IMG/VR virus record: IMGVR_UViG_3300046642_000350
Coordinates: 1 to 64,000 of that record
Length of the DNA: 64,000 nt
Strand: one strand, 5' to 3'
Source: a virus
Shown: in pieces, positions 1 through 64,000 of the stretch
Layout of the letters: every line of letters starts with the position of its first letter
Numbering within the stretch: the first letter of the stretch is position 1
The notes under the pieces: model-generated
What the model was told of the DNA's origin: nothing
The model's database searches: none
Seen by the model: the letters and a program-made list of their open reading frames with translations, nothing else
Made by a program: the position numbers and the translations under genes

Positions 1-156
1 GGGTCTTGGTCCTGGTCTTGGTCTGGGTCTTGGTCCTGGTCTGGGTTTGGGTCTGGGTTTGGGTCTGGGTTTGGGTCTGGGTCCTGGTCTAGGTCTGGGT
101 CCTGGTCTAGGTCTGGGTCCTGGTCTGGGTCTGGGTCTTGGTCTTGGTCCTGGTCT
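1..156. repeat. GGTCTG-type hexanucleotide repeat
   Basis: About 26 imperfect hexamers of the form GGTCTG, GGTCTT, GGTCCT, GGTTTG or GGTCTA run from the window edge. All three plus frames are open or nearly open. Frame 2 reads Gly-Leu/Gly-Pro dipeptides and continues into the next gene. Frame 1 reads Gly/Ser/Trp and ends at a TAG at 157-159, just before the ribosome site of the gene at 179. It could be the tail of an upstream gene, a non-coding satellite or an assembly-edge repeat; the window does not decide. Confidence 0.85.
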
Positions 157-178
157 TAGTATTGAAAGGGAATGCAGA

Positions 179-358
179 ATGACATACGACCATTGGAAAA
201 CTACGGAACCCTGGCCTGTTACATACTGTGACGTATGCGGTAAGCGTGCTGAGACTTTCTTTGCCGTAGTGTATGGCATTGAAACGTGGTATTGCCGCAA
301 GTGTGGGCGTGACCCTGATGAGGCGCGCGAGGAGCGCAATGAAAGGAGCGCAGAATGA
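179..358 (+). CDS. Small zinc-ribbon protein
   Basis: This is a 59-residue protein with two CxxC pairs (CDVCGK and CRKCGR) about 20 residues apart, the layout of a small zinc ribbon. I chose the ATG at 179 because it follows a GAAAGGGA ribosome site and because the next gene has a near-identical leader (GAAAGGAGCGCAGAATG). The frame is also open leftwards through the hexamer repeat, which would add a Gly-Leu repeat at the N-terminus, but that is unlikely. Its stop overlaps the next start (ATGA). Function unknown; a nucleic-acid or protein-binding role is only suggested by the fold. Confidence 0.65.
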   Translation: MTYDHWKTTEPWPVTYCDVCGKRAETFFAVVYGIETWYCRKCGRDPDEAREERNERSAE

Positions 359-573
359 TGTTCTTGGCAAACCAGTATGACTGCGATCTAGCCCCCGGTT
401 GGGGACCTATTCCACCGGGAGAGACGTTCGTGTTGCGGCAGGCCCCGGATATGGTGTACGTGGTGTGGACCGGAAACGAGTGGTCGTTGTTCCGGCTCAG
501 TCTCGACACCGGGACCAGCGGACACGTTGGGGACTTCCCATCGTTCATTGAAGCGAAGAGGGCGGTGACATGA
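355..573 (+). CDS. Hypothetical phage protein
   Basis: This 72-residue protein is not recognised. It is rich in Gly, Pro and aromatic residues, with no membrane segment or cysteine pair. The ribosome site GAAAGGAG lies upstream; two adjacent ATG codons (355 and 358) are possible starts, the first overlapping the upstream stop. It ends in an ATGA overlap with the next gene, so it belongs to the left operon. Confidence 0.6.
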   Translation: MMFLANQYDCDLAPGWGPIPPGETFVLRQAPDMVYVVWTGNEWSLFRLSLDTGTSGHVGDFPSFIEAKRAVT

Positions 574-800
574 AGATATGGCGGATATGGCAGGACGAAA
601 ACAATGACTATGACACCTATGACAGCGCCATAGTTGCAGCTGAAACAGAGGAAGATGCAAAGAACACTGTCCCTTCTGTTGGTTGGGGCGAGAACCATGG
701 GTGGTGTGACAGCCCAGCCCAGGTGTCGGCCGAACTAATTGGTGAGGCTGCACCGGATATCGTTGCGGGGGTAATCCTCGCGAGCTTTCACGCAGGATAA
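570..800 (+). CDS. Hypothetical acidic phage protein
   Basis: A 76-residue acidic protein, translationally coupled to its upstream neighbour (ATGA at 570). The N-terminal half (KIWRIWQDENNDYDTYDSA, then a run of acidic and Ala residues) resembles small phage proteins with a short beta-sheet plus helix, but I cannot name a family. No membrane segment, signal peptide or metal site is visible. Confidence 0.6.
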   Translation: MKIWRIWQDENNDYDTYDSAIVAAETEEDAKNTVPSVGWGENHGWCDSPAQVSAELIGEAAPDIVAGVILASFHAG

Positions 801-814
801 AAAGGGAATGTGGC

Positions 815-1006
815 ATGAGCGAGACAATCCTTGGATATTACGTGTACGACGGTTACAAGTGGCTCCACGAAGACGAGCACACTTGGACGGACGATTTCTT
901 TTCATCCGCCGAGTTCACCGATGCGAAGCTAGCGCAAGAGATAGGTGAGCGGGAAGCAGGTGATCTTCACACGATCTACGTTATGGCCTGTTTGGGGTGG
1001 CAATGA
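815..1006 (+). CDS. Hypothetical acidic phage protein
   Basis: A 63-residue acidic, aromatic-rich protein preceded by AAAAGGGAATGTGGC, the same type of leader as the genes at 179 and 355. It begins with a beta-rich stretch (ILGYYVYDGYKWL) followed by a probable helix. Its stop overlaps the next start. The function is unknown. Confidence 0.6.
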   Translation: MSETILGYYVYDGYKWLHEDEHTWTDDFFSSAEFTDAKLAQEIGEREAGDLHTIYVMACLGWQ

Positions 1007-1230
1007 CCGTCAACCATCCTCACGCTATGTTTCGGACAGGAACGCGCTGGTATACAGCGCGCCCGCCGTCCGGGTGTCGGGCCGCAAGGCGCGCGTGGGA
1101 CATTTTCATCAAAGACGGCCCAATCGTGTGGATGAGCCTTCTTGATGGTTATTGGGGCTGCGAGAGACCAGATGGAGCGCTTGATGAGATCGAGAACACG
1201 GTTAGTGACCGCTACTGCGGGGGGCGTTAA
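1003..1230 (+). CDS. Hypothetical phage protein
   Basis: A 75-residue basic/aromatic protein of unknown function. I chose the ATG at 1003 because it forms the ATGA overlap typical of this operon; a GTG six bases upstream is the alternative. It contains an RWYTARPP segment and a WDIFIKDGPIVW stretch that looks like a small beta-sheet. Confidence 0.5.
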   Translation: MTVNHPHAMFRTGTRWYTARPPSGCRAARRAWDIFIKDGPIVWMSLLDGYWGCERPDGALDEIENTVSDRYCGGR

Positions 1231-1233
1231 AAT

Positions 1234-1362
1234 ATGACCCCCTTTGGCGCGAGGCAGCATTTTCCGAACTATGTTGGCGGCGGTGATCTTTGGGGTGAAC
1301 CAGACCCCGTGCCGCCGAAATGGTGGCATCGCATCGTGCGCGCGTTGTTGTTTTGGGCGTAG
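1234..1362 (+). CDS. Hypothetical 42-residue protein
   Basis: Hand-translated short frame filling the gap between the 1003 gene and the DNA polymerase. It starts four bases after the upstream stop and ends three bases before the polymerase ATG, as expected for a real member of the operon. The N-terminal half is Gly/Pro rich and the C-terminal half is tryptophan-rich and amphipathic (KWWHRIVRALLFWA), so peripheral membrane binding is possible. No homology is claimed. Confidence 0.45.
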   Translation: MTPFGARQHFPNYVGGGDLWGEPDPVPPKWWHRIVRALLFWA

Positions 1363-1365
1363 AAC

Positions 1366-3372
1366 ATGGCACACCACGTCATCTTCCTTGACTTTGAAAG
1401 CTATTACGACAGCGAATACTCGCTGCGTAAGATGGCACCGCCGAACTATATTCTCGATCCACGGTTTGAGACTATAGGGTGCTCGTTCAAGGTCGATGGA
1501 GGGCCCGCCCAATATGTGGACGGGCCTGACACTCCCGCGTTCTTGGCGCAGTACGACCCCAAGAAAACCACCACAGTGGCGTTTAACGCCCTGTTCGACA
1601 ACTGCATTCTGGCCTGGCGTTATGGGTTCGTGCCGGCCCGCATGGTGTGCACCATGCGGCTGGCCGTGGCGCTGCGGGGCCACGAGCTACGTGGCGCCTC
1701 CCTGGCCAAGGTGGGCGAGGCCCTGGGCATAGGTGTCAAGGGTACCACGATTGCAGACGCGAAGGGGAAGCACCGGGCCAATATTGTGTCGGACCCGGAC
1801 TTCTATGCGGCGTACCAGGCGTATGCGAACAATGACAACGAGATGAATGCCAGCATTTTCCATACGCTCTATCCCGCGCTGCCACCATGCGAGCGCAGGG
1901 TTATGGACCTTGTGCTGCGGTGCGCGGTTGAACCGGTGTTTGTGTGCGATACCGAGATGTTGAAAAAGCACTTGGCAGCGCTAGAGATTGAAAAGATTAC
2001 ACGGTTGGACGAGGCAGCGGGGTATAGGGGCGGCGACTGTCCTATATGTAATGGTGATTGTGCGGGTGCAAACCCACAACCAGTGTTCTGCTCTAACCGT
2101 CGCATGACTTCCGAGGAACGCGAAGCGTTCAAGCTATCGTTGCGCAGCAACCAGCGGTTCGAGGCGCTGTTGCAAGCCAGGGGGGTGGATATAGAGTACA
2201 AGATATCGCCCACGACCGGAGAGCCGATACCCGCGTTTTCCAAGAGCGATGACTTCATGACCGAGCTACAGGACCATGAAGACCCGGTGGTGCGGCTGTT
2301 GGCAGCGGCGCGGCTCGACCTGCGCTCGACCATAGAGAGCACGCGGGGGGAGCGTATGCTATCAATGGCGCAGTTGCCGTGGGGGGGAAACCATCGGGGG
2401 CCATTTACGTACATGCCCATCCCGCTCAAATATGCAGCAGCGCACACCCACAGGCTGGGGGGCGACTGGAAGCTGAATTTTCAAAACTTACCCGCTGGAC
2501 GTGGTGGGCAGGTGTCCATGCTACGCAAGGCGCTCTGTGCCCCTTGGGGGCACAAGGTGGTGGTTGCGGACAAGTCCCAGATCGAATGCCGCATCAATGC
2601 GTGGTTGTGTGGCCAGCATGATCTCGTGAGGGTATTCGCTGACGGTGGTGATCCGTACAGCCGGCTGGCGTCCAGCATATTCGGCTATCCGGTAAATAAG
2701 AAGGACCACCCGGTCGAACGATTTATCGGCAAGACCGGCGAGCTGGGGCTTGGGTTTGGCTGTGGGCATGTGAAGTTCCACAATATGGTGGTGCGCTCCG
2801 CCCGTGGGCTGGGTCTGGACATGGACGTGCTGGCCAAGATATGGAACCCGGATGTGGCGCGTCGTGCTGTTGTGGCGTACAGGAACACCCACGGGGCCAT
2901 ACAGGAGATGTGGCGCGCATTGGATAGCGCTCTGAGAAACCACTGGTTGTCCCATGCTGGTAGTACACGCATTGGCCCCTGTGTCATTAGCCATGGTTGT
3001 GTGGAGGGCCCGAACGGCCTTAAAATGAACTATTCACAACCGCGTGAAGAGGTTGACGCGGACGGTAAGCGCGAACTATGTTACAGCTACGGAAACCAGC
3101 GGTACACGATATACGGCTCGAAACTGCTCGAAAACATAGTGCAGTTCCTCGCGCGTATAAACACCATGCACGACGCCCTGCGGATATGCGACCGGGGTTA
3201 TAGGTTCGTAATGCAGGCGCACGACGAGCTGGTGTGGATCGTACCGGACGACAAGGTGGAGGATTGCAAGCGTGTGGTGCTGGAGGAAATGACCCGTCCG
3301 CCGTCCTGGGGCAAGGATATACCGCTAGCCGCCGAGTGTGGGGTTGGCCAGTCATATGGAGATGCGAAATGA
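1366..3372 (+). CDS. Family A DNA polymerase with 3'-5' exonuclease
   Basis: This 668-residue protein copies the phage genome. The exonuclease domain has DFES (D9, E11), a FNALFDN motif and a YANNDNEM motif near residue 150, matching the three DEDD exonuclease motifs. The polymerase domain has motif A (DKSQIECR, D402), a motif B/O-helix region (RFIGKTGELGLGFGCG) and motif C (AHDE, D620). Motif A has Lys-Ser where DYSQIELR is usual. Between the two domains, near residues 224-250, lies a cysteine-rich insert (CPICNGDC and a later FCS) that could bind zinc. Family A polymerases with a DnaJ-zinc-finger-like insert at this position are known from HMO-2011-type marine phages; kinship to those is inference. 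It overlaps the next gene by ATGA. Confidence 0.95.
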   Translation: MAHHVIFLDFESYYDSEYSLRKMAPPNYILDPRFETIGCSFKVDGGPAQYVDGPDTPAFLAQYDPKKTTTVAFNALFDNCILAWRYGFVPARMVCTMRLAVALRGHELRGASLAKVGEALGIGVKGTTIADAKGKHRANIVSDPDFYAAYQAYANNDNEMNASIFHTLYPALPPCERRVMDLVLRCAVEPVFVCDTEMLKKHLAALEIEKITRLDEAAGYRGGDCPICNGDCAGANPQPVFCSNRRMTSEEREAFKLSLRSNQRFEALLQARGVDIEYKISPTTGEPIPAFSKSDDFMTELQDHEDPVVRLLAAARLDLRSTIESTRGERMLSMAQLPWGGNHRGPFTYMPIPLKYAAAHTHRLGGDWKLNFQNLPAGRGGQVSMLRKALCAPWGHKVVVADKSQIECRINAWLCGQHDLVRVFADGGDPYSRLASSIFGYPVNKKDHPVERFIGKTGELGLGFGCGHVKFHNMVVRSARGLGLDMDVLAKIWNPDVARRAVVAYRNTHGAIQEMWRALDSALRNHWLSHAGSTRIGPCVISHGCVEGPNGLKMNYSQPREEVDADGKRELCYSYGNQRYTIYGSKLLENIVQFLARINTMHDALRICDRGYRFVMQAHDELVWIVPDDKVEDCKRVVLEEMTRPPSWGKDIPLAAECGVGQSYGDAK

Positions 3373-3497
3373 AGATAGATGGAGAAGAAAAGCAGGTGCG
3401 GTTTATTGTTGTGGGTTTACTCGCCATACTTGGTATGTCGGCTTGGGTATGCGGAGCCGCGTATATCGGGCTACATTTTGTAACCAAATACTGGTGA
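3369..3497 (+). CDS. Small single-span membrane protein
   Basis: A 42-residue protein starting in the polymerase stop (ATGA). A short charged head (MKIDGEEKQVR) is followed by a hydrophobic stretch of about 25 residues (FIVVGLLAILGMSAWVCGAA) that should span the inner membrane, leaving a short basic/aromatic tail. The ribosome site GGAGATGCGAA lies inside the polymerase gene. Function unknown. Confidence 0.6.
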   Translation: MKIDGEEKQVRFIVVGLLAILGMSAWVCGAAYIGLHFVTKYW

Positions 3498-3506
3498 GGA
3501 TATGAA

Positions 3507-3671
3507 ATGAACCTGTATTATATCTTAGCGGACGGCAAGGTGTACTGGGCTCACGGAGCAACGCAGGCAGGCGCGGTCCAGAATATAGTAACGGCGTTAC
3601 CATCTGGCCCAATCCAGGTCTGGCCTACGGAAATTCCGCGTTCGAACAACAACGAAAGTGGTGCCCCATGA
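3507..3671 (+). CDS. Hypothetical 54-residue protein
   Basis: Hand-translated gene between the membrane protein and the gene at 3668, with GAGGATATGAA as ribosome site. The product starts MNLYYILADGKVYWAHGA and then has a short helix (AGAVQNIVTAL), the pattern of many small phage proteins that carry a beta-hairpin and one helix. Its stop overlaps the next ATG. Function unknown. Confidence 0.6.
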   Translation: MNLYYILADGKVYWAHGATQAGAVQNIVTALPSGPIQVWPTEIPRSNNNESGAP

Positions 3672-3982
3672 ACGAGGACAACCTGGAAATCCCTGCGTTC
3701 CTGAAACGCAACAAGGATGGGTCTCTGGCTCTGCCGGCGGCTTGGATTAAGTTACCATCGCTGCCCCACGACGAGTGGGCGCCGTGGCCCGTTGCTGATG
3801 CCGTGCCCGTGACTTGGTTCTCCGCAGAGGGTCTGGAGAAGGCTCTTAATGACCCCGAGCGCACGCTGATCGAGCGCCAGCCAATCTACATGGAGCTACG
3901 GGCGCGTGAGGACAAGGTGAAAGCGTACAAGCGTTTGGCGGAAATGAAGGCGAAAAAGGAGGCGGAGAAGAATGCCAAATAA
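3668..3982 (+). CDS. Hypothetical protein with charged C-terminal helix
   Basis: A 104-residue protein. The N-terminal half is Pro/Trp rich and opens IPAFLKRNKDGSLALP; the last 40 residues are a strongly charged helix ending AEMKAKKEAEKNAK. No catalytic motif is seen. It overlaps the helix-turn-helix gene by 11 bases and may be co-translated with it. The function is unknown. Confidence 0.6.
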   Translation: MNEDNLEIPAFLKRNKDGSLALPAAWIKLPSLPHDEWAPWPVADAVPVTWFSAEGLEKALNDPERTLIERQPIYMELRAREDKVKAYKRLAEMKAKKEAEKNAK

Positions 3983-4460
3983 ATATGGCAGAGAGGATAT
4001 CATCGTGCAAACCAGACTCGCCCATCCTGCTTGGACATCGGGGCAGATAGCTACATATGCGGGGTGTTGCCGTTCTGTTGTCATTCGCGCTTTGAAACGG
4101 GCTAACCTGCGCCTGGCCACGAGTAACCACGATAGCACCAAGTTACAGGACCACGAGCGGCAATCCGTTGCCGATCTGTATGCGGAAGGTGTGAAATGCA
4201 TTGCCATAGCGGTTGAGTACGGTGTAACGGTACAAACCGTTCGCAATATAGGGAGGCGAGCCGGCCACCCGCCGCGTGTGGACCCGAATATATTTCAGCG
4301 CCGCTGTGATCACCCTACGGTTGCCCGCGACTATGGGGCGGGAATACCGGTTTGGCAGATCGCGCGTAAATACAATATCGACCCGCGCACTGTCCGAAGG
4401 GTTGCGAGAGTGGCGGGGCATCCGCCCCGGAAAATAAAAGGTGTTTCGCATGCCGCTTAA
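3972..4460 (+). CDS. DNA-binding protein with repeated helix-turn-helix units
   Basis: This 162-residue basic protein shows three helix-turn-helix-like segments: TSGQIATYAGCCRSVVIRAL (about residues 22-41), GVKCIAIAVEYGVTVQTVRN (about 73-92) and GIPVWQIARKYNIDPRTVRR (about 125-145). The last two are followed by the same RVAGHPPR/RRAGHPPR sequence, indicating internal duplication. Such resolvase/Hin-type HTH repeats bind DNA; it may be an early transcription regulator or origin-binding protein. There is no catalytic domain. The gene overlaps both neighbours. Confidence 0.75.
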   Translation: MPNKYGREDIIVQTRLAHPAWTSGQIATYAGCCRSVVIRALKRANLRLATSNHDSTKLQDHERQSVADLYAEGVKCIAIAVEYGVTVQTVRNIGRRAGHPPRVDPNIFQRRCDHPTVARDYGAGIPVWQIARKYNIDPRTVRRVARVAGHPPRKIKGVSHAA

Positions 4461-4806
4461 AATCTATATCGCTGGTCCCATGCGCGGGATACCAGAGTTT
4501 AATTTTCCCGCCTTTCGCGTGGCTACGGCCAAATTGCGCGCCATGGGGCACACAGTGTTTAACCCGGCTGAGCGGGATATAGAGCGGATCGGGCGCGATG
4601 TATCGAAAGAATTCCCCACCGGGGATGCGGACGCACTAGAGAAGAAATACGGGATAACCCTTAGAAAGTGCCTGGGGGAGGACCTTGCATGGATATGCGA
4701 GCACGCCGAGGTTATCGCCCTCCTGCCGGGCTGGGAGAGAAGCGATGGTGCTTCCGCTGAGTGGGCTACTGCCATAGCCCTCAATCTTTTCATATTGGAG
4801 CTTTGA
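4450..4806 (+). CDS. DUF4406 / nucleoside 2-deoxyribosyltransferase-like protein
   Basis: The 118-residue product begins KIYIAGPMRGIPEFNFPAF, the signature start of DUF4406, a family related to nucleoside 2-deoxyribosyltransferases. The C-terminal half has ALLPGWERSDGASAEWATA, matching the family's conserved GWxxSxGAxxE region with its likely nucleophilic Glu. These enzymes bind nucleotides or nucleosides, and the next gene is also nucleotide-related. I chose the ATG at 4450; a GTG at 4441 is the alternative start. Confidence 0.85.
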   Translation: MPLKIYIAGPMRGIPEFNFPAFRVATAKLRAMGHTVFNPAERDIERIGRDVSKEFPTGDADALEKKYGITLRKCLGEDLAWICEHAEVIALLPGWERSDGASAEWATAIALNLFILEL

Positions 4807-4807
4807 A

Positions 4808-5299
4808 ATGAAGAAAGAAAGCGAAGATATATTCGACAAGGCGACCCGCATGGCGGGGGCGTACCGTGCTGGTTCTAATCCTGAACCTGTTGAAGTTCCC
4901 GTAACGCACCCTATCACTGAGGGGTATTACGTCCACGCTTCGACGTGTGCGCTTTACACTAAAATGGAAGCGTGCGACTGTAAGCCGCCTTTTACCCCCT
5001 TGCTGTCCGGTAGAACAGAGCGCAAAACCTATCCAATGTTTTCCGGTTTGCTGAAATACTTCCCGGACGCTCTTATGGAAATATCGCGGGTGAGCTATGT
5101 GGGGAATGAGCAGCATAACCCCGGCGAGCCGTTGCATTGGGACCGCGAAAAGTCCATGGACCAGGAAGACTGCATCGTGCGTCACCTGAAAGACCGGATC
5201 AAGAACAAGTTCGATGCGGACGGCGAGCGCCATATGGCGAAAGCGGCATGGCGCTCGTTGGCGGCGTTGCAGTTGGAAATAGAAGAGGATAGAAAATGA
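4808..5299 (+). CDS. dATP/dGTP diphosphohydrolase-like protein (MazZ/MazG-type N-terminal domain family)
   Basis: A 163-residue protein whose residues 70-150 carry the family pattern SGLLKYFPDALMEISRVSY, then EQHNPGEPLHWDREKSMDQ and a C-terminal RHMAKAAWRSLAALQ helix. This matches the phage dATP/dGTP diphosphohydrolase domain (DUF5664 type). MazZ, a member from Z-genome phages, turns dGTP into dGMP for 2-aminoadenine synthesis. No PurZ gene is visible here, so a general role in dNTP pool control is more likely. It follows the DUF4406 gene by one base. Confidence 0.7.
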   Translation: MKKESEDIFDKATRMAGAYRAGSNPEPVEVPVTHPITEGYYVHASTCALYTKMEACDCKPPFTPLLSGRTERKTYPMFSGLLKYFPDALMEISRVSYVGNEQHNPGEPLHWDREKSMDQEDCIVRHLKDRIKNKFDADGERHMAKAAWRSLAALQLEIEEDRK

Positions 5300-5385
5300 C
5301 ACTGGACGATTTTGTCCAAGTGGCGATAGCAATATGCTTTGTGGGCATGGCGGTAGCCGTTATCCGTGAGAGCTTTAGGAAATGA
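5296..5385 (+). CDS. 29-residue membrane miniprotein
   Basis: Hand-translated short frame (MTLDDFVQVAIAICFVGMAV and a basic RESFRK tail). It overlaps the stop of the preceding gene and the start of the following nuclease by ATGA, so both junctions match operon style. It has one hydrophobic span of about 16 residues. It may be a translational coupling peptide or a true membrane microprotein. Confidence 0.45.
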   Translation: MTLDDFVQVAIAICFVGMAVAVIRESFRK

Positions 5386-6059
5386 AACCCTTCACGTGGT
5401 CCTACTCCAAGTACAAGAACTATGACACCTGCCCGAAACGGCATTACGAGGTGGACATAGCGAAGAACTTTACCGAGAGCAGCGAGCAGCTTATATGGGG
5501 AAACCAGGTCCACGCTGCTTTTGCTGGGGCGCTTATTGCTAGCGAGGGTGGGCGCATAAAGGCTGCATTGCCTGACAGCATGAAAGACTACCAGCATTGG
5601 GTTGACGAGATGACGTCTGGGCCGGGTGAACTGGTGGTGGAGCAGAAGCTCGCCATAACCAAGGACTTTCAGCCTACCGCGTGGTTCTCTAACGAAGTTT
5701 GGTTCCGGGGCGTGTGCGACGTAGCGAGGATAAACGGCCCGGTGGCACTGGCGCGCGATTGGAAGACGGGAAAGTTGCAGCATGACAGCCGTCAACTGAT
5801 GCTCATGGCGCAGTGTCTGTTCGTGCATTACCCGGAGCTACAGCGGATCAAGACCGAGTTTGTGTGGCTCAAAGAAGACTGCGTAACGGTAGAAACGTTC
5901 AACCGCGACACGATCCACAAGGAATGGATTGCGGTGTTCCCGCAGGTGAAAATCATGGAGCGCGCCGCCGAGACAATGATTTACGAGCCGAAACCCGGCA
6001 AGCTGTGTGCCCGGTATTGTCCGGTCGTGTCCTGCACATACCATGGGAAGCGACGATAA
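5382..6059 (+). CDS. Cas4/RecB-like PD-(D/E)XK exonuclease with probable Fe-S cluster
   Basis: This 225-residue nuclease resembles Cas4 and the AddB/RecB nuclease domain. Motifs in order are SYSKYKNYDTCPKRHY with C17, GNQVHAAF with H44, GVCDVA with D113, DWKTGK (D126, K128) and a QLMLMAQ helix at 138-144. Three cysteines near the C-terminus (C209, C213, C218) with C17 give the four-cysteine pattern of a 4Fe-4S cluster. It probably degrades or processes DNA ends during replication or recombination. It is not beside a CRISPR array. It is translationally coupled to its neighbours. Confidence 0.85.
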   Translation: MKPFTWSYSKYKNYDTCPKRHYEVDIAKNFTESSEQLIWGNQVHAAFAGALIASEGGRIKAALPDSMKDYQHWVDEMTSGPGELVVEQKLAITKDFQPTAWFSNEVWFRGVCDVARINGPVALARDWKTGKLQHDSRQLMLMAQCLFVHYPELQRIKTEFVWLKEDCVTVETFNRDTIHKEWIAVFPQVKIMERAAETMIYEPKPGKLCARYCPVVSCTYHGKRR

Positions 6060-6367
6060 TGGTATCAATGTACACCAAGGACACCTTTATCGGGTGGATG
6101 CGGCGCGCCCCACTGGGGGCACGGGTAATCTACCACATAGGCAATTTGCTGGTGGATCGGCCCCGCAGTCGTGTCACGGATGAAACCGCCGCTGCGGCAT
6201 GGGGGGCGATGGAGTCCGGCAAGGTGTATCTCGTCCAGCGCACATACGATGGCGCCACTAACTATATGGCGATTAAGCGCGCCCCACCCTACGAACCTGT
6301 ACGGTGGGTGGGGTGCTACGACCGCAGACGGAAGAATTACAACAAGAGTGTGAAGGAGGTAGCATGA
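6059..6367 (+). CDS. Hypothetical phage protein
   Basis: A 102-residue basic protein beginning MVSMYTKDTFIGWMRRAPLG. The start at 6059 overlaps the nuclease stop; ATG at 6068 is an alternative. The middle (LVQRTYDGATNYMAIKR) looks like a beta-sheet. I do not recognise a family. The AAGGAGG inside its 3' end serves the next gene. Confidence 0.6.
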   Translation: MVSMYTKDTFIGWMRRAPLGARVIYHIGNLLVDRPRSRVTDETAAAAWGAMESGKVYLVQRTYDGATNYMAIKRAPPYEPVRWVGCYDRRRKNYNKSVKEVA

Positions 6368-6549
6368 AGGCGCGAAAGGCTAGCTGCAATAACCCGTTCC
6401 AGTACAACGACTGCTGGTTCTGGACCGACGACCGTGAGAAGTGCCATGGGCCCTATATGTCCCAGACCGAGGCGCTGCTGGCGTTGTTGCGTTTTATGTC
6501 GCCGCCGTGGCACAAGCGGATGTGGCGTAAGATATGGAGGACAACATGA
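6364..6549 (+). CDS. Hypothetical 61-residue protein
   Basis: A small basic, tryptophan-rich protein behind a strong AAGGAGG site, starting in an ATGA overlap. It contains DCWFWTDDREKCHGPYMSQTE, the look of a short beta-hairpin protein with a helical tail rich in Trp and Arg (MWRKIWRTT). Function unknown. Confidence 0.6.
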   Translation: MKARKASCNNPFQYNDCWFWTDDREKCHGPYMSQTEALLALLRFMSPPWHKRMWRKIWRTT

Positions 6550-6836
6550 TCGAGGTAGGTCAGCAAGTCGTTTGTGTTCGTGATGATTGGTATGTGCTAC
6601 CAGAAGATTGCCAATTTAAGCTGTACCTTCCTGTGAAAGGGTCGGTATACACCGTTCGGGGGTTTGTTACTGTGACAGGTTTACACCTACTATTTTTTGA
6701 ACTGCGCAATCCCCAAACTATTTATGCTGATGGTACGACCGAGTGCTCATTTGACGCTGGCATGTTTAAGCCGGTAAAGAAGACCGACATCGGTATCTTC
6801 ACTGCCATGTTACAGCCAGTCGATGCCCACACCTGA
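6546..6836 (+). CDS. Hypothetical beta-rich phage protein
   Basis: A 96-residue protein. I chose ATG 6546 because GGAGG lies six bases upstream and the start overlaps the previous stop; ATG 6534 is the longer option. The sequence alternates hydrophobic strands (VGQQVVCVRDDW, GSVYTVRGFVTV, HLLFFEL) with a YxVRG pattern that suggests a small SH3-like barrel. This pattern is common in phage small proteins of unknown role. Confidence 0.6.
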   Translation: MIEVGQQVVCVRDDWYVLPEDCQFKLYLPVKGSVYTVRGFVTVTGLHLLFFELRNPQTIYADGTTECSFDAGMFKPVKKTDIGIFTAMLQPVDAHT

Positions 6837-7140
6837 AGGAAAAGTTAAAGCAAAAGTAGATCGTGCTCTTGCTTCTCTGTCGAACTGCTATAAATTCAAG
6901 CCCGTGCAAAACGGCATGGGTGCCCCCGGCCTGGACTACTACTGCTCTATCAACGGCCGGTTTGTGTCCATAGAAACCAAGGTGCCAGGTAAGAACCTGA
7001 CACCTCGACAAGAAATAACGAAGTCCCAGATCGAAGCATCTGGCGGTTTGGTATTTGTCATACGCGATGACGACGACATAAGGAGGATGTTAAGCCATGA
7101 CACCTTTGCAGGTTATGCGCAACGACGAGAAGATACTTGA
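6823..7140 (+). CDS. VRR-NUC family nuclease
   Basis: This 105-residue protein matches stand-alone phage VRR-NUC endonucleases. Conserved motifs are GAPGLDYYCSINGRFVSIET (the G-PGxxD catalytic loop, with a later E-x-K at IETKVPGK), LTPRQ and GGLVFVIRD. The family cuts branched DNA or acts in recombination and repair. It sits between small proteins and the SNF2-type ATPase, a common phage pairing that suggests a nuclease-translocase team; that link is inference. Confidence 0.88.
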   Translation: MPTPEGKVKAKVDRALASLSNCYKFKPVQNGMGAPGLDYYCSINGRFVSIETKVPGKNLTPRQEITKSQIEASGGLVFVIRDDDDIRRMLSHDTFAGYAQRREDT

Positions 7141-7258
7141 TCTTGAAGTCGCCACCCGCGCTGCGATAGACGCGGAAGACGTAGAAAAGACGAAGCTACT
7201 GCGCGCCGAGGCAGTGACCTTACTGGCCGAAATAGAGCGGCAGCGCGCATGCCCTTAA
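7097..7258 (+). CDS. Small helical protein bridging nuclease and helicase genes
   Basis: Hand-translated 53-residue frame overlapping the end of VRR-NUC by 44 bases and the helicase start by 10. It has a strong AAGGAGG site nine bases upstream. The product is almost wholly helical and charged (DAEDVEKTKLLRAEAVTLLA), suggesting a coiled coil. It fills a stretch that would otherwise be non-coding. Function unknown. Confidence 0.5.
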   Translation: MTPLQVMRNDEKILDLEVATRAAIDAEDVEKTKLLRAEAVTLLAEIERQRACP

Positions 7259-8793
7259 CCATCTCCCGTGCCACCAAGTCCCTCGTGGTGCCTGACGCCC
7301 CCGGGGTGCGGACCATGTTTCCGCTCGCCCCCACGCTACCGGGCGGGCTCTGCGTTGTGCCACACGGCATGCGCGAAACCATTATGCTGCGACACCTGGG
7401 GTTTAAGGCTCCTAACCCCATGGAGTTGTATTACGACTGGAACGGTGGTAAGCCATTCGCAGTCCAGCGTGCAACTTGTAGGATGCTAACGGAGAACGCT
7501 CGTGCATACGTACTCAATCACATGGGGACCGGCAAGACTAAGACTGCTTTATGGGCCTGGGATTATCTCAATAAACAAGGCCTCGCCAAAAAGCTCCTGG
7601 TGGTTGCACCTCTGTCCACCCTCAATTTCGTGTGGGCGCGGGAGGTCTTTAACACCCTGCCAGGGCGGACGGTAAAAGTCCTCCATGGATCGCGATATGA
7701 CCGTCTCGACCGGCTGGCCGAGGACGCGGATATTTACATCATTAACCACGATGGCCTGAAGGTCATCGAGAGCGAGCTGCACTCGCGCGCCGATATCGAT
7801 ACGCTGGTGTTGGACGAGCTGGCGGTCTACCGGAACAATTCCAACCGCTCAAAGCGCATGCGCAAGTTCGCCGTGCGATTCAACGTGGTATGGGGGATGA
7901 CCGGAGCGCCCATGCCCAACGAGCCGACGGACGTGTGGGGGCAGTGCCAGATCATTACCCCGAGCCGGGTGCCCAGGTATCAGGCCCACGCCCGGGACGC
8001 CCTGATGACCCGGGTGACGAACTTCACCTGGCGCCCCAAGCCGGACGCCGTGGCCAAGGCGTTCGAGTGGATGCAGCCCTCGTGCCGGTACTCCCTGGAC
8101 GACGTGGTGGAGCTTCCGCCGTTGGTATCACGGACAATTGATGTCCCGATGAGCCCGGAGCAGACCAAGGTCTATAAGGCGGTTTCAACCGCCATGGTGG
8201 CGCTGGTGAAGGACAAGACCATCAACGCTGTCAATGCCGGCGCTGCCATGAACAAGCTACTCCAGATTGCAGGGGGATGGGTTTACACGTCAAACCCCGA
8301 GTTCGTGCGGGTGGACCCCACTCCCCGGATCATGGCGTTGGCGGAACTGATCCAGTCCGCCGACAAGAAGGTGCTGGTGGCGGTACCATACCGGCATATG
8401 ATCGAGGGGATAAGCAAGATATTCAGCATGCCGGCGGTGGGGATCGACCACTGCGTGGTGCACGGTGACACGGAACACCGGGAGCAGGTGTTCGGGCTGT
8501 TCCAGAACACGGACAAATACAAGGCCATGCTGGCGCATCCGGCGTGTGTGCACCATGGCCTCACGTTGACAGCGGCTGACACGATCATCTGGTATTTGCC
8601 GATCACGTCGCTGGATGTCTACGACCAGTTTAACGCCCGAATAACCAGGATCGGGCAGGTGCACAAGCAGCAGGTGTTGCACTTACAGTCTACACCCATA
8701 GAGAAACGCATTTATAAGATGCTGCGGGAGCACCAGAAAATGCAGTCCCTATTCCTCGATCTGGTCGAGGGAGCAACGGAGAACTTGATATGA
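7249..8793 (+). CDS. SNF2-type DNA translocase / helicase
   Basis: A 514-residue superfamily 2 ATPase. Seen motifs: Walker A NHMGTGKT (K96), motif Ia LVVAPLSTL, Walker B LVLDELA (D189, where DEAH/DEGH is usual), motif III GMTGAPMPN and motif VI ARITRIGQ (R464, R467). The RIGQ-type motif VI and LLVVAPLSTL are SNF2/Rad54 hallmarks. Phage members are proposed to remodel DNA at replication forks with VRR-NUC or Cas4-like nucleases. The region before residue 60 is not part of the core. Confidence 0.9.
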   Translation: MPLTISRATKSLVVPDAPGVRTMFPLAPTLPGGLCVVPHGMRETIMLRHLGFKAPNPMELYYDWNGGKPFAVQRATCRMLTENARAYVLNHMGTGKTKTALWAWDYLNKQGLAKKLLVVAPLSTLNFVWAREVFNTLPGRTVKVLHGSRYDRLDRLAEDADIYIINHDGLKVIESELHSRADIDTLVLDELAVYRNNSNRSKRMRKFAVRFNVVWGMTGAPMPNEPTDVWGQCQIITPSRVPRYQAHARDALMTRVTNFTWRPKPDAVAKAFEWMQPSCRYSLDDVVELPPLVSRTIDVPMSPEQTKVYKAVSTAMVALVKDKTINAVNAGAAMNKLLQIAGGWVYTSNPEFVRVDPTPRIMALAELIQSADKKVLVAVPYRHMIEGISKIFSMPAVGIDHCVVHGDTEHREQVFGLFQNTDKYKAMLAHPACVHHGLTLTAADTIIWYLPITSLDVYDQFNARITRIGQVHKQQVLHLQSTPIEKRIYKMLREHQKMQSLFLDLVEGATENLI

Positions 8794-8969
8794 CAGAAAC
8801 ACCAAGAATAAGCCATTTTCGGAAACCGGTGCAAATAGCGGTCACCCCCGGAGGAATAGCTGTGCTGGCTGATGATGGAACCATATGGGCGGTTACCGAT
8901 AACAAGTGGTACAAGCTGTCGGATATCCCGCAGCGCCCGGACGAAGGAGAGGAGATTCCAAATGAGTGA
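8790..8969 (+). CDS. Hypothetical 59-residue protein
   Basis: Hand-translated gene between the helicase and the gene at 8962, overlapping both. The sequence (VQIAVTPGGIAVLADDGTIW, then VTDNKWYKL) alternates like one blade of a small beta-propeller or a WD-like repeat. The acidic tail contains the GGAGAGGAG ribosome site of the next gene. No family identified. Confidence 0.55.
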   Translation: MTETPRISHFRKPVQIAVTPGGIAVLADDGTIWAVTDNKWYKLSDIPQRPDEGEEIPNE

Positions 8970-9357
8970 AGACATTGACAAAAAGATCGAACAGTATATT
9001 CAGGTACGTGACATCCTGAAGGCTGTGGACGAAAAGTGGGAGGCCCAGCGCAAGCCTTTACTGGAAATTCAGGACAAGCTGGCAGGGTCCATTCAGTCCT
9101 TTATGGACGCTAATAATATCACCGGCAACCTGAAATCGAAGGCAGGTACGTGTTACCTGTTAACGTCTTACAGCGCGTCACTTGCGGACCCCGAGGCTTT
9201 CATGCAGTATGTGGTAAAGACGGGGTCGTTCGAACTGATGGACCGTCGTGCCAACTCCACGGCGGTGCGCGACTACGTGAAAGAGCACAACGCTACACCA
9301 CCAGGGTGTAACCTTACCGCCGTTTGCACCGTCCGTGTGCGGCGTCCCACGAAATAA
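8962..9357 (+). CDS. Conserved phage protein beside ssDNA-binding candidate
   Basis: A 131-residue protein starting at ATG 8962 behind GGAGAGGAGATTCC. Residues 1-45 form a coiled-coil (IEQYIQVRDILKAVDEKWEA) and the second half has a beta-rich pattern around LKSKAGTCYLLTSYSASLAD with a DYVKEHNATPPGCNL segment and basic VRVRRPTK tail. This layout recurs in phage proteins next to SSB and primase genes, but I know no assigned function. Confidence 0.65.
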   Translation: MSEDIDKKIEQYIQVRDILKAVDEKWEAQRKPLLEIQDKLAGSIQSFMDANNITGNLKSKAGTCYLLTSYSASLADPEAFMQYVVKTGSFELMDRRANSTAVRDYVKEHNATPPGCNLTAVCTVRVRRPTK

Positions 9358-9375
9358 CCTCACAGGAGAACCCCC

Positions 9376-10413
9376 ATGGGTCAAGAACTGCAAGTACCGG
9401 ATTGGGCCAAGACCAAGCGCATGGCGTCAGCGTTCGCTGGGTTGAACCCGCAGGAAGACCGACTGTCCGATGGCATCGAGCAGTCGTACGGCATTATCGG
9501 CTATAAAGGAAAGACGTGGTCCATCCGGGTCGACGGACAGAAGAAGGACTTTGTGCGGCCAGACGACGGTACGCAAGCGGCGTACATCGACGGTGTGGTC
9601 GTGGGACAGAACAAGGTTCGGTCGAAGTCCTATTACCCCAAAGATAAGGGGTTCGAGGATGGGGGCCACATGCGCCCCGTCTGTGCCTCCATAAACGGGG
9701 TTGTTCCCGACCCCGATGCGCAGCAGAAGCAGCATGACAACTGCGCCATGTGCCCGCGCAATGTCTGGCTGACGAACGGCCAGACCGGCAAGAAAGGGAA
9801 GGAGTGCAGCGACTACAAGCGCATTGCGTTCCTGCTCCTGCCACCGCAGACCGAGAGGCTGTTCGGCAAGCCACTCATGGAGCCGGTGTTTCTCCGTGTG
9901 CCGGCGGACAGCCTTAAGAACCTAGCCGCCATGGATACGATGATGTCGGACCAGGGGTTCCACTACCTGAGCTACGTCACCCGTATCTCGTTCGACCCCA
10001 ACAAGCCGCACCCGTGTATGGTGTTCAAGGCCATTCAGGGGCTGGGGGAGGATGAGGGCAAGGCCGTTATTGAGATGTCCAAACACCCGCTGGTGAAGCG
10101 GATTACGGGTGGTGGGGACGCTCCTGCGATCACCCACCAAGACGCACCGTCTGATCCCGCCAAGGTAAGCGGGCACGACAATTTCCTGGTGGGGCCGTAT
10201 ACCCCTACTGCTACTCCCAACTACAACAACGGCCACAGCAGCCATACAGAGGCGGTGGCAGCCATGGTGGAGGAACCGCAGGTGCCTCTGGACGACGCCC
10301 CCGTCGCACAGGTTTCTGCCGTTGCAGACGCAGGGGCACCGGAGGAGAGCGATGCGGCGATGGACGCTCTTATCGCCAACTTGACGGCGCAGCACCTGAA
10401 CGCCAGCAAGTAA
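9376..10413 (+). CDS. Candidate ssDNA-binding / replication accessory protein with zinc motif
   Basis: A 345-residue protein behind CAGGAGAACCCCC. Residues 1-40 contain VPDWAKTKRMASAFAGLNP, which is repeated in the following primase. A cysteine cluster near residues 100-145 (CASI, CAMCPRN, KECSDY) probably binds zinc. The middle is beta-rich (IAFLLLPPQ, FLRVPADSL, YVTRISFDP) and could be an OB-like fold. The last 100 residues are acidic, Ala/Pro rich and disordered, as in many SSBs. Its place before the primase-helicase fits an SSB role, but the call is inference. Confidence 0.5.
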   Translation: MGQELQVPDWAKTKRMASAFAGLNPQEDRLSDGIEQSYGIIGYKGKTWSIRVDGQKKDFVRPDDGTQAAYIDGVVVGQNKVRSKSYYPKDKGFEDGGHMRPVCASINGVVPDPDAQQKQHDNCAMCPRNVWLTNGQTGKKGKECSDYKRIAFLLLPPQTERLFGKPLMEPVFLRVPADSLKNLAAMDTMMSDQGFHYLSYVTRISFDPNKPHPCMVFKAIQGLGEDEGKAVIEMSKHPLVKRITGGGDAPAITHQDAPSDPAKVSGHDNFLVGPYTPTATPNYNNGHSSHTEAVAAMVEEPQVPLDDAPVAQVSAVADAGAPEESDAAMDALIANLTAQHLNASK

Positions 10414-10422
10414 GCCACTTGC

Positions 10423-13400
10423 ATGGCGACGTTGAGAGACTTCATGGCGCAAGTCGTGCCCTGGCCCAACGACGGGCCAGGGTACGTCAATCTTCATTGG
10501 ACATCGCCCAAGGGGCCGGGGTTACGGGGGAAACCATTCAGGGACCTGGATGCGTTTGTTGATTTTGCGCTGGCGGCTGCCACCAAGCCGGCGTATTACA
10601 AAGATGTTTGGTTTTGTCTTTCCCAGCAGTCCACTGCCGGCGAAATTAAAAACGGTTGGCGGCGGGCTATTCGTACGCAGCAGTGCGCCACGCACCTGAA
10701 GGCGATTTGGCTGGACGTGGATGTCAAGGCTAACTCGGAGAAACATTATGGATCAACAGCAGAAGGACTTGCGGCGCTTGCGGCGTTCATACTTGAAGCT
10801 GTACTTCCCCCACCGTCCGCCATTGTGTTTTCAGGCTCAGGAGGCTTCCACGTCTACTGGATCAGCGACAAAGCCCTCACGCAAGAAGAGTGGCGCCCGT
10901 ACGCCGAAGGGCTCAAAGCCGCAGCCATCAAGCACGGGCTCAAATGCGATGCTGGTCTTACTACCGATGCTGCAAGGGTTCTCCGTGTACCTGGAACATT
11001 CAACTACAAAGGGGGTACACCGCGAGCCGTTAGGCTTGCTCACTTGGGAGAAAGCCTGGATTTTGCGGGACGACTTGCGGGGACGCGATGTGGCGTACCC
11101 GATCGTTATAAAGTTGTTACCGGAGCGGTAGCAGTACCGGCGTGGGCCACTGGTAAAAAGATGGCAGCGGTGTTTGTTGGCCTCGATCCCAAGGCGGATC
11201 GCTTGACAGCCGGGCATGACGACACCCCGCTCGATCCAACCACGATCTTTAAGAACTGCATTCACTACAAAGACGCCCTCGCCACGCAGGGCAAGGAGCA
11301 CCCTGAGCCACTGTGGAACCTGACGCTCCTTGGGGCGACGTGGTTCGAGGACGGGCGTACGTGGGCGCACAAGCTATCCGAGGGGCATCCTGACTACAAC
11401 AAGGAGAGCACCGATGACAAGTTTAACCAGAAACTCGCACGTAGGGCGCAAGGTACCGGTTGGCCTTCGTGCAATGCTTTTGAGAGCGCAGGCGCGGGCT
11501 GCATCAAGTGCCCATTCCACGGGCGGGTACGGTCGCCGCTTAACCTGGCTGAACGGGTACCTACGTCCGATGCGCTTGATCACACGCCCCCGCCACCTGA
11601 AGACCTGATGCTCCCTGACGGGTACACGGTGGACCCGACGACTGGGTGGATATGCAAAATCGTCACCCGTGCCCTCGCCGGGGGGTTTACGTCGAACGAG
11701 CTTCGCCCCCTGTTCATGTGTCGGATACGCAACCCGATCCTGCAACGGGGCAACCGCAAGATATTGTTCGAGACCTCCCTTGACGGCGATGCCTGGGGCC
11801 CGGTATCCGTCCTTGAGACAGACCTGACCACGGAGCAAACCCTGGTCAAGACTCTGCGTACGCACGGGTGCAAGCCCTACCCCGACAACCAAAAATTCCT
11901 GGTGCAGTTCATGACATCATTTACAGCGAAACTCGATCTCGCCAAGCAGCGCATCAACACCGTGTCCTTCGGGTGGCTCCGCAAGGAGGAAGGGGGGCAG
12001 GAGCCCATCGGGTTCGCCTACGGTGGCCGCGTGGTGCTAGCCAACGGCAGCGAACAGGTGGCGGGCTTCTCCGATAAGACCGTGGAGGCGAGTTACAAGC
12101 CCAAGGGTTCCGAGGAACCGTGGTGGGAACTGCACAGGATTATAACCGCGCAGGTGCATCCGTCGCTCGAAGTGATCTCGGCCGCTGGCTTCGGGGCGCC
12201 GCTCATGTACGCCACCAACCAGTACAGCGCAGTGCTGGCGCCATGGTCCCCTGAGTCCGGTGCGCACAAGAGTACAAGCATCGCCTCTGGATGCTCGATC
12301 TGGGCTTCACCGGTTATGGTGAAAGAGCGCCCGATGTCCTCGCAGAAAGGCGTCATGCGGATGATGGCGCACATCCGCAACCTGCCGGTGTTCCTGGACG
12401 AGATCAGTGAGGTGGCGCACATGGACGAGGTGCGTACCATGGTCAATTACCTGAGCGAGGGTGCGGACGGGTCCAAGCTGCACCAGGACCGCACACTGTA
12501 CGCCAAGGAGAGTTGGCAGACGCTGATCGTTGTCGGCTCCAATCAATCCCTGTGCGAGAACATCATCCGTAACATCCAGTACACGGACGCCAAGCTGCAG
12601 CGGGTGTTCGAGTTCATCGTTACCCCTCGCCCCGACAGCGCCGATCCGAACCATGTGGCGTCCCTGGTTAACTCGCTCGATCACAACTATGGCGGCGTGG
12701 GACTGCTGTATAGCCGCTTGCTGGGCCGCGACCCTGCGGGTATCTCTAGATACGTCAAAAGCGTGCATGACCGGTTCAACAAGGAGGTCGGGCATGTATC
12801 GGCGGAACGCATGCGGTCAGCGGCAGCGGTCGCCACGTTCGCAGGTGCGGAACTCGCCAACACGCTGGGGTGCAGTTTCCACTTGGAGGAAATGTGGTCG
12901 TACCTGAAAGAGCAGTATTTCGTCCAGCGGGACCGCACCAAGAGCGCCAACACGATCGGCGGCACGGCAGAGAACACCCTGGATATGTTTACCCAGTTCA
13001 TCAAGGGCAACGTACAGAACATCCTGGTGGTGCAGACCATGCCGGTCAAGCGCAAGGGGCATCCGGCGCCGATCACCTACGTATCCGGGCCCACCCGCGA
13101 CCGCCCGTACGCGGTGCACGTAAGATTTTCGCAGACAGAGCGTGTGATCGAGGTGTCCCGCAAGAAGCTGGAGAGTTGGCTGGCGCACGGGAAAACCGTC
13201 CCGGGTCCGGTGATCTCCGGGCTCAAGAACCACTTCAAAGCCACCGAGACCGTGGGGGTGGATCTGGCGGCTGGTTCCGGGGTGGCCGGCGGCCGGGAAA
13301 AGATTATCTCGATCCCGGTTCCGGCCGGGTCACCGTTCGAGGGTGTGCTGTTGACGAATGCCACGGCGGAAGACGTGCTGGGCAAGCCGAACGGGAAGAT

Positions 13401-13488
13401 TACCGCGAAGGTAACGGCCCCCGCCGCCGATGGTGAGCAGTTGGCGCTGGATTTGCCGCTACCCGCCCAGATTGAAAGGACGCACTAA
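10423..13488 (+). CDS. Archaeo-eukaryotic primase / helicase fusion (PrimPol-like, DUF927-type ATPase)
   Basis: A 1,021-residue replication protein. The N-terminal domain has AEP primase motifs: WLDVDVK (D98, D100), FSGSGGFHVYW (H143) and RVLRVPGTFNYKGG (about 185-198). Residues 238-264 carry a motif shared with the upstream candidate SSB. A cysteine pattern (AGCIKCPFHG) lies near residue 365. The C-terminal half resembles DUF927/SF3-type ATPases: a degenerate Walker A SPESGAHKST (K616) and Walker B PVFLDEIS (D659), then a GSNQS sensor-like motif. It should prime and unwind DNA for the family A polymerase. The extreme C-terminus has EQLALDLP, a clamp-binding-like motif. It overlaps the next gene by TAATG. 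Confidence 0.88.
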   Translation: MATLRDFMAQVVPWPNDGPGYVNLHWTSPKGPGLRGKPFRDLDAFVDFALAAATKPAYYKDVWFCLSQQSTAGEIKNGWRRAIRTQQCATHLKAIWLDVDVKANSEKHYGSTAEGLAALAAFILEAVLPPPSAIVFSGSGGFHVYWISDKALTQEEWRPYAEGLKAAAIKHGLKCDAGLTTDAARVLRVPGTFNYKGGTPRAVRLAHLGESLDFAGRLAGTRCGVPDRYKVVTGAVAVPAWATGKKMAAVFVGLDPKADRLTAGHDDTPLDPTTIFKNCIHYKDALATQGKEHPEPLWNLTLLGATWFEDGRTWAHKLSEGHPDYNKESTDDKFNQKLARRAQGTGWPSCNAFESAGAGCIKCPFHGRVRSPLNLAERVPTSDALDHTPPPPEDLMLPDGYTVDPTTGWICKIVTRALAGGFTSNELRPLFMCRIRNPILQRGNRKILFETSLDGDAWGPVSVLETDLTTEQTLVKTLRTHGCKPYPDNQKFLVQFMTSFTAKLDLAKQRINTVSFGWLRKEEGGQEPIGFAYGGRVVLANGSEQVAGFSDKTVEASYKPKGSEEPWWELHRIITAQVHPSLEVISAAGFGAPLMYATNQYSAVLAPWSPESGAHKSTSIASGCSIWASPVMVKERPMSSQKGVMRMMAHIRNLPVFLDEISEVAHMDEVRTMVNYLSEGADGSKLHQDRTLYAKESWQTLIVVGSNQSLCENIIRNIQYTDAKLQRVFEFIVTPRPDSADPNHVASLVNSLDHNYGGVGLLYSRLLGRDPAGISRYVKSVHDRFNKEVGHVSAERMRSAAAVATFAGAELANTLGCSFHLEEMWSYLKEQYFVQRDRTKSANTIGGTAENTLDMFTQFIKGNVQNILVVQTMPVKRKGHPAPITYVSGPTRDRPYAVHVRFSQTERVIEVSRKKLESWLAHGKTVPGPVISGLKNHFKATETVGVDLAAGSGVAGGREKIISIPVPAGSPFEGVLLTNATAEDVLGKPNGKITAKVTAPAADGEQLALDLPLPAQIERTH
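13426..13458 (+). repeat. 33-bp exact direct repeat, copy 1 (copy 2 at 13794-13826)
   Basis: The 33 bases from GCCGATGGTGAGCAG through GGATTTGCCG occur again without mismatch at 13794-13826. Both copies are in frame and encode ADGEQLALDLP near the C-termini of two consecutive genes. The flanking bases differ at once, so only this tail module is shared. Confidence 0.95.
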
Positions 13489-13859
13489 TGGCTATATTAC
13501 AGGATAGATGTTGCACCGCACGCAAGCAATACCACTGTGGGCAGTGCCACTGCCGCATTGAGATCGGGGACCGATACCGGAAACAGGTCTATACAGAGGA
13601 TGGCCTTGTGACTTACCGGGCTCATCTCGACTGCGACGAGGTCGCCGATGAAATGAAACGCCTCGCCGGGATTGCGTGGAATTATGACGAGGACGCCTAT
13701 CCCCTCATTGATACGGTTTGCGAGCGTGAAGATGGGCCATGGATCAAAGAGAAGTTTCCTGAAGTTGCTAAGAGGCTGTGGACACGGAGCGTTGCCGATG
13801 GTGAGCAGTTGGCGCTGGATTTGCCGTCGCCCACTCAAGCCATTCCGCATCTTCAATAA
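13488..13859 (+). CDS. Zinc-binding protein with clamp-binding-like tail
   Basis: A 123-residue protein. The N-terminal half has CCTARKQYHCGQCHCRI and later HLDCDE, a probable zinc site of CxxCxC...HxxC type. A helical segment follows, then the tail VADGEQLALDLP that repeats the primase C-terminus at DNA level. It starts in the primase stop (TAATG) and is the last gene of the left operon. It may be a small replisome adaptor; no named family was identified. Its 3' end is overlapped by a convergent minus-strand gene. Confidence 0.7.
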   Translation: MAILQDRCCTARKQYHCGQCHCRIEIGDRYRKQVYTEDGLVTYRAHLDCDEVADEMKRLAGIAWNYDEDAYPLIDTVCEREDGPWIKEKFPEVAKRLWTRSVADGEQLALDLPSPTQAIPHLQ

Positions 13860-13935
13860 ACTCCCATATACCGGCATCGACTTCGAACGGGTCGGTGCCG
13901 GTATCCGGGTGGGCTAGACGTTTCGGGCGGCGCAT
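13768..13935 (-). CDS. Hypothetical 55-residue protein, convergent overlap
   Basis: Hand-translated minus-strand frame with a perfect GGAGG site eight bases before the ATG (CATs at 13933-13935). The product begins MRRPKRLAHPDTGTDPFEVD and has an acidic, Trp-containing middle (WEFIEDAEWLEWA). The last 92 bases overlap the 3' end of the plus-strand zinc protein. It would be the last gene of the minus block. The good ribosome site supports it; overlap with a real gene on the other strand lowers confidence. Confidence 0.5.
   Translation of the reverse strand: MRRPKRLAHPDTGTDPFEVDAGIWEFIEDAEWLEWATANPAPTAHHRQRSVSTAS
13794..13826 (+). repeat. 33-bp exact direct repeat, copy 2
   Basis: This is the second exact copy of the module at 13426-13458, 368 bases downstream. 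It encodes the tail of the zinc-binding protein. Confidence 0.95.
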
Positions 13936-13937
13936 GG

Positions 13938-13961
13938 CGGTTCCTCCACACGGGGGAACCG
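13938..13961. terminator. Hairpin between converging operons
   Basis: CGGTTCCTCC and GGGGGAACCG pair as a 10-bp stem (one G-T) around an ACAC loop. It sits between the converging left operon and the minus block. There is no T-run, so it may be a weak bidirectional terminator. On the minus strand one arm contains the GGAGG of the 13,768-13,935 gene, so it could also control its translation. Confidence 0.5.
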
Positions 13962-13974
13962 TACCATAGAACGG

Positions 13975-14151
13975 TTACGAATCCTTCTTGGCTTCGAAAA
14001 ATCGGCACCAACCCATTGAACTGATTGGGTTTTCCACTTTTTTACAGGAATTAGCCCCCAAAGTGGAAAAGTACCGGCAGACGGCGCAGTGGTCGCCGTC
14101 CTTATGCCCAGGCCCGTAGTTGGCTACCGCGTGGGATACTTTCTCAGCCAT
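13975..14151 (-). CDS. Cysteine-rich HiPIP-like small protein
   Basis: Hand-translated 58-residue protein. The pattern NYGPGHKDGDHCAVCRYF, then CKKVENPISSMGWCRFF resembles high-potential iron-sulfur proteins and similar four-cysteine phage proteins: C-x2-C, a third Cys before a V-x-P-I turn, and GWC. It probably binds a 4Fe-4S cluster or zinc. It starts inside the stop of the gene at 14144-14326. It is late in the structural block; virion or redox role unknown. Confidence 0.6.
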   Translation of the reverse strand: MAEKVSHAVANYGPGHKDGDHCAVCRYFSTLGANSCKKVENPISSMGWCRFFEAKKDS

Positions 14152-14326
14152 CAGCTAGAAATTCTGCAACCTTGCGGGCTATACGGTGGGCGGATTGTCT
14201 CTTAATAGCCTCGCGGAGGGTGTTGGCGTCCTCGCGTTCGCAGCCGCGCAGGAGCCACCCCTTAATGTTGTGGTGCTCCGCGTGCCCTAGAAGTTGTTCG
14301 TATGTGGGGTTGTGGTCGTAGGGCAT
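14144..14326 (-). CDS. Hypothetical 60-residue protein
   Basis: Begins MPYDHNPTYEQLLGHAEHHN and is mostly helical with many charged residues (ANTLREAIKRQSAHRIARKV). It lies just after the 14,328-14,564 gene and overlaps the HiPIP-like gene by eight bases. No family recognised. Confidence 0.6.
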   Translation of the reverse strand: MPYDHNPTYEQLLGHAEHHNIKGWLLRGCEREDANTLREAIKRQSAHRIARKVAEFLADG

Positions 14327-14327
14327 T

Positions 14328-14564
14328 TCAACTCCTGGGTTTCTTGCAGGGAAGCTCCTTGTCCCCGGTCATCTTGGATAGTTTCCCGCCCTTCCCGGTT
14401 TTGACATAATCCTGCTCCGGGTCGTCGGCGCCGCCTTTATCCTTGGGCGGCAACCGCCCGTCCGTGAACTGGTCAGGCGTTTTCAGGAAATCCCGGGTGC
14501 GCCCTAGCGTGTCCCCGCCCTTGGCGAAGCTCTCTGATTTACCTAGATAGCATTTGTTGCTCAT
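14328..14564 (-). CDS. Small basic virion-type protein with FAKGG motif
   Basis: A 78-residue Lys/Gly-rich protein that looks disordered. It contains SESFAKGGDTLG, and the same FAKGG motif is found twice in the 38,826-39,158 product. The start follows an AGGAGA site. Proteins of this type in this phage flank the head and ejection genes, so a minor virion role is inferred. Confidence 0.6.
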   Translation of the reverse strand: MSNKCYLGKSESFAKGGDTLGRTRDFLKTPDQFTDGRLPPKDKGGADDPEQDYVKTGKGGKLSKMTGDKELPCKKPRS

Positions 14565-14688
14565 ATGCTTCTCCTGTGAGCCATTCCGTATACTCCCACC
14601 ATCGGGTTAAATATACGACATCATGGAAAATTAACCAGTAAATCCATGCTATCAGTGCGGCTTTTTCAATGGCGGCCCTGTCTGACAT
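14539..14688 (-). CDS. Small Trp-rich, possibly membrane-active protein
   Basis: Hand-translated 49-residue frame that starts one base after the stop of the 1,541-residue gene. Residues 8-30 form a hydrophobic, Trp-rich stretch (AALIAWIYWLIFHDVVYL). Its end overlaps the next gene by 26 bases. The ribosome site is weak. It fills a gap otherwise empty, but I cannot assign a function. Confidence 0.45.
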   Translation of the reverse strand: MSDRAAIEKAALIAWIYWLIFHDVVYLTRWWEYTEWLTGEAYEQQMLSR

Positions 14689-14689
14689 G

Positions 14690-17600
14690 TTACCGCCCAA
14701 AATGACTGGCGAGCCAACTCAGCGGTCCCGCCGGGTGTCTGTCCGCCTGTTTCATGGTCTGGTTGTTATGCTTCGTCTCCTGCGCCTCGTACTTACGAGA
14801 CGCTGCGCTGGGTATACGTACCCCTACCATACCGGCGGCAAACTTACCAGCGGTCCCCGCTAGCGATCCTGTCTTGGTCAGGTTGTCCGCTATGGTGCCG
14901 TATGGCGGGACGGCCGACCTGGCCGCCCAGTCCCCTACGTCCCCCGCCGCCCGGGCGGTGTTGCGCGGTTTGGTGTAGTCCGCCGGGGGTACTATCGGTT
15001 TACCGTTCCACTGCTGGTTGCGCAGCCCCTGGAGCGCCATGTTCATGGGGATGGCGGGGGTCCACAGGGTACCCACGATCTTGGCGTAGTCCGCGTCCCC
15101 CTGGAGCACCTTCCTTACAGCATCTTCTGGGGCAAGCATACCGCGCCGCCCCATTTCGGCCTTGTCGTTGCCCGTTAGAGCCCGCACGCCGGCATCTATG
15201 GCGGGGTAGACCGCGTAGGCTAGCGCCCCTGCGGTGAGCATCTGGGAGCCCGCCATGGCCCGCTGCTGGGGCGTCCTGTCGGGTCCTATGGCGTCCCGGA
15301 AGATATGCCCCATCGACCGCATGAGCAGCATGTGCCAGCGGCCGAATAGGGAGGTGCGGGGGTCTACCATGGCCTGCTGGAGGAACCGTCCCACTTTCCC
15401 GTCGGTCAGGAACGTGGGGTCGGTGTAGTACGATGTAAACTTGTTAACTTCAGCGGCTGCCGCCTTTGGCTCCATGCCGTGGCCTTCGGTAAGCTCCATG
15501 AACCGCTGCAACGGGATCATGTCGCCAATTCGCCACATCTCGCTGGTGGACAGGTGCTCGATGGCCTTGGCGATCTCGGGCACGTTGAACCCCAGCGCCT
15601 TGGTGACCGGGTCCCACTTTGACGGTTTCTGGGCCACGTCCATCCCGAACCGCTTCATCATGCCGGGGATGAGGTCGTTCGTCATGGTGTTGTGGAACTG
15701 GAAGTCCACCCCCGCCTCCATGGCCTTCTTATAGTCCGGGCTATTGGCAGGGTCCATGAGCGCCTTGATGGCACGCCCCCCGTACGTCGCCAGGTGGTTC
15801 AACCCCTGCGGCGTTACGTTACGGTACCCTCGCGCGATGATACCGTTGGTGATCATGTTGAGGTCGTGGATGGGCGATCCCGTCACGAGGAATGAGCGGG
15901 ACATCAGGCTGCCGGCATTGGACAGCCACTTCAGGTCGTCGTTTCCAAATCCCTGTTTGTGCATGTCGTCCAGTAGCCACCGCATGCCTTTCGGCATGTA
16001 GATATCCTGCCCGTTACGCTGCGCCACCGCGTCCAGTTGGGTAGGAATTTTGTCGTACATTTCCAGCAACTTCTGTTTCGTTGGGTCGTTTTCGGCTTCC
16101 GACTTTGTCACCGTGTTTTCTTTCCACCACGGATCGTTCTTCAGCCCCTGGATGAAATCGATGTTCGACTTGATGTTATGTAGCTGGTTGATACTGTTCG
16201 CCAGCGTGATGATGGGGTTGTGGACGAACTTGACCTGACCGGCAGTGGCTGCCTCAATCTGCTGATCGGACGCCTCGTCCACCTTGAACGATGTCTTCTT
16301 GCCACCCTTGAACAGCGACATCGTGTCACCGACATTACCCTCGAAGTCGGCGGGGAGTTTCGTCAGCGGCTGTATCTTGCCGTTCTGGTAGATCGAGAAC
16401 TTGCCGTCTTTCAGGCTTCGGTGCAGGACAATGCTGTCACCGGTGTCCTGGTTGACCAGCCGCATGAACTCGCGGTTTTTGATCGAGGGCGCCGTGATGT
16501 TAAGTTTGTTCCCAGTAACGACGTTATTGTTTTCCCCCGGCACCGCTGCTTCCTCGTCGGTTGCCATGCGCGGGATGTTACGGTACTCGGAAACAAGGTC
16601 CGGGTCCGCCAAATCTAAACCGAGCCCATACTTGTTCGCCTCGTAGATATAGCGGTATAGTAGGTCCCGCTTGGCGATCATCGGCATGACGTGTTCTTTT
16701 ACGGCGTCATACTGTTTACCTGGCAGGTTTTTCTCTGTGCCCTCCGTTATCGCCAAGTGGATGTCCTTCCACTGCTCTGGTGTAAACCCGTATGCCCGTG
16801 CCCCGTTCTCCATGCCACGGAGCCACAGCTTTATCTTTGCCCTGGCATTCGCGTACGCACGAACGTCTTTTGTCATGGAGTCAAGTTGCTGTTTGACTTC
16901 CGGGGTCCGCTCCGGGTCGGCGGGGGAGGTGGGGTCGCGTTGCGCCCACTTCGGCCATTTTGGCAGTGCGATGCTGCCGCTTGTGTCCTTAGCGGCTTCC
17001 TTGGTGGTAGCCATAAACTTTTTGGAGAGTTCGATCAGCTTGTTACGCTTCTCGAACTTGGCGAGCCCTTCCGCATCTTTGATCGGCGTCGTCGTTCCGC
17101 CCTGCGATTTTTGCTTCCTGAATAGGTTGGCTTCCTTCATGTTATGCTGAAGGGCTTCGAGGTACTTTCTAGAGTCGCGCGGATATGTATTGATCTCTGT
17201 TGCTAGTTCTCCGTCGCGCACTCCGTCCGCGATTTCATACTCCGACGGGGTCATATCGTTGACGTAATCTACAAGTTCGTTGTACGCCTCTACGTTGGCG
17301 TTGCCTCCCTTCTCATCTACGAGGTGCTGGAACTCGGGGCGATCCGTATTACCAGGCGTCGTCTCTGAGATATCCTCGACCGACGGAGTCTTTCTAAGCT
17401 CTACGTCGGCCTCGACGTTCGGGCGCACGGTGGGGTCTTTCAGCGTCTTGACGTAGTTCTCCAAGTCCGCCCACGTCGCCTTCTTCGCTGCGGCCTTCTT
17501 CGCTGCCTTCAGTACGGCGTGTTCCGGCAGGCGGTTGACCAGTTCGTTGGGGGTGTACAAGCCGCCCTTGTCGATCTCGCCATCCTTGTAACCCTTGGCG

Positions 17601-19315
17601 GCTTCGGCATAGAGTTGGTTCGTCCTATTCACCACGTCCTTGGCGTGGGCGATAATCTCTTTCTTGTTCAACCCCTCCTTGTCCCGGACGATGCTGAGTT
17701 CCTGATCCTTGGGTATTTCGGAGACAGCCTGTTTGACGGCTTTAATGCTCTCGTCAATCCGGTTCTTCTCGGGCAGGGAGTTGTACTTGTACGACTTGTC
17801 ATCGTGCTGTATGGCTCGCTCGTCGCGCTCGTTCGCCAGCGACTTGGTGGCGGCTAGCACCTTGTCGGCGTACCGCGCCTGTTCGTCCGGCGCCAGCCTA
17901 TCAAATATCTTCAGGACATCCGGGTAGGTTGCTTTGTCCAGCTTCTCCAGTTTCGCCCGTGCGGCTGCAACGTTTTCCGGTACTTCTGGTGCTACCGGTT
18001 CTGCTGGCTGCACGACTGGTTGTTGCAGCTGCGGAGCTAGCCCGGTCTCTATGGGCGCCACCGGTGGCTCCGGTGCGGGCGGTTGCTCTCGCTGCGGCAT
18101 AGCGTTGGCATCGCCGGGGGGCTTGGAGACTTCCCCGCTCTCCTGGGGCATGGCGGCGAGGATGTCGGAGTGGGCGCCCTCCGAGGTTTCCATTTTAACG
18201 CTGGGCTTTAACCCTGTTGTATCGGCCGGTTCCTCCGGTTTATCTGAGCGGTAATCCCGTGTCGGATCACTCGGGCGCGCTGCCTCCCGTGCGACCATGG
18301 GGGCGCCCACTGTATTACCGGTGGTGTCAGGTCGTTCGGCAGGGGCGGGGAAGCTCTCAGACGTGCCACGTGACGTACGTACGATGGTGCTAGGGGTCGC
18401 CTGCCCACTTGGTTCGCGGTCTACCTTCCCTAGGTCATCCAGATATGTCTGGGTGCTCGCGCGCAGCGGGTCGCGAAGGTCCATCTTGGCCAGTGCAGCT
18501 TTGGCGAGCCCCCACTCCGTGGCTTTCTGCGGGTCGGTAGCAGCCACTGAACCAGGCGGCGGTTCATTTGTGACCACATCTTCGGCAGCGGGAGCAGCCG
18601 CTGGAATGGTTTCATCGGGTGGGCCTTCGTCGGTGTACCCCTCCCCCATTTTCAGGTCACGGTTGACCGGTTCGGCGGGTGCTTCCGGTGCCGTTACAGG
18701 AGCCTGGCTCGTGTTACCACGCGCGGCTGCCCCGATCCGTGCCCCCGCGCTCTCGAACTTACGCCCTAGCCGATTGAAACTTGGAAACGCGGCACCCAGG
18801 CCGGCGCCAGCGATGACGCTCTCTGGATTGATTTCACCGTTCTGCAGGTAGTCGGTGGCCGCCGACACGCCGCCACCGATGGCCGCGCCGATACCTCGCT
18901 GGAGCATGGAGCCGCTGGGGTGCAGAGTGGCGACGGCAGGGGCCATCTCGCCCAGCATCTTGGCTGTCGGGTGCTGCTCCTGATCGGCTAACTCCTGCGC
19001 TTTGTCGCGCCAACCGAGCTTGTCCAGGAGCCAGTCCTGGCCCTTCGCCAGGATATTGCCCGCAAGGAGGCCGGCCCCCACGCCCGCCACGAGCCCCACA
19101 GGGCCGCCGATAGCGCCGCCCACCAGTGCGCCGGTACCCATGCCGCCTATGGCGGGTACCGCCCCCCGTGCCGCTCCACGGGCGAAAGTTCCTAGTTCAC
19201 TACTGTCGTCGGGGGACGACTCGGTGGCATCCGGTAGATCGTCCCAGGAGGGGAGGGGGCCTCCGCTAGCCTGGGGGGCGTCAGGGAGATCATCCCAGGA
19301 GGGGAGGTCCGCCAT
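14690..19315 (-). CDS. Very large internal virion / polyvalent-type protein
   Basis: A 1,541-residue protein and the largest gene here. It opens with a tandem WDDLPDA repeat (PSWDDLPDAPQASGG then PSWDDLPDATESS), followed by a Gly/Ala-rich hydrophobic region (about 45-90 and 135-175) able to insert in membranes. A long Pro/Glu-rich region spans about 200-450, then helical domains, and the C-terminal 450 residues contain aromatic-rich helices (WRIGDMIPLQRFMELTEG). Podovirus ejection proteins and phage polyvalent proteins have this organisation. I infer it is injected or forms a transenvelope conduit. No catalytic motif was recognised. It follows the 717-residue gene by seven bases. Confidence 0.65.
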   Translation of the reverse strand: MADLPSWDDLPDAPQASGGPLPSWDDLPDATESSPDDSSELGTFARGAARGAVPAIGGMGTGALVGGAIGGPVGLVAGVGAGLLAGNILAKGQDWLLDKLGWRDKAQELADQEQHPTAKMLGEMAPAVATLHPSGSMLQRGIGAAIGGGVSAATDYLQNGEINPESVIAGAGLGAAFPSFNRLGRKFESAGARIGAAARGNTSQAPVTAPEAPAEPVNRDLKMGEGYTDEGPPDETIPAAAPAAEDVVTNEPPPGSVAATDPQKATEWGLAKAALAKMDLRDPLRASTQTYLDDLGKVDREPSGQATPSTIVRTSRGTSESFPAPAERPDTTGNTVGAPMVAREAARPSDPTRDYRSDKPEEPADTTGLKPSVKMETSEGAHSDILAAMPQESGEVSKPPGDANAMPQREQPPAPEPPVAPIETGLAPQLQQPVVQPAEPVAPEVPENVAAARAKLEKLDKATYPDVLKIFDRLAPDEQARYADKVLAATKSLANERDERAIQHDDKSYKYNSLPEKNRIDESIKAVKQAVSEIPKDQELSIVRDKEGLNKKEIIAHAKDVVNRTNQLYAEAAKGYKDGEIDKGGLYTPNELVNRLPEHAVLKAAKKAAAKKATWADLENYVKTLKDPTVRPNVEADVELRKTPSVEDISETTPGNTDRPEFQHLVDEKGGNANVEAYNELVDYVNDMTPSEYEIADGVRDGELATEINTYPRDSRKYLEALQHNMKEANLFRKQKSQGGTTTPIKDAEGLAKFEKRNKLIELSKKFMATTKEAAKDTSGSIALPKWPKWAQRDPTSPADPERTPEVKQQLDSMTKDVRAYANARAKIKLWLRGMENGARAYGFTPEQWKDIHLAITEGTEKNLPGKQYDAVKEHVMPMIAKRDLLYRYIYEANKYGLGLDLADPDLVSEYRNIPRMATDEEAAVPGENNNVVTGNKLNITAPSIKNREFMRLVNQDTGDSIVLHRSLKDGKFSIYQNGKIQPLTKLPADFEGNVGDTMSLFKGGKKTSFKVDEASDQQIEAATAGQVKFVHNPIITLANSINQLHNIKSNIDFIQGLKNDPWWKENTVTKSEAENDPTKQKLLEMYDKIPTQLDAVAQRNGQDIYMPKGMRWLLDDMHKQGFGNDDLKWLSNAGSLMSRSFLVTGSPIHDLNMITNGIIARGYRNVTPQGLNHLATYGGRAIKALMDPANSPDYKKAMEAGVDFQFHNTMTNDLIPGMMKRFGMDVAQKPSKWDPVTKALGFNVPEIAKAIEHLSTSEMWRIGDMIPLQRFMELTEGHGMEPKAAAAEVNKFTSYYTDPTFLTDGKVGRFLQQAMVDPRTSLFGRWHMLLMRSMGHIFRDAIGPDRTPQQRAMAGSQMLTAGALAYAVYPAIDAGVRALTGNDKAEMGRRGMLAPEDAVRKVLQGDADYAKIVGTLWTPAIPMNMALQGLRNQQWNGKPIVPPADYTKPRNTARAAGDVGDWAARSAVPPYGTIADNLTKTGSLAGTAGKFAAGMVGVRIPSAASRKYEAQETKHNNQTMKQADRHPAGPLSWLASHFGR

Positions 19316-19322
19316 GGATCAC

Positions 19323-21476
19323 CTACTGCCCTCGTTGCTGTAGGGCATTCCACTCTTCTTTGGTGTAGGCTTTGCCGTTGAACATTTTCTTGGGTTGGTT
19401 GGACTGTAAGTCCGAACCCGGCGCCTGCGCCCCCTGTTGCTGTGGTGCTTGCGCTCCTTGTGTTTGGCCTGTCGGAGCAGACTGTATCATCTGCACCATA
19501 TTTTGCGGAGTTAACCCTAGTTTCTGCGCCTGCCCCATGAATGGAGCAACAAGTTTCATTATTTGCTGCGGGTCTTTCGCAATGCTAGGGTCGGCATTGA
19601 TTTGGCCTCCCACAAACGAGGTGAACGCTTTTACCTGTGCATCGTTAAGGGCGGTATTGTTTCTCTGTGCCGCAATTTGAAGTTGTGCAGCTATATGCGC
19701 AGCGGCGCGGTCGCCCATAGAGCCCTGTTTGAATTGTTCAAGCCCCAGCTTGCCCTGGGGACCATATGAGGCTTTCATTTGTTCGAGCCGCGCCGTATTT
19801 TGCTGGTCGGCACGGGCAGCATCTGCCATGAACTTCTGCCGCTGGGGGGCGTTGCTCTGCCACCCGCCATATATGTCATTAGCTTGCGCTCTATATTTAG
19901 AGAGCCCTGTGTCCGGCTGCGCGGGAGATTGTCCTCCTTGGTCGGGCGTCCCTCTGTATCCTGGTGTAGGGCGCGGGGTTAACTTGCCCGCACCCATGTT
20001 TGCGTTATTGAATACTGCGTTTGCCTGTTGTCTAGCGCCGACCTGCGACTGCGGTGCATCGCTGGGGATAACCCCCTTATTATCCGCGCTAAGAGCGGCA
20101 TCGACATCGGGGGGCTGTTCCCCGGGACCACCAAGCATCCGGTTGACGGCGGGACCGACTTGCGCCATCTGTTGTCTGGCAACAGCGGCACCGGCCCGAG
20201 CATCGGCGGCGTTATCCACCATACCGTTCCACGATTCGGTGAGCTTGTCCCATCCGTCTTGCAGCATCTTTTTTACGTCGTCCATCGATAACGATTTGAC
20301 TTGTCCAGACAGGTCCACCGGCCCTGTAGGTGTTGGAGTCGCGCCGTCTGGTTCAGCGCGAGGCTGAGGTGTTACGTCAGTAACTGGGTTGGATGTAGCC
20401 TCGTTAGGGATTACGGGCGAGCCGGTATCGTCGTCCTCGTCAGTGTCTTCCTGGGCGCCCTCGACTTCTCCGGCGTTGTCAAATGCTTGTACTACGCCGC
20501 CACTTTTGTACGACTTCATCATAACGGACGGGTTATCTGTATCTACCGCGCCCCCTTCGCCAAACCCCTGCTGCTGTCCGATGGGCTTGGAGTGCATGGC
20601 GAGGCCGCCTTTCGCCGGGGCGAACCGCACACTGTTACCATTCGGTACGTTCGACATGGCTTCGGTAGCGTGCTGCGCCGCCTGTGCCAAGTTACCCCTA
20701 TCCAACATCGCTTGCGCCGCCGCGCTGTGCGCGTTGAACAGCGTGCGGTAGTGCTGCATCAGGCCGAACTGTGCCTGCGGGTTACCTGCTGCCGTGATGG
20801 CGGCGAGCTTGCGCTCTGCCGGGTCCATTTGCCCCTGCGGGTCCACACGCTGCTCCAGGGCCGCCGCAGCGTCTGGCGGGATGTTACCGGCACCGGCGAG
20901 GTACGCCATGGTCCTGCGCGGATCGGGGAGTTGTGCTCCGTTACCCTGCTGCTGCTGTTCTTGCTGGGGTTGTTCCGGTATCACCCCGCCATCGTCGTAG
21001 CCCTGCTGGGGTTGCTCCTGCTGTTGTGGGTCGGAGAAGTTCCTCGGGAGGCCCATCTGCTGGCGGCCCCACCCGAGGGCGTTCTGGATGACGCTCATGG
21101 GGTCGGAGTTACCGCCTGGTAACTGCTGGTCATCCTCATCGCCGTCATTACCGGGATCGACCTCGCCGCCATCGTCGAACGAGAATGTTCCTGTTCTCGG
21201 ATTAAACCCCCCGGGCCCTTGGCCGCCCACCCCATAACTGCCGCCGTTACCACTGCCCCTCGTTGTTGTATTACCACTACCACCGCCGCTTTCAGGGGTT
21301 GGCACATCGCTCCATTGCGGAACCATGTCACCGCCGCCAACGAGCGCGCTGTTGTTCGTGCCGCTCGTCGGTGAGGCAGACGTAGATGTACCGCCCGAAC
21401 TTGCAATGTCGTCAATCGGTCCATTCGCCCAAGCGCCGAAACGCCCGGGGTTATCCATAGGGAGTACGCCGGGCAT
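19323..21476 (-). CDS. Low-complexity internal virion protein with GG-V motifs
   Basis: A 717-residue Gln/Gly/Pro-rich protein. Repeated short motifs of aromatic-x-x-GG-x-V type occur: FDDGGEVD, YDDGGVIP, FGEGGAVD and YKSGGVVQ. A central helical part (AAIT, QAQFGLMQHYRTLFNAHSAA) and a C-terminal helical part are probably folded. The start overlaps the stop of the preceding gene (TAATG). The position between the two other large proteins suggests an ejection or tail-associated role; this is inference. Confidence 0.6.
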   Translation of the reverse strand: MPGVLPMDNPGRFGAWANGPIDDIASSGGTSTSASPTSGTNNSALVGGGDMVPQWSDVPTPESGGGSGNTTTRGSGNGGSYGVGGQGPGGFNPRTGTFSFDDGGEVDPGNDGDEDDQQLPGGNSDPMSVIQNALGWGRQQMGLPRNFSDPQQQEQPQQGYDDGGVIPEQPQQEQQQQGNGAQLPDPRRTMAYLAGAGNIPPDAAAALEQRVDPQGQMDPAERKLAAITAAGNPQAQFGLMQHYRTLFNAHSAAAQAMLDRGNLAQAAQHATEAMSNVPNGNSVRFAPAKGGLAMHSKPIGQQQGFGEGGAVDTDNPSVMMKSYKSGGVVQAFDNAGEVEGAQEDTDEDDDTGSPVIPNEATSNPVTDVTPQPRAEPDGATPTPTGPVDLSGQVKSLSMDDVKKMLQDGWDKLTESWNGMVDNAADARAGAAVARQQMAQVGPAVNRMLGGPGEQPPDVDAALSADNKGVIPSDAPQSQVGARQQANAVFNNANMGAGKLTPRPTPGYRGTPDQGGQSPAQPDTGLSKYRAQANDIYGGWQSNAPQRQKFMADAARADQQNTARLEQMKASYGPQGKLGLEQFKQGSMGDRAAAHIAAQLQIAAQRNNTALNDAQVKAFTSFVGGQINADPSIAKDPQQIMKLVAPFMGQAQKLGLTPQNMVQMIQSAPTGQTQGAQAPQQQGAQAPGSDLQSNQPKKMFNGKAYTKEEWNALQQRGQ

Positions 21477-23251
21477 TATCTGTTCCCCATGTAATTCGAT
21501 GTGAACGTGGGCCGCATACGCAGCGCCGGTTTCATCTTGCCCCGAGGCGGCGGACCGGCCATACCAGTGCGCGCCTTGCGCGACTTGGCGATAAGATCGG
21601 TGAAGTACTTCGTACCCATGTGCTCTTTAACGTCACGCGGGATAACAAACTCGTTGGCGTTCAAGCGTGCGGGGATGTCGTCCGTTTGACGGCCCCCGCT
21701 GGGGCTGGCGTTACGCGGCACAGGGCCACCGGTCGTGCGGTTAGGGATAACGCCACCGGCAGCATAGCCGCCGGAGTAGTCGCCACCAGAAAATCCGCCG
21801 CCGGAGTAGTCGCCACCAGAAAATCCGCCGCCGGAGTAGTCGCCACCACTGAACCCTCCGTTTGGGTCCCCCGTATCTGACGGCGGCGGTGTGTAGTCGC
21901 CGCCATTAAACCCGCTACCGATGTCATTGATCCCGGCTTGTGCGGCGAGATCGCTGTTCGAAAAATCACCCCCACCCCAGTTGCCGCTGCTGTCTTGCCC
22001 GAACTGGTTGCTGGTCCACGGGTTATCGTTGCCGCTCGACTGCTGCTGCCCTCCTTGGTCCTGCGGGAAGCTCCCCATATTAAACTGGTCAACATTGGAC
22101 GATACACCGTTTGGGTTCGTCCCTGCCCCCTGACCCGTACCCGCAGGGAACTGTAAACCATCCGAGAATGTAGCCGAGGGCCAGTTCGTATTATCTGGCG
22201 ATGTGGCTTGGTCAGGTGACCCAAGGCCAAAAGGATCGCCACGGGCGAGCGATGGGTCATTATTTAGCGACGTAAGCCAATCAGGTAAAACACCAGCAGG
22301 AGTATTATCCTGGTTTTGATCTTCCTTGTTCTGCGTTCCCGCTCCCGGGATATCCGGGAGGTCGCCTTTATTTCTTGTCGCGTTCGCGTTGGCGACCGGG
22401 TCCCATGGGGGCGTCTGCGACCCTTTCCCGCTGCTACCGTCAGTCGGCTGTTTCGGTTGCTGTTGATTACCCTTCCCCTGGCTGCTCTGTTGTGACCCGC
22501 CTTGGCTGTTAGACTGCTGCCCCGTGAGCGGGTTCTTATTGGCGTTCGCTGCCGCGTTACCGAAATTAGGCACGGTGTTGAGCAGGTTTGCTCCGGTGTT
22601 CAACTGCCCCAGGACCGCGTTTTCTGCGCCGCCCAGTCCGGTGTACGCGGACTGCAGGGCGTTCACCGTCATGCCGGGGAGGTTCTGCCCAAACTGAGCA
22701 GCCTGCTGGGTCATCTGCCGTCCGATAGCTGCGGTGTTCAAGGACGCCTGAGTACCGGCACCGGCGCGGGTAGCCGCATCTTGGAGACGTGAAGTCTGGA
22801 GCAGGTCTTCGTACCGCCCCGAGTTCGGGTTAACGCCATACCCCTGTAATTGCCGTTGGGCGCTGTCCATGGCAGCCTGGTCGGCCTGCCCGGCTGTACT
22901 CTCGGCCTGCCCCATCATGAACCGCTGGCGGGCTTCGGAGTTGTACGCCCCGGCCTGCTCGATGTACTTATTCATCAACGGTTCGAAGACGTTCTCGTAC
23001 CGCCCCAGGAGGTTCTGGGCTAGCCCAGCCCCCTGTCCGGCTAGCTGCATGTATTGAGCGACGTTTTGGTCGGTGACCCCCATGCCCTTGTTGTACTGGT
23101 CGAGGGCCCAGGTATACTGGTTCTGGGTCAGCGCTCCCAGCAGCTTGGAAAGCTGCAGCGCCCAGTCGCTCTGCGGGGTATTGATAACGACCGGTTCAGA
23201 GCTACTACGGCTGCTGGATTGGCCTTGGGACTGGGTGGTGCTGTCAGCCAT
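21476..23251 (-). CDS. Internal virion protein with phage GG-EFVIP motif
   Basis: A 591-residue protein. The first 230 residues are helical, Gln/Ala rich (QNQYTWALDQYNKGMG, QLAGQGAGLAQNLLGRYENV) like P22-type ejection proteins. Residues 230-500 are disordered and contain a Gly-Phe-Ser-Gly-Gly-Asp-Tyr repeat. Near the C-terminus is GGRQTDDIPARLNANEFVIP, a motif widely found in phage tail tape-measure and virion proteins. An AAGGTGATAAG site precedes the ATG. Ejected or tail-lumen protein is the best guess. Confidence 0.6.
   Translation of the reverse strand: MADSTTQSQGQSSSRSSSEPVVINTPQSDWALQLSKLLGALTQNQYTWALDQYNKGMGVTDQNVAQYMQLAGQGAGLAQNLLGRYENVFEPLMNKYIEQAGAYNSEARQRFMMGQAESTAGQADQAAMDSAQRQLQGYGVNPNSGRYEDLLQTSRLQDAATRAGAGTQASLNTAAIGRQMTQQAAQFGQNLPGMTVNALQSAYTGLGGAENAVLGQLNTGANLLNTVPNFGNAAANANKNPLTGQQSNSQGGSQQSSQGKGNQQQPKQPTDGSSGKGSQTPPWDPVANANATRNKGDLPDIPGAGTQNKEDQNQDNTPAGVLPDWLTSLNNDPSLARGDPFGLGSPDQATSPDNTNWPSATFSDGLQFPAGTGQGAGTNPNGVSSNVDQFNMGSFPQDQGGQQQSSGNDNPWTSNQFGQDSSGNWGGGDFSNSDLAAQAGINDIGSGFNGGDYTPPPSDTGDPNGGFSGGDYSGGGFSGGDYSGGGFSGGDYSGGYAAGGVIPNRTTGGPVPRNASPSGGRQTDDIPARLNANEFVIPRDVKEHMGTKYFTDLIAKSRKARTGMAGPPPRGKMKPALRMRPTFTSNYMGNR
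21771..21860. repeat. 30-bp tandem repeat, three copies
   Basis: The unit starting CCGGAGTAGTCGCCACCAGA repeats every 30 bases at 21771, 21801 and 21831; the third copy is diverged at its end. On the minus strand it encodes Gly-Gly-Phe-Ser-Gly-Gly-Asp-Tyr-Ser-Gly units of the 591-residue protein. Confidence 0.9.
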
Positions 23252-23304
23252 CTTATCACCTTATAATATCGTTAACTAATACACTCCGGGCCGTGAACAT
23301 TGCG

Positions 23305-24447
23305 TTAAGGCCAGTAGGCGGACCGCTCGGCGGTATGGAGGATGGCGTAGGCGGGTTTGTTAAGCGTTCGTATGTGGATCGGCCCGACGTAGAGTGCATC
23401 GGTAACCTCGTCTATATCCCTCCCCCACGCCGTCTGCTTGGCGAGGGCACCTGTCTTGGCATGGTAGGCCCGGTACTCATAGTCCGTGCTCGTGGTTGTC
23501 CTTGTGCCGGCGACAATAGGCCCCCCGGTTATATCGACAACCACGCCGGGGTTAACCCGGGCTGCGGTGACAACGATATAATCCTCTCCGAATGCGACGA
23601 TGGACCCAAACTCAAACCCGGTGTCGATGGAATCGCCTGGTATAGACCACATTAAGGTGCCGTCAGGCTTGTATCCCTGTATCCCTTCGAAATTGGTACC
23701 AGTACTGCTGGTGAGGCAGTAGAAGTTTCCGTTCCTCGATATGTCTTCAGGCACGCCCCCGGCGATGGTGACGGTGTTCTTTAGCGTTCCCTTTAGATCG
23801 TAGTACTTAACCTTCCCGGTGCTGGCGAAGGCAGCGGTGATTAATTTCGACTTCGGGTCGTAGTGTGCGGTATCCACGCCGGGTATATGCCATGCAACCT
23901 TGGTACCGTTGTACTTTGTCAGTCCAGGATTGGGGCTGGAAAGTTTCATATATACCCCGGCAGCGCCGGTCAGGGGCAGGCCCTTTTGCTGCGCGGACTT
24001 GGAGAATACCGGTATCTTGCTGGTCTTTTTACCCTTGTAGTCAAAATTCGTAATTGGTCCGGGGGGGACGGTAGTAAGGATAATGGAGAAGGGGTTGTGC
24101 CCTATACGCTTAGTGTTGAACGAGTTGACAAGAGTATACCCGTGGTAGTCTATCCGCGCCAGAGGGGGGAACGATACAAGTTCGTTGCCGTTGATGATCT
24201 GGCCGCCTGCGCTCCATGTTTGATTGTCTGAATCGGTGGGGGTAGCGACAGGGTTGAACGGCCCAAACACTGGAACCGGGATAGGTTTAGCGAGGTTATT
24301 TAATTGGGCTTCGGTATACGATGGTGTAAACTCTTCACCGTAGGCCGCACTACCCTTTTGTCCCTCCAGGAGGACAATGGCGCGATAAACGTCAGTCTGG
24401 CCCCACTGGACGTTGACAATTATATCCAGGAAATCTTCGGTTATCAT
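23305..24447 (-). CDS. Beta-rich virion protein, propeller-like
   Basis: A 380-residue protein with a helical N-terminus and then repeated strands of about 40 residues such as TKYNGTKVAWHIPGVDTAHY, GKVKYYDLKGTLKNTV and GYKPDGTLMWSIPGDS. The D-x-K-G-x-L-x-x and P-D-G-T-L-M-W patterns resemble PQQ/WD-like propeller blades. It overlaps the preceding gene by ATGA, downstream of the nozzle-like protein, so a tail-associated position is likely. No enzyme motif seen. Confidence 0.55.
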   Translation of the reverse strand: MITEDFLDIIVNVQWGQTDVYRAIVLLEGQKGSAAYGEEFTPSYTEAQLNNLAKPIPVPVFGPFNPVATPTDSDNQTWSAGGQIINGNELVSFPPLARIDYHGYTLVNSFNTKRIGHNPFSIILTTVPPGPITNFDYKGKKTSKIPVFSKSAQQKGLPLTGAAGVYMKLSSPNPGLTKYNGTKVAWHIPGVDTAHYDPKSKLITAAFASTGKVKYYDLKGTLKNTVTIAGGVPEDISRNGNFYCLTSSTGTNFEGIQGYKPDGTLMWSIPGDSIDTGFEFGSIVAFGEDYIVVTAARVNPGVVVDITGGPIVAGTRTTTSTDYEYRAYHAKTGALAKQTAWGRDIDEVTDALYVGPIHIRTLNKPAYAILHTAERSAYWP

Positions 24448-24872
24448 CCATTGGAACTCTGCAGGATTTCAACGTTGGGGCCATCCACCCCTTTTCGGTT
24501 ATACACCCACGTCGCTCCGGTTTTTTGGTCCGACATGGTGAGGCGATTGACGCGCACAAAGTCTATGAACTGCGTCTTGTCCACTGTGCCGTCGGGGTCG
24601 ATGTGGTAGACGCGTACCCGCTGGGTTACGATATTTTTCTGGGTCCAGTTTCCTTCGGTCGCGTTCTTACCTGCCCTACCGGGTGAACCTGGCGCTCCCC
24701 GCTGGCTGTTATTATTGAACGTGTTGATCGGCGCCAGACGGAGGAAGTTATTATTGATAATACGTACGGCCTGCGGCAGCGTGGCGCCTGTCGGGATAAG
24801 CTGGAATCCCTGCGGCGATTGCGGGTCCGGTATCGGTGATGGCTGGGTAAGATCACATTGCGGCGCGGCCAT
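24444..24872 (-). CDS. Tail-associated protein with short collagen-like segment
   Basis: A 142-residue protein starting in the overlap with the 928-residue gene. It has a Pro-rich head, a NNNFLRLAPINTF segment and a short collagen-like stretch (RGAPGSPGRAGK), then a beta-rich end with VYHIDPDGTVDKTQFIDFVR. Small proteins like this link tail tube and fibres in some podophages; the role here is inferred from position only. Confidence 0.55.
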   Translation of the reverse strand: MAAPQCDLTQPSPIPDPQSPQGFQLIPTGATLPQAVRIINNNFLRLAPINTFNNNSQRGAPGSPGRAGKNATEGNWTQKNIVTQRVRVYHIDPDGTVDKTQFIDFVRVNRLTMSDQKTGATWVYNRKGVDGPNVEILQSSNG

Positions 24873-27658
24873 TACACGCTCCCCAACTCCTTAACCGCTG
24901 TGGCGATCTGCACGTTAGAGAGGGTCACCCGCCCGGTAATCTCCCAGGCCCACTGCTCGCACTTGAACCCATCCACGATCCGCATAATATCGCTCGACCC
25001 ACGCAGTTCGCGAGCGTCAATGAGCGTCAGGTTACCCGTGCCATCCACGTCCACAAATGTTTTGAGTATACCGTACTGCCCTATACCAAGGGTGTTCCAG
25101 GACGGGTCGCTGGCGGGCGCGGTGTTCTCAATGGCGTTTTGCGGCGGGGTGTTTACCGGCACGGTAAAGAACGCCCGCATGACGGCGAAGTTACGTTTGA
25201 CGTTTTGCTGGTACGTCTTGGACCGCCACGTGTACGGCACCATGGCGGGTGTCGGGTCGGTGAAGTCGTAGTAGTACACGAACCCGTTAGAGACGAGTAG
25301 CCCGGTGCCGGTCCACGGGTCCGTCATTACGTTGTCGATGTCGAACCCGGTGTGGCTGGTAAGTTGGTTTGAACCTAGCCTGTGGCCACCGGGTTGGGGC
25401 CAGATGGTGAAACTTGTATTGTCCTGGTCTAATTCGAGGGTGAACCCGGTTTGCGCCAACGATGTGTCAGCCGGGGATACGGCGGGCGGCGACACGGTAC
25501 CCATGCAGTAGTAGGAGGATGCGATAAATATTGAACGGCCGTACCTCTGCGGAGTTAGCTGCTGCCACTTCTCGCGTGTGTACCACAGGTCCGTGGTGTT
25601 GGTGGCCACGCCCGAGGCAGTAACCTGGATCAAGCCGTTGGGGCTGTGATATGTAACGGCGGCGTCACCGTTGATGATCGACCCCCGGGACGAGCACGGG
25701 TGCGGATGGGCACACTTCTGCTGCGCCATCTGCCCCGGGGTAATGCCCGAGATCGTGAACGCGCTGCTGTCCGTCATGACGACCAGCGTACCGCTGGTTA
25801 CACCCAGTCCCACGATGGGGTAGTCCACCGTCAGCACGTTACCCGGGGGCCACGCGTGCGGACGGTACGGTTCGCAGAACCATATCTCGTTGTTCGTAAA
25901 CCCTGCCACCATGCCGTTCTGCATGACGGTAAGGCCCTGCAGGTTCTCTGGCGGCGGAAACCAGGTGGTGCTCTGTAGCTGTTGGTTCAGCGCGACGGTG
26001 TTGTTCGGGTTGGCGTCAACGTAACTGACGGTTCCAATGGGTACAGTTGCCACAAAGAAGAATACTGTCGCACCTCCCTGCCCGGGTACGGTACGATATA
26101 TATTGATGTCTTTAAGAGTTCGGAGCACCCCGAGGTCGTTGGGTGGGGGGGTCCATAGTCCCACCGTCCACACACCATTAGACCATCCGTCCAGTAACGT
26201 GGGTGGGGATGGGGGTCCTTCTTCTCCGTAGGTTGAAACCCAGGTATAGACATAGGCTCTGCTCTCCACTACGTCCGAGGTGAGGAAGTCCCCGATGATG
26301 TGCACCCCGGGCTGGCCGAGGGTGGCATTAGAGGGGGCCGTGCCGGGGGGCCCGTTAGTGAACGTCGCTAGGAAACTGGCGGTGTTATTATCGGTGATAA
26401 CGGGGCCGCCGTCAAGCACGACCGGTACGTCGATAATGAACCCGATCCAGTACTGGTTGTTATTTGTCAAGTTGATCGGATTGAGAAATGAGCTGATGTT
26501 GGGGCCGCCGCCGCCGGCCACCCCGGTGGTGAGTTGTCCGGTACCAAGAAGCTCTCCGGGGGCGTTATTGTTATCGTTGTATATGACAGCAGCGAACTGG
26601 GACGTAGGGATATCGGCTTGGTTGGCGTCCGAGAACCACTGCACGTCCTGTATCTGCGTGTCACCGTTATAGGTGAACGGAATTAAGTAAATCGAGTTAC
26701 CTAATGCGGAAAATGGCACACCGTTAGAGGTGGTGTTACCGAGGACGAGGAAGTTGCCACCACCAACAACAGACGTAGTGGGAGCGCACCCGGGGGGCGG
26801 CACGCCAAGCAGCCACGGCGCCTGCCCTGCGATGATACGCTGTCGGGGGTTGTATTTCGGGGGTGCGCTGGGGCTGGCGAAGTAGTACCGGTCGAAATCA
26901 TCGGCAACGATGGGGGACTTCACCACGTCGGTGTCGGGGTCGGTGAACTGTATCCAGGTTGAGGAACCGGTAACGCTGGCATCGAACGATGCGTTACTGC
27001 CGCCCATATACGTGCCAGTAACGTGCGCCTGCGCCACGAGGTCGAATAGCCATGTGCTACGGACGGCGCTCGTGCTCTCGGCTACGGGTGTGGAATTATA
27101 CCCGGCACCGAAGTCGATGGACCCTACGTAAATGTATGGGTAGGTAACGGCGCTGAATACCACGGACCCAGCGTTGGCGGCGGTGATCCCTTGCGGCAAC
27201 GTGGTCCCCGGCAGGGGATACGCTATGGCTACGTTGGGTACGGTAGCGTCGTCGTAGAGGATGCCCGAGTTCGTCCGGTCGCTGTTGTCCAGCGTCACGG
27301 CAGAGAGCAGGTTCGCGATGCTGATTTCCTTGGTGCCGCCGATCAGCACGTCCTGGGGGTTCTTAAGGGAGCTGACCCAGGTGTAAACCAGATCACCAAT
27401 AGTTACCGTATCCCCAGCGGTCGGAAGGGCAAGTTGGACATAGTATGCGTGGGCTTGTGTTTCCGAAAGCGTGGGGATACGGAATGCGTAGCGCGTACCG
27501 TTGTTCAGGGCGAACAACTGCTTAGGCTGCCGCCAGCCTGTTAGCGCGCCAGAGAATAAGTAACCGTTAGTAGAACTGGCCGCTTGGCCAGTAGGCAAGA
27601 GGTGGGGGTCCCAAGCTGGTAATTGCCCCCCAAATTGTTCCAACTTAAGTGCAGGCAC
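24872..27658 (-). CDS. Tail nozzle / tail tubular protein B-like stabilisation protein
   Basis: A 928-residue, almost wholly beta-sheet protein. The N-terminus (LEQFGGQLPAWDPHLLP) and the later EIWFCEPYRPHAWP and YVYTWVSTYGEEGPPSPP segments match podovirus stabilisation or tail tubular proteins (P22 gp10 / T7 gp12-like) in which FCEPYRP-H-W is common. These form the tail nozzle beneath the portal and adaptor. The start appears to be GTG with a weak ribosome site. It lies in the block with adaptors and fibres. Confidence 0.65.
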   Translation of the reverse strand: MPALKLEQFGGQLPAWDPHLLPTGQAASSTNGYLFSGALTGWRQPKQLFALNNGTRYAFRIPTLSETQAHAYYVQLALPTAGDTVTIGDLVYTWVSSLKNPQDVLIGGTKEISIANLLSAVTLDNSDRTNSGILYDDATVPNVAIAYPLPGTTLPQGITAANAGSVVFSAVTYPYIYVGSIDFGAGYNSTPVAESTSAVRSTWLFDLVAQAHVTGTYMGGSNASFDASVTGSSTWIQFTDPDTDVVKSPIVADDFDRYYFASPSAPPKYNPRQRIIAGQAPWLLGVPPPGCAPTTSVVGGGNFLVLGNTTSNGVPFSALGNSIYLIPFTYNGDTQIQDVQWFSDANQADIPTSQFAAVIYNDNNNAPGELLGTGQLTTGVAGGGGPNISSFLNPINLTNNNQYWIGFIIDVPVVLDGGPVITDNNTASFLATFTNGPPGTAPSNATLGQPGVHIIGDFLTSDVVESRAYVYTWVSTYGEEGPPSPPTLLDGWSNGVWTVGLWTPPPNDLGVLRTLKDINIYRTVPGQGGATVFFFVATVPIGTVSYVDANPNNTVALNQQLQSTTWFPPPENLQGLTVMQNGMVAGFTNNEIWFCEPYRPHAWPPGNVLTVDYPIVGLGVTSGTLVVMTDSSAFTISGITPGQMAQQKCAHPHPCSSRGSIINGDAAVTYHSPNGLIQVTASGVATNTTDLWYTREKWQQLTPQRYGRSIFIASSYYCMGTVSPPAVSPADTSLAQTGFTLELDQDNTSFTIWPQPGGHRLGSNQLTSHTGFDIDNVMTDPWTGTGLLVSNGFVYYYDFTDPTPAMVPYTWRSKTYQQNVKRNFAVMRAFFTVPVNTPPQNAIENTAPASDPSWNTLGIGQYGILKTFVDVDGTGNLTLIDARELRGSSDIMRIVDGFKCEQWAWEITGRVTLSNVQIATAVKELGSV

Positions 27659-27663
27659 ATTGA

Positions 27664-28167
27664 TTACAGGGGACGAGCACTGTCGCTCGCCGCGTTCCCC
27701 TGTCCCTTCCTCTGATCTGGCACATAGTCCGCTGGCCTGAAGATCGCGGTGGAACTACCCGCATGTGGGTCCTGGACAGGTGCGGGCTTGGGGCGCAGCC
27801 GCTCCATCTCCTCGAATTCGGCCACACGCTTACGCCCGGCTTCCATCTCAAGGCGGGTGGACTCCGCGATGGCCTTGGGCACGGCGGGCGGCGTGTACGG
27901 CACAACCTCCGGGTTACGCGCGGCCTGCATGGACAACGCGAAGTTGCGGGCCATGTTCTCGTTCTCGGCCTGCTCCATCGTCTCCTTGGAGAACTGCTGG
28001 AGGGCTTCGGCGGCAACGGCGGGCTGGTTGACCTCCGTCACCTTAACGGTAACGTCGTCGCTAAGACCCTGGATGGTTACGGGTTCTGCGGATGGCGTCG
28101 GCTCTGCCGCTGGCTTGTCCGTCAGCCATCCCGATAGGCCCGTTTCCTGGTGCTGATCCTCGTCCAT
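27664..28167 (-). CDS. Hypothetical helical virion-type protein
   Basis: A 167-residue protein with an AGGAGACGACA site before ATG 28167. The N-terminus is Pro/Glu rich; the middle is a long amphipathic helix (EALQQFSKETMEQAENENMA) and the end is disordered. No catalytic motif. It lies between a small disordered gene and the nozzle-like gene. Confidence 0.55.
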   Translation of the reverse strand: MDEDQHQETGLSGWLTDKPAAEPTPSAEPVTIQGLSDDVTVKVTEVNQPAVAAEALQQFSKETMEQAENENMARNFALSMQAARNPEVVPYTPPAVPKAIAESTRLEMEAGRKRVAEFEEMERLRPKPAPVQDPHAGSSTAIFRPADYVPDQRKGQGNAASDSARPL

Positions 28168-28336
28168 TGTCGTCTCCTGGGGTTTGTCCTGTCATTCTCT
28201 TGGCGTCGGACCCGACTGCGGCAACCCTGGCGCCGTGATCCAGCCTGTTGCCACGGCCCTGCGAAATCCCTAGCGCGGACGGCGCTTCGGCTTCCGCCAT
28301 CGCCTCCTCCATACTAGGGAACGTGGGTTTACGCAC
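28061..28336 (-). CDS. Hypothetical disordered protein
   Basis: A 91-residue Gly/Arg-rich frame starting at GTG 28336 directly after the preceding gene. Its first 56 residues cover DNA with no other gene, and its last 107 bases overlap the 167-residue gene. An internal ATG at 28300 with GGAGG upstream is a possible alternative start. The product starts RKPTFPSMEEAMAEAEAP. It may be genuine or a remnant. Confidence 0.45.
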   Translation of the reverse strand: MRKPTFPSMEEAMAEAEAPSALGISQGRGNRLDHGARVAAVGSDAKRMTGQTPGDDNGRGSAPGNGPIGMADGQASGRADAIRRTRNHPGS

Positions 28337-28338
28337 CG

Positions 28339-28704
28339 TTAATGGCGCCAGTGCTTAGCGTTCTCAGCGAACGTGGCGCGCTTGCGAACCGCTGGGTCAG
28401 ACGAGTTCTTGGCGCTTTGTATCTTGCTCTCCGGGATCGGCTTACCAGCCGCCACGCTCAGGTCCTTGTGGAGTAGCCCCTTGTGCGACGGCTTGATGTG
28501 AATGCTGCCGCCGCCAGAATAGGATTTTTCCGGCTCGGGCACAGGCGATGGCTCGGGCGTCAATACGGGTGGCGGCGGAGGCGGCTGGTATTTGTCGCCC
28601 GCGCGTTCAAGGGCGTCGAACCTTGATCGACCGCCGGCAGTTGGAACCTTCCCGCCCCCACCAAACGCCTGTTGCTTCCACTTCTCGTTATCGCCTCTAG
28701 CCAT
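28339..28704 (-). CDS. Conserved small phage protein with HIKPSHKG motif
   Basis: A 121-residue protein. The N-terminus is Gly rich with a Pro-run; the C-terminal half SIHIKPSHKGLLHKDLSVAA, then VRKRATFAENAKHW is a pattern found in many phages next to structural genes. It is basic and probably binds nucleic acid or another virion protein, but the family has no assigned function as far as I know. Confidence 0.65.
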   Translation of the reverse strand: MARGDNEKWKQQAFGGGGKVPTAGGRSRFDALERAGDKYQPPPPPPVLTPEPSPVPEPEKSYSGGGSIHIKPSHKGLLHKDLSVAAGKPIPESKIQSAKNSSDPAVRKRATFAENAKHWRH

Positions 28705-28933
28705 ATTTACCCCCTACGCATTTCTCGGCTTGGTGGCGTTGCGCTGCCGTCACCACGATACCCATTGTGCTTGCAATCTGTAGCAGATGCTCCCTAGTGA
28801 AGTGTTTGTACGCCCACCGCACCTGACTGCAGGAGTACGGCAGGGGGGTGGGTTTGAACCCTGTGGCGGCCCACACGTTGAACGATAGGGAGATGACCGC
28901 TGCAATCAGTAGTGTGAACCAGAATCCCCTCAT
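28697..28933 (-). CDS. Small secreted or membrane-anchored protein in lysis cassette
   Basis: A 78-residue protein with a signal-peptide-like N-terminus (RGFWFTLLIAAVISLSFNVW) and cleavage plausible after AATG or nearby. The mature part has two cysteines (SCSQVRW and EKCVGG) and a helical TREHLLQIASTMG region. It starts in an ATGA overlap with the holin-like gene, so it is in the lysis cassette; a spanin or antiholin-like role is possible but not shown. Confidence 0.6.
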   Translation of the reverse strand: MRGFWFTLLIAAVISLSFNVWAATGFKPTPLPYSCSQVRWAYKHFTREHLLQIASTMGIVVTAAQRHQAEKCVGGKYG

Positions 28934-29313
28934 TTCATCATACCCACAGTTGCATGCACAAACCAGAACCCGTACACGATGTAGCAGAGGTACCACTCCT
29001 GCGGGGAGAGATTGTCCGTCTCCCCCCAGCCGAGGAGCTTGTCCCATATCACCAGCTTGCCGATATACAGCACCCAGGGCAACGTCATAAGAAGCTGTAC
29101 ATATACTGGGATTTTCGACCGGGCCGCCTCGGCAACAAGCACGTCTTTCGTCGCCTGTAATGCGGAGATACGCTCACTAATCTCCGCACGCTCGCGGTCT
29201 GTGGTAGCGTTCTGTAAATTGATACGTTCGTTAGACAGGTTATTGGATACGGTATTGATCGTAGAGAACAACCCCGAAATCAGCGAAGGAATAGCGCCTA
29301 GAAGCCCAAACAT
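28930..29313 (-). CDS. Holin-like membrane protein (candidate)
   Basis: A 127-residue protein. The N-terminus is amphipathic (FGLLGAIPSLISGLFSTIN), followed by a charged coiled coil (residues 25-65) and two hydrophobic spans near YVQLLMTLPWVLYIGKLVIW and WYLCYIVYGFWFVHATVG. This layout is typical of phage holin-superfamily proteins near endolysins. It lies two genes after the GH108 endolysin, supporting a lysis role. Confidence 0.6.
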   Translation of the reverse strand: MFGLLGAIPSLISGLFSTINTVSNNLSNERINLQNATTDRERAEISERISALQATKDVLVAEAARSKIPVYVQLLMTLPWVLYIGKLVIWDKLLGWGETDNLSPQEWYLCYIVYGFWFVHATVGMMK

Positions 29314-29547
29314 CTATGGCTCCAAGTCTGTGGCCCGGTGGTGCCGTAACACCTCCATAACAACGCCACTTACAACGAGAACAACTGCAATAGTCTTAGG
29401 GCTACCAATAAACAGTTGCAGATTTTCTTGCGTCACGAACGGCAGGAAGGCGTTGATAACAACCAACAACACCCCCCCAAGGACCTGTAATCGAGACGCA
29501 AGGATAACCTCACTATCATGACACCATTTAAGCAGCTTTTGATACAC
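29314..29547 (-). CDS. Second holin-like membrane protein
   Basis: A 77-residue protein with two predicted spans (VLGGVLLVVINAFLPFV and TIAVVLVVSGVVMEVL) and the DSEVILASRLQVLGG segment often seen in phage holin-like proteins. It overlaps the endolysin gene by 20 bases. It is a typical partner of GH108 endolysins. Confidence 0.6.
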   Translation of the reverse strand: MYQKLLKWCHDSEVILASRLQVLGGVLLVVINAFLPFVTQENLQLFIGSPKTIAVVLVVSGVVMEVLRHHRATDLEP

Positions 29548-30403
29548 CGGTCGCTCCTGTTACCGCAGTGGTAACCGGCGGTACAGTTGGGGGTTGAGGC
29601 GGAACAGTCGGTGGGATGACAACGGTACGGTTCGCGAGGGCGTTCTTCCGGCCCTCATAGTACGCGAACGCGAGGCCCGCGATCACTACCCCACCCACAA
29701 CGACCGGCAAGAGCCAGGGCGGAGCGCCGGCAAAGTGAGCGGTCGCGCCGCCCACCACGGCCCCGCCAGCCGTTTTACTCAGTGTACCTGTTATATCGTC
29801 CGGGTGCCCATGGGTTACCTTTGGATGTGGGACTGTCGGGGCAGCCGGCGGGAAGATCGCCCCCGTACCACCGGCAGCGAGCCGGTCACAGTACGCGTTG
29901 AGATCAGCGACCCGTTTGCCCCATCCACCACCAAACGTCGCCCATGCCGAACCACCACGAATCGCGTGCATGAACTGCAGGCGCTCCTGGCACATCGCAT
30001 CCACAAACCACTTCGGATCGGCGGCGTTGATTGCCTTGATGAGCGCAACGTTAGACGGGTCGGTAAACTTCAGGAGGGCTCGCGCTACCCGAAACGGTCG
30101 TGCAACCCCAGAGTTAATGCCATAATCCAGAATACAGCAGTCAGGACCAGAGCGTAATGCGTCAAAGTACAAACCGTTTGCATACTTGGAATCATATATA
30201 TCTTCAGCCTCTTGGAGTGACATAGCTTGCACGCGCGGAGCCCACACAGCCATGCTGTTCATACTGTTATGTCGGTGTTCCGCCAGGTCAAAACAAGTGA
30301 TACCGTACTTGGTCGGGCCGCCGGCGTCGTTCTTATCCCAGCCGTACCCGCGCTCGTAGTTATTGATGACCCGCGTAATAAAGGGGATATAATTTGACTT
30401 CAT
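29528..30403 (-). CDS. GH108-type endolysin with C-terminal membrane anchor
   Basis: A 291-residue lysin. The N-terminal domain has NNYERGYGWDKNDAGGPTKY, matching the GH108 muramidase motif with its catalytic Glu at about residue 17, and an IRGG...GGGWGKRVADLN region like the PG_binding_3 partner domain. After residue 180 follow a Pro-rich linker and a transmembrane span (PWLLPVVVGGVVIAGLAFAY) with a Pro/Val-rich tail. Cleaving peptidoglycan glycan strands releases progeny. Membrane anchoring at the C-terminus is unusual for a canonical lysin and could delay action until holin opening. Confidence 0.88.
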   Translation of the reverse strand: MKSNYIPFITRVINNYERGYGWDKNDAGGPTKYGITCFDLAEHRHNSMNSMAVWAPRVQAMSLQEAEDIYDSKYANGLYFDALRSGPDCCILDYGINSGVARPFRVARALLKFTDPSNVALIKAINAADPKWFVDAMCQERLQFMHAIRGGSAWATFGGGWGKRVADLNAYCDRLAAGGTGAIFPPAAPTVPHPKVTHGHPDDITGTLSKTAGGAVVGGATAHFAGAPPWLLPVVVGGVVIAGLAFAYYEGRKNALANRTVVIPPTVPPQPPTVPPVTTAVTGATGVSKAA

Positions 30404-30558
30404 GGGGCCTTCTTCATAAGCTTGGCTTCTAGGGCGGTTACCTCCGCACGAACGGCTGCGGGAACGCCAGCAAACCAGTCCTTGACCTTTTGACTGAATA
30501 CGACCCCGGCCAAAAACGCGACGACAACAACGCCAGCGATAGCTACAAAATCAAACAT
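30400..30558 (-). CDS. Small membrane protein of lysis cassette
   Basis: A 52-residue protein starting at ATG 30558 with GGGAGCAATCC upstream. One N-terminal span (DFVAIAGVVVVAFLAGVVF) is followed by a charged helix (AAVRAEVTALEAKLMKKA). This is the layout of small holin/antiholin or Rz-like inner-membrane proteins. It overlaps the endolysin start by ATGA. Confidence 0.55.
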   Translation of the reverse strand: MFDFVAIAGVVVVAFLAGVVFSQKVKDWFAGVPAAVRAEVTALEAKLMKKAP

Positions 30559-30568
30559 GGATTGCTCC

Positions 30569-30853
30569 CTATGGGGCGACAACGGTGAAATCTATTGTGT
30601 CTATCCGTATCTGCGATAGCGCGTCTGATACTGTCAGTGTAACCGTAAACGTTTCGTTAAGCAAACCGCCGTTGAGGAAAAAGATAACTTGGGTCTGACC
30701 TGGATTGAACGATTCTGTGTCCACCGAAGCAGTCGAGGAAGACGAGACTACCGCCCAGGTAGCAAGGACTTCGGAGCACAGCCAATCTGAATAATCTACG
30801 ATCCAGCGTGTGCGGTTGCCGACGGTATGGGTTTTGGTTGCAAGGAGCGCCAT
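30569..30853 (-). CDS. Stand-alone fibre-domain protein (paralogue of the 32,796 gene N-terminus)
   Basis: A 94-residue beta-rich protein. Over about 85 residues it aligns with the N-terminal domain of the 410-residue collagen protein: VGNRTRWIVDYSDWL versus [15 protein letters not shown], and SASV/TATIDT, GGLLNETFTV versus [10 protein letters not shown]. It is therefore an Ig-like virion attachment or capping domain without a collagen tail. It lies at the end of the fibre cluster. Confidence 0.6.
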   Translation of the reverse strand: MALLATKTHTVGNRTRWIVDYSDWLCSEVLATWAVVSSSSTASVDTESFNPGQTQVIFFLNGGLLNETFTVTLTVSDALSQIRIDTIDFTVVAP

Positions 30854-30859
30854 TATTTC

Positions 30860-31567
30860 CTACCACGTAAACCTGACCTGTCCATTGCCTCCCGGGTAAC
30901 CACTCTGGCCAGAGTTCCAGGTACCTCCCCCACCGCCCCCGGGCTGAATGCCATCACCGTCATGCGCGTTAAATAATGCGAAACCTGGACCACCGGCCCC
31001 GCCTTCTAGTGTCCCACCTATACCGCCAGTTGAGATAGGACCATCCACGCCGTTGCCACCGTTGCCGGTAGAACCCGCGCCGCCACCGCCTCCGCCTCCG
31101 TTGGGCGAAGCCCCGTTGGCACCGTCACCCCCGCTAAAGTTTGTAGTACCAATCGTTCCAGAACCGTGCGGGCCACTTGTCCCCGAACTAGAACCACCAG
31201 AACCACCGCCACCAACACACCCGTTGGAAGACGGCTGCGCATTAGAAGAAGGATTAACCCACGAGTTGGTGCCTGCGTTTCCCGCATTACCAGAGCCCAC
31301 GTGAGCGCCACCGGAGCCTACGAAATAGAAAATTGTACCGCCGGGGGTTAGACCGCTTGCGACGAATCTGGAATACCCGGCACCGCCGCCACCGGGAGCA
31401 GAATTAGAAGCACCACCGGCGCCTGCACCGCCACCGCCCCATGCTTCGCAGGTAACCGATGTAATGGAGGCAGGAATGGTAAAAGACCCAGCACCAGCCG
31501 CTGTAATCGTCTGCGACCCGTGCACCGATGGAAGATCGGCAAGGAGAAGTTGCTGGGGAATAGTCAC
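30860..31567 (-). CDS. Glycine-rich tail-fibre protein
   Basis: A 235-residue protein if GTG 31567 (GTGA overlap) is the start; GTG 31594 adds nine residues. After a beta-rich start ([20 protein letters not shown]), most of the chain is Gly/Ser/Asn rich with runs such as GGGGAGAGG and an end [18 protein letters not shown]. This pattern is common in the Gly-rich sandwich domains of phage tail fibres. It likely folds as a polyglycine-II or related fibre tip. Confidence 0.65.
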
Positions 31568-32795
31568 GATAACCCCGTCCCGGATATGACCCACTCGGTG
31601 GATGTAACTTTGATCGCGGTAGCAATACCAACGGCCGTAAGGGTGCGGCTACCTGTCGATGAAGTATTACCCGCCCAATACATAGTATCCGATGTTATCG
31701 CGATTGTAAGCGCGCCTGCACTTACTTCGTTTATGAACGTAATACAGGTACCGATAGTATATGCAACATTAGCGTTGCTATCTATTGTAAACGTACGAGC
31801 GGTTGAATCTGCTGTCGGGTGCAAGATGTGGCGACCGGCGTCGGCCAGAACCGTGGTATAGGCCGCACTCTTGGAGTTTTGCGGGATATTGGACGGACCG
31901 GTATTCCCTGTGTTTCCTGTTGGCCCTGTGTTCCCGGTAGGACCAGTCGCCCCTGCCGCGCCCCCAGACCCGGCGGCCCCGGTGGGGCCCGTGTTACCTG
32001 TGGGCCCTGTTACCGTACTCGCCGCGCCTGCAGTACCGGAGGGGCCCGTGTTACCGGTGGGGCCGGTGACACCTTGAGAACCCGCAGCACCTGCAGTACC
32101 GGTGGGACCTGTATTACCCGTCGCCCCTGTGTTAACCGCCGTTCCCGGCGTACCCGTATCGCCCGTGCTCCCCGTCGGGCCGGTGTTTCCCGTAGCGCCT
32201 GTAGCCGCGACGGCACCGGCGGGACCAGTGTTTCCGGTAGTTCCGGTAGGCCCTGTAACAGAGCTTGCTGCTCCCTGTGCCCCGGTGGGGCCCGTATTAC
32301 CCGTTGCTCCTGTGGCCACTGCCGTTCCTGCGGGACCGGTTGCGCCGGTATTAACCGCAGTTCCAGGAGTACCCGTATAACCCGTCGGCCCGGTGTTCCC
32401 CGTAAACCCGATAATGCTACCCTGTGGACCCGTGGGACCGGTGCCGAATGGCCCCGTCGGCCCGATGATGGAGAGCATGAGAGCTTGGTTCTGCGAAGTA
32501 AGAACCGGACCACCATTCGTCGCCACAAACACTTCGATATGGTCAAACCGCGCCTGCGTCAGCGTGGTGTCGGCCTCAACGATGATATTGAACTGGTCCT
32601 GGAACGTGCCGCCCGCGAGGATGAAACTAGCCGACTTCCTATCCGGCGCAAGTGTGATCGTGTCAATAGTCGCAGTGCCGGAGTCAATCGTGCAGTTCAG
32701 CCCGACAAGTAATTCGCCTGCGGCAAGCCAGTCTCGATAATCGATACTGACTTGCTGCCGGTCCCCTACAATCTGTCGTACGCGGCCGAGCAACA

Positions 32796-32796
<1 letters not shown>
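31564..32796 (-). CDS. Collagen-like tail fibre with N-terminal Ig-like and C-terminal head domain
   Basis: A 410-residue fibre. Residues 1-95 are the beta-domain shared with the 30,569-30,853 product. Residues about 110-290 form G-X-Y repeats dominated by Gly-Pro-Thr and Gly-Asn-Thr-Gly triplets, many imperfect. The last 115 residues are non-repetitive beta ([20 protein letters not shown]) and resemble C-terminal head domains of phage fibres. It starts in TGATG with the previous gene. The trimeric triple helix is family knowledge; trimerisation by the terminal domain is inferred. Confidence 0.8.
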
Positions 32797-33904
<1,108 letters not shown>

Positions 33905-33905
33905 G

Positions 33906-34445
33906 CTACGACCCCGCTGCGATATATGCGACCGTGGGAGTACCGTTAGCCGAGGTAATCACCAATCCGGTCTTGGAGAGCGACGATACCCACGCACCGG
34001 TGGCCCCGGTCAGGCCCAGCGTCACGCGCGGGACGGCGTCAGTGTATGCTTGGGCGAACGTGCCCGTGGCCCCGCCGCCGGTGGCGCTGGCAGCGGAGCC
34101 CCAGTTGACAACCATGTTACCGAGTTCAACAAACCCGGACGTACCCGTGGCACCTGTGAAACTTGCAGGACCCGTGGGCCCGGCAGGGCCCACAGTACCG
34201 GTTGATCCTGTCTGCGTGCCTCCGGGAGGCCCGGTAAACCCGGTGGGGCCGGTCAAGCCCTGCTTACCCGTACACCCGGTGTTGCCCGTGTTACCTGTCG
34301 GCCCTGTCCCTACCGCACCGGTTATACCGGTGGGGCCTGTAGTACCGGTCGGTCCGGTCGGCGCACCGAGGGGGCCGGTGGGACCCACAACCACCACGAT
34401 AGGGCGGGCGTAGACGGGAGAGGGGCCTTCAACGAAGCTCGTCAT
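33906..34445 (-). CDS. Collagen-like tail fibre with gp53-like tip
   Basis: A 179-residue fibre with GGAGG upstream. The head ([20 protein letters not shown]) is followed by about 80 residues of G-X-Y repeats. The C-terminal 70 residues ([20 protein letters not shown], then [20 protein letters not shown]) resemble the small C-terminal tip domains of phage tail fibres. A receptor-contact role is inferred. Confidence 0.75.
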
Positions 34446-34446
34446 T

Positions 34447-34851
34447 TTATCCTCCCGTTACGCCCTGCGTAACGACAAACTCTCCATGCATGAGCGGAAC
34501 ACGGATAGCGGGAACACTATCGTCAAACATTATGAGGTCGTACACGAAATTCCCCGGCACGAGGGGCGGGACGATAGATGTTTCAGGTACGACGAAGTGG
34601 ATGATGCGCTGCACGGCGTCATCAATTACGATCTGGCCCGCGTCAGATGTGAATGAGCACAACGTCGGAGATATCAGGTCGTATGCGTACTTCACATCGA
34701 GCCGGAAATGATTAAACAGAGTCCACGTCGGCGGCGTTACACCGGGCTGCGGCGGGTCGAACTGGTACGCCTCGTTGAACGTCGCATTCGACGCAGTAAT
34801 GATTTGAATGTGGGCACTTGAGGGTGGAGGACTACAGCTGCACGTGCCCAT
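34447..34851 (-). CDS. Beta-rich virion protein
   Basis: A 134-residue protein starting at ATG 34851 (TGATG overlap with upstream gene). The sequence alternates strands ([54 protein letters not shown]), like Ig-fold virion accessory proteins and related to the 30,569 domain by general pattern only. It begins the fibre cluster, just below the tail adaptor gene. Confidence 0.6.
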
Positions 34852-35504
34852 CAGAAGGCCCTCGTCGGCCACGCGGTAGAGACACCCCCGCGCTGCGTGG
34901 ATGTCGTCCACCCGCGCGGGAATGCCCACTCTTGTGCGCCTTTGGTGTTTTGGCGGATGGCGGCGGTCCGCGCGATTTGTATGCCGGTCCGAAAACGCTT
35001 AAGATGGTAAGCCGCCATTTTGTCATTCGAGTATGACTTGGCCTGTTGCCCCATCATTTTGCCAAGCAAACCGTCAAGAATGTGTACACTGTAGACCGTC
35101 AAAATCCAGTCGGGTGCTACGGGTACATCGTCACGAGTAGTCGGCAGCGTAATGTTCTTGGTAACACGCGCGGTCCACACCGGTTGGTTAGGCGTAGTGG
35201 ACGCCTGGTTCACCAGTTGTATCGTGCCGAAGTGCGGCATGAAGGCAGGAATGGGTATCATCTTGTCATCCCACACGCCGACAAGATTTATGATCTGGCC
35301 GCCGAACTGCGGCACGAGCGAATACATAGTAACACTCGGCTGCGCCGTGAACGTAATGTCTTCCGTCCACGCGTTACTATCCGCGAGGAACTCCTTCATT
35401 ACGTCGTACAGTTCGAGCTTGATGCCGCTGTCGGACGAGCCCGGTAGTTTAATCCGCGCTTGGTTCATCAGCATGTCGAACGTATGGCGCTCTAAGTTAG
35501 CCAT
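34851..35504 (-). CDS. Tail tubular protein A / head-tail adaptor-like protein
   Basis: A 217-residue protein with the pattern of podovirus adaptor proteins: N-terminal helices (TFDMLMNQARIKLPG, DVMKEFLADSNAWTEDI), a beta middle (SLVPQFGGQIINLVGVW) and a C-terminal helical region with SYSNDKMAAYHLKRFRTGIQ. It should sit between portal and nozzle. It overlaps the next adaptor gene by TAATG. Confidence 0.65.
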   Translation of the reverse strand: MANLERHTFDMLMNQARIKLPGSSDSGIKLELYDVMKEFLADSNAWTEDITFTAQPSVTMYSLVPQFGGQIINLVGVWDDKMIPIPAFMPHFGTIQLVNQASTTPNQPVWTARVTKNITLPTTRDDVPVAPDWILTVYSVHILDGLLGKMMGQQAKSYSNDKMAAYHLKRFRTGIQIARTAAIRQNTKGAQEWAFPRGWTTSTQRGGVSTAWPTRAF

Positions 35505-35908
35505 TACTTCTTCACCTGCTCAGGCGATGGCGTCCCGCCCTGGATCGGAGCGGGCCGTATTCCCACCAGGATATCGTGAAAGCGTTCAAGGAAGGTATTC
35601 GCGCGGCTGTCCTGCACGTCTTCCTCGTCCCGCAGGAGCGCGTGTGCGGCAATGCCGTACACAACCCCAAGGCGAAACTGGGGCTCGATGGGGACGATCT
35701 CCCCGCTCACCGCCATGAACTGGGGGACCTTTGCGTGGTACTTGCACACGAGCAGGTCCGGCCGCAGCCGGCGGATTTCCAGCATGGCGACGTTGAGGGC
35801 CGTGACCAGGCTATCGTCGTCATAACGGAACGGCGGCGTCTTATCGAGAATGATCGTGCGTACGTCAGTAATGTAGTCCTGTACGCTGCAAAACTCGTCG
35901 CCTGCCAT
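35504..35908 (-). CDS. Head-tail connector (adaptor) protein
   Basis: A 134-residue helical protein: DYITDVRTIILDKTPPFRYD, LVTALNVAMLEIRRLRPDL and a PQFRLGVVYGIAAHALLRDE region. This order and the location directly after the capsid gene match small connector proteins (DUF6682-like) of podophages. The family name is from memory and not certain. Confidence 0.65.
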   Translation of the reverse strand: MAGDEFCSVQDYITDVRTIILDKTPPFRYDDDSLVTALNVAMLEIRRLRPDLLVCKYHAKVPQFMAVSGEIVPIEPQFRLGVVYGIAAHALLRDEEDVQDSRANTFLERFHDILVGIRPAPIQGGTPSPEQVKK

Positions 35909-35972
35909 TGGGTTTCACCGGTTCCAGATGGAGCCCAATATGCGGTGGGGGAGTTAATAGAGTGGTAACGAA

Positions 35973-35996
35973 AACGGGGGGCCGAGGCCCCCCGTT
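35973..35996 (-). terminator. Intrinsic terminator after the capsid gene
   Basis: AACGGGGGGCC and GGCCCCCCGTT form a perfect 11-bp GC-rich stem with a two-base centre (unpaired ends widen the loop). On the minus strand it is followed by TTTTCGTT. It lies 18 bases after the capsid stop, so it should end most capsid transcripts and keep downstream tail genes lower. Confidence 0.85.
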
Positions 35997-36014
35997 ACCG
36001 TCGATAATAGCCAA

Positions 36015-37025
36015 TTACGAGCCCGGAGTCACCTGAGCCTGTACCAGAGCCTTGCCATCCACAACTTGATATCCGTAAACTTGAAGTCCCCGAAGGATCT
36101 GCCCAAAGGTCAGTTCCGAACGCAGGGTCTCCACCTTGCTGATCTGACTGGCAAAGGTCAGACCATGCGCGTGACCAGCGAAGATCGGCCACTCGCCAGA
36201 GGCGAAGTTGGTGCTGTCGGTGCTGTTGTTCGGCAGAAGGTTGCTGATGTAGATCGTGAAACGATCAACCATCCCCAGCCTGCCATTCCGCAGCATCGAC
36301 ACGCTGTCACCCGACAAGTATGCCTGGCGAAGCTCGCTCTGCTTAATCTGGCGACCAGCCCACGCCGGCATGACGACCCAGCGGCCGACTTCCGGGATGT
36401 TCTGTTCGTCCAACACCTGTCCCATACGCAGGAGCACGTCGAGAAGCTCGACCTGTCCAGCGCCCGGGTTACGGCCCACGACGGTAAGGGGGGTACCCTT
36501 GACGCCAAGGTTGAGCGACCCAGTGATGACACCTGCGGCGGTGCCCTGGTTGGCGGCGGCCATCTGGCCCACGATGCCATCCAGAACGTCCTGGTCCACG
36601 GTGATCTTCAGTTGCTGCGCCGCGTCGTCTGACCACATCGAGAGGATGTTCAGATCGGACTGGATTTCCATCACGTCATCGAGAATCAGCGAGAAGTACT
36701 TGCCATTCCCGATGTAGAGTTCCACGGTGCCGGCGGTCGGCCGGTCGAGGCCAAGCAATCCGTCAGACGAATAGTTGTGGATGGTGATGGTGGGCTTCGT
36801 GCGAATCTTGACACGGTCGCCCTTGTTCTTGATCTCGCCCTCGTAATCGGTGTTCGAGATGGCGGCAAGAACGGTAGACGCGTAGAATTTCTCGACGAGC
36901 TTACCGCTCCAGATTTCCGGGATAAACCCAGTCGCCTGAAGGTTATTGCCCGAACTACCGACAGGGTAGAGGGCGGGGCTGGAACCCGACGTTGCGCCGG
37001 GAAAACCAGAGCTAGGAATAGACAT
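36015..37025 (-). CDS. Major capsid protein
   Basis: A 336-residue protein in the expected position after the scaffold. Typical HK97-fold-like features are an N-arm (IPEIWSGKLVEKFYASTVLA), a beta/E-loop region (GEIKNKGDRVKIRTKPTITI) and a long helix with LDDVMEIQSDLNILSMWSDD. This resembles phage coat proteins of the P22/N4-gp56-like group. It is the most plausible high-abundance shell protein: it alone is followed by a strong terminator. The start follows GAGGAACGG. Confidence 0.85.
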   Translation of the reverse strand: MSIPSSGFPGATSGSSPALYPVGSSGNNLQATGFIPEIWSGKLVEKFYASTVLAAISNTDYEGEIKNKGDRVKIRTKPTITIHNYSSDGLLGLDRPTAGTVELYIGNGKYFSLILDDVMEIQSDLNILSMWSDDAAQQLKITVDQDVLDGIVGQMAAANQGTAAGVITGSLNLGVKGTPLTVVGRNPGAGQVELLDVLLRMGQVLDEQNIPEVGRWVVMPAWAGRQIKQSELRQAYLSGDSVSMLRNGRLGMVDRFTIYISNLLPNNSTDSTNFASGEWPIFAGHAHGLTFASQISKVETLRSELTFGQILRGLQVYGYQVVDGKALVQAQVTPGS

Positions 37026-37081
37026 AGAAGCCGTTCCTCAAGTAGGAGCGACTTCTTCCTTGTGTGAACGTCGCCCCGGGT

Positions 37082-38104
37082 TTACCTGACTCGCCCTTCC
37101 CGTTGCGCGGCGAAAATCATGTTTTCGTCCGCCTTACGTTCCGCATCTCTGCCCACGTAGGCCGCTCGGCCTGCCTGTGAGTAGAATTGGCGGATTTGAG
37201 CGAGAGTGATGATTGGCTTGTCAGCAGCAGACCCGGATGAACCGCCGGACGCTGGGTGAGCCCTGCCAGGAGCAGCAATCGCTTCTAGCGTTGTCGCGGC
37301 TTGACGAGGCGCTTGTGGGAGCGGCTCTGCCTGCGGCGCTGGCGCGTTGCCCGTGGCGACTTCCTCATTTTGGAAGCCCTTGAAGAACGCTATTGCTCTA
37401 GGGGCGTTAGCCGCTTGAACTGCTGCGTTCAGCAATCGACCTCTTAACTGACCGGAGTAAATATCTGGTGAATTGCACCACTGCTTAAATCGTGGATTGA
37501 GGTTAATCTGTCGCCACTCTGGGCACTGGGCGTCGAGTTGCTGATACAGCGTGGCCTGCTGCGTCTGTGCAACCCGTTGACTTGTTTGCTGATTCTGCTG
37601 TGCCACCCGCTGGAGATCAGGCTGCACGGCTTCGAGAGCGGCACGGCGCACGGTATCCAGAAGTTCTGGCCCGTAAGTCTTGACATCCTCGTCGGTGACG
37701 TACTTGGCTTGGGGCTGGTGCTGTTCCTGCGCCGGGCGCGTCTGCATGGCCTGCGTCATGCGAGACAGCTCGTCCCCCATCTCGGACAGCTGCTGCTGCA
37801 TCTGGCCCATACTCACCTGCGACTGGCGGTAGCGGCCCTCCATCGCATAGTACTTGCCTTCCCAACTGGTAGAGTCCACACCCTGCCGATCTTCCGGCTT
37901 GGACAACTCGACAGGAGGTGGCGCGGGTGCGAGATCAGGCTGCGGCGGGGGTTCTACTTGAGCAGGATCAGGCTGCGGCGGGGATTCGGGAGGCGTTTCC
38001 CCCCCATACGCTGCCTGGTGGGCAGCGACTGCCGCAGCGGCGGCGCGTTGTACGGAAGCGGGGACGGCGACATTAGTGTCAACCGGCAGCAAAGCTTCGG
38101 CCAT
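37082..38104 (-). CDS. Scaffolding protein
   Basis: A 340-residue protein, Ala/Pro/Gln rich, with an acidic Pro-rich N-terminus, a long coiled coil (about 90-130, VSMGQMQQQLSEMGDELSRM) and a basic C-terminus ending AERKADENMIFAAQREGRVR. This is the composition of internal scaffolds that guide capsid assembly and leave. The location directly upstream of the capsid gene fits. Confidence 0.8.
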   Translation of the reverse strand: MAEALLPVDTNVAVPASVQRAAAAAVAAHQAAYGGETPPESPPQPDPAQVEPPPQPDLAPAPPPVELSKPEDRQGVDSTSWEGKYYAMEGRYRQSQVSMGQMQQQLSEMGDELSRMTQAMQTRPAQEQHQPQAKYVTDEDVKTYGPELLDTVRRAALEAVQPDLQRVAQQNQQTSQRVAQTQQATLYQQLDAQCPEWRQINLNPRFKQWCNSPDIYSGQLRGRLLNAAVQAANAPRAIAFFKGFQNEEVATGNAPAPQAEPLPQAPRQAATTLEAIAAPGRAHPASGGSSGSAADKPIITLAQIRQFYSQAGRAAYVGRDAERKADENMIFAAQREGRVR

Positions 38105-38135
38105 AATCGTCTCCTACGTCGCGTTCAGCGTGGAA

Positions 38136-38375
38136 TCACGGTGAAGGCGCGTTACCGTCACGGACCAATTCCGTGAACAACAGCAGGAATTTACGGGCCT
38201 GCTGGGCCCGTCCTTGCGCAACCAGAATACAATCGGGGGGTGCATCGGTAACCGCGATAGTCAGATCGGTTACGTACGCCTCTAGGTGGCGCAGGAACTT
38301 ATCGGCCACCCGGGGGTCGGCGTTCTTGAGCAGGGCCATGCATTCGCTAAGGCCCCTCTTGGAATCAACCGCCAC
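38136..38375 (-). CDS. Conserved small helical protein before scaffold
   Basis: A 79-residue helical protein (GLSECMALLKNADPRVADKF, RAQQARKFLLLFTELVRDG). Small proteins of this kind commonly sit between portal-region genes and scaffold in podophages; the function is not known. It overlaps its upstream neighbour by one base. Confidence 0.6.
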   Translation of the reverse strand: MAVDSKRGLSECMALLKNADPRVADKFLRHLEAYVTDLTIAVTDAPPDCILVAQGRAQQARKFLLLFTELVRDGNAPSP

Positions 38376-38605
38376 TACATCCCATCCCCAGACCAGTCCC
38401 CTGAGCCAACGCCGGGAACCGCTGAAGAGGGCGACGGTTGTGCCATGGGGGTAGCCTTCGAATAGTCATTAAGCCCGGCGTTGGGCGCGTTCGCCAATTG
38501 ACCAACCTGCCTGCGGTTCGGCATGCTGGCCTGGGACGAGCCCTTGCCCTTGTGGGACACGAGCGATCCACCTTTAGTGAGGGGGGTCATGTGCTTCTTA
38601 AACAT
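38375..38605 (-). CDS. Small basic disordered protein with KGGS motif
   Basis: A 76-residue Ser/Gly/Pro/Lys-rich protein starting MFKKHMTPLTKGGSLVSHKG. The TKGGS/KGKGS motif resembles the AKGGS motifs of the next-but-one gene. It is one of three such small proteins before the scaffold and may be a minor capsid protein. Confidence 0.55.
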   Translation of the reverse strand: MFKKHMTPLTKGGSLVSHKGKGSSQASMPNRRQVGQLANAPNAGLNDYSKATPMAQPSPSSAVPGVGSGDWSGDGM

Positions 38606-38826
38606 CAGGACATTCCACTCATGCCGGTGTCACCAACCGGAAGCGGCTTGCCGTAGGCGCGCGTGCCCGCAGCCTGCGGTTTAATGTTCGGGGGGCGGGA
38701 AAGCGGGGGTGCGCGCAGGACACCGGGGCGTGAACCAAGCACAAAATCGTTGTGCATCCCGGACCCTGGGGACGGCACAGAAAGAGGGGTCTTGCCGCCC
38801 TTAATGCCTACACTACGCCCCGCCAT
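38605..38826 (-). CDS. Small basic disordered protein with IKGGK motif
   Basis: A 73-residue Gly/Pro/Arg-rich protein (MAGRSVGIKGGKTPLSVPSP). It overlaps both neighbours by one base. No folded domain is evident. It is grouped with the neighbouring KGG-motif proteins by composition. Confidence 0.55.
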   Translation of the reverse strand: MAGRSVGIKGGKTPLSVPSPGSGMHNDFVLGSRPGVLRAPPLSRPPNIKPQAAGTRAYGKPLPVGDTGMSGMS

Positions 38827-39158
38827 TAGCGTGCGCTCGTGATACCGTCGCGAGCGGGCATAGAGCCGGCGAAGCCGAACATCTTGCCCGATCCGCCCTT
38901 GGCGAACTCGGCGCCCGGTCCCGAGCTATCCGGCTTGCCAGTGGACGGCGACTTGTCGGCACCGGTGCGCTCACCGGCAACCTGCTCGCCGAACATCGGG
39001 GTGGAACCACCCTTGGCGAAGGTAACGTCGTGGGACGTTTCGTTGTGCGTCACCTTGGCGGACGTGTTCATGTCGCCAACGCTGCCGCTGTCCTTGCGGC
39101 CAGACTTCGAACCGGAACCCGACTTGACGTTATCGCCAGCCTTGAACTTATTAGCCAT
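38826..39158 (-). CDS. Small virion-type protein with repeated FAKGG-S-x-MFG motif
   Basis: A 110-residue Gly/Ser/Lys-rich protein with an internal repeat: FAKGGSTPMFGEQVAGE and FAKGGSGKMFGFAGSMPA. The FAKGG element is also in the 14,328-14,564 product. Lys-rich N-terminus (NKFKAGDNVKSGSGSKSGRK) suggests DNA contact. Its start is in the shadow of the hairpin at 39164-39200, whose 3' arm on the minus strand contains its GGGAG ribosome site. Confidence 0.6.
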   Translation of the reverse strand: MANKFKAGDNVKSGSGSKSGRKDSGSVGDMNTSAKVTHNETSHDVTFAKGGSTPMFGEQVAGERTGADKSPSTGKPDSSGPGAEFAKGGSGKMFGFAGSMPARDGITSAR

Positions 39159-39163
39159 AGAAA

Positions 39164-39200
39164 ATCTCCCGAAAAGGCGATAAGAGCCTCTTCGGGAGAT
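39164..39200 (-). terminator. Long hairpin in leader of capsid-region genes
   Basis: ATCTCCCGAA and TTCGGGAGAT pair perfectly over 10 bp, with an inner AGGC/GCCT extension. On the minus strand it is followed by TTTTC and then the ATG at 39158. It can act as a terminator for the upstream glycan-enzyme genes or as an attenuator or RBS switch for the gene starting at 39158. Confidence 0.75.
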
Positions 39201-39241
39201 ATAACGCCGGGGTAGTAAACAATGGCTTAAGGGGCGGGAGG

Positions 39242-39472
39242 CTATCTTCTCCCAACAGCGGCACCAGCCGCAATGATAGAGTTCATCGACGCAACCCCCG
39301 CAGCATTAGCGGCGTCGTCAGAGCTTTCCTTCATGGCGTAGAGAACCCGGCACTGCTTCACGGTAAACTCCCCGTCCACGCAGAACGCTATCCACTTGGC
39401 GGCCTTCTCTTCAGAAGACTCACACCCGGCAAGGCACAGACCCAACAGAAGGACTAATAAGAATCTAGACAT
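39242..39472 (-). CDS. Small lipoprotein
   Basis: A 76-residue protein starting at ATG 39472. The N-terminus FLLVLLLGLCLAGCESSEEK is a signal peptide with lipobox LAGC, so it should be lipidated and anchored to the membrane. The rest is helical with two further Cys (FCVDGEFTVKQCRVLYAM). It overlaps the methyltransferase end by eight bases. Possible superinfection exclusion or spanin role; not determined. Confidence 0.65.
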   Translation of the reverse strand: MSRFLLVLLLGLCLAGCESSEEKAAKWIAFCVDGEFTVKQCRVLYAMKESSDDAANAAGVASMNSIIAAGAAVGRR

Positions 39473-40712
39473 CGTTCGTGTCCTCTGAAATAACCTGGAT
39501 AAACTCGCCTCTGAACCCAAGCCCCCGGTATCTAGCTTCAATTTCAGCGGGGATATGCCACGCCAGATTAAGCGCCGGACCGGTACTATCCCACGGAAAC
39601 TCTTCGTCAGAGAGAATTGGTATCCGGGTTCCAGGCACATAGTGCCCGATCTTTGCGGACCCCGGTATTTGGTACACCGCGCTGATCTGGTTACGGTCGA
39701 GCCCCAGCATGCTGATGAGGAGGGGGGCACGGGCAGGGAGCGCGATAGCGGGCATGGGGGCAAACACAGACCCGTGGTACTGCGTTAGCTCATTTATCTG
39801 CTGTCGCTTACTGCTCTTCCAGTGCTTGATGAACGCGTTTAGTTGCGCCAACTCGAAACCAAAGTTACGTTCCGCACGTCGGATATACTCCAGTCCATCG
39901 TTTGTAGAAGGGGTGGACTGTGCCCCGAGAATAACCCGTATGTTGCCACCGTAACGACGAGGAAACGAGGCGTGATCGACAACCATGTCCAAGCCGGCAG
40001 CGATATAGCGGAAGGAACTATAGCTGTAAGTGCGGATGTGCTCATGGAAGAAAGTATCGAACTGATGTGTCGCAAGGACCGCTCCTAGGTAGTGGTTCTC
40101 AATGACAATCCGGGTATTAGGGCCGATCAGGATACGAAGAGCACGCAGGAGAGACGGCAGGTGCTCGATGTGCGCGAACACATTCGTGAACGTAATGATG
40201 TCGAACACGCCGTAGTCCATAAACAAATCAACAGCGGCGGGCACGTCAAAGAACGCCTGCCTGACAGCATGGCTTTTCTTGCGCGCCTCTTTAGCGGCAT
40301 CGGTAGGGTCAATACCATGGCAGTGGGCGCCCCGGCGCCAAAATACATCTAACAGGCTACCATCATTACAGCCAACATCAAGCACCTTTTTACCGTGTAC
40401 AGGACCATAGCGGGCCTCGTACTCGTCAACAAGCTGCTCCATGCCATCCAGTACGTCCTTCGTCTGGTTGGATCGGTAGGTGTATTCCAGTTTGAACAGC
40501 TTAGTCTTGGGGAGCTGGTACCGCTGGTGCGCCGTCTTGCACGTTTCGCAAAACAATACCCCGATAGGGTATCGCTCGCACACCCGTTTATCCCCAATCG
40601 GCACGAGATCGTCTTGGAGCGGATGCGACCCGAAATCGAGGATGTGCGGCAGGCGGGGGTCGTTTGTTATGTTGGGGTTGCCGCAGACCTCGCAAGAGGT
40701 AATTTCTCGCAT
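39465..40712 (-). CDS. Sugar C-methyltransferase-like SAM enzyme
   Basis: A 415-residue methyltransferase in three parts. The N-terminal zinc domain has CEVCGNP and FCETCKTAHQ; the middle has the SAM-binding motif LDVGCNDGSLL; the C-terminal domain has APLLISMLGLDRNQISAV and PGTRIPILSDEEF. This three-part architecture is that of NDP-hexose C-methyltransferases (TylCIII-like, Methyltransf_13/14). The start ATG 40712 follows GGAG. It is in the glycan-enzyme island, so a methylated-sugar product is inferred. Confidence 0.82.
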   Translation of the reverse strand: MREITSCEVCGNPNITNDPRLPHILDFGSHPLQDDLVPIGDKRVCERYPIGVLFCETCKTAHQRYQLPKTKLFKLEYTYRSNQTKDVLDGMEQLVDEYEARYGPVHGKKVLDVGCNDGSLLDVFWRRGAHCHGIDPTDAAKEARKKSHAVRQAFFDVPAAVDLFMDYGVFDIITFTNVFAHIEHLPSLLRALRILIGPNTRIVIENHYLGAVLATHQFDTFFHEHIRTYSYSSFRYIAAGLDMVVDHASFPRRYGGNIRVILGAQSTPSTNDGLEYIRRAERNFGFELAQLNAFIKHWKSSKRQQINELTQYHGSVFAPMPAIALPARAPLLISMLGLDRNQISAVYQIPGSAKIGHYVPGTRIPILSDEEFPWDSTGPALNLAWHIPAEIEARYRGLGFRGEFIQVISEDTNDV

Positions 40713-40713
40713 A

Positions 40714-40842
40714 TCACTTCTCCACACATGTAACGAAGCACTGTTGCCGCGCTGCGGCGGCGTCCCAGAACCTTGGAACGCCCAATCTGCGAATAGCTTG
40801 CAGCATATCGCCGGGGGCGTGGGGCCGGGGGGTGAACCGCAT
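40714..40842 (-). CDS. Small basic protein in glycan island
   Basis: Hand-translated 42-residue protein starting in the TAATG overlap of the preceding gene and ending one base before the methyltransferase start. It reads MRFTPRPHAPGDMLQAIRRL then an Ala/Arg/Cys-rich end. Too short to classify; perhaps a coupling peptide. Confidence 0.45.
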   Translation of the reverse strand: MRFTPRPHAPGDMLQAIRRLGVPRFWDAAAARQQCFVTCVEK

Positions 40843-41552
40843 TATTTTGCACCCCAGCAAATCATGAGCGGCAAGGTAACGGTTCTGACCCCGCCCATTG
40901 TACTTTCCTCGCGGTGCATCCACACTGTAAAAAACCTCTCAGTTAAGAAATCAAGGGCGCGGGGAGGATAGGCCGGGTCACACGCATCGCGGGATTTGAT
41001 AAAGTTTTCAAGCTCAGAAAAAATAGCCCACCACTCTTTCATGAACCGATTAAAAACTGCTCGTGTGGTTATAAACCAATGGCTCGTTACAAAGGACCTA
41101 TCCCATTCCCAGCGCTCGAACTGGTTTGCGAGCCATACAAATGTATCCCAGTCATTACGGGAACGAGACACACAGAAATCCTTCGCCATACCCCCCTGTT
41201 CGATTAGGGGGAACGAAGGTGTAACTATCATACTGAACCGGGATAGTAAATTCCTAATGGTTTGCTCGCCTTGCCACGCCAGATACTCCTGGTACTTCTG
41301 AAACCTCTCTAGACCGACCTCTTTCCATATAGAAGGATAGGGGTCTTCTATATCAATGTGTTTACGGTACCCTTGAAACCCAACGATATCAGTCGGATTG
41401 CCTTTCTCTTTCCACACAGCATAATACGCACGCATTGACCCAAAACGCAAGGAAAGCTCGTTGTGGTCACCCACCACAACCTGCTTAATAATACCCCCGA
41501 GTGGCCTCTCAGGTGGCAGGTGGTGGACGTTGTATATCGCAATCTCTGTCAT
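40842..41552 (-). CDS. DUF4422-type glycosyltransferase (candidate)
   Basis: A 236-residue protein starting at ATG 41552 (ATGA). It shows YNVHHLPP, GFQGYRKHID and, near the C-terminus, RALDFLTERFFTVWM, which resembles the YRRY and F-L-ER-FTVW motifs of DUF4422 glycosyltransferases of capsule pathways. These transfer sugars to glycans. It lies between two methyltransferase genes. Confidence 0.65.
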   Translation of the reverse strand: MTEIAIYNVHHLPPERPLGGIIKQVVVGDHNELSLRFGSMRAYYAVWKEKGNPTDIVGFQGYRKHIDIEDPYPSIWKEVGLERFQKYQEYLAWQGEQTIRNLLSRFSMIVTPSFPLIEQGGMAKDFCVSRSRNDWDTFVWLANQFERWEWDRSFVTSHWFITTRAVFNRFMKEWWAIFSELENFIKSRDACDPAYPPRALDFLTERFFTVWMHREESTMGGVRTVTLPLMICWGAK

Positions 41553-42085
41553 ACCTGCACCAACCACGACCCATCGCTAAACCGATGGACGAGCGAACTA
41601 AGCCGATGGACGCGAAAACTAAAAGCCTCGTCCACCGCCTTCTGCACCCCAGGATCAGCACCGCCGTAATCATGCCCCCCGATCCACCCCCTGGGCTTAA
41701 CAATATCCAGGCAGGCGCCGATGTCCGACTTAACCGCCTCGTAAGAATGGTCCCCGTCTATATAACAAAGGTCCATAGACCCCCCACGGATGGGGCCAAG
41801 CGCGGCGGGACTGTACCCCTCGATAATCTGAAGGTTAGGGTAGTGCCCGCAGCGGCCTAGAAATTCACACCGCACAACAGGGTCGGGCCACGGATCGACC
41901 GCAACAACCTTGGCACAGTGCAGCAACCAAAACTCCGTGGATACCCCCCGGTAACACCCGATCTCCAGCACAGACGCCGGACGTGCTATATTGAACACCT
42001 CCTGCAGGTCAGGCAGGCGCTTGGCACCCCATGGCTCCTCGTAAAGTTCCGCCATACGGTGGGCCCTATAGTGCGGGTACAGCAT
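41549..42085 (-). CDS. SAM-dependent methyltransferase (class I)
   Basis: A 178-residue protein. SAM motif I is SVLEIGCYRGVSTEFWLL, the acidic motif VVAVDPWPD follows, then MDLCYIDGDHSYEAVKSDI and GWIGGHDYG, typical of Methyltransf_24 enzymes that methylate sugars or small molecules. ATG 42085 follows the preceding stop. Substrate not evident; the surrounding genes suggest a glycan. Confidence 0.8.
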   Translation of the reverse strand: MLYPHYRAHRMAELYEEPWGAKRLPDLQEVFNIARPASVLEIGCYRGVSTEFWLLHCAKVVAVDPWPDPVVRCEFLGRCGHYPNLQIIEGYSPAALGPIRGGSMDLCYIDGDHSYEAVKSDIGACLDIVKPRGWIGGHDYGGADPGVQKAVDEAFSFRVHRLSSLVHRFSDGSWLVQV

Positions 42086-42086
42086 G

Positions 42087-42776
42087 TTACACCTTTCTGT
42101 TCTGGGGGGCATCTACGGTGTAATTGTCGAACATTGAAGCATTGTGGTCCGCCTTGTACCACCTAATGGGGGGTAGAATATGTTCGGCCTCCGCAAGGGT
42201 GTTCACCTCCCACGTCACGTTGTGCGTCTTCGCTATATGGGCTTGAACCGTGCGCTTGACCCCCTTATAGAGCTTGTAAACCTTACTACGAGGCACAACC
42301 ATCAGGCTGCCGCAGAACCGCCAGCACGGGAAATAATCGTTTATCAGAAGGCCCTGGTGCTCCCAACACCCCGGAATAGCGAAATCATCCGGCTCGATTG
42401 CCTCCAGGAACCGCTGCACGACCTCCGGGGTAACACCAGGCAGGCGGGCGATGCCGTAGTCGATCCAGATGTACGTATCCGCCGGATACTTAATGGCGGC
42501 CTTCATCAGCCACGCGAACTTCTGGTGCTGAACGCAGAGGTACGCCAGCGAGTTCTTAGCGGGGTTATCCCCCGCCGAATGGGTAACTTTGCCCGCGTGA
42601 AGCAGGTACTTATGCAGCCACGTCTCCGCTACAGTTTCGTAGAACGGCATAACAACACAATCCGCCGCAACACAGTCGATCTTGCCATACAGTTCCCCAA
42701 GCTCGCCATATTCCTTTGGCGAGCGCGTATGGTTTTGTATCGGCACGTAGCCGGTAACGACTACTTTTTTCGGCAT
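42087..42776 (-). CDS. Unassigned protein of glycan island, transferase-like
   Basis: A 229-residue protein; ATG 42776 overlaps the GT2-fusion gene end by 16 bases. It starts KKVVVTGYVPI, has a YIWIDYGIARLPG motif (possible D-x-D/metal-like site) and PGCWEHQGLLIND. This resembles hypothetical glycosyltransferase-like proteins, but I cannot name a family. Enzyme role is inferred from context. Confidence 0.55.
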   Translation of the reverse strand: MPKKVVVTGYVPIQNHTRSPKEYGELGELYGKIDCVAADCVVMPFYETVAETWLHKYLLHAGKVTHSAGDNPAKNSLAYLCVQHQKFAWLMKAAIKYPADTYIWIDYGIARLPGVTPEVVQRFLEAIEPDDFAIPGCWEHQGLLINDYFPCWRFCGSLMVVPRSKVYKLYKGVKRTVQAHIAKTHNVTWEVNTLAEAEHILPPIRWYKADHNASMFDNYTVDAPQNRKV

Positions 42777-44749
42777 ACGAAATTCCAAACCTCGTCGGGT
42801 CGCACCGTCGCCATGCGGGCTTCCTCGTCCTTGTACCCATATGAGATCATAAGATTCCCTTGGTTCCAGCACATACCGCCTACGAACTCGATACCCCGCT
42901 CGTGAAAGAAGAACGGCAGGGAGAACTTGGCGGTCTTGAATTCCTCGTCATACCAGACGAACCGATGGATGTAGTACCGAACAGCCTTACCCTGAAAATG
43001 CCGGGCCTCGTGCGTGATCGCAAGCCAGCCATCGTGGAACGGGATAAGTTGCGACGACCCACTGACGTTGTCGGTGGCAACGCCGAGGTCGTGCTTCCGC
43101 ACCGTAACACCGTTCGTATCCACAACCTCCCCCGGGCGCCACATGAAGTGTATGCCGCTCGGCAAAACGACAGGAGCCCAGTTCTTCTCGGTCTGGCGCG
43201 GCATGCGGAGCATGCGCTTCATGTCAGTGTGTACAAACCCGTTCTCGCTGGGCAGCAAGCGGGTTAACACTTGCTCGCAATTACCGTCAGCGTGGAGTTG
43301 CCGCACCGTGGACGACGACCACAGCAGCCCGTCCCAGTGTATCAGCCGCATGTCCTCGAAGCCGATAACGAGCGGCCACTCACAGGGCATATTGGGCGGG
43401 TTAAACACTTCCGCCGGGTGCCCCCACCCATGAAGGCCCATGGACATGATAAAGTTGCGTGTATTTATGGGGTTTTCCCCGTTCGCCGTCCCGTCCGTGC
43501 CCCGGATCAGGTACCGCCCTTCTTCGTCAATCCGGTAGTTCACGCACCGGATATTCACCACAGGGTACCCGTTGGCCGAAGTAACGCTGGGGTTCATCGC
43601 GATCCAGTTTTCGGGCGGCTCGAACGGGATACGCTCCCACCGAAACGACGGGCAGAAATGCGAAAGCGGCTCCAGGTAGTGAATGATATTGTCGCGGGCC
43701 CCATGCTTTACCCAGTCATACGGCCCCTTGTTCATCATCAGTTCGCCGCACGTGTCATACCCAATCTGCTTCTTACCCTCCACGTAGAAGGCAGAGATAG
43801 AAACTTCCTCCTTCACCCCAACATCGTAAACGAAGTTATTGACGAACAACGCATCCTTAGACAACGGCGTATCAACCGCCAACATGGCCGCCGTCATCGC
43901 CAGCCAGTTCCTCCCTTTCTCACGACAGTCCTTCGACAGGTCGTACATCGACTCGGCACGGGAGGGGCGCATGTCGTGGGCGAGCAACAGGTTACCAATA
44001 AACCCCGCATCGTCCCCCAGGTCCTTCAAACAATGGGCGTAGCACAGTTGTGCGTTCCACACCTCCTCATCCCAGCCCCCCGCCGCCACCCGCTTCTTGT
44101 ACCACTCGGCAGCAGAGGCATACTCACCGGCGTCCCGGTATGACTGCGCCAGATAGAACATGGCGCGTTCGTTCTTCGGGTCCTTCTCCAGATCGCCAAG
44201 CAGGAGTCGGATGTCGCGCTTGAACTTGTCGGGCCGGTTTGAACCGTCGGCGTGATCCTTGAAGTACGCCACCTCTTCCGGGATCAGGCCGGCTGTCGCG
44301 ATATCAAGATATTCGTGGGTTGCTCCACGGTAGCCCCCGGTAACACCGGAATGTATAAGCCTGCGGTTCTGATAATGGGTAGTCCCGGCAACCTGGTACA
44401 TATCATAGCTAGGGCCGTCGCGGCTCGCCATGAACTTGTCTCTGTCAAGGACGACAAGCTCCATGTCAGCGTCCATGAGAAGGAAGTAATCAGCCGGGTG
44501 CAGCAGAGAAAAAACTCTGGCGCAATCAAGGGCTGCATTACGAGCCTGCGACCAGTCTTCAAAGGGCGCTACACCCACCACACAAGGCAGATCATGGGTT
44601 CGAGCAAAACATTCAATCTCCGCTCTTGTATTATCAGAACTTCCTGTATCTACGACCGCAATACTCGTAATATACGGTAATGCGCTCTTAAGCATGCGTT
44701 CTATGCGTGCAGCCTCGTTCTTAACGATACAATTCAACATCAGGCGCAT
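42761..44749 (-). CDS. Fusion: GT2 glycosyltransferase, TPR segment and GH130-like propeller
   Basis: A 662-residue protein. Residues 1-110 show the GT2 fold: NCIVKNEAARIERML, VVDTGSSDNT and LLMDADMEL (DxD). Residues about 185-280 have helix pairs like TPRs (NERAMFYLAQSYRDAGEYAS). Residues about 330-660 resemble the GH130 mannoside-phosphorylase propeller: VIGFEDMRLIHWDGLLWSSS and FHERGIEFVGGMCWNQGNLM. The combination suggests glycan synthesis or modification in one chain. It is preceded by a terminator hairpin. Confidence 0.8.
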   Translation of the reverse strand: MRLMLNCIVKNEAARIERMLKSALPYITSIAVVDTGSSDNTRAEIECFARTHDLPCVVGVAPFEDWSQARNAALDCARVFSLLHPADYFLLMDADMELVVLDRDKFMASRDGPSYDMYQVAGTTHYQNRRLIHSGVTGGYRGATHEYLDIATAGLIPEEVAYFKDHADGSNRPDKFKRDIRLLLGDLEKDPKNERAMFYLAQSYRDAGEYASAAEWYKKRVAAGGWDEEVWNAQLCYAHCLKDLGDDAGFIGNLLLAHDMRPSRAESMYDLSKDCREKGRNWLAMTAAMLAVDTPLSKDALFVNNFVYDVGVKEEVSISAFYVEGKKQIGYDTCGELMMNKGPYDWVKHGARDNIIHYLEPLSHFCPSFRWERIPFEPPENWIAMNPSVTSANGYPVVNIRCVNYRIDEEGRYLIRGTDGTANGENPINTRNFIMSMGLHGWGHPAEVFNPPNMPCEWPLVIGFEDMRLIHWDGLLWSSSTVRQLHADGNCEQVLTRLLPSENGFVHTDMKRMLRMPRQTEKNWAPVVLPSGIHFMWRPGEVVDTNGVTVRKHDLGVATDNVSGSSQLIPFHDGWLAITHEARHFQGKAVRYYIHRFVWYDEEFKTAKFSLPFFFHERGIEFVGGMCWNQGNLMISYGYKDEEARMATVRPDEVWNFVCRKK

Positions 44750-44765
44750 GAGGTCACCAATGAGA

Positions 44766-44787
44766 AGGGGCCGCTTTCACGGCCCCT
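44766..44787 (-). terminator. Hairpin terminator before GT2-fusion gene
   Basis: AGGGGCCG and CGGCCCCT form a perfect 8-bp stem with a six-base loop. It lies 32 bases after the stop of the collagen-like gene at 44819. There is no strong T-run on the minus strand, so termination may be partial, allowing lower expression of the glycan enzymes. Confidence 0.7.
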
Positions 44788-44818
44788 AATAACGCAACTA
44801 AAGCAACTATGTCAATCC

Positions 44819-45565
44819 CTAGTAAAAACCGGTAGCGCCGTACAAACCTGCGGAAAATGTAATAACGCCGTGGTTAATCCACATCGCCCCTTTAACTTGA
44901 GGGTCGGTGGTGGGTGCAACATAGATAGTGTTCTGGATCGGGCCGATGGGGCCCTGCGGTCCCATGTACAGGTACCCGCCAGAGTTGCCCGATCCACCAG
45001 TCCCAATCGTGGGTTGCTGGGTGACATATCCACCGGTCGGACCAGTTTTCCCGGTCGGACCCGAACAGCCTGTATTGCCAAAGGTACCGGTCAAACCGGT
45101 CGGACCAGTGGGACCAGTCGTACCAGTCGCGGTCGGATTTGCGCCCGCCGCACCAGCGGGGCCGGGAACCGTCGGGCTACCAAGATACCCAGTGCCACCG
45201 GTGATACCTGTGTATCCCGTATAACCAGACGGGCCAGTCATTCCCTGGGGCCCAGTCAGTCCGGCATAACCAACAGGCCCGGCAGCGCCCCTAATCCCAC
45301 CTGCGGGACCCGTAGGACCCATGAACTGAAACGAACCGGTCCAACCGCCTGTCCCAGCGGTAGAAACCTGGGTAACGAAAACCCGCGTTCCACCCGTCGG
45401 GCCAGTAGGGCCAGTCGTGGACCCGCCGCCGGCAGGGCCGGTGTTTCCGGTTGGACCTGTCGCGCTGCCCTCGTTAAGGACCTGCGCGCAGTACGCGAGC
45501 ACCTGAGGAATGGTGTTGTCGTCGTACGTGTCAGGAAGCGGAGGGTCAATCGGGAATGTGGCCAT
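44819..45565 (-). CDS. Collagen-like fibre protein 3 of the tandem trio
   Basis: A 248-residue protein. The N-terminus [20 protein letters not shown] is related to the heads of the next two genes. Two collagen segments (GPTG, GNTG repeats) flank a short beta segment with [15 protein letters not shown], and a second such segment with [13 protein letters not shown] occurs later. The C-terminus [20 protein letters not shown] is shared with the paralogues. It should be a virion fibre or decoration protein. Confidence 0.75.
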
Positions 45566-45566
45566 C

Positions 45567-46145
45567 TTATCCTGCCGAAACGGTTAGAGTGCCAGCGTTC
45601 GACCAAATCTGATTAACAACGTGCGGGTCAGAGGTCGGCGGCTTAAACACGAAAAAGGACACCCCGGTCGGCCCCGTAATACCAGTTAGACCAGGAGCAC
45701 CGGCCGGCCCGGAGGAACCGGTCGGGCCGCGCGCCCCCGTGACACCCGTGGGGCCGGTCGGACCTGTTTTACCTGTCGTCCCGCCTATCGCACCGGCAGG
45801 GCCGGTCGGGCCGGTAGAAGTACCTGCTACCGGCGTTCCACCGGTCGGGCCGGTCGGGCCGGTAACCGTGGGGCCAGGGGCACCAGCTGGACCAGTTGGG
45901 CCGGTCGCGCCGGTAGACCCGGTACCGCCAGCAACGCCCTGAGCGCCGCCAGACGACCCTGTGGGTCCTGTTACCGTTCCCGTAGGTCCGGTCGCACCCG
46001 CAACCCCGCCAGGGGCACCAGCGGGGCCGGTGTTACCGGTGGCCCCGCTATAAGTTCCAGCATTGATTTCGTCCACGACCTGCTTAAGGATCGGGCCGAT
46101 CATATTTGGGTCGTAGTGCGGGGAGACTAGAATATTACGGGCCAT
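45567..46145 (-). CDS. Collagen-like fibre protein 2 of the tandem trio
   Basis: A 192-residue protein behind AAGGTGGCAGC. Head [20 protein letters not shown], about 115 residues of G-X-Y repeats, and end [20 protein letters not shown]. Head and tail align with those of the neighbouring 46,155 and 44,819 genes, so the three arose by tandem duplication. The DP-x-V-W tail is probably the virion anchor or trimerisation part. Confidence 0.75.
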
Positions 46146-46154
46146 GCTGCCACC

Positions 46155-46733
46155 TTACCCCGTCGAAACTTTAGGAGTGCCTGCGTCGTTCCAAGCCAGC
46201 CCGGAAACGTGCGGATCAGACGTAGGCGCGATAAACAACGTAACAACCGTCCCACTAGGGCCGGTCGGGCCGGTCGGGCCATAGGGCCCCACGACACCGT
46301 CAGCGCCAGTGACACCAGTCGGGCCAGTCGGGCCCGTGTTACCCGTATTACCGAACCAACCCGTCGTACCAGTGGCCGCACCAGCGGGGCCGGTATTACC
46401 CGTCACACCGTTATAGGGGCCAGTCGGGCCGAGCGCACCAACAGGGCCGGTATTGCCAGTCGGGCCGGTATTGCCGGTCGGCCCAGTCATTACGCTATAG
46501 CCCTGCGGTCCGCGCGGGCCGTCTGGACCTGTATTTACACCCGTCGGTCCGGTCGGACCCGTGGGGCCAGGAGCACCGGCAGGGCCAGTGGTTCCGGTCG
46601 TCTGGCCGGTAGCACCTGTGTTACCAGTGGGATAATTCGCAGCGCCAGTAGCACCAGCAAGTGCCTCAACCACGAGCTTAAGCGTCGGACCGATCTTGTT
46701 GCGGTCATAGTTGGTGCTGGAAAGTATCGCCAT
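46155..46733 (-). CDS. Collagen-like fibre protein 1 of the tandem trio
   Basis: A 192-residue protein with AAAGGGCCTGCC before the ATG. Head [23 protein letters not shown] repeats to about residue 155, and end [20 protein letters not shown]. It follows the sulfotransferase gene directly and is paralogous to the next two genes. Confidence 0.75.
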
Positions 46734-46762
46734 GGCAGGCCCTTTGAATAGTCACGCCGACA

Positions 46763-47566
46763 TTATGTCGGAGGGGTTACGACTTCGTTACCAAGCCAAA
46801 ACGGCTTCGGCAGCGACTGCCAAATATCCGGCGGGAGTATGGTCGGGCGGTCCACGTATTCAACTTTTGGCTTCAAGGTATGCATGCCAGGAGTTGAAAG
46901 TTCCTTATCAAACTGTTCTGACCCCGGAACCTGCTGAATAGCGTCAAACTGATAGTTGTGGGCGGGTAGATCGAGGGAAGCGGTCAAGTCATCCATAATT
47001 GCCTGCGGGAACCGTGCCAGGTCGTCGTAATTCACGAAAACGAGCCTGTCGGCATGAGGGCCATAATAAGCAGACCGAAGTGCGTTCAGTGCGTACCCAA
47101 GAACGCCAGTACCGCACATAACCTCGGATACTCGGTCGTAAACCGTAGTATTGGTCCGCGAACCATAGACCACACTAAGGTCCATAGGGTTGGCTTGGAA
47201 CAACTGCTCGAAGCTGTCCACAATCGCGGCAGGGGGGCGGACGCAGCATACTATCTTGCACTCTGGGAATAGGTTGGCAAGGAGGGCGATATTGGCTGTC
47301 CAACGGCGGTTATTATCTAAAATAACACTACCGCGCTGATGATCCTTGTAGTAGTTTGTAAATAAGCCACACAGCATATCGTGGCGTTGCTTCTCAGTTA
47401 TAAAACTCCTCGACTCATTACTTGGCCCCATTGCCCATAACCCCTCTACTACAATATGCCCGAGCGGGGATGCTATAGAAGAATAACAAGCTGGGTTCTG
47501 GTTCAGGATAGACGCGAGGAGCGTGGAACCGGCACGGGGGAGGCCGCTGATAAAGTGATGTCTCAA
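46763..47566 (-). CDS. PAPS-dependent sulfotransferase
   Basis: A 267-residue enzyme. The 5'-phosphosulfate loop FISGLPRAGSTLLASILNQN is diagnostic, and the later CVRPPAAIVDSFEQLF matches the 3'-phosphate binding region. Sulfotransferases move sulfate from PAPS to a hydroxyl or amine of carbohydrate or protein. The start is probably TTG overlapping the portal stop (TTGA). Placement between portal and three collagen-like genes suggests the acceptor is a virion protein or its glycan; this is inference. Such genes are rare in phages. Confidence 0.87.
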   Translation of the reverse strand: MRHHFISGLPRAGSTLLASILNQNPACYSSIASPLGHIVVEGLWAMGPSNESRSFITEKQRHDMLCGLFTNYYKDHQRGSVILDNNRRWTANIALLANLFPECKIVCCVRPPAAIVDSFEQLFQANPMDLSVVYGSRTNTTVYDRVSEVMCGTGVLGYALNALRSAYYGPHADRLVFVNYDDLARFPQAIMDDLTASLDLPAHNYQFDAIQQVPGSEQFDKELSTPGMHTLKPKVEYVDRPTILPPDIWQSLPKPFWLGNEVVTPPT

Positions 47567-49854
47567 CCGCCTATACCTGCACTAATAGGTTTCGCCCCCG
47601 CCCCAGGCTGAGAGCCAACCAGGTGAGTTTGTGGGCCCCCTTGACCTTGAAGGGGGCCCTGTTTCGTGCCCTGGCCCACAGCGGCATCTTGCGAGCCACT
47701 ACCGTTAGGTTGGCCACCCGTACCGGGCAAAGTGCCAATGTGCGTGGGCATGCCTTCAGGCATTCCTATCTGAGCAGCAATCTCGCCGGCTGTCAACTCC
47801 TTCGTTATCGTCTGGATACCAGCCTCCACGCCTCTAGCCACGCCCTTCTGGACCTGTTCCATGACTGGTCCCTGAGCCTGTTGCTGCTGTTCGGCCTTCT
47901 GCATCTGCTCAAGCTGGTCGTCGGAGGGCACAACTTCTTCGCCGTTGAGGCCGATGGTCTGGGACACGGCACGGAGCACGGCACCGCGCCCCTTGATCCC
48001 CACGATCTTCTGGTCGGTCGGGTTCATGGTGGCCTGCAAGAACTCGATCTGCCGCTGGCGGATCGTCTCCCGCTGGATCGCCACGTTGACGCCCAGGACG
48101 CTGATGCTCTCCTCCCCGGTCAGAATACCGGTAGTGTCGGTGAGCAGGATCAGGTCAGATAGTTGGAGAAGCGCGGGTTCGATTACATCGCGGTCGATGT
48201 TAGCCGAAACGCTCTGCAAAATCTTTGAGGCGTTACCCATCAGCATAGCCAGACCGCTGGCTGTCCGTCCGGCACCGCCGCTAGACCCTGACCCACCGAC
48301 ATATTTAGGGATGGCGCTTACGTCATCCGCAATCTCTACAAAGGACTGGTAGACCTTGATAAGTGAGTCCGAGTTGCTGGTCGGCATGAAAAACGAGATC
48401 GGCGGCTGGGCATTATTGCCCACCGGGTCGTTCCGTACATGCCACCGCTTCCACGGATACAGGTCGGCATTCGCTTCGTCCGGGGTTATCCGGTCGTCGT
48501 TGACGACAACCTGCGGACCCGACGATATCGAAAGGTTGTTGATAAGAGAGCGAAGCGTGGCGTTGGCGGCCTCCTGCATATCGGAGAGCAAATCCACAAG
48601 GGAATTGCCAACAGGGGTACCAGGAACCTTTTCAAAACTGGTAATGAAATACGGGTGCCGTTGGCGAGGGCTGGGCGATAAATGCGCTTTGATGACATGA
48701 GTTCCGATACACCAAACCTGTACGGAATAATCACGCAGCTCGTCAGGCACAGCAAGACCATAATCCTGAAGTATTCGGCCTTGGACATTCCCGTTGTACT
48801 CCATCATGGTGATCATGGCGGAGCGGTTCCAAGCCGGATTCTCCCGGCTCTCTAAGACCGCCCGCTCTGCGTCCGTCGTATCCCACGCATCGTATAGACC
48901 ACCACGGCCATACTCGTCCAGAACCGCCCGAATTTCATCCTGGTTGTAGCCGGGCAGGTCCAGGAGATCATTAAGCTCTCCACGCGTGATACGAAGTTTC
49001 TCAATAACTTCCGCATTCTCGATATCCGCCACCCCAGGAGTAAACCATAGGTCAAACGGGGACACCCGGTTCCACGTCAGGGTGGGCTTCATCTTGACGG
49101 ACGGCTGGCCGCCGCCCGGGGGCCACGTAACCGTGGGCACCACCTTAACCACAGGACCCTTGATAACCGCAAACGTGAATACCGGTAGATCAACCAAAAA
49201 TTCAGCGAGAGCGTGATAAAACCCGCCAGCGCGCAACATGTCCTCGATCTTGTCTTCGCTATCGCGGGCCTGCTGTTCCGCCTTCTTCTTTGCCGCATCC
49301 TCGGCACTCTCGATGAGAGTTGTCCGGCGCTGCTCCATGTCCCCACCGGAGGGCGGACGCCCCAGCGTCTGAGCCACCTGCTGGCCCTCCTGCTGGATAA
49401 GGGTATTGATTGACTGCATAATCTCCGGGGGAACGTCCGGGCTCGATGGCGGCCGGACGGCCCACGGGCGATCCTGGGACAGGTAAATGTCCCGCAGAAG
49501 GGACGACGCCGCCCGGCATTTCTGGGCGATCAAGCGGGCATAGATTTCGGACCCGCCAAACTTGCGGATTTCCTGGAGCCGGGTCTGGTCATACTGCCCG
49601 TTAAACGTGCGCAACGATTGAAGCAGGCGCTCGGACCACCCGGCGGCAGTATTCCGGTGGTTACGAAATATCTCGAACCGGCCTTTAATATAAGACGCTA
49701 ACTGGGCCGGGTCCTGGTCGGGAGCGGGCTGATTAGCCGCCGCCTTATCCTGGGCCTGCTGTTGCAGTTGTTGCTCTAAAGCAGCGGGGGGGACAACATT
49801 TATAACGCCCGCTTGGCCCAAACCGTCCATACTGGAAGCCCGTGTCGGATGCAC
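47563..49854 (-). CDS. Portal protein
   Basis: A 763-residue protein of the large podovirus (P22-like) portal type. It has WSERLLQSLRTFNGQYDQTR, then beta-rich wing (PFDLWFTPGVADIENAEVIE), a stem/helical region with YFITSFEKVPGTPVGNSLVD and long C-terminal helices (QQQAQGPVMEQVQKGVARGV) as in barrel-forming portals. It forms the dodecameric DNA channel and docks the terminase. GTG 49854 or ATG 49830 is the start. The divergent terminase operon shares its promoter region. Confidence 0.88.
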   Translation of the reverse strand: MHPTRASSMDGLGQAGVINVVPPAALEQQLQQQAQDKAAANQPAPDQDPAQLASYIKGRFEIFRNHRNTAAGWSERLLQSLRTFNGQYDQTRLQEIRKFGGSEIYARLIAQKCRAASSLLRDIYLSQDRPWAVRPPSSPDVPPEIMQSINTLIQQEGQQVAQTLGRPPSGGDMEQRRTTLIESAEDAAKKKAEQQARDSEDKIEDMLRAGGFYHALAEFLVDLPVFTFAVIKGPVVKVVPTVTWPPGGGQPSVKMKPTLTWNRVSPFDLWFTPGVADIENAEVIEKLRITRGELNDLLDLPGYNQDEIRAVLDEYGRGGLYDAWDTTDAERAVLESRENPAWNRSAMITMMEYNGNVQGRILQDYGLAVPDELRDYSVQVWCIGTHVIKAHLSPSPRQRHPYFITSFEKVPGTPVGNSLVDLLSDMQEAANATLRSLINNLSISSGPQVVVNDDRITPDEANADLYPWKRWHVRNDPVGNNAQPPISFFMPTSNSDSLIKVYQSFVEIADDVSAIPKYVGGSGSSGGAGRTASGLAMLMGNASKILQSVSANIDRDVIEPALLQLSDLILLTDTTGILTGEESISVLGVNVAIQRETIRQRQIEFLQATMNPTDQKIVGIKGRGAVLRAVSQTIGLNGEEVVPSDDQLEQMQKAEQQQQAQGPVMEQVQKGVARGVEAGIQTITKELTAGEIAAQIGMPEGMPTHIGTLPGTGGQPNGSGSQDAAVGQGTKQGPLQGQGGPQTHLVGSQPGAGAKPISAGIGG

Positions 49855-49883
49855 TTGTTACGCCACGGTATTCTAGGTAGAAT
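49855..49883 (+). promoter_or_regulatory. Sigma70-like promoter of the terminase operon with palindromic -10
   Basis: TTGTTA at 49855-49860, 17 bases, then TAGAAT at 49878-49883, 37 bases before the small terminase ATG. The -10 is part of the palindrome ATTCTAGGTAGAAT (49870-49883), which also gives a TAGAAT on the minus strand toward the portal. The minus-strand -35 is not clear. Confidence 0.75.
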
Positions 49884-49919
49884 AACAGATCGTTAACCCC
49901 TCTAGTATCAGGGTCATCT

Positions 49920-50444
49920 ATGACCGACGAACCCGAATCCATCGCTTTACCCGTCACCCTCCCGTCCCCCCCGGCCCAAATGCCCGAAGGGTGGACCATC
50001 CAGCGGGTGGCTGCGCTCGTGCGCGACTGCTCAACCAACATGTACGAGCTACCGTTCATCCTGAAGACCCACGGCCTGTCCCAGGCCCAGTACGACCGGC
50101 TGGCGGCCACGGAAGCGTTCCAGAATACCCTGACAAGTATGACCGCCGAATGGAACGCCATCGGCAATACTAAACAAAGGCTTGCATTAGAGAGTGCAAT
50201 CGCGCTAGAAGACGCACTACCTACGCTTGCGGCGCACCTCGGGAAGACACGGGACCCTACCCCCGCCGTAATTGAGCTAGCGAAATTGTTCGCAAAGATG
50301 TCAGGTGTCGGAGAGAATGCCCAGCAAAACGCCCCCACGGAAAAGTTCAAAATCGTCATTAACCTCGGTGCCGATACTGTTGCCTTCGACAAAACAAAAA
50401 CCATTGAGATACAGTCAGAGCCCACCGAAAATAGCACTATTTGA
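49920..50444 (+). CDS. Terminase small subunit (candidate)
   Basis: A 174-residue protein. Residues 25-75 contain an HTH-like helical region (GWTIQRVAALVRDCSTNMYE, PFILKTHGLSQAQYDRLAA) followed by helices (KQRLALESAIALEDALPTLA) that fit the DNA-binding plus oligomerisation layout of small terminases. It heads the operon that ends with the large terminase. The assignment rests on order and architecture. Confidence 0.65.
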   Translation: MTDEPESIALPVTLPSPPAQMPEGWTIQRVAALVRDCSTNMYELPFILKTHGLSQAQYDRLAATEAFQNTLTSMTAEWNAIGNTKQRLALESAIALEDALPTLAAHLGKTRDPTPAVIELAKLFAKMSGVGENAQQNAPTEKFKIVINLGADTVAFDKTKTIEIQSEPTENSTI

Positions 50445-51171
50445 TATCGAGACGGCGCCGTCACTAGGGTACTTCTGGGGGAAATTATGGGAAACTGATA
50501 TTATAAGCGTCCAGTCCCCCTGGTACATGCTCTCTTTCTCGTACAAATGGCTAGGCGAAAAAGCGATCTACACCAAGGCCCTCTGTGACTACCCGCTCTA
50601 CAAATCGAATTTAGAAAACGACTTCTTTCTGATTAAGGACCTGCACAAATTATTTGACGAAGCCGACATACTGATTGCGCACAACGGCGATAAGTTCGAC
50701 ATCAAGAAAGCGAACGCGCGTTTCATCCGCTACGGCATGAAGCCGCCGGCCCCCTGGAAGTCCATCGACACTTGCAAGGCGGCACGCAAGTACTTCTCCT
50801 TCGAAAGCAACAAACTAAACGATCTCGGGGTCTACCTCGGGGTCGGCAAGAAGATGGCGAATACCGGGTTCGACCTCTGGCGCCGTACTATGGCAGGGGA
50901 GCAAAAAGCCTGGAACCAAATGAAGCAGTACAACCGCCGAGACGTGCTGCTACTTGAACGGGTGTACGAGCACCTACGGCCCTACATGGCCACCCACCCG
51001 AACTTGGGGCTCTACCAGGATCGTCCCTGTTGTCCGGTCTGCCAGTCCATGGATGTGCAGCGGCGCGGGATCATCGTCTCAGCAGCGCGCAAGTACACAC
51101 GTTACCAGTGCCAGGGATGCGGCGCTTGGAACAAAGGCGAGGTGGTACCGAAAATGTTCCGTCATGTCTAA
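50404..51171 (+). CDS. DEDD-type exonuclease with C-terminal zinc finger
   Basis: A protein of about 255 residues if TTG 50404 starts it; a longer frame begins ATG 50305 inside the small terminase gene. The exonuclease core has IALFDIETAPS (D, E), AHNGDKFDIKKAN and NRRDVLLLERVY, the DnaQ/RNase T-like motifs. The C-terminus has CCPVCQSMDVQRR and QCQGCGAWNKG, a zinc ribbon. Such proteins sit beside terminases in many phages and may trim DNA ends or assist recombination. Confidence 0.8.
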   Translation: MRYSQSPPKIALFDIETAPSLGYFWGKLWETDIISVQSPWYMLSFSYKWLGEKAIYTKALCDYPLYKSNLENDFFLIKDLHKLFDEADILIAHNGDKFDIKKANARFIRYGMKPPAPWKSIDTCKAARKYFSFESNKLNDLGVYLGVGKKMANTGFDLWRRTMAGEQKAWNQMKQYNRRDVLLLERVYEHLRPYMATHPNLGLYQDRPCCPVCQSMDVQRRGIIVSAARKYTRYQCQGCGAWNKGEVVPKMFRHV

Positions 51172-51547
51172 CATAGCACCAGAAGAACGTGCCCGGCGTA
51201 AACGCGAAAGCCACCGTAAAGGCCAGGCGAAATGGCGGGCTAAAAACCCTGAGCGCGTTAAACAGAACCAACGCGCATGGTACGCCAAAAACCCTGGCAA
51301 GCATGCAGAGTACCGCCGCACACAATACTATCGTAACTCCTACAAAATGACAGTAGCTGAAGCTGAATCATTCAAGTCACAAGCGGGGGGTTGCGCAATA
51401 TGTTTATCAGATAAGAGGCTCGTAATAGACCACGACCACAAAACAAACACCATACGTGGAGTGCTTTGTGACAACTGCAATAAAGGAATAGGGTTATTGG
51501 GTGACACGCGAGAGGGGCTTTTGCGTGCGGTAGCTTATCTAAAATGA
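51164..51547 (+). CDS. Recombination endonuclease VII
   Basis: A 127-residue protein; ATG 51164 overlaps the exonuclease stop. A long charged helix leads to the endonuclease VII core CAICLSDKRLVIDHDHKTNT and RGVLCDNCNKGIGLLGD: CxxC...CxxC zinc and D-H-x-H catalytic motif. T4 endonuclease VII resolves branched DNA before packaging, which fits its place before the terminase. It overlaps the large terminase gene by ATGA. Confidence 0.9.
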   Translation: MSNIAPEERARRKRESHRKGQAKWRAKNPERVKQNQRAWYAKNPGKHAEYRRTQYYRNSYKMTVAEAESFKSQAGGCAICLSDKRLVIDHDHKTNTIRGVLCDNCNKGIGLLGDTREGLLRAVAYLK

Positions 51548-53031
51548 GTAATCTTATCTTTACGGCACCGCCGACGCTAGCAAAGTTCATGAAATCAAAG
51601 GCCTTCGGCCGCATAGTCCTCGGCCCAATCGGCAGTGGGAAAACATCAGCGTGTATTATTGAACTGCTTAAACTAGCTTGCACACAAACACCGGCGCCAG
51701 ATGGATTCCGTTATACCCGGTTCGCTATCGTACGACAAACCCTGCAGCAGTTAAAATCAACCGTTCTTCAAGACTATGAAACATGGCTAACCGCTAACGG
51801 CCTCGGCGGCTGGAAGGTATCCGAAAGCTGCTACCACCTCGCCTTCGATGACGTTCGTAGCGAACATATTTTCATTCCACTGGAGGATGCTAAAGATCAA
51901 TCGCGCCTACTGTCTATGCAGCTAACTGGGGCATTTCTATCTGAAGTCACGGAGGTTGATCTAAACGTTCTGGGGCCAATAAGTGGTCGTCTTGGACGCT
52001 ATCCGTCGGGGGCGCGAGGCAACCCAAGTTGGTTTGGCTGGATCGCAGATAGCAACTTTCCAGTAGAAATGGGCCAGTGGCACTCATTTATCGAAAACGC
52101 CCCCCGGGATGTTCAAATTTTCAAGCAACCATCCGGTGTCTCCCAAGAAGCCGAAAACCTAAACTTCCTTACGCAAACAGACGAAACCAAAAAACTACCT
52201 ATTGATCACCCCGTTCGCATCGCCCAGGGGCGCCGATACTATGAGCGTCTAGTAGACATCTACGGAATAGAAAGCGACTGGGTAAAAAGATATGTTTTTG
52301 CTCAATACGGAGACGACCCAAGCGGCGCTGCTGTATTCAAAAACACTTTCAAGTCCAGCTTCCATATGGTGGACGACACACTGGTGATCCCAGGATACCC
52401 CTTGCTCGTCGCCCAAGATTTTGGTAGAAACCCCTGGTCGCTCATATGTCAGCCAGATCACCTCGGGCGTCTACTCGTGCACGAGGAAATACCGGGCATC
52501 AACGTAGGATTGGAACTCCATGTCAACCAAAACCTCCGACCCCGACTCATGCAAAGCAAGTACCTCGGGACAAAGATCGCAGTCGTGGGAGACCCTTCTG
52601 GCGTCGCCAAAGGGTCTATCGCGGAAGAAAGTTGCTTCGATGCTCTTAAGCGAATGGGCCTATCTGCATTCCCTGCACCGACTAATGACATCGAGCCACG
52701 CATCAGAGCAGTGGAAGCGCTCCTTGCCCGACAAACGAACGGTGGACCAACCCTACTTATCAACCGCAATGGATGCCCTTGGCTCTGCCGTGCAATGTCT
52801 GGTGGATACAGATTCGCAAAAACGAAACAAGGCGGAATCATGAAATCCGTCCCCGACAAGGACTACGGCGGGGACTTCATGGGCACCAAGGTGGCGTTCT
52901 CGCACGTCGTGGATGATCTGCAATACGCCTGCCTGGTGGCGCACGGCGGCATGATGCCTTACATCCGAAGTCATATGATGCCGCAGCGGGTAAACAGGGG
53001 CCCGCGTATCAGCCAGATGGGGTGGACTTAG
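51544..53031 (+). CDS. Terminase large subunit
   Basis: A 495-residue packaging motor. Walker A is GPIGSGKTSA (K33); the Walker B region is GAFLSEVTEV. The C-terminal RNase H-like nuclease has LLVAQDFGRNPWSL, AVVGDPSGVAKGS and VAFSHVVDDLQYACL with the acidic residues needed for metal binding. It cuts concatemers and pumps DNA through the portal. The last 23 bases overlap a convergent gene. Confidence 0.93.
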   Translation: MSNLIFTAPPTLAKFMKSKAFGRIVLGPIGSGKTSACIIELLKLACTQTPAPDGFRYTRFAIVRQTLQQLKSTVLQDYETWLTANGLGGWKVSESCYHLAFDDVRSEHIFIPLEDAKDQSRLLSMQLTGAFLSEVTEVDLNVLGPISGRLGRYPSGARGNPSWFGWIADSNFPVEMGQWHSFIENAPRDVQIFKQPSGVSQEAENLNFLTQTDETKKLPIDHPVRIAQGRRYYERLVDIYGIESDWVKRYVFAQYGDDPSGAAVFKNTFKSSFHMVDDTLVIPGYPLLVAQDFGRNPWSLICQPDHLGRLLVHEEIPGINVGLELHVNQNLRPRLMQSKYLGTKIAVVGDPSGVAKGSIAEESCFDALKRMGLSAFPAPTNDIEPRIRAVEALLARQTNGGPTLLINRNGCPWLCRAMSGGYRFAKTKQGGIMKSVPDKDYGGDFMGTKVAFSHVVDDLQYACLVAHGGMMPYIRSHMMPQRVNRGPRISQMGWT

Positions 53032-53413
53032 CGTCCTCCTCGGCTATCCTCTGAACCTCGGCTTTCCGCTCTACCACGATAGCCTCATGGACCAAACCAG
53101 CAGCCTTTCCGGCGGCAGCAAGGTGTACTTGGTTGGCTTCGTCAAGAGCCTGCAAATCCCCGCCGCGATTCCTGATCGACAACTCCAGCGCCACAGTTCT
53201 CGCCCGCGAGCGAACGAGCTTTCGTAACTCCCTCGCGTATATAAACCTGCGTACAGTCGGGCTCTCGTATATTTCAATAGCGTACCAAATGACAGCAAGA
53301 AGAGCAGCAAACGCCGGTAAAAACCCCAATACAGTCCCACTAATGGCCACTAGAGATACGGAATGACCGATCCATTGTACAAAACTATAATGTTCATCCA
53401 TCTCCGCCATCAT
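53009..53413 (-). CDS. Two-span membrane protein, holin-like
   Basis: A 134-residue protein (ATG 53413; ATG 53410 and 53401 are alternatives). Two hydrophobic spans (FVQWIGHSVSLVAISGTVLG and FLPAFAALLAVIWYAIEIYE) are followed by a long charged helix. This is a pattern of phage holin-like proteins. It converges with the terminase gene. Role not proven. Confidence 0.6.
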   Translation of the reverse strand: MMAEMDEHYSFVQWIGHSVSLVAISGTVLGFLPAFAALLAVIWYAIEIYESPTVRRFIYARELRKLVRSRARTVALELSIRNRGGDLQALDEANQVHLAAAGKAAGLVHEAIVVERKAEVQRIAEEDAKSTPSG

Positions 53414-53452
53414 GGTTACGCGCCTAGGTAATAGAGTGTGTACACACAACCC

Positions 53453-53863
53453 TTAAGAAATGCAGTCGGCAGCGGTGGGGCATTCCACCAGTTTCTCCAT
53501 GTACGACGCCAGTTTTCTACGCAGACGTGTAAGTTCCTCCCCCCACTCCTTGATGTTGCTCCCCAGCACCGACGGCGCACGGTCCGGGTCAATCTTCGAA
53601 AGAATGTAGATATAGGAAACCCCACTCTCCAATATCCCGACGCAACTGTGCATCCCCGACACTGTCTCTATAACTTCCGCCAGGAACTCCCGTTCCACCT
53701 TCCTGTCGTAGCACGCCATCAGCACCAACGCGCTCAACATCCGTATATCGTCACCGGACAGCGGTGTCTCTTCACGGTTCAACGTCGCAAGGATAAGCAA
53801 CTCGTTCAGTATCGGAGTGGTTCCGGTTACGCGCAAGGGGGTAACTGGTGTCACCTGTTCCAT
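53453..53863 (-). CDS. Hypothetical helical protein
   Basis: A 136-residue protein starting at ATG 53863 behind GGAGGGCCCT. It has alternating helices (TPILNELLILATLNREETPL, LSALVLMACYDRKVEREFLA) and a coiled-coil end (ELTRLRRKLASYMEKLVEC). Overlaps the regulator gene by 92 bases. Function unknown. Confidence 0.55.
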   Translation of the reverse strand: MEQVTPVTPLRVTGTTPILNELLILATLNREETPLSGDDIRMLSALVLMACYDRKVEREFLAEVIETVSGMHSCVGILESGVSYIYILSKIDPDRAPSVLGSNIKEWGEELTRLRRKLASYMEKLVECPTAADCIS

Positions 53864-54416
53864 AGGGCCCTCCGATAAGTGCGAAGATTTTGTTTTTGAC
53901 CTCTGGCTCAATATAGTAGCCCTTGCCCCAACTGGTACTGATCAGAAACTCAGGGTTAGCAGCCTTCAGTTTCTTGCGCAACTTGCATATCATAACGTCA
54001 ACCATTTTAGGGTCTGTCAACTCCATCTTGTTCGGCTGATTGGCCCTGGTGGTGCGCTGCTGCTCAATCACACCGTGCAACCGCTCCTTGTCCGCCCGCT
54101 CGCAGCGCAGCAGTACCATCATGAACCCAGCTTCTAAGTTCGTCAGGTGAAATATTTTGCTGCACTGGAACTCGATATCCTCGGCGTTGGCGGATCGCGG
54201 CATGGTGGGGAGCCGGTCGGACCAGCGGCCGCTGGGCGGCCAGTCGGCCTTCGGCATGGTGCTAATGCTGCCGGTAGCAAGCGCAGCCGTCAGGCTCTCG
54301 CAAACCTCGTCAAAATCTCGCTGGACAATACGCGCAATGGCGGCAGTGGGGATACCCTCGTTCGCCGCCCGGATAATAGTGGGGATCACAAACACATCGT
54401 TAAACAACTCGCTCAT
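53772..54416 (-). CDS. CtrA/OmpR-type winged-helix transcription regulator without receiver
   Basis: A 214-residue protein; ATG 54416 follows AGGAGCTTTCCC. Residues 10-60 look like an HTH (IPTAAIARIVQRDFDEVCES). Residues 100-165 match an OmpR/CtrA winged helix: FHLTNLEAGFMMVLLRCERA, MVDVMICKLRKKLKAANPEF and ISTSWGKGYYI. It should be a DNA-binding regulator, perhaps mimicking host CtrA. The promoter upstream has a consensus -35 and a palindrome, so autoregulation is likely. Confidence 0.75.
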   Translation of the reverse strand: MSELFNDVFVIPTIIRAANEGIPTAAIARIVQRDFDEVCESLTAALATGSISTMPKADWPPSGRWSDRLPTMPRSANAEDIEFQCSKIFHLTNLEAGFMMVLLRCERADKERLHGVIEQQRTTRANQPNKMELTDPKMVDVMICKLRKKLKAANPEFLISTSWGKGYYIEPEVKNKIFALIGGPYGTGDTSYPLARNRNHSDTERVAYPCDVEP

Positions 54417-54496
54417 GGGAAAGCTCCTGTGAGCTTCCACCAGTATTACCATGTGGTAACTGAAACGTTAACAGTTGTCAACAGATTGTGATAGTA
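54417..54496 (-). promoter_or_regulatory. Promoter/operator of the winged-helix regulator
   Basis: On the minus strand TTGACA (54476-54481) is a perfect -35; 17 bases later TACCAC is a weak -10. It lies in the palindrome TTACCATGTGGTAA (54446-54459). A further AAGCTC/GAGCTT inverted repeat (54421-54436) surrounds the ribosome site. A repressor or activator bound to the palindrome would control the weak -10. Confidence 0.6.
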
Positions 54497-54591
54497 CCGG
54501 TCGCGGGTATGGGGCCAACCGCCTGCACTACCCCATGCGAGTGCGACGGACCGGATGGCTCATTACAGCGCCGGTGCCCACCCGCGACCGG
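54497..54591. other. Structured non-coding region with 12-bp terminal inverted repeat
   Basis: CCGGTCGCGGGT (54497-54508) pairs with ACCCGCGACCGG (54580-54591) around 71 bases. Inside, ATGGGG pairs with CCCCAT and GCACT with AGTGC. No ORF with a ribosome site was found. It lies between the regulator promoter and a small membrane-protein gene. It may be a structured RNA or a DNA site for replication or recombination. Confidence 0.6.
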
Positions 54592-54615
54592 CAGTAACAG
54601 ATTGAGGTGGCAGTA

Positions 54616-54777
54616 TTAAAAAGATATTAGTATACACATCGACGCGGCTAGAAAAATCGACAGATAAAAAATACGGTCATCAACAGTCCACTGGCTAAAA
54701 GGCCAAAAAACCTCATACCCGAAACACGGAACAAGATACATAAAAACGAGCAACAATATAACTAGAACCCATTTCAT
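54616..54777 (-). CDS. 53-residue two-span membrane protein
   Basis: Hand-translated gene with two hydrophobic spans: KWVLVILLLVFMYLVPCFGY and IFYLSIFLAASMCILIS. It starts in an ATGA overlap with the 54,774-55,076 gene. Small two-span proteins may be holin-like or superinfection-exclusion factors; function unknown. Confidence 0.6.
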   Translation of the reverse strand: MKWVLVILLLVFMYLVPCFGYEVFWPFSQWTVDDRIFYLSIFLAASMCILISF

Positions 54778-55076
54778 GCCGGATCACGCCGGGCGGGAGC
54801 CTGCATACACACAGTACCCTCGAACTTGCCTTCCTTGTACGTCTTGTCAACATACTTTTGAAGGTCGGCCAGTTCTTCCTTGTACATGTCCGAGTTCAAC
54901 CAGGCCTCGCATTCCGCCTTAGTGGCAGCGGACGTATCGAACACCACCCGGCCCTTCTCCGTGGGCGTCAGGTAAAACGTTCCCACCGCCCACCACGCCA
55001 CATGCGGGTCCACTTGCGCTCGGGAAGGAGAAATAACCGAAAACAACATAGCCAAACCAACCAGATACTTCCGCAT
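54774..55076 (-). CDS. Small secreted protein
   Basis: A 100-residue protein starting at ATG 55076 behind AGAGGGTAACACG. A signal peptide (RKYLVGLAMLFSVISPSRAQ) with a likely cleavage after SRA precedes a domain with two Cys (ATKAECEAWLN and GTVCMQAP). Periplasmic location is likely. Function unknown. Confidence 0.65.
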   Translation of the reverse strand: MRKYLVGLAMLFSVISPSRAQVDPHVAWWAVGTFYLTPTEKGRVVFDTSAATKAECEAWLNSDMYKEELADLQKYVDKTYKEGKFEGTVCMQAPARRDPA

Positions 55077-55087
55077 CGTGTTACCCT

Positions 55088-55462
55088 CTAGACGCCCCCA
55101 GGAGTTACATAGCAGTAAACCTGCCCCTGGTTGCCGATGAAAATGATGCCGTGGCCGGTCGGGTTGCCGCGGTCCCACTTCATCTTCTGGTTCGGCACAG
55201 TGACCCGCGTACCACTCGGTAAAACGCCTTTGCCGTCGGTGATGATCGCGATGTAGTGATCGCCTTCCACCTCGAAGGCGTCAGCCTCGAAGGCGTCAGC
55301 CTCGCCGCAGCACGACATGTAGGGATTATCGGGCTGCATCAAATCCTGAAACCACTGATGAACGTTCTGTGGCTCTCCCGCCCATTGCGGACCAGGGCGC
55401 GCATACGAGTAATGACAGGTAGTAAGGAAAAGAGCAAAAGCGAAGACGAGAAAATGTCTCAT
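55088..55462 (-). CDS. Secreted Cys-Cys protein with tandem duplication
   Basis: A 124-residue protein starting at ATG 55462 behind AAAGAGGAAAAAGAA. Signal peptide RHFLVFAFALFLTTCHYSYA; mature part has VHQWFQDLMQPDNPYMSCCG and later DRGNPTGHGIIFIGNQGQVY. Similar secreted CCG proteins occur in alphaproteobacteria, which supports the host guess from memory only. A 15-bp tandem duplication gives DAFEADAFE. Confidence 0.65.
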   Translation of the reverse strand: MRHFLVFAFALFLTTCHYSYARPGPQWAGEPQNVHQWFQDLMQPDNPYMSCCGEADAFEADAFEVEGDHYIAIITDGKGVLPSGTRVTVPNQKMKWDRGNPTGHGIIFIGNQGQVYCYVTPGGV

Positions 55463-55722
55463 TTCTTTTTCCTCTTTCTTGGTGCTAGCTCGACAGTGGA
55501 AACGATACATCCCTTCGGTATACACACATCGCCGCTAAGTCCATTCTGATGGGTAGAGGCAGCAAGCGTAACGGTATTCTTGGACTCTTTGACCGCCCAG
55601 CCCACAGAGTTGATCATTATCCCATCGAGTTTGCGTATCTCGTCTGGTGTGCTCCACCCCGCCTCGCCGGTAGAGCAAGCGTCCCGCCATGTAATCATAC
55701 AGAGGCGGGACGCCTTCTTCAT
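55459..55722 (-). CDS. Conserved small phage protein
   Basis: An 87-residue protein starting at ATG 55722 just after the upstream stop (TAACATG). It has ITWRDACSTGEAGWSTPDEI and a beta-strand region (NTVTLAASTHQNGLSGDVCI), a pattern I associate with many small phage proteins with a W-D-A-x-S-x-x-x-W motif. Basic C-terminus (PRKRKKK). Function unknown. Confidence 0.6.
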   Translation of the reverse strand: MKKASRLCMITWRDACSTGEAGWSTPDEIRKLDGIMINSVGWAVKESKNTVTLAASTHQNGLSGDVCIPKGCIVSTVELAPRKRKKK

Positions 55723-55723
55723 G

Positions 55724-56023
55724 TTACGGGCCAGTCGCGCCAGTTACGGTAATCGGCGGGCCGGCGGGTACAACCCCCTCCACCTTCACGGCTTCTGCCT
55801 CAAGAGCGGCCGTAATCGCATCAAGCGCGGCCTGCACCGCAGGATCGTTGGTCTGTGCCCGCAAGTCATCTAGGGCCTTCTGGGTATCGGCAGCCACGGC
55901 AAGCAGCCGTTCGACATCCGCGACGAGTTTCTCTTCCGACGCGGTAACTTTAGAGAGATCAAGTGCCATTTGTGTCAGCCTCTGGTCTATGGACATAAGG
56001 AGCGAGACGTTGCGGTAGCCCAT
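55724..56023 (-). CDS. Coiled-coil protein, possible displaced fibre end
   Basis: A 99-residue product if ATG 56023 (GAGG upstream) starts it. It has a coiled coil (LSKVTASEEKLVADVERLLA, QKALDDLRAQTNDPAVQAAL) and ends in VTGATGP, a collagen-like remnant. The same frame continues upstream to 56150 with aromatic-rich sequence ([20 protein letters not shown]) that looks coding. It may be the original C-terminus of the giant collagen fibre, now in another frame. Confidence 0.55.
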   Translation of the reverse strand: MGYRNVSLLMSIDQRLTQMALDLSKVTASEEKLVADVERLLAVAADTQKALDDLRAQTNDPAVQAALDAITAALEAEAVKVEGVVPAGPPITVTGATGP

Positions 56024-56072
56024 ACAGTATCCTCGCGCTACCCACAACTCGTACCACAGGGACCGCGCCGGG

Positions 56073-59621
<3,549 letters not shown>

Positions 59622-59666
59622 CTAATAATCCTTCGAATCATGTATATTCGAACGCGGGGGGCGCCT

Positions 59667-60779
59667 TTATGCGTGATCAAAACCGGCAATGATATGCGAG
59701 ATATCCGCCGTCCCGGCTACCAGAGTGCGGTGTGTAGTCATTGCATACGGCCCCGCAGGACTAATTGCCGCCCCAGAATCGAATATCGAAACCGTCCCAA
59801 AACTGCCCACGACCCTAAAAACTGTCTGCGCATCACCGGTCGGAGCCGACAAATCCGTGTCGAACCCAGACTCGCATATGACCGTCCAGGCGTTATCGGA
59901 AACAGTAACCGGTACTGTCGTAAGCTCATTAGCGCCATCGGCCGACAAATTTAACGTCGTCACACCCGGCTGGCCGCTCTGTTTTACGCCGCTGTAATCA
60001 GCAGCCACAGAAATAATACGATCGCACGCGCTAGAGGCAGAAATGACGACGTTGTGGGCCCCCGACGCTGGGTTTAACAGAAAGAAACCATACTCCCACC
60101 GTTGACCGGCACCGCCAGGCGCACTTTGTTGTTTCCCAATAGAAGTCATAGACGCGCCGTTATAGGTGACCCCAGCTATCAAATCAGTCGCCGCATCTCC
60201 GGCGACATTAACTACGAGCAAACGGTTACTTCCGCTTCCGACCGTATAGCTATATGTCATACTGCTGGCAGTTACAACATCGCCGCCGTCAGCGGCGCCC
60301 ACGAAGGCAATGGTCTGCACGGCGTAAGTAAATAGGTCACCGGCACCGGTGGAACTGGTACCGCCTGAGGTCGTTACGGTGGTGTGGACCGCACCCGCAG
60401 AACCGGCGGGGGTAGTGGCAGTGATCTGGATGTCGCTGTCAACAACGAAAGACGCAGCGTCGGTAGCCCCGAACTTGACTGCGGTGGCGCCAGTGAAATT
60501 GGTCCCGGCGATTACAACGCTGTCGCCGCCCAGGGTTGTACCACCGCTAGGTGTAACCGAGGTCACGGTGGGGGCGGGGGTCGCGCCTGAAATGATTACA
60601 GTCTCAAGGCCGGCAACGGCGGGTGAACCGACATCATACACGGTTTCAAAGGTGCGGTCGTCCAGGGTGGTCTGGAGATAAGTCGGATAGGTTGTAGAGC
60701 CAGACGTGACAATGTTCACGGCCCGGTACTGGGGCGGCTTGGTTCCGGTGACGACGCGAACGGTCTTGGAGGTGGCCAT
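59667..60779 (-). CDS. IPT/TIG-domain virion protein
   Basis: A 370-residue beta-rich protein. Residues about 68-150 form an IPT/TIG domain: PTVTSVTPSGGTTLGGDSVV, AGTNFTGATAVKFGATDAAS. The rest is a jelly-roll-like region (YSYTVGSGSNRLLVVNVAGD, AHNVVISASSACDRIISVAA). Such domains occur in tail or capsid decorations that bind carbohydrate. It lies just above the giant collagen fibre, suggesting a joint virion role. Confidence 0.75.
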   Translation of the reverse strand: MATSKTVRVVTGTKPPQYRAVNIVTSGSTTYPTYLQTTLDDRTFETVYDVGSPAVAGLETVIISGATPAPTVTSVTPSGGTTLGGDSVVIAGTNFTGATAVKFGATDAASFVVDSDIQITATTPAGSAGAVHTTVTTSGGTSSTGAGDLFTYAVQTIAFVGAADGGDVVTASSMTYSYTVGSGSNRLLVVNVAGDAATDLIAGVTYNGASMTSIGKQQSAPGGAGQRWEYGFFLLNPASGAHNVVISASSACDRIISVAADYSGVKQSGQPGVTTLNLSADGANELTTVPVTVSDNAWTVICESGFDTDLSAPTGDAQTVFRVVGSFGTVSIFDSGAAISPAGPYAMTTHRTLVAGTADISHIIAGFDHA

Positions 60780-60947
60780 ACGGCACAGGGTGGAGCATAG
60801 GAGTTAACCATTTGTTAATTTCACTTTTTACCCCAAACATATTTCCGGCACACCCTTCTTCGCGCGCAGGGTGAGGCCCTGTCCAGGCGGGGGGGCGGGT
60901 CGCCCTCCTGCCTGCCAGCTGCAGCCACCTCGGATGGTGACACGCCA
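60780..60947. other. Intergenic region without gene
   Basis: I see no ORF with a ribosome site here. A GC-rich stretch with a seven-G run (about 60890-60896) and an A/T-rich segment (60805-60835) before the IPT gene are present. A minus-strand promoter for that gene must lie here or be read through from the right, but no clear -35/-10 pair was found. Confidence 0.5.
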
Positions 60948-60972
60948 AAACCCTGCCACGCTGGCAGGGTTT
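60948..60972 (-). terminator. Intrinsic-type hairpin after the small-gene pair
   Basis: AAACCCTGCC and GGCAGGGTTT are perfect 10-bp arms around ACGCT. On the minus strand the stem ends in GGGTTT, then TGGCG. It lies 22 bases after the 29-residue gene and should separate the right-end small genes from the IPT/collagen operon. Confidence 0.8.
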
Positions 60973-60993
60973 CAGCTTATCACTTATGAGGTA

Positions 60994-61083
60994 TCAATAT
61001 CCGTAGCGGTAAATCCGCCACCATAAACGGGCTAGATCAGCACGGCGCAATCGGCGAAGGGTGATTTTCTGTTTACGGGTCAT
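60994..61083 (-). CDS. 29-residue arginine-rich peptide
   Basis: Hand-translated frame starting in ATGA overlap with the preceding gene. It reads MTRKQKITLRRLRRADLARL then an aromatic-rich end. Highly basic; it could bind RNA or DNA or act on a host protein. The terminator just downstream supports it as the last gene of this short operon. Confidence 0.5.
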   Translation of the reverse strand: MTRKQKITLRRLRRADLARLWWRIYRYGY

Positions 61084-61379
61084 CGTGCTGCCTCCTGCTC
61101 AATGAACTGCGCCAACGTCATCACGGGCTTGCTAGAGGCCCTGGCGGGCTTGCCGCCGACGGACACATTAACGCGGCCATAGCGGCAAGACACATCGACG
61201 GTATCGGGAACGTCCTTGCGCTTGCGGAATTCGACCTTGAAGGCGTCAAGGGCTTGACCGGCAAGCTTATACGCTTGTGCTTGTGCATCGTACAACTTCT
61301 GCTCTGGGGGCGTAAGCTCGTCCCGATTGAATATCAGGAAGGACTTGCCGGTGGTCTTGCTGGTTTCAAGATGTGACAT
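61080..61379 (-). CDS. Hypothetical early protein
   Basis: A 99-residue protein with AAAGGATGCGATC before the ATG. The N-terminus contains KSFLIFNRDELTPPEQKLYD and a helical region, followed by a beta-hairpin (VDVSCRYGRVNVSVGGK). The end is helical. It is transcribed from the regulatory region to the right. Function unknown. Confidence 0.6.
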   Translation of the reverse strand: MSHLETSKTTGKSFLIFNRDELTPPEQKLYDAQAQAYKLAGQALDAFKVEFRKRKDVPDTVDVSCRYGRVNVSVGGKPARASSKPVMTLAQFIEQEAAR

Positions 61380-61481
61380 GATCGCATCCTTTCATCCCGG
61401 CGCCTTGGCATGATCGCCTTGCCGGTCACCTCCGGCGGGTCGCACGGCCATGCGCTGGACGCATGACTCAGCTGACGTGCA

Positions 61482-61726
61482 TACAACCCGCGTTGGGTTG
61501 TACCCGCGAAAGGGTCGTAGACAGCCTAATGCAGCGTAATGAGGACCCGAGGCCAGAAGGTATACAAAAAATTAATGTTGAATAGTCGCATGATTTCAAG
61601 GTGTTGGCGCGTAATGCGGCAAATGAGGGGTTTTAAAAACGAGAGAGGGTTATAGCGTACGAAGAGTATAAAGTGGTTGTATACAACCGATAGGTTGTGG
61701 ATTGCAACCTAAAGGACATTACAACC
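61482..61726. promoter_or_regulatory. Array of seven GGTTGT/ACAACC half-sites
   Basis: Half-sites lie at 61483-61488 and 61496-61501 (inverted, TACAACCC/GGGTTGTA), 61675-61680 and 61683-61688 (perfect palindrome GGTTGTATACAACC), 61693-61698, 61704-61709 (GCAACC) and 61721-61726. They fill the divergent regulatory region between two early operons. Binding by the winged-helix protein at 61859 or the triple HTH protein is plausible. Confidence 0.8.
61571..61599 (-). promoter_or_regulatory. Possible leftward promoter
   Basis: On the minus strand TTGAAA (61594-61599), 17 bases, then ATTAAT (61571-61576). The -10 matches only four of six consensus bases. It could drive the 61,379 gene leftward. 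Weak evidence. Confidence 0.35.
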
Positions 61727-61793
61727 AACTATTACATATACTAAGTAATATAGTACTTATAGTTAAAAACAATAGCAAAAGCGACAATAGCCC

Positions 61794-61822
61794 TTGACCC
61801 CTGCCGGGAGCTGCGCTATGCT
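61794..61822 (+). promoter_or_regulatory. Strong sigma70-like promoter of right early genes
   Basis: TTGACC (61794-61799), 17 bases, TATGCT (61817-61822); a transcript would start near 61829, 30 bases before the ATG. The half-site array lies just upstream, in the position for an activator or repressor. Confidence 0.8.
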
Positions 61823-61858
61823 TGCCGTCTAACCCGATGAAATGATTGGAGTATTTAC

Positions 61859-62101
61859 ATGGCCGAGCTGTCGGATCTTGCCCTCTCACTCTTGCTCCAC
61901 CTATCGCTGGAAGGGGGTAGCATCATTCCAGATAACCGGCCGAAGCCACACAATAGCGCCCCAATGCCGTCTTGGCGGCCTATCCACAGGCTAGTTGAAC
62001 TCGGTCTCGTTGAACTGATCCCGCACAGTCAACGGGAGTTCCGCCTCACGCCAGCCGGCTGGGTTGAGGTAAACTCCAGGAGCTATGCAAAAACCGCATA
62101 G
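61859..62101 (+). CDS. Small winged-helix-like regulator (candidate)
   Basis: An 80-residue protein, TTGGAG upstream. It resembles the core of a winged helix: LSDLALSLLLHLSLEGGSII, then PIHRLVELGLVELIPHSQRE and FRLTPAGWVEV (a helix followed by a wing, as in MarR/PadR-like proteins). It is the first gene after the promoter and half-site array, so autoregulation is likely. Confidence 0.6.
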   Translation: MAELSDLALSLLLHLSLEGGSIIPDNRPKPHNSAPMPSWRPIHRLVELGLVELIPHSQREFRLTPAGWVEVNSRSYAKTA

Positions 62102-62181
62102 CTCAACAGGTAAAATCGGGGCGTGCGACCCGCCGAGGGTGCCGGCGAACGAGCGCCGCGCCCCATGAAAGGACCACAAAC
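62102..62181. other. Short spacer between early genes
   Basis: An 80-base gap with a GC-rich core and AAAGGACCACAAAC as ribosome site of the next gene. No tRNA structure or ORF was found. Confidence 0.5.
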
Positions 62182-62445
62182 ATGACACGACAAGAGATTG
62201 AGAAGGATTACGTAATTGATCACGGCCGTATCGCCAGTCCCGGCAAATTCGAGGGCGAGCCCTTATTCGTGCCGTATTTCTGGGACTGCTACCTGAATGG
62301 TGGTGCGGACGGTGATGACGGGGAAACCCTCATGTTCGAAGTGACGAACGAGGACCGTAAGGAGTTCCCGGAATTGGTCAATATATACCGGGTGTTTTTG
62401 TGGGAGGACAGTAACGGATTTGTTAGTTCGTCCCACAGTGACTGA
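62182..62445 (+). CDS. Hypothetical acidic early protein
   Basis: An 87-residue acidic protein behind AAAGGACCACAAAC. It has YVIDHGRIASPGKFEGEPLF and VPYFWDCYLNGGADGDDGET, a pattern seen in small phage proteins of unknown role. DNA mimicry is possible from the acidic charge, but speculative. Confidence 0.6.
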   Translation: MTRQEIEKDYVIDHGRIASPGKFEGEPLFVPYFWDCYLNGGADGDDGETLMFEVTNEDRKEFPELVNIYRVFLWEDSNGFVSSSHSD

Positions 62446-62493
62446 TTAATATACTATCCGTCTTAGATGTTGAAACGGTGAAAGGATAACACG

Positions 62494-62682
62494 ATGTCAG
62501 CATACACAGTTGAGAAACACCGAGGGTTGTGGTGGGTAATCGACGCAGAGGGCTATGAGGCCCGCTCCGTGGGGTACGAGACCAAAACAGAGGCCTTGCA
62601 GTCCGCCAAGATTGTCGAGCAGGAGGACGCTGCCTACGACTTCAAGAAACAAGCGTTTATAGACAAAGTGATGAAAGGATAA
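62494..62682 (+). CDS. Small DUF2188-like early protein
   Basis: A 62-residue protein: TVEKHRGLWWVIDAEGYEAR then TKTEALQSAKIVEQEDAA. The beta-hairpin plus helix with KTEAL-x-x-A resembles DUF2188 proteins. It has the GAAAGGATAACACGATG leader and ends in Lys-Gly-stop inside the next leader. Confidence 0.55.
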   Translation: MSAYTVEKHRGLWWVIDAEGYEARSVGYETKTEALQSAKIVEQEDAAYDFKKQAFIDKVMKG

Positions 62683-62686
62683 CACG

Positions 62687-62890
62687 ATGGCAACATGGCA
62701 CCAGCAACAGCGTCCGGTGAAGCTCTACCACCCGACACAATGGACTGTGGTGATCGATCCGCCTAACGAGATGCGCGCTCTTTACTGCACCAGCACGAAG
62801 GAGCTTGCCGAGGTGTATATGCGCAATCTTAAGGCGAATAACCCCGGTGCAGCGCAGCACGCCTACATCCTCCCCCCCGTGAAAGGATAA
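62687..62890 (+). CDS. Hypothetical early protein
   Basis: A 67-residue protein with the same leader and a Lys-Gly-stop end. It contains PVKLYHPTQWTVVIDPPNEM and a helix (KELAEVYMRNLKANNPG). Beta-hairpin plus helix layout like its neighbour. Function unknown. Confidence 0.6.
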   Translation: MATWHQQQRPVKLYHPTQWTVVIDPPNEMRALYCTSTKELAEVYMRNLKANNPGAAQHAYILPPVKG

Positions 62891-62894
62891 CACG

Positions 62895-63287
62895 ATGGAA
62901 CTTGATGTAACCCACATGGTAGAAGACGTTGACAGCATGGTCGAGCTTTCGGGCTCGGTGATGGAGCATGGCCGAGACGCCAGTCGTATCACCTGGAGCA
63001 ATGCCAAGGAGTACGGCAAGGACCGGCCGCTCTTGACTACAGACGAGGCACGCACCGCTGCCCGTGCCCATTTCCGCGAGTATGGAGCGTGGTCCGAGGA
63101 TGAGATTGCGGCGTGGTCTGAGGAGGAGCTGCAGGCTATCATGTGCCAAGACGTTGCCGCTGCAATCCGTGAGATGGAGCTTGCCGAGGACTATATGGAC
63201 TACGTTGCGCTTTGCGAGGAAGGCACGTTGTCCGGTTGCCTCTATAAAGGCGATGATGGGCGCTGGTACTTTTACCTTGGAATGTGA
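62895..63287 (+). CDS. Hypothetical acidic helical early protein
   Basis: A 130-residue acidic protein after the third identical leader. It has helices MVELSGSVMEHGRDASRITW, ARTAARAHFREYGAWSEDEI, a repeated WSEDE/WSEEE element and a C-terminal GCLYKGDDGRWYFYLGM hairpin. Related small proteins occur in many phages. Function unknown. Confidence 0.65.
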   Translation: MELDVTHMVEDVDSMVELSGSVMEHGRDASRITWSNAKEYGKDRPLLTTDEARTAARAHFREYGAWSEDEIAAWSEEELQAIMCQDVAAAIREMELAEDYMDYVALCEEGTLSGCLYKGDDGRWYFYLGM

Positions 63288-63361
63288 AGGATTGCGGCCC
63301 ATAGCCATCCACGCGGTGGCTATGAACGGCAATCCAGCCGACGCTCTTGAAAGGACACACT

Positions 63362-63658
63362 ATGAAGGTAAGAACATTTCAGGCTATCGTCACGAAGTAC
63401 ATTGGCCCGTCGAACGTCAAAGGGTCACGCATCAAGGCAAAGGCCAACGCAGGATCGGTCATATTGTCCTGGGACGGCGCCTTGGATACCGACGATAACC
63501 ACCACGCAGCCGCAAAGAAGCTCGCCAACAAGTTCGATTGGGTTGGTGAATGGCATTGCGGCGCTCTGCCGGATAATAGCGGTAACTGTTATGTGTGCAG
63601 CGATATTGGCGCCGGCCCTGTATTCGTGACTTATGACAGCAAGGAGGGGCGAAAATGA
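63362..63658 (+). CDS. Hypothetical early protein
   Basis: A 98-residue protein; ATG 63362 follows GAAAGGACACACT. It opens KVRTFQAIVTKYIGPSNVKG (a beta-strand), then SRIKAKANAGSVILSWD, a helix (HHAAAKKLANKFDW) and GDLPDNSGN-like turns (CGALPDNSGNCYV). This is a common phage pattern of unknown function. Confidence 0.65.
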   Translation: MKVRTFQAIVTKYIGPSNVKGSRIKAKANAGSVILSWDGALDTDDNHHAAAKKLANKFDWVGEWHCGALPDNSGNCYVCSDIGAGPVFVTYDSKEGRK

Positions 63659-63747
63659 CAACAGACTACAAGCACCACCTCATTCTGTGGTTTATGACGT
63701 GCTACGTCACGTTGCTGTGGCTTGCCTGCCTGATTTGGGTGTGGTAA
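63655..63747 (+). CDS. 30-residue membrane miniprotein
   Basis: Hand-translated, ATGA overlap with its upstream gene and GGAGG seven bases before the ATG. The product is a single hydrophobic, Trp-rich span (ILWFMTCYVTLLWLACLIWV). It likely sits in the inner membrane. Function unknown. Confidence 0.55.
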   Translation: MTTDYKHHLILWFMTCYVTLLWLACLIWVW

Positions 63748-63765
63748 ACGAAACCTGAAAGGAAT

Positions 63766-64000
63766 ATGAATATGGATATGGAAATCACCGAAACTACCGT
63801 TAAAAGACTGATAGAGGTTGTAGACGCCGGCCTTGTTACAGGGCTTGGCGTATCGAAACCAGGGCATATGTGTGTTGAAGCCGCTGTTTGCTTTGCTTTT
63901 GGCCTGCCCCACGGTGACGATCCCGCCTGCGTGCATCCGGCAATTCGGGCTCTAAAAATAAACCTTAATGATTCCCGATGGTCTTCCCCTGCCGCTCGCG
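63766..64000 (+). CDS. Conserved early protein, cut by the window edge
   Basis: The first 78 residues are seen. GAAAGGAAT precedes three in-frame ATG codons (63766, 63772, 63778). The sequence GLGVSKPGHMCVEAAVCFAF, then GLPHGDDPACVHPAIRALKI and LNDSRWSS is a pattern I have seen in phage and bacterial proteins of unknown function; its cysteines and His suggest metal binding. It continues beyond 64000. Confidence 0.7.
   Translation, partial: MNMDMEITETTVKRLIEVVDAGLVTGLGVSKPGHMCVEAAVCFAFGLPHGDDPACVHPAIRALKINLNDSRWSSPAAR

Follow-up and report, generated by a model that had tools for sequence, protein, structure and literature searches.

A candidate Hda-type clamp-docking peptide encoded by a 33-bp repeat in two adjacent genes of a phage replication block

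Clamp-binding motifs in hosts and mobile elements

Short motifs that bind the bacterial sliding clamp are familiar from the host's replication and repair proteins, and also from plasmid initiators and transposases. Phages, too, act on this ring: gp168 of phage Twort is a protein that inhibits the sliding clamp in Staphylococcus. A clamp review that names Twort gp168 also describes a hexapeptide class of binding motif, Q-phi-x-[L/M]-x-[F/L], which is frequently found in disordered termini (PMC11139829). In living Caulobacter cells, HdaA was found to depend on its box, QFKLPL, for binding DnaN (PMC3836487). Among mobile elements, the RK2 plasmid initiator TrfA recruits the host beta clamp via a short motif (PMC4980987), and C-terminal beta-binding motifs have been described in the transposases of nine IS families and of Tn7, with an IS1634 transposase from an alphaproteobacterium as a demonstrated case (PMC4549789). 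The phage replicative helicase SPP1 gp40, for its part, recruits the host replisome via DnaG and DnaX (PMC6316719).

Here we describe a phage locus in which two consecutive genes, a primase-helicase gene and a small gene behind it, encode the peptide ADGEQLALDLP near their 3' ends. The hexapeptide within it, QLALDL, is of the same Q-phi-x-L-x-L type as the Hda and HdaA boxes (QLSLPL in E. coli, QFKLPL in Caulobacter) and, in the primase-helicase, lies like them in a terminus that is predicted to be disordered. However, the Hda box is N-terminal, before the AAA+ domain, whereas the phage boxes, which would bind the clamp in the same manner, lie near the C-termini of two unrelated proteins, the primase-helicase and the small one. 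TrfA offers a parallel in that a mobile element equips its replication protein with a clamp motif, although TrfA is an iteron-binding initiator whose motif is internal; in the phage the box is C-terminal, its bearer is a primase-helicase, and a second protein is tagged as well. The transposases are alike in that proteins of mobile elements have convergently come to carry clamp motifs at the C-terminus; theirs, however, is the pentapeptide QLxLF, whereas the phage has the hexapeptide type on replication proteins. SPP1 gp40 differs in that its contacts are with the clamp loader and the primase rather than with the clamp via a short linear motif. As for the enzyme itself, the SCCmec Cch and SaPI Rep helicases and the PrimPol-helicases have the same helicase fold (5dgk, 8tch), yet these are distant in sequence from the phage protein (12-14% in structural alignment). 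A limited survey of the open-access literature turned up no description of a clamp motif on phage primase-helicases.

An in-frame repeat in two consecutive genes

The stretch of DNA analysed (the window) comprises positions 1 to 64,000 of the virus record IMGVR_UViG_3300046642_000350, which is 67,431 bp long. Its primase-helicase gene (10423..13488, plus strand) lies in a replication block that also encodes a family-A DNA polymerase, a PD-(D/E)XK exonuclease, a VRR-NUC-like nuclease and an SNF2 helicase. By profile and Foldseek matches, the 1021-aa product has a PrimPol/RepB-like primase N-terminus and a DUF927/Cch-like AAA+ helicase C-terminus. Residues 7-966 match PHROG 25314 (E 7.7e-153), a full-length family match; DUF927 was matched with an E-value of 1.2e-8, RepB_primase below threshold and the family NF047345 weakly. 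The AF2 model, built on a 33-sequence alignment (mean pLDDT 82), retrieved the SCCmec Cch helicase 5dgk, the SaPIBov1 replication initiator 8tch and PrimPol/RepB' structures in Foldseek. The initial annotation, which had named this gene a primase-helicase, is borne out by the PHROG, DUF927 and Cch/PrimPol structure matches. The ADGEQLALDLP tail lies outside the PHROG 25314 profile, within residues 986-1021 (13378..13485, plus strand), which are predicted to be disordered (all pLDDT below 50). The QLALDL of the primase-helicase is thus predicted to sit in a disordered terminus, as exposed clamp motifs often do.

Elsewhere, the window holds a low-complexity repeat encoding GLGLGPGL at its very start (47-160) and two long genes on the minus strand. 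One, in the structural region (42761-44749), encodes a 662-aa protein with a family-2 glycosyltransferase domain and TPR repeats; the other (56073-59621) encodes a protein of 1182 aa that has a PKD-like match as well as collagen-like repeats and is probably a fibre or tail-associated protein.

The shared peptide is encoded by an exact 33-bp direct repeat, whose copies start 368 bp apart on the plus strand and are both in frame. Copy 1 (13426..13458) specifies residues 1002-1012 of the primase-helicase, and copy 2 (13794..13826) residues 103-113 of the 123-aa small protein, whose gene (13488..13859, plus strand) begins with a start codon that overlaps the primase stop (TAATG). The hexapeptide occupies residues 1006-1011 (13438..13455) and 107-112 (13806..13823), respectively, both on the plus strand. 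The shared tail noted in the initial annotation is therefore exact and in frame, but it does not end the two genes, as had been stated: nine residues (LPAQIERTH) follow it in the primase-helicase and ten (SPTQAIPHLQ) in the small protein before the stops are reached. The repeat can be extended to 44 bp at 89% identity, with an abrupt drop past the 33 identical bases (6 of the next 11 bases agree). Shuffled sequences are expected to hold no such repeat, while the window holds it in two places; these are also the only copies in the whole record when up to three mismatches are allowed over a 29-bp core.

Had the same 11 amino acids been encoded independently, agreement at all 11 codons would have a probability of 1.1e-5 under the phage's codon usage. 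Since all 11 are identical, one DNA segment was copied, i.e., the repeat is a DNA-level copy event. Being identical, the two copies go back to a single evolutionary event, to be counted once and not as independent witnesses, and, because they show no divergence, selection cannot be read from them. RNA folding around copy 1 is no better than that of shuffles (z 0.24), and a role of the repeat as an RNA structure was rejected at this copy for want of a folding signal. The region 13770-13915 folds with a z of -3.41; it includes a strong hairpin (13863..13909, an inverted repeat), which lies near copy 2 but downstream of the repeat, not within it. This hairpin is a probable bidirectional terminator between convergent gene blocks, closing the early operon.

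The small protein contains C17-x2-C20 and H46-x2-C49, and the label 'zinc protein' is putative, derived entirely from this CxxC/HxxC motif. It matches PHROG 7314 (E 1.8e-7) and has weak relatives in the cyanophage Pan1 of Pseudanabaena and in locus L118; the ADGEQLALDLP tail is absent from the only homologues that could be aligned, Pan1 included. A PDB sequence search gave no match, a search of 385 alphaproteobacterial genomes gave marginal matches, and an AF2 model from the single sequence was uninformative (pLDDT 36 throughout). The small gene has a GC content of 0.54 versus 0.60 for the primase gene, and its GC3 is lower as well. What follows the primase-helicase gene varies greatly among relatives: 45 examples, ORFs chosen mechanically, fell into 32 clusters. 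The position between the primase-helicase gene and the convergent block thus appears to be a variable cargo slot, in which the small gene sits.

Comparison with alphaproteobacterial Hda boxes

The closest named structural relatives of the phage infect Rhizobium, and an alphaproteobacterial host is plausible. Since its portal protein is 60% identical to that of the Rhizobium phages RHph_TM27A and TM3_14A, and its polymerase 39% identical to that of Rhizobium phages, we took the Alphaproteobacteria as the source of Hda sequences for comparison. We gathered 90 Hda proteins through a search with the Hda-lid family, independently of the phage peptide, lined up the N-terminal parts on the AAA+ core and built a position-specific scoring matrix (PSSM) from the 84 boxes found at a fixed distance from it. 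This family-based matrix replaced an earlier one, which was biased by four Hda boxes that had been found with a target-like pattern.

The consensus of the 84 boxes is Q[LI][PA][LF]D[LF][PG], and three of them (L230, L239 and L254) are exactly QLALDL. The hexapeptide satisfies the Q-phi-x-[L/M]-x-[F/L] definition in both phage proteins and scores 18.2 bits on the Hda PSSM, above 82% of the real boxes, while the next-best hexamer across the phage proteome reaches 10.3 bits. Shuffled proteomes yielded 0.012 hits at or above the phage score, a figure that gives an order of magnitude, since the family and the class were picked once the peptide had been seen. Position 7 is proline in the phage tails, as it is in 32 of the 84 Hda boxes. 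The resemblance to a beta-clamp motif proposed in the initial annotation is thus upheld, in that the peptide fits the definition and lies in a tail of the primase-helicase predicted to be disordered. Judged by its sequence, QLALDL is the kind of clamp box typical of Hda in Alphaproteobacteria, the host of the phage being one that we infer. The likeness appears confined to the box: Pfam scans of both phage proteins matched neither Bac_DnaA nor Hda_lid, and by these profiles neither is an Hda. The candidate clamp-docking peptides of the phage are ADGEQLALDLPLPAQ and ADGEQLALDLPSPTQ.

DNA encoding DGEQLALDLP had no match among viral contigs. The shorter EQLALDLP, written with CTN leucine codons, occurs in 75 other viral contigs; nearly all of these occurrences belong to one conserved, folded ATPase-like family or to unlikely reading frames, and we rejected them as evidence of clamp tails. 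Similarly, QLVLHL (15.5 bits) and QLILHL in the SNF2 helicases of relatives are probable false positives within a conserved helicase-domain segment. The SNF2 helicase of relative L043 (715-2289), whose conserved QLVLHLQSTP scores as Hda-like, illustrates this trap for motif scans. Because EQLALDLP also occurs in folded contexts, the letters alone are insufficient for binding; the strength of the case lies in the disordered terminal position and the score together.

Distribution of the tail and a model for docking

Single-protein queries of IMG/VR returned no close homologue for either gene. An alignment query for the primase-helicase retrieved 277 viral relatives, and we retained 80 of them. 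Requiring an intact C-terminus (a stop codon and an alignment extending past residue 800) left 72 loci with 67 distinct sequences, named phages included. In none of these 67, the Rhizobium phages among them, do the last 60 residues contain a clamp motif. The relative that comes nearest (L033/L117; 48% identical in the N-terminal part, 38% in the rest) has a different tail, no clamp motif and no small zinc protein, and when the annotated proteins of Rhizobium phage RHph_TM3_14A were scanned, no convincing clamp box emerged. The initial annotation had looked to homologues for retention of the Q and the two L residues and took a missing tail as counting against its proposal; every homologue found is indeed without the tail. 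These homologues are distant (about 23-48% identity), and their lack of it speaks of lineage restriction rather than of a lack of function. As far as these sequences go, this lineage alone has the tail, and selection cannot be shown. Conservation in orthologues is not strictly required of a lineage-specific motif, but the support that it usually provides is withheld here. Of the earlier proposal that the module was 'copied or conserved under selection', then, the copying is supported and the selection is not.

Several of the relatives deserve mention in their own right. The C-termini of five primase-helicases (L008, L012, L015, L039 and L049) share a PVDTG-like word outside the conserved domain (e.g., PGPVDTGLT, EPVDTGILT, EPLETGLDP), possibly a different docking motif. 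In L075 (3290-4615) and L076 (2967-4292), the gene directly upstream of the primase-helicase encodes, 42 residues before the C-terminus, GQLDLFDEPEE, which contains a canonical clamp pentapeptide; in a related replication block, a clamp motif may thus sit on another gene. Lastly, in L033/L117, which is the 65.8-kb record IMGVR_UViG_3300031718_000007, the primase-helicase gene is split over both contig ends, and the record is therefore probably circularly permuted.

In line with the initial annotation, no DnaN is recognisable in the virus record (no match to PF00712 or PF02767). Because the phage encodes a family-A DNA polymerase of its own, which has no Hda-like box, the host clamp may be needless for the processivity of that polymerase. 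We consider it reasonably probable that the shared tail is an Hda-type docking peptide for the host clamp, borne by the primase-helicase and, through copying, by the small protein as well. The QLALDL in the disordered C-terminus of the primase-helicase would enter the hydrophobic pocket of the host DnaN, tethering the enzyme to clamps loaded on replicating DNA. Priming and unwinding would thereby be linked with the host clamp, perhaps with the host Pol III too, or would be brought to phage forks. The 33-bp stretch would then have been copied recently, at the DNA level and presumably in this direction, giving the same hook to a second protein of the operon, the small CxxC/HxxC cargo.

A less functional account, which we regard as unlikely but the most serious of the alternatives, is that recombination left the repeat behind. 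Either the insertion of the small gene at the primase gene's 3' end or a short duplication there would have produced 33 bp that fall in frame in both genes by chance, and the likeness of the peptide to a clamp box would be a neutral coincidence. That a DNA event made the second copy follows from the 11 identical codons, and the great variability of the slot (45 mechanically chosen ORFs in 32 clusters), the lower GC and GC3 of the small gene and the retention of the tail in none of the relatives would all be expected. Such an account leaves unexplained, however, why the copied peptide should outscore most real Hda boxes, when about 0.012 hits of this quality are expected per whole proteome and fewer still in a terminal position.

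The other two alternatives appear weaker. Were the tails to block the clamp, an abundant small protein and the primase would compete with the host Hda, Pol III and repair proteins, inhibiting host replication or disturbing RIDA (DnaA inactivation). Competition with Hda would be chemically natural for a motif that is specifically Hda-like, and Twort gp168 offers a precedent for a clamp-inhibiting phage protein; yet a motif that the phage carries on its own primase-helicase is more in keeping with a role at the fork than with blockade, and gp168 is, to our knowledge, not a QLxLxL peptide; we consider blocking improbable. Least credible, in our estimate, is that the repeat acts as DNA or RNA (a recombination core, a protein-binding site or an RNA element) with the peptide incidental. 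The perfect identity of synonymous sites over 33 bp and the sharp drop beyond them are what such an element would show, but a record with just two copies, unremarkable folding at copy 1 and a hairpin that lies downstream of copy 2 all speak against it.

Returning to docking on the host clamp, the locus raises a further, more tentative possibility. The clamp ring of the host has two pockets, and a single docking peptide, copied as a 33-bp module onto two unrelated proteins, might tether both to the same ring, making it a transferable tag that moves as DNA; we deem this conceivable rather than probable. If these readings are true, the host clamp would still be used by a phage that has a polymerase of its own, and the copying of a short stretch of DNA would have carried a docking peptide from one gene to its neighbour. 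One peptide, one pocket and two proteins would also provide a simple, testable handle.
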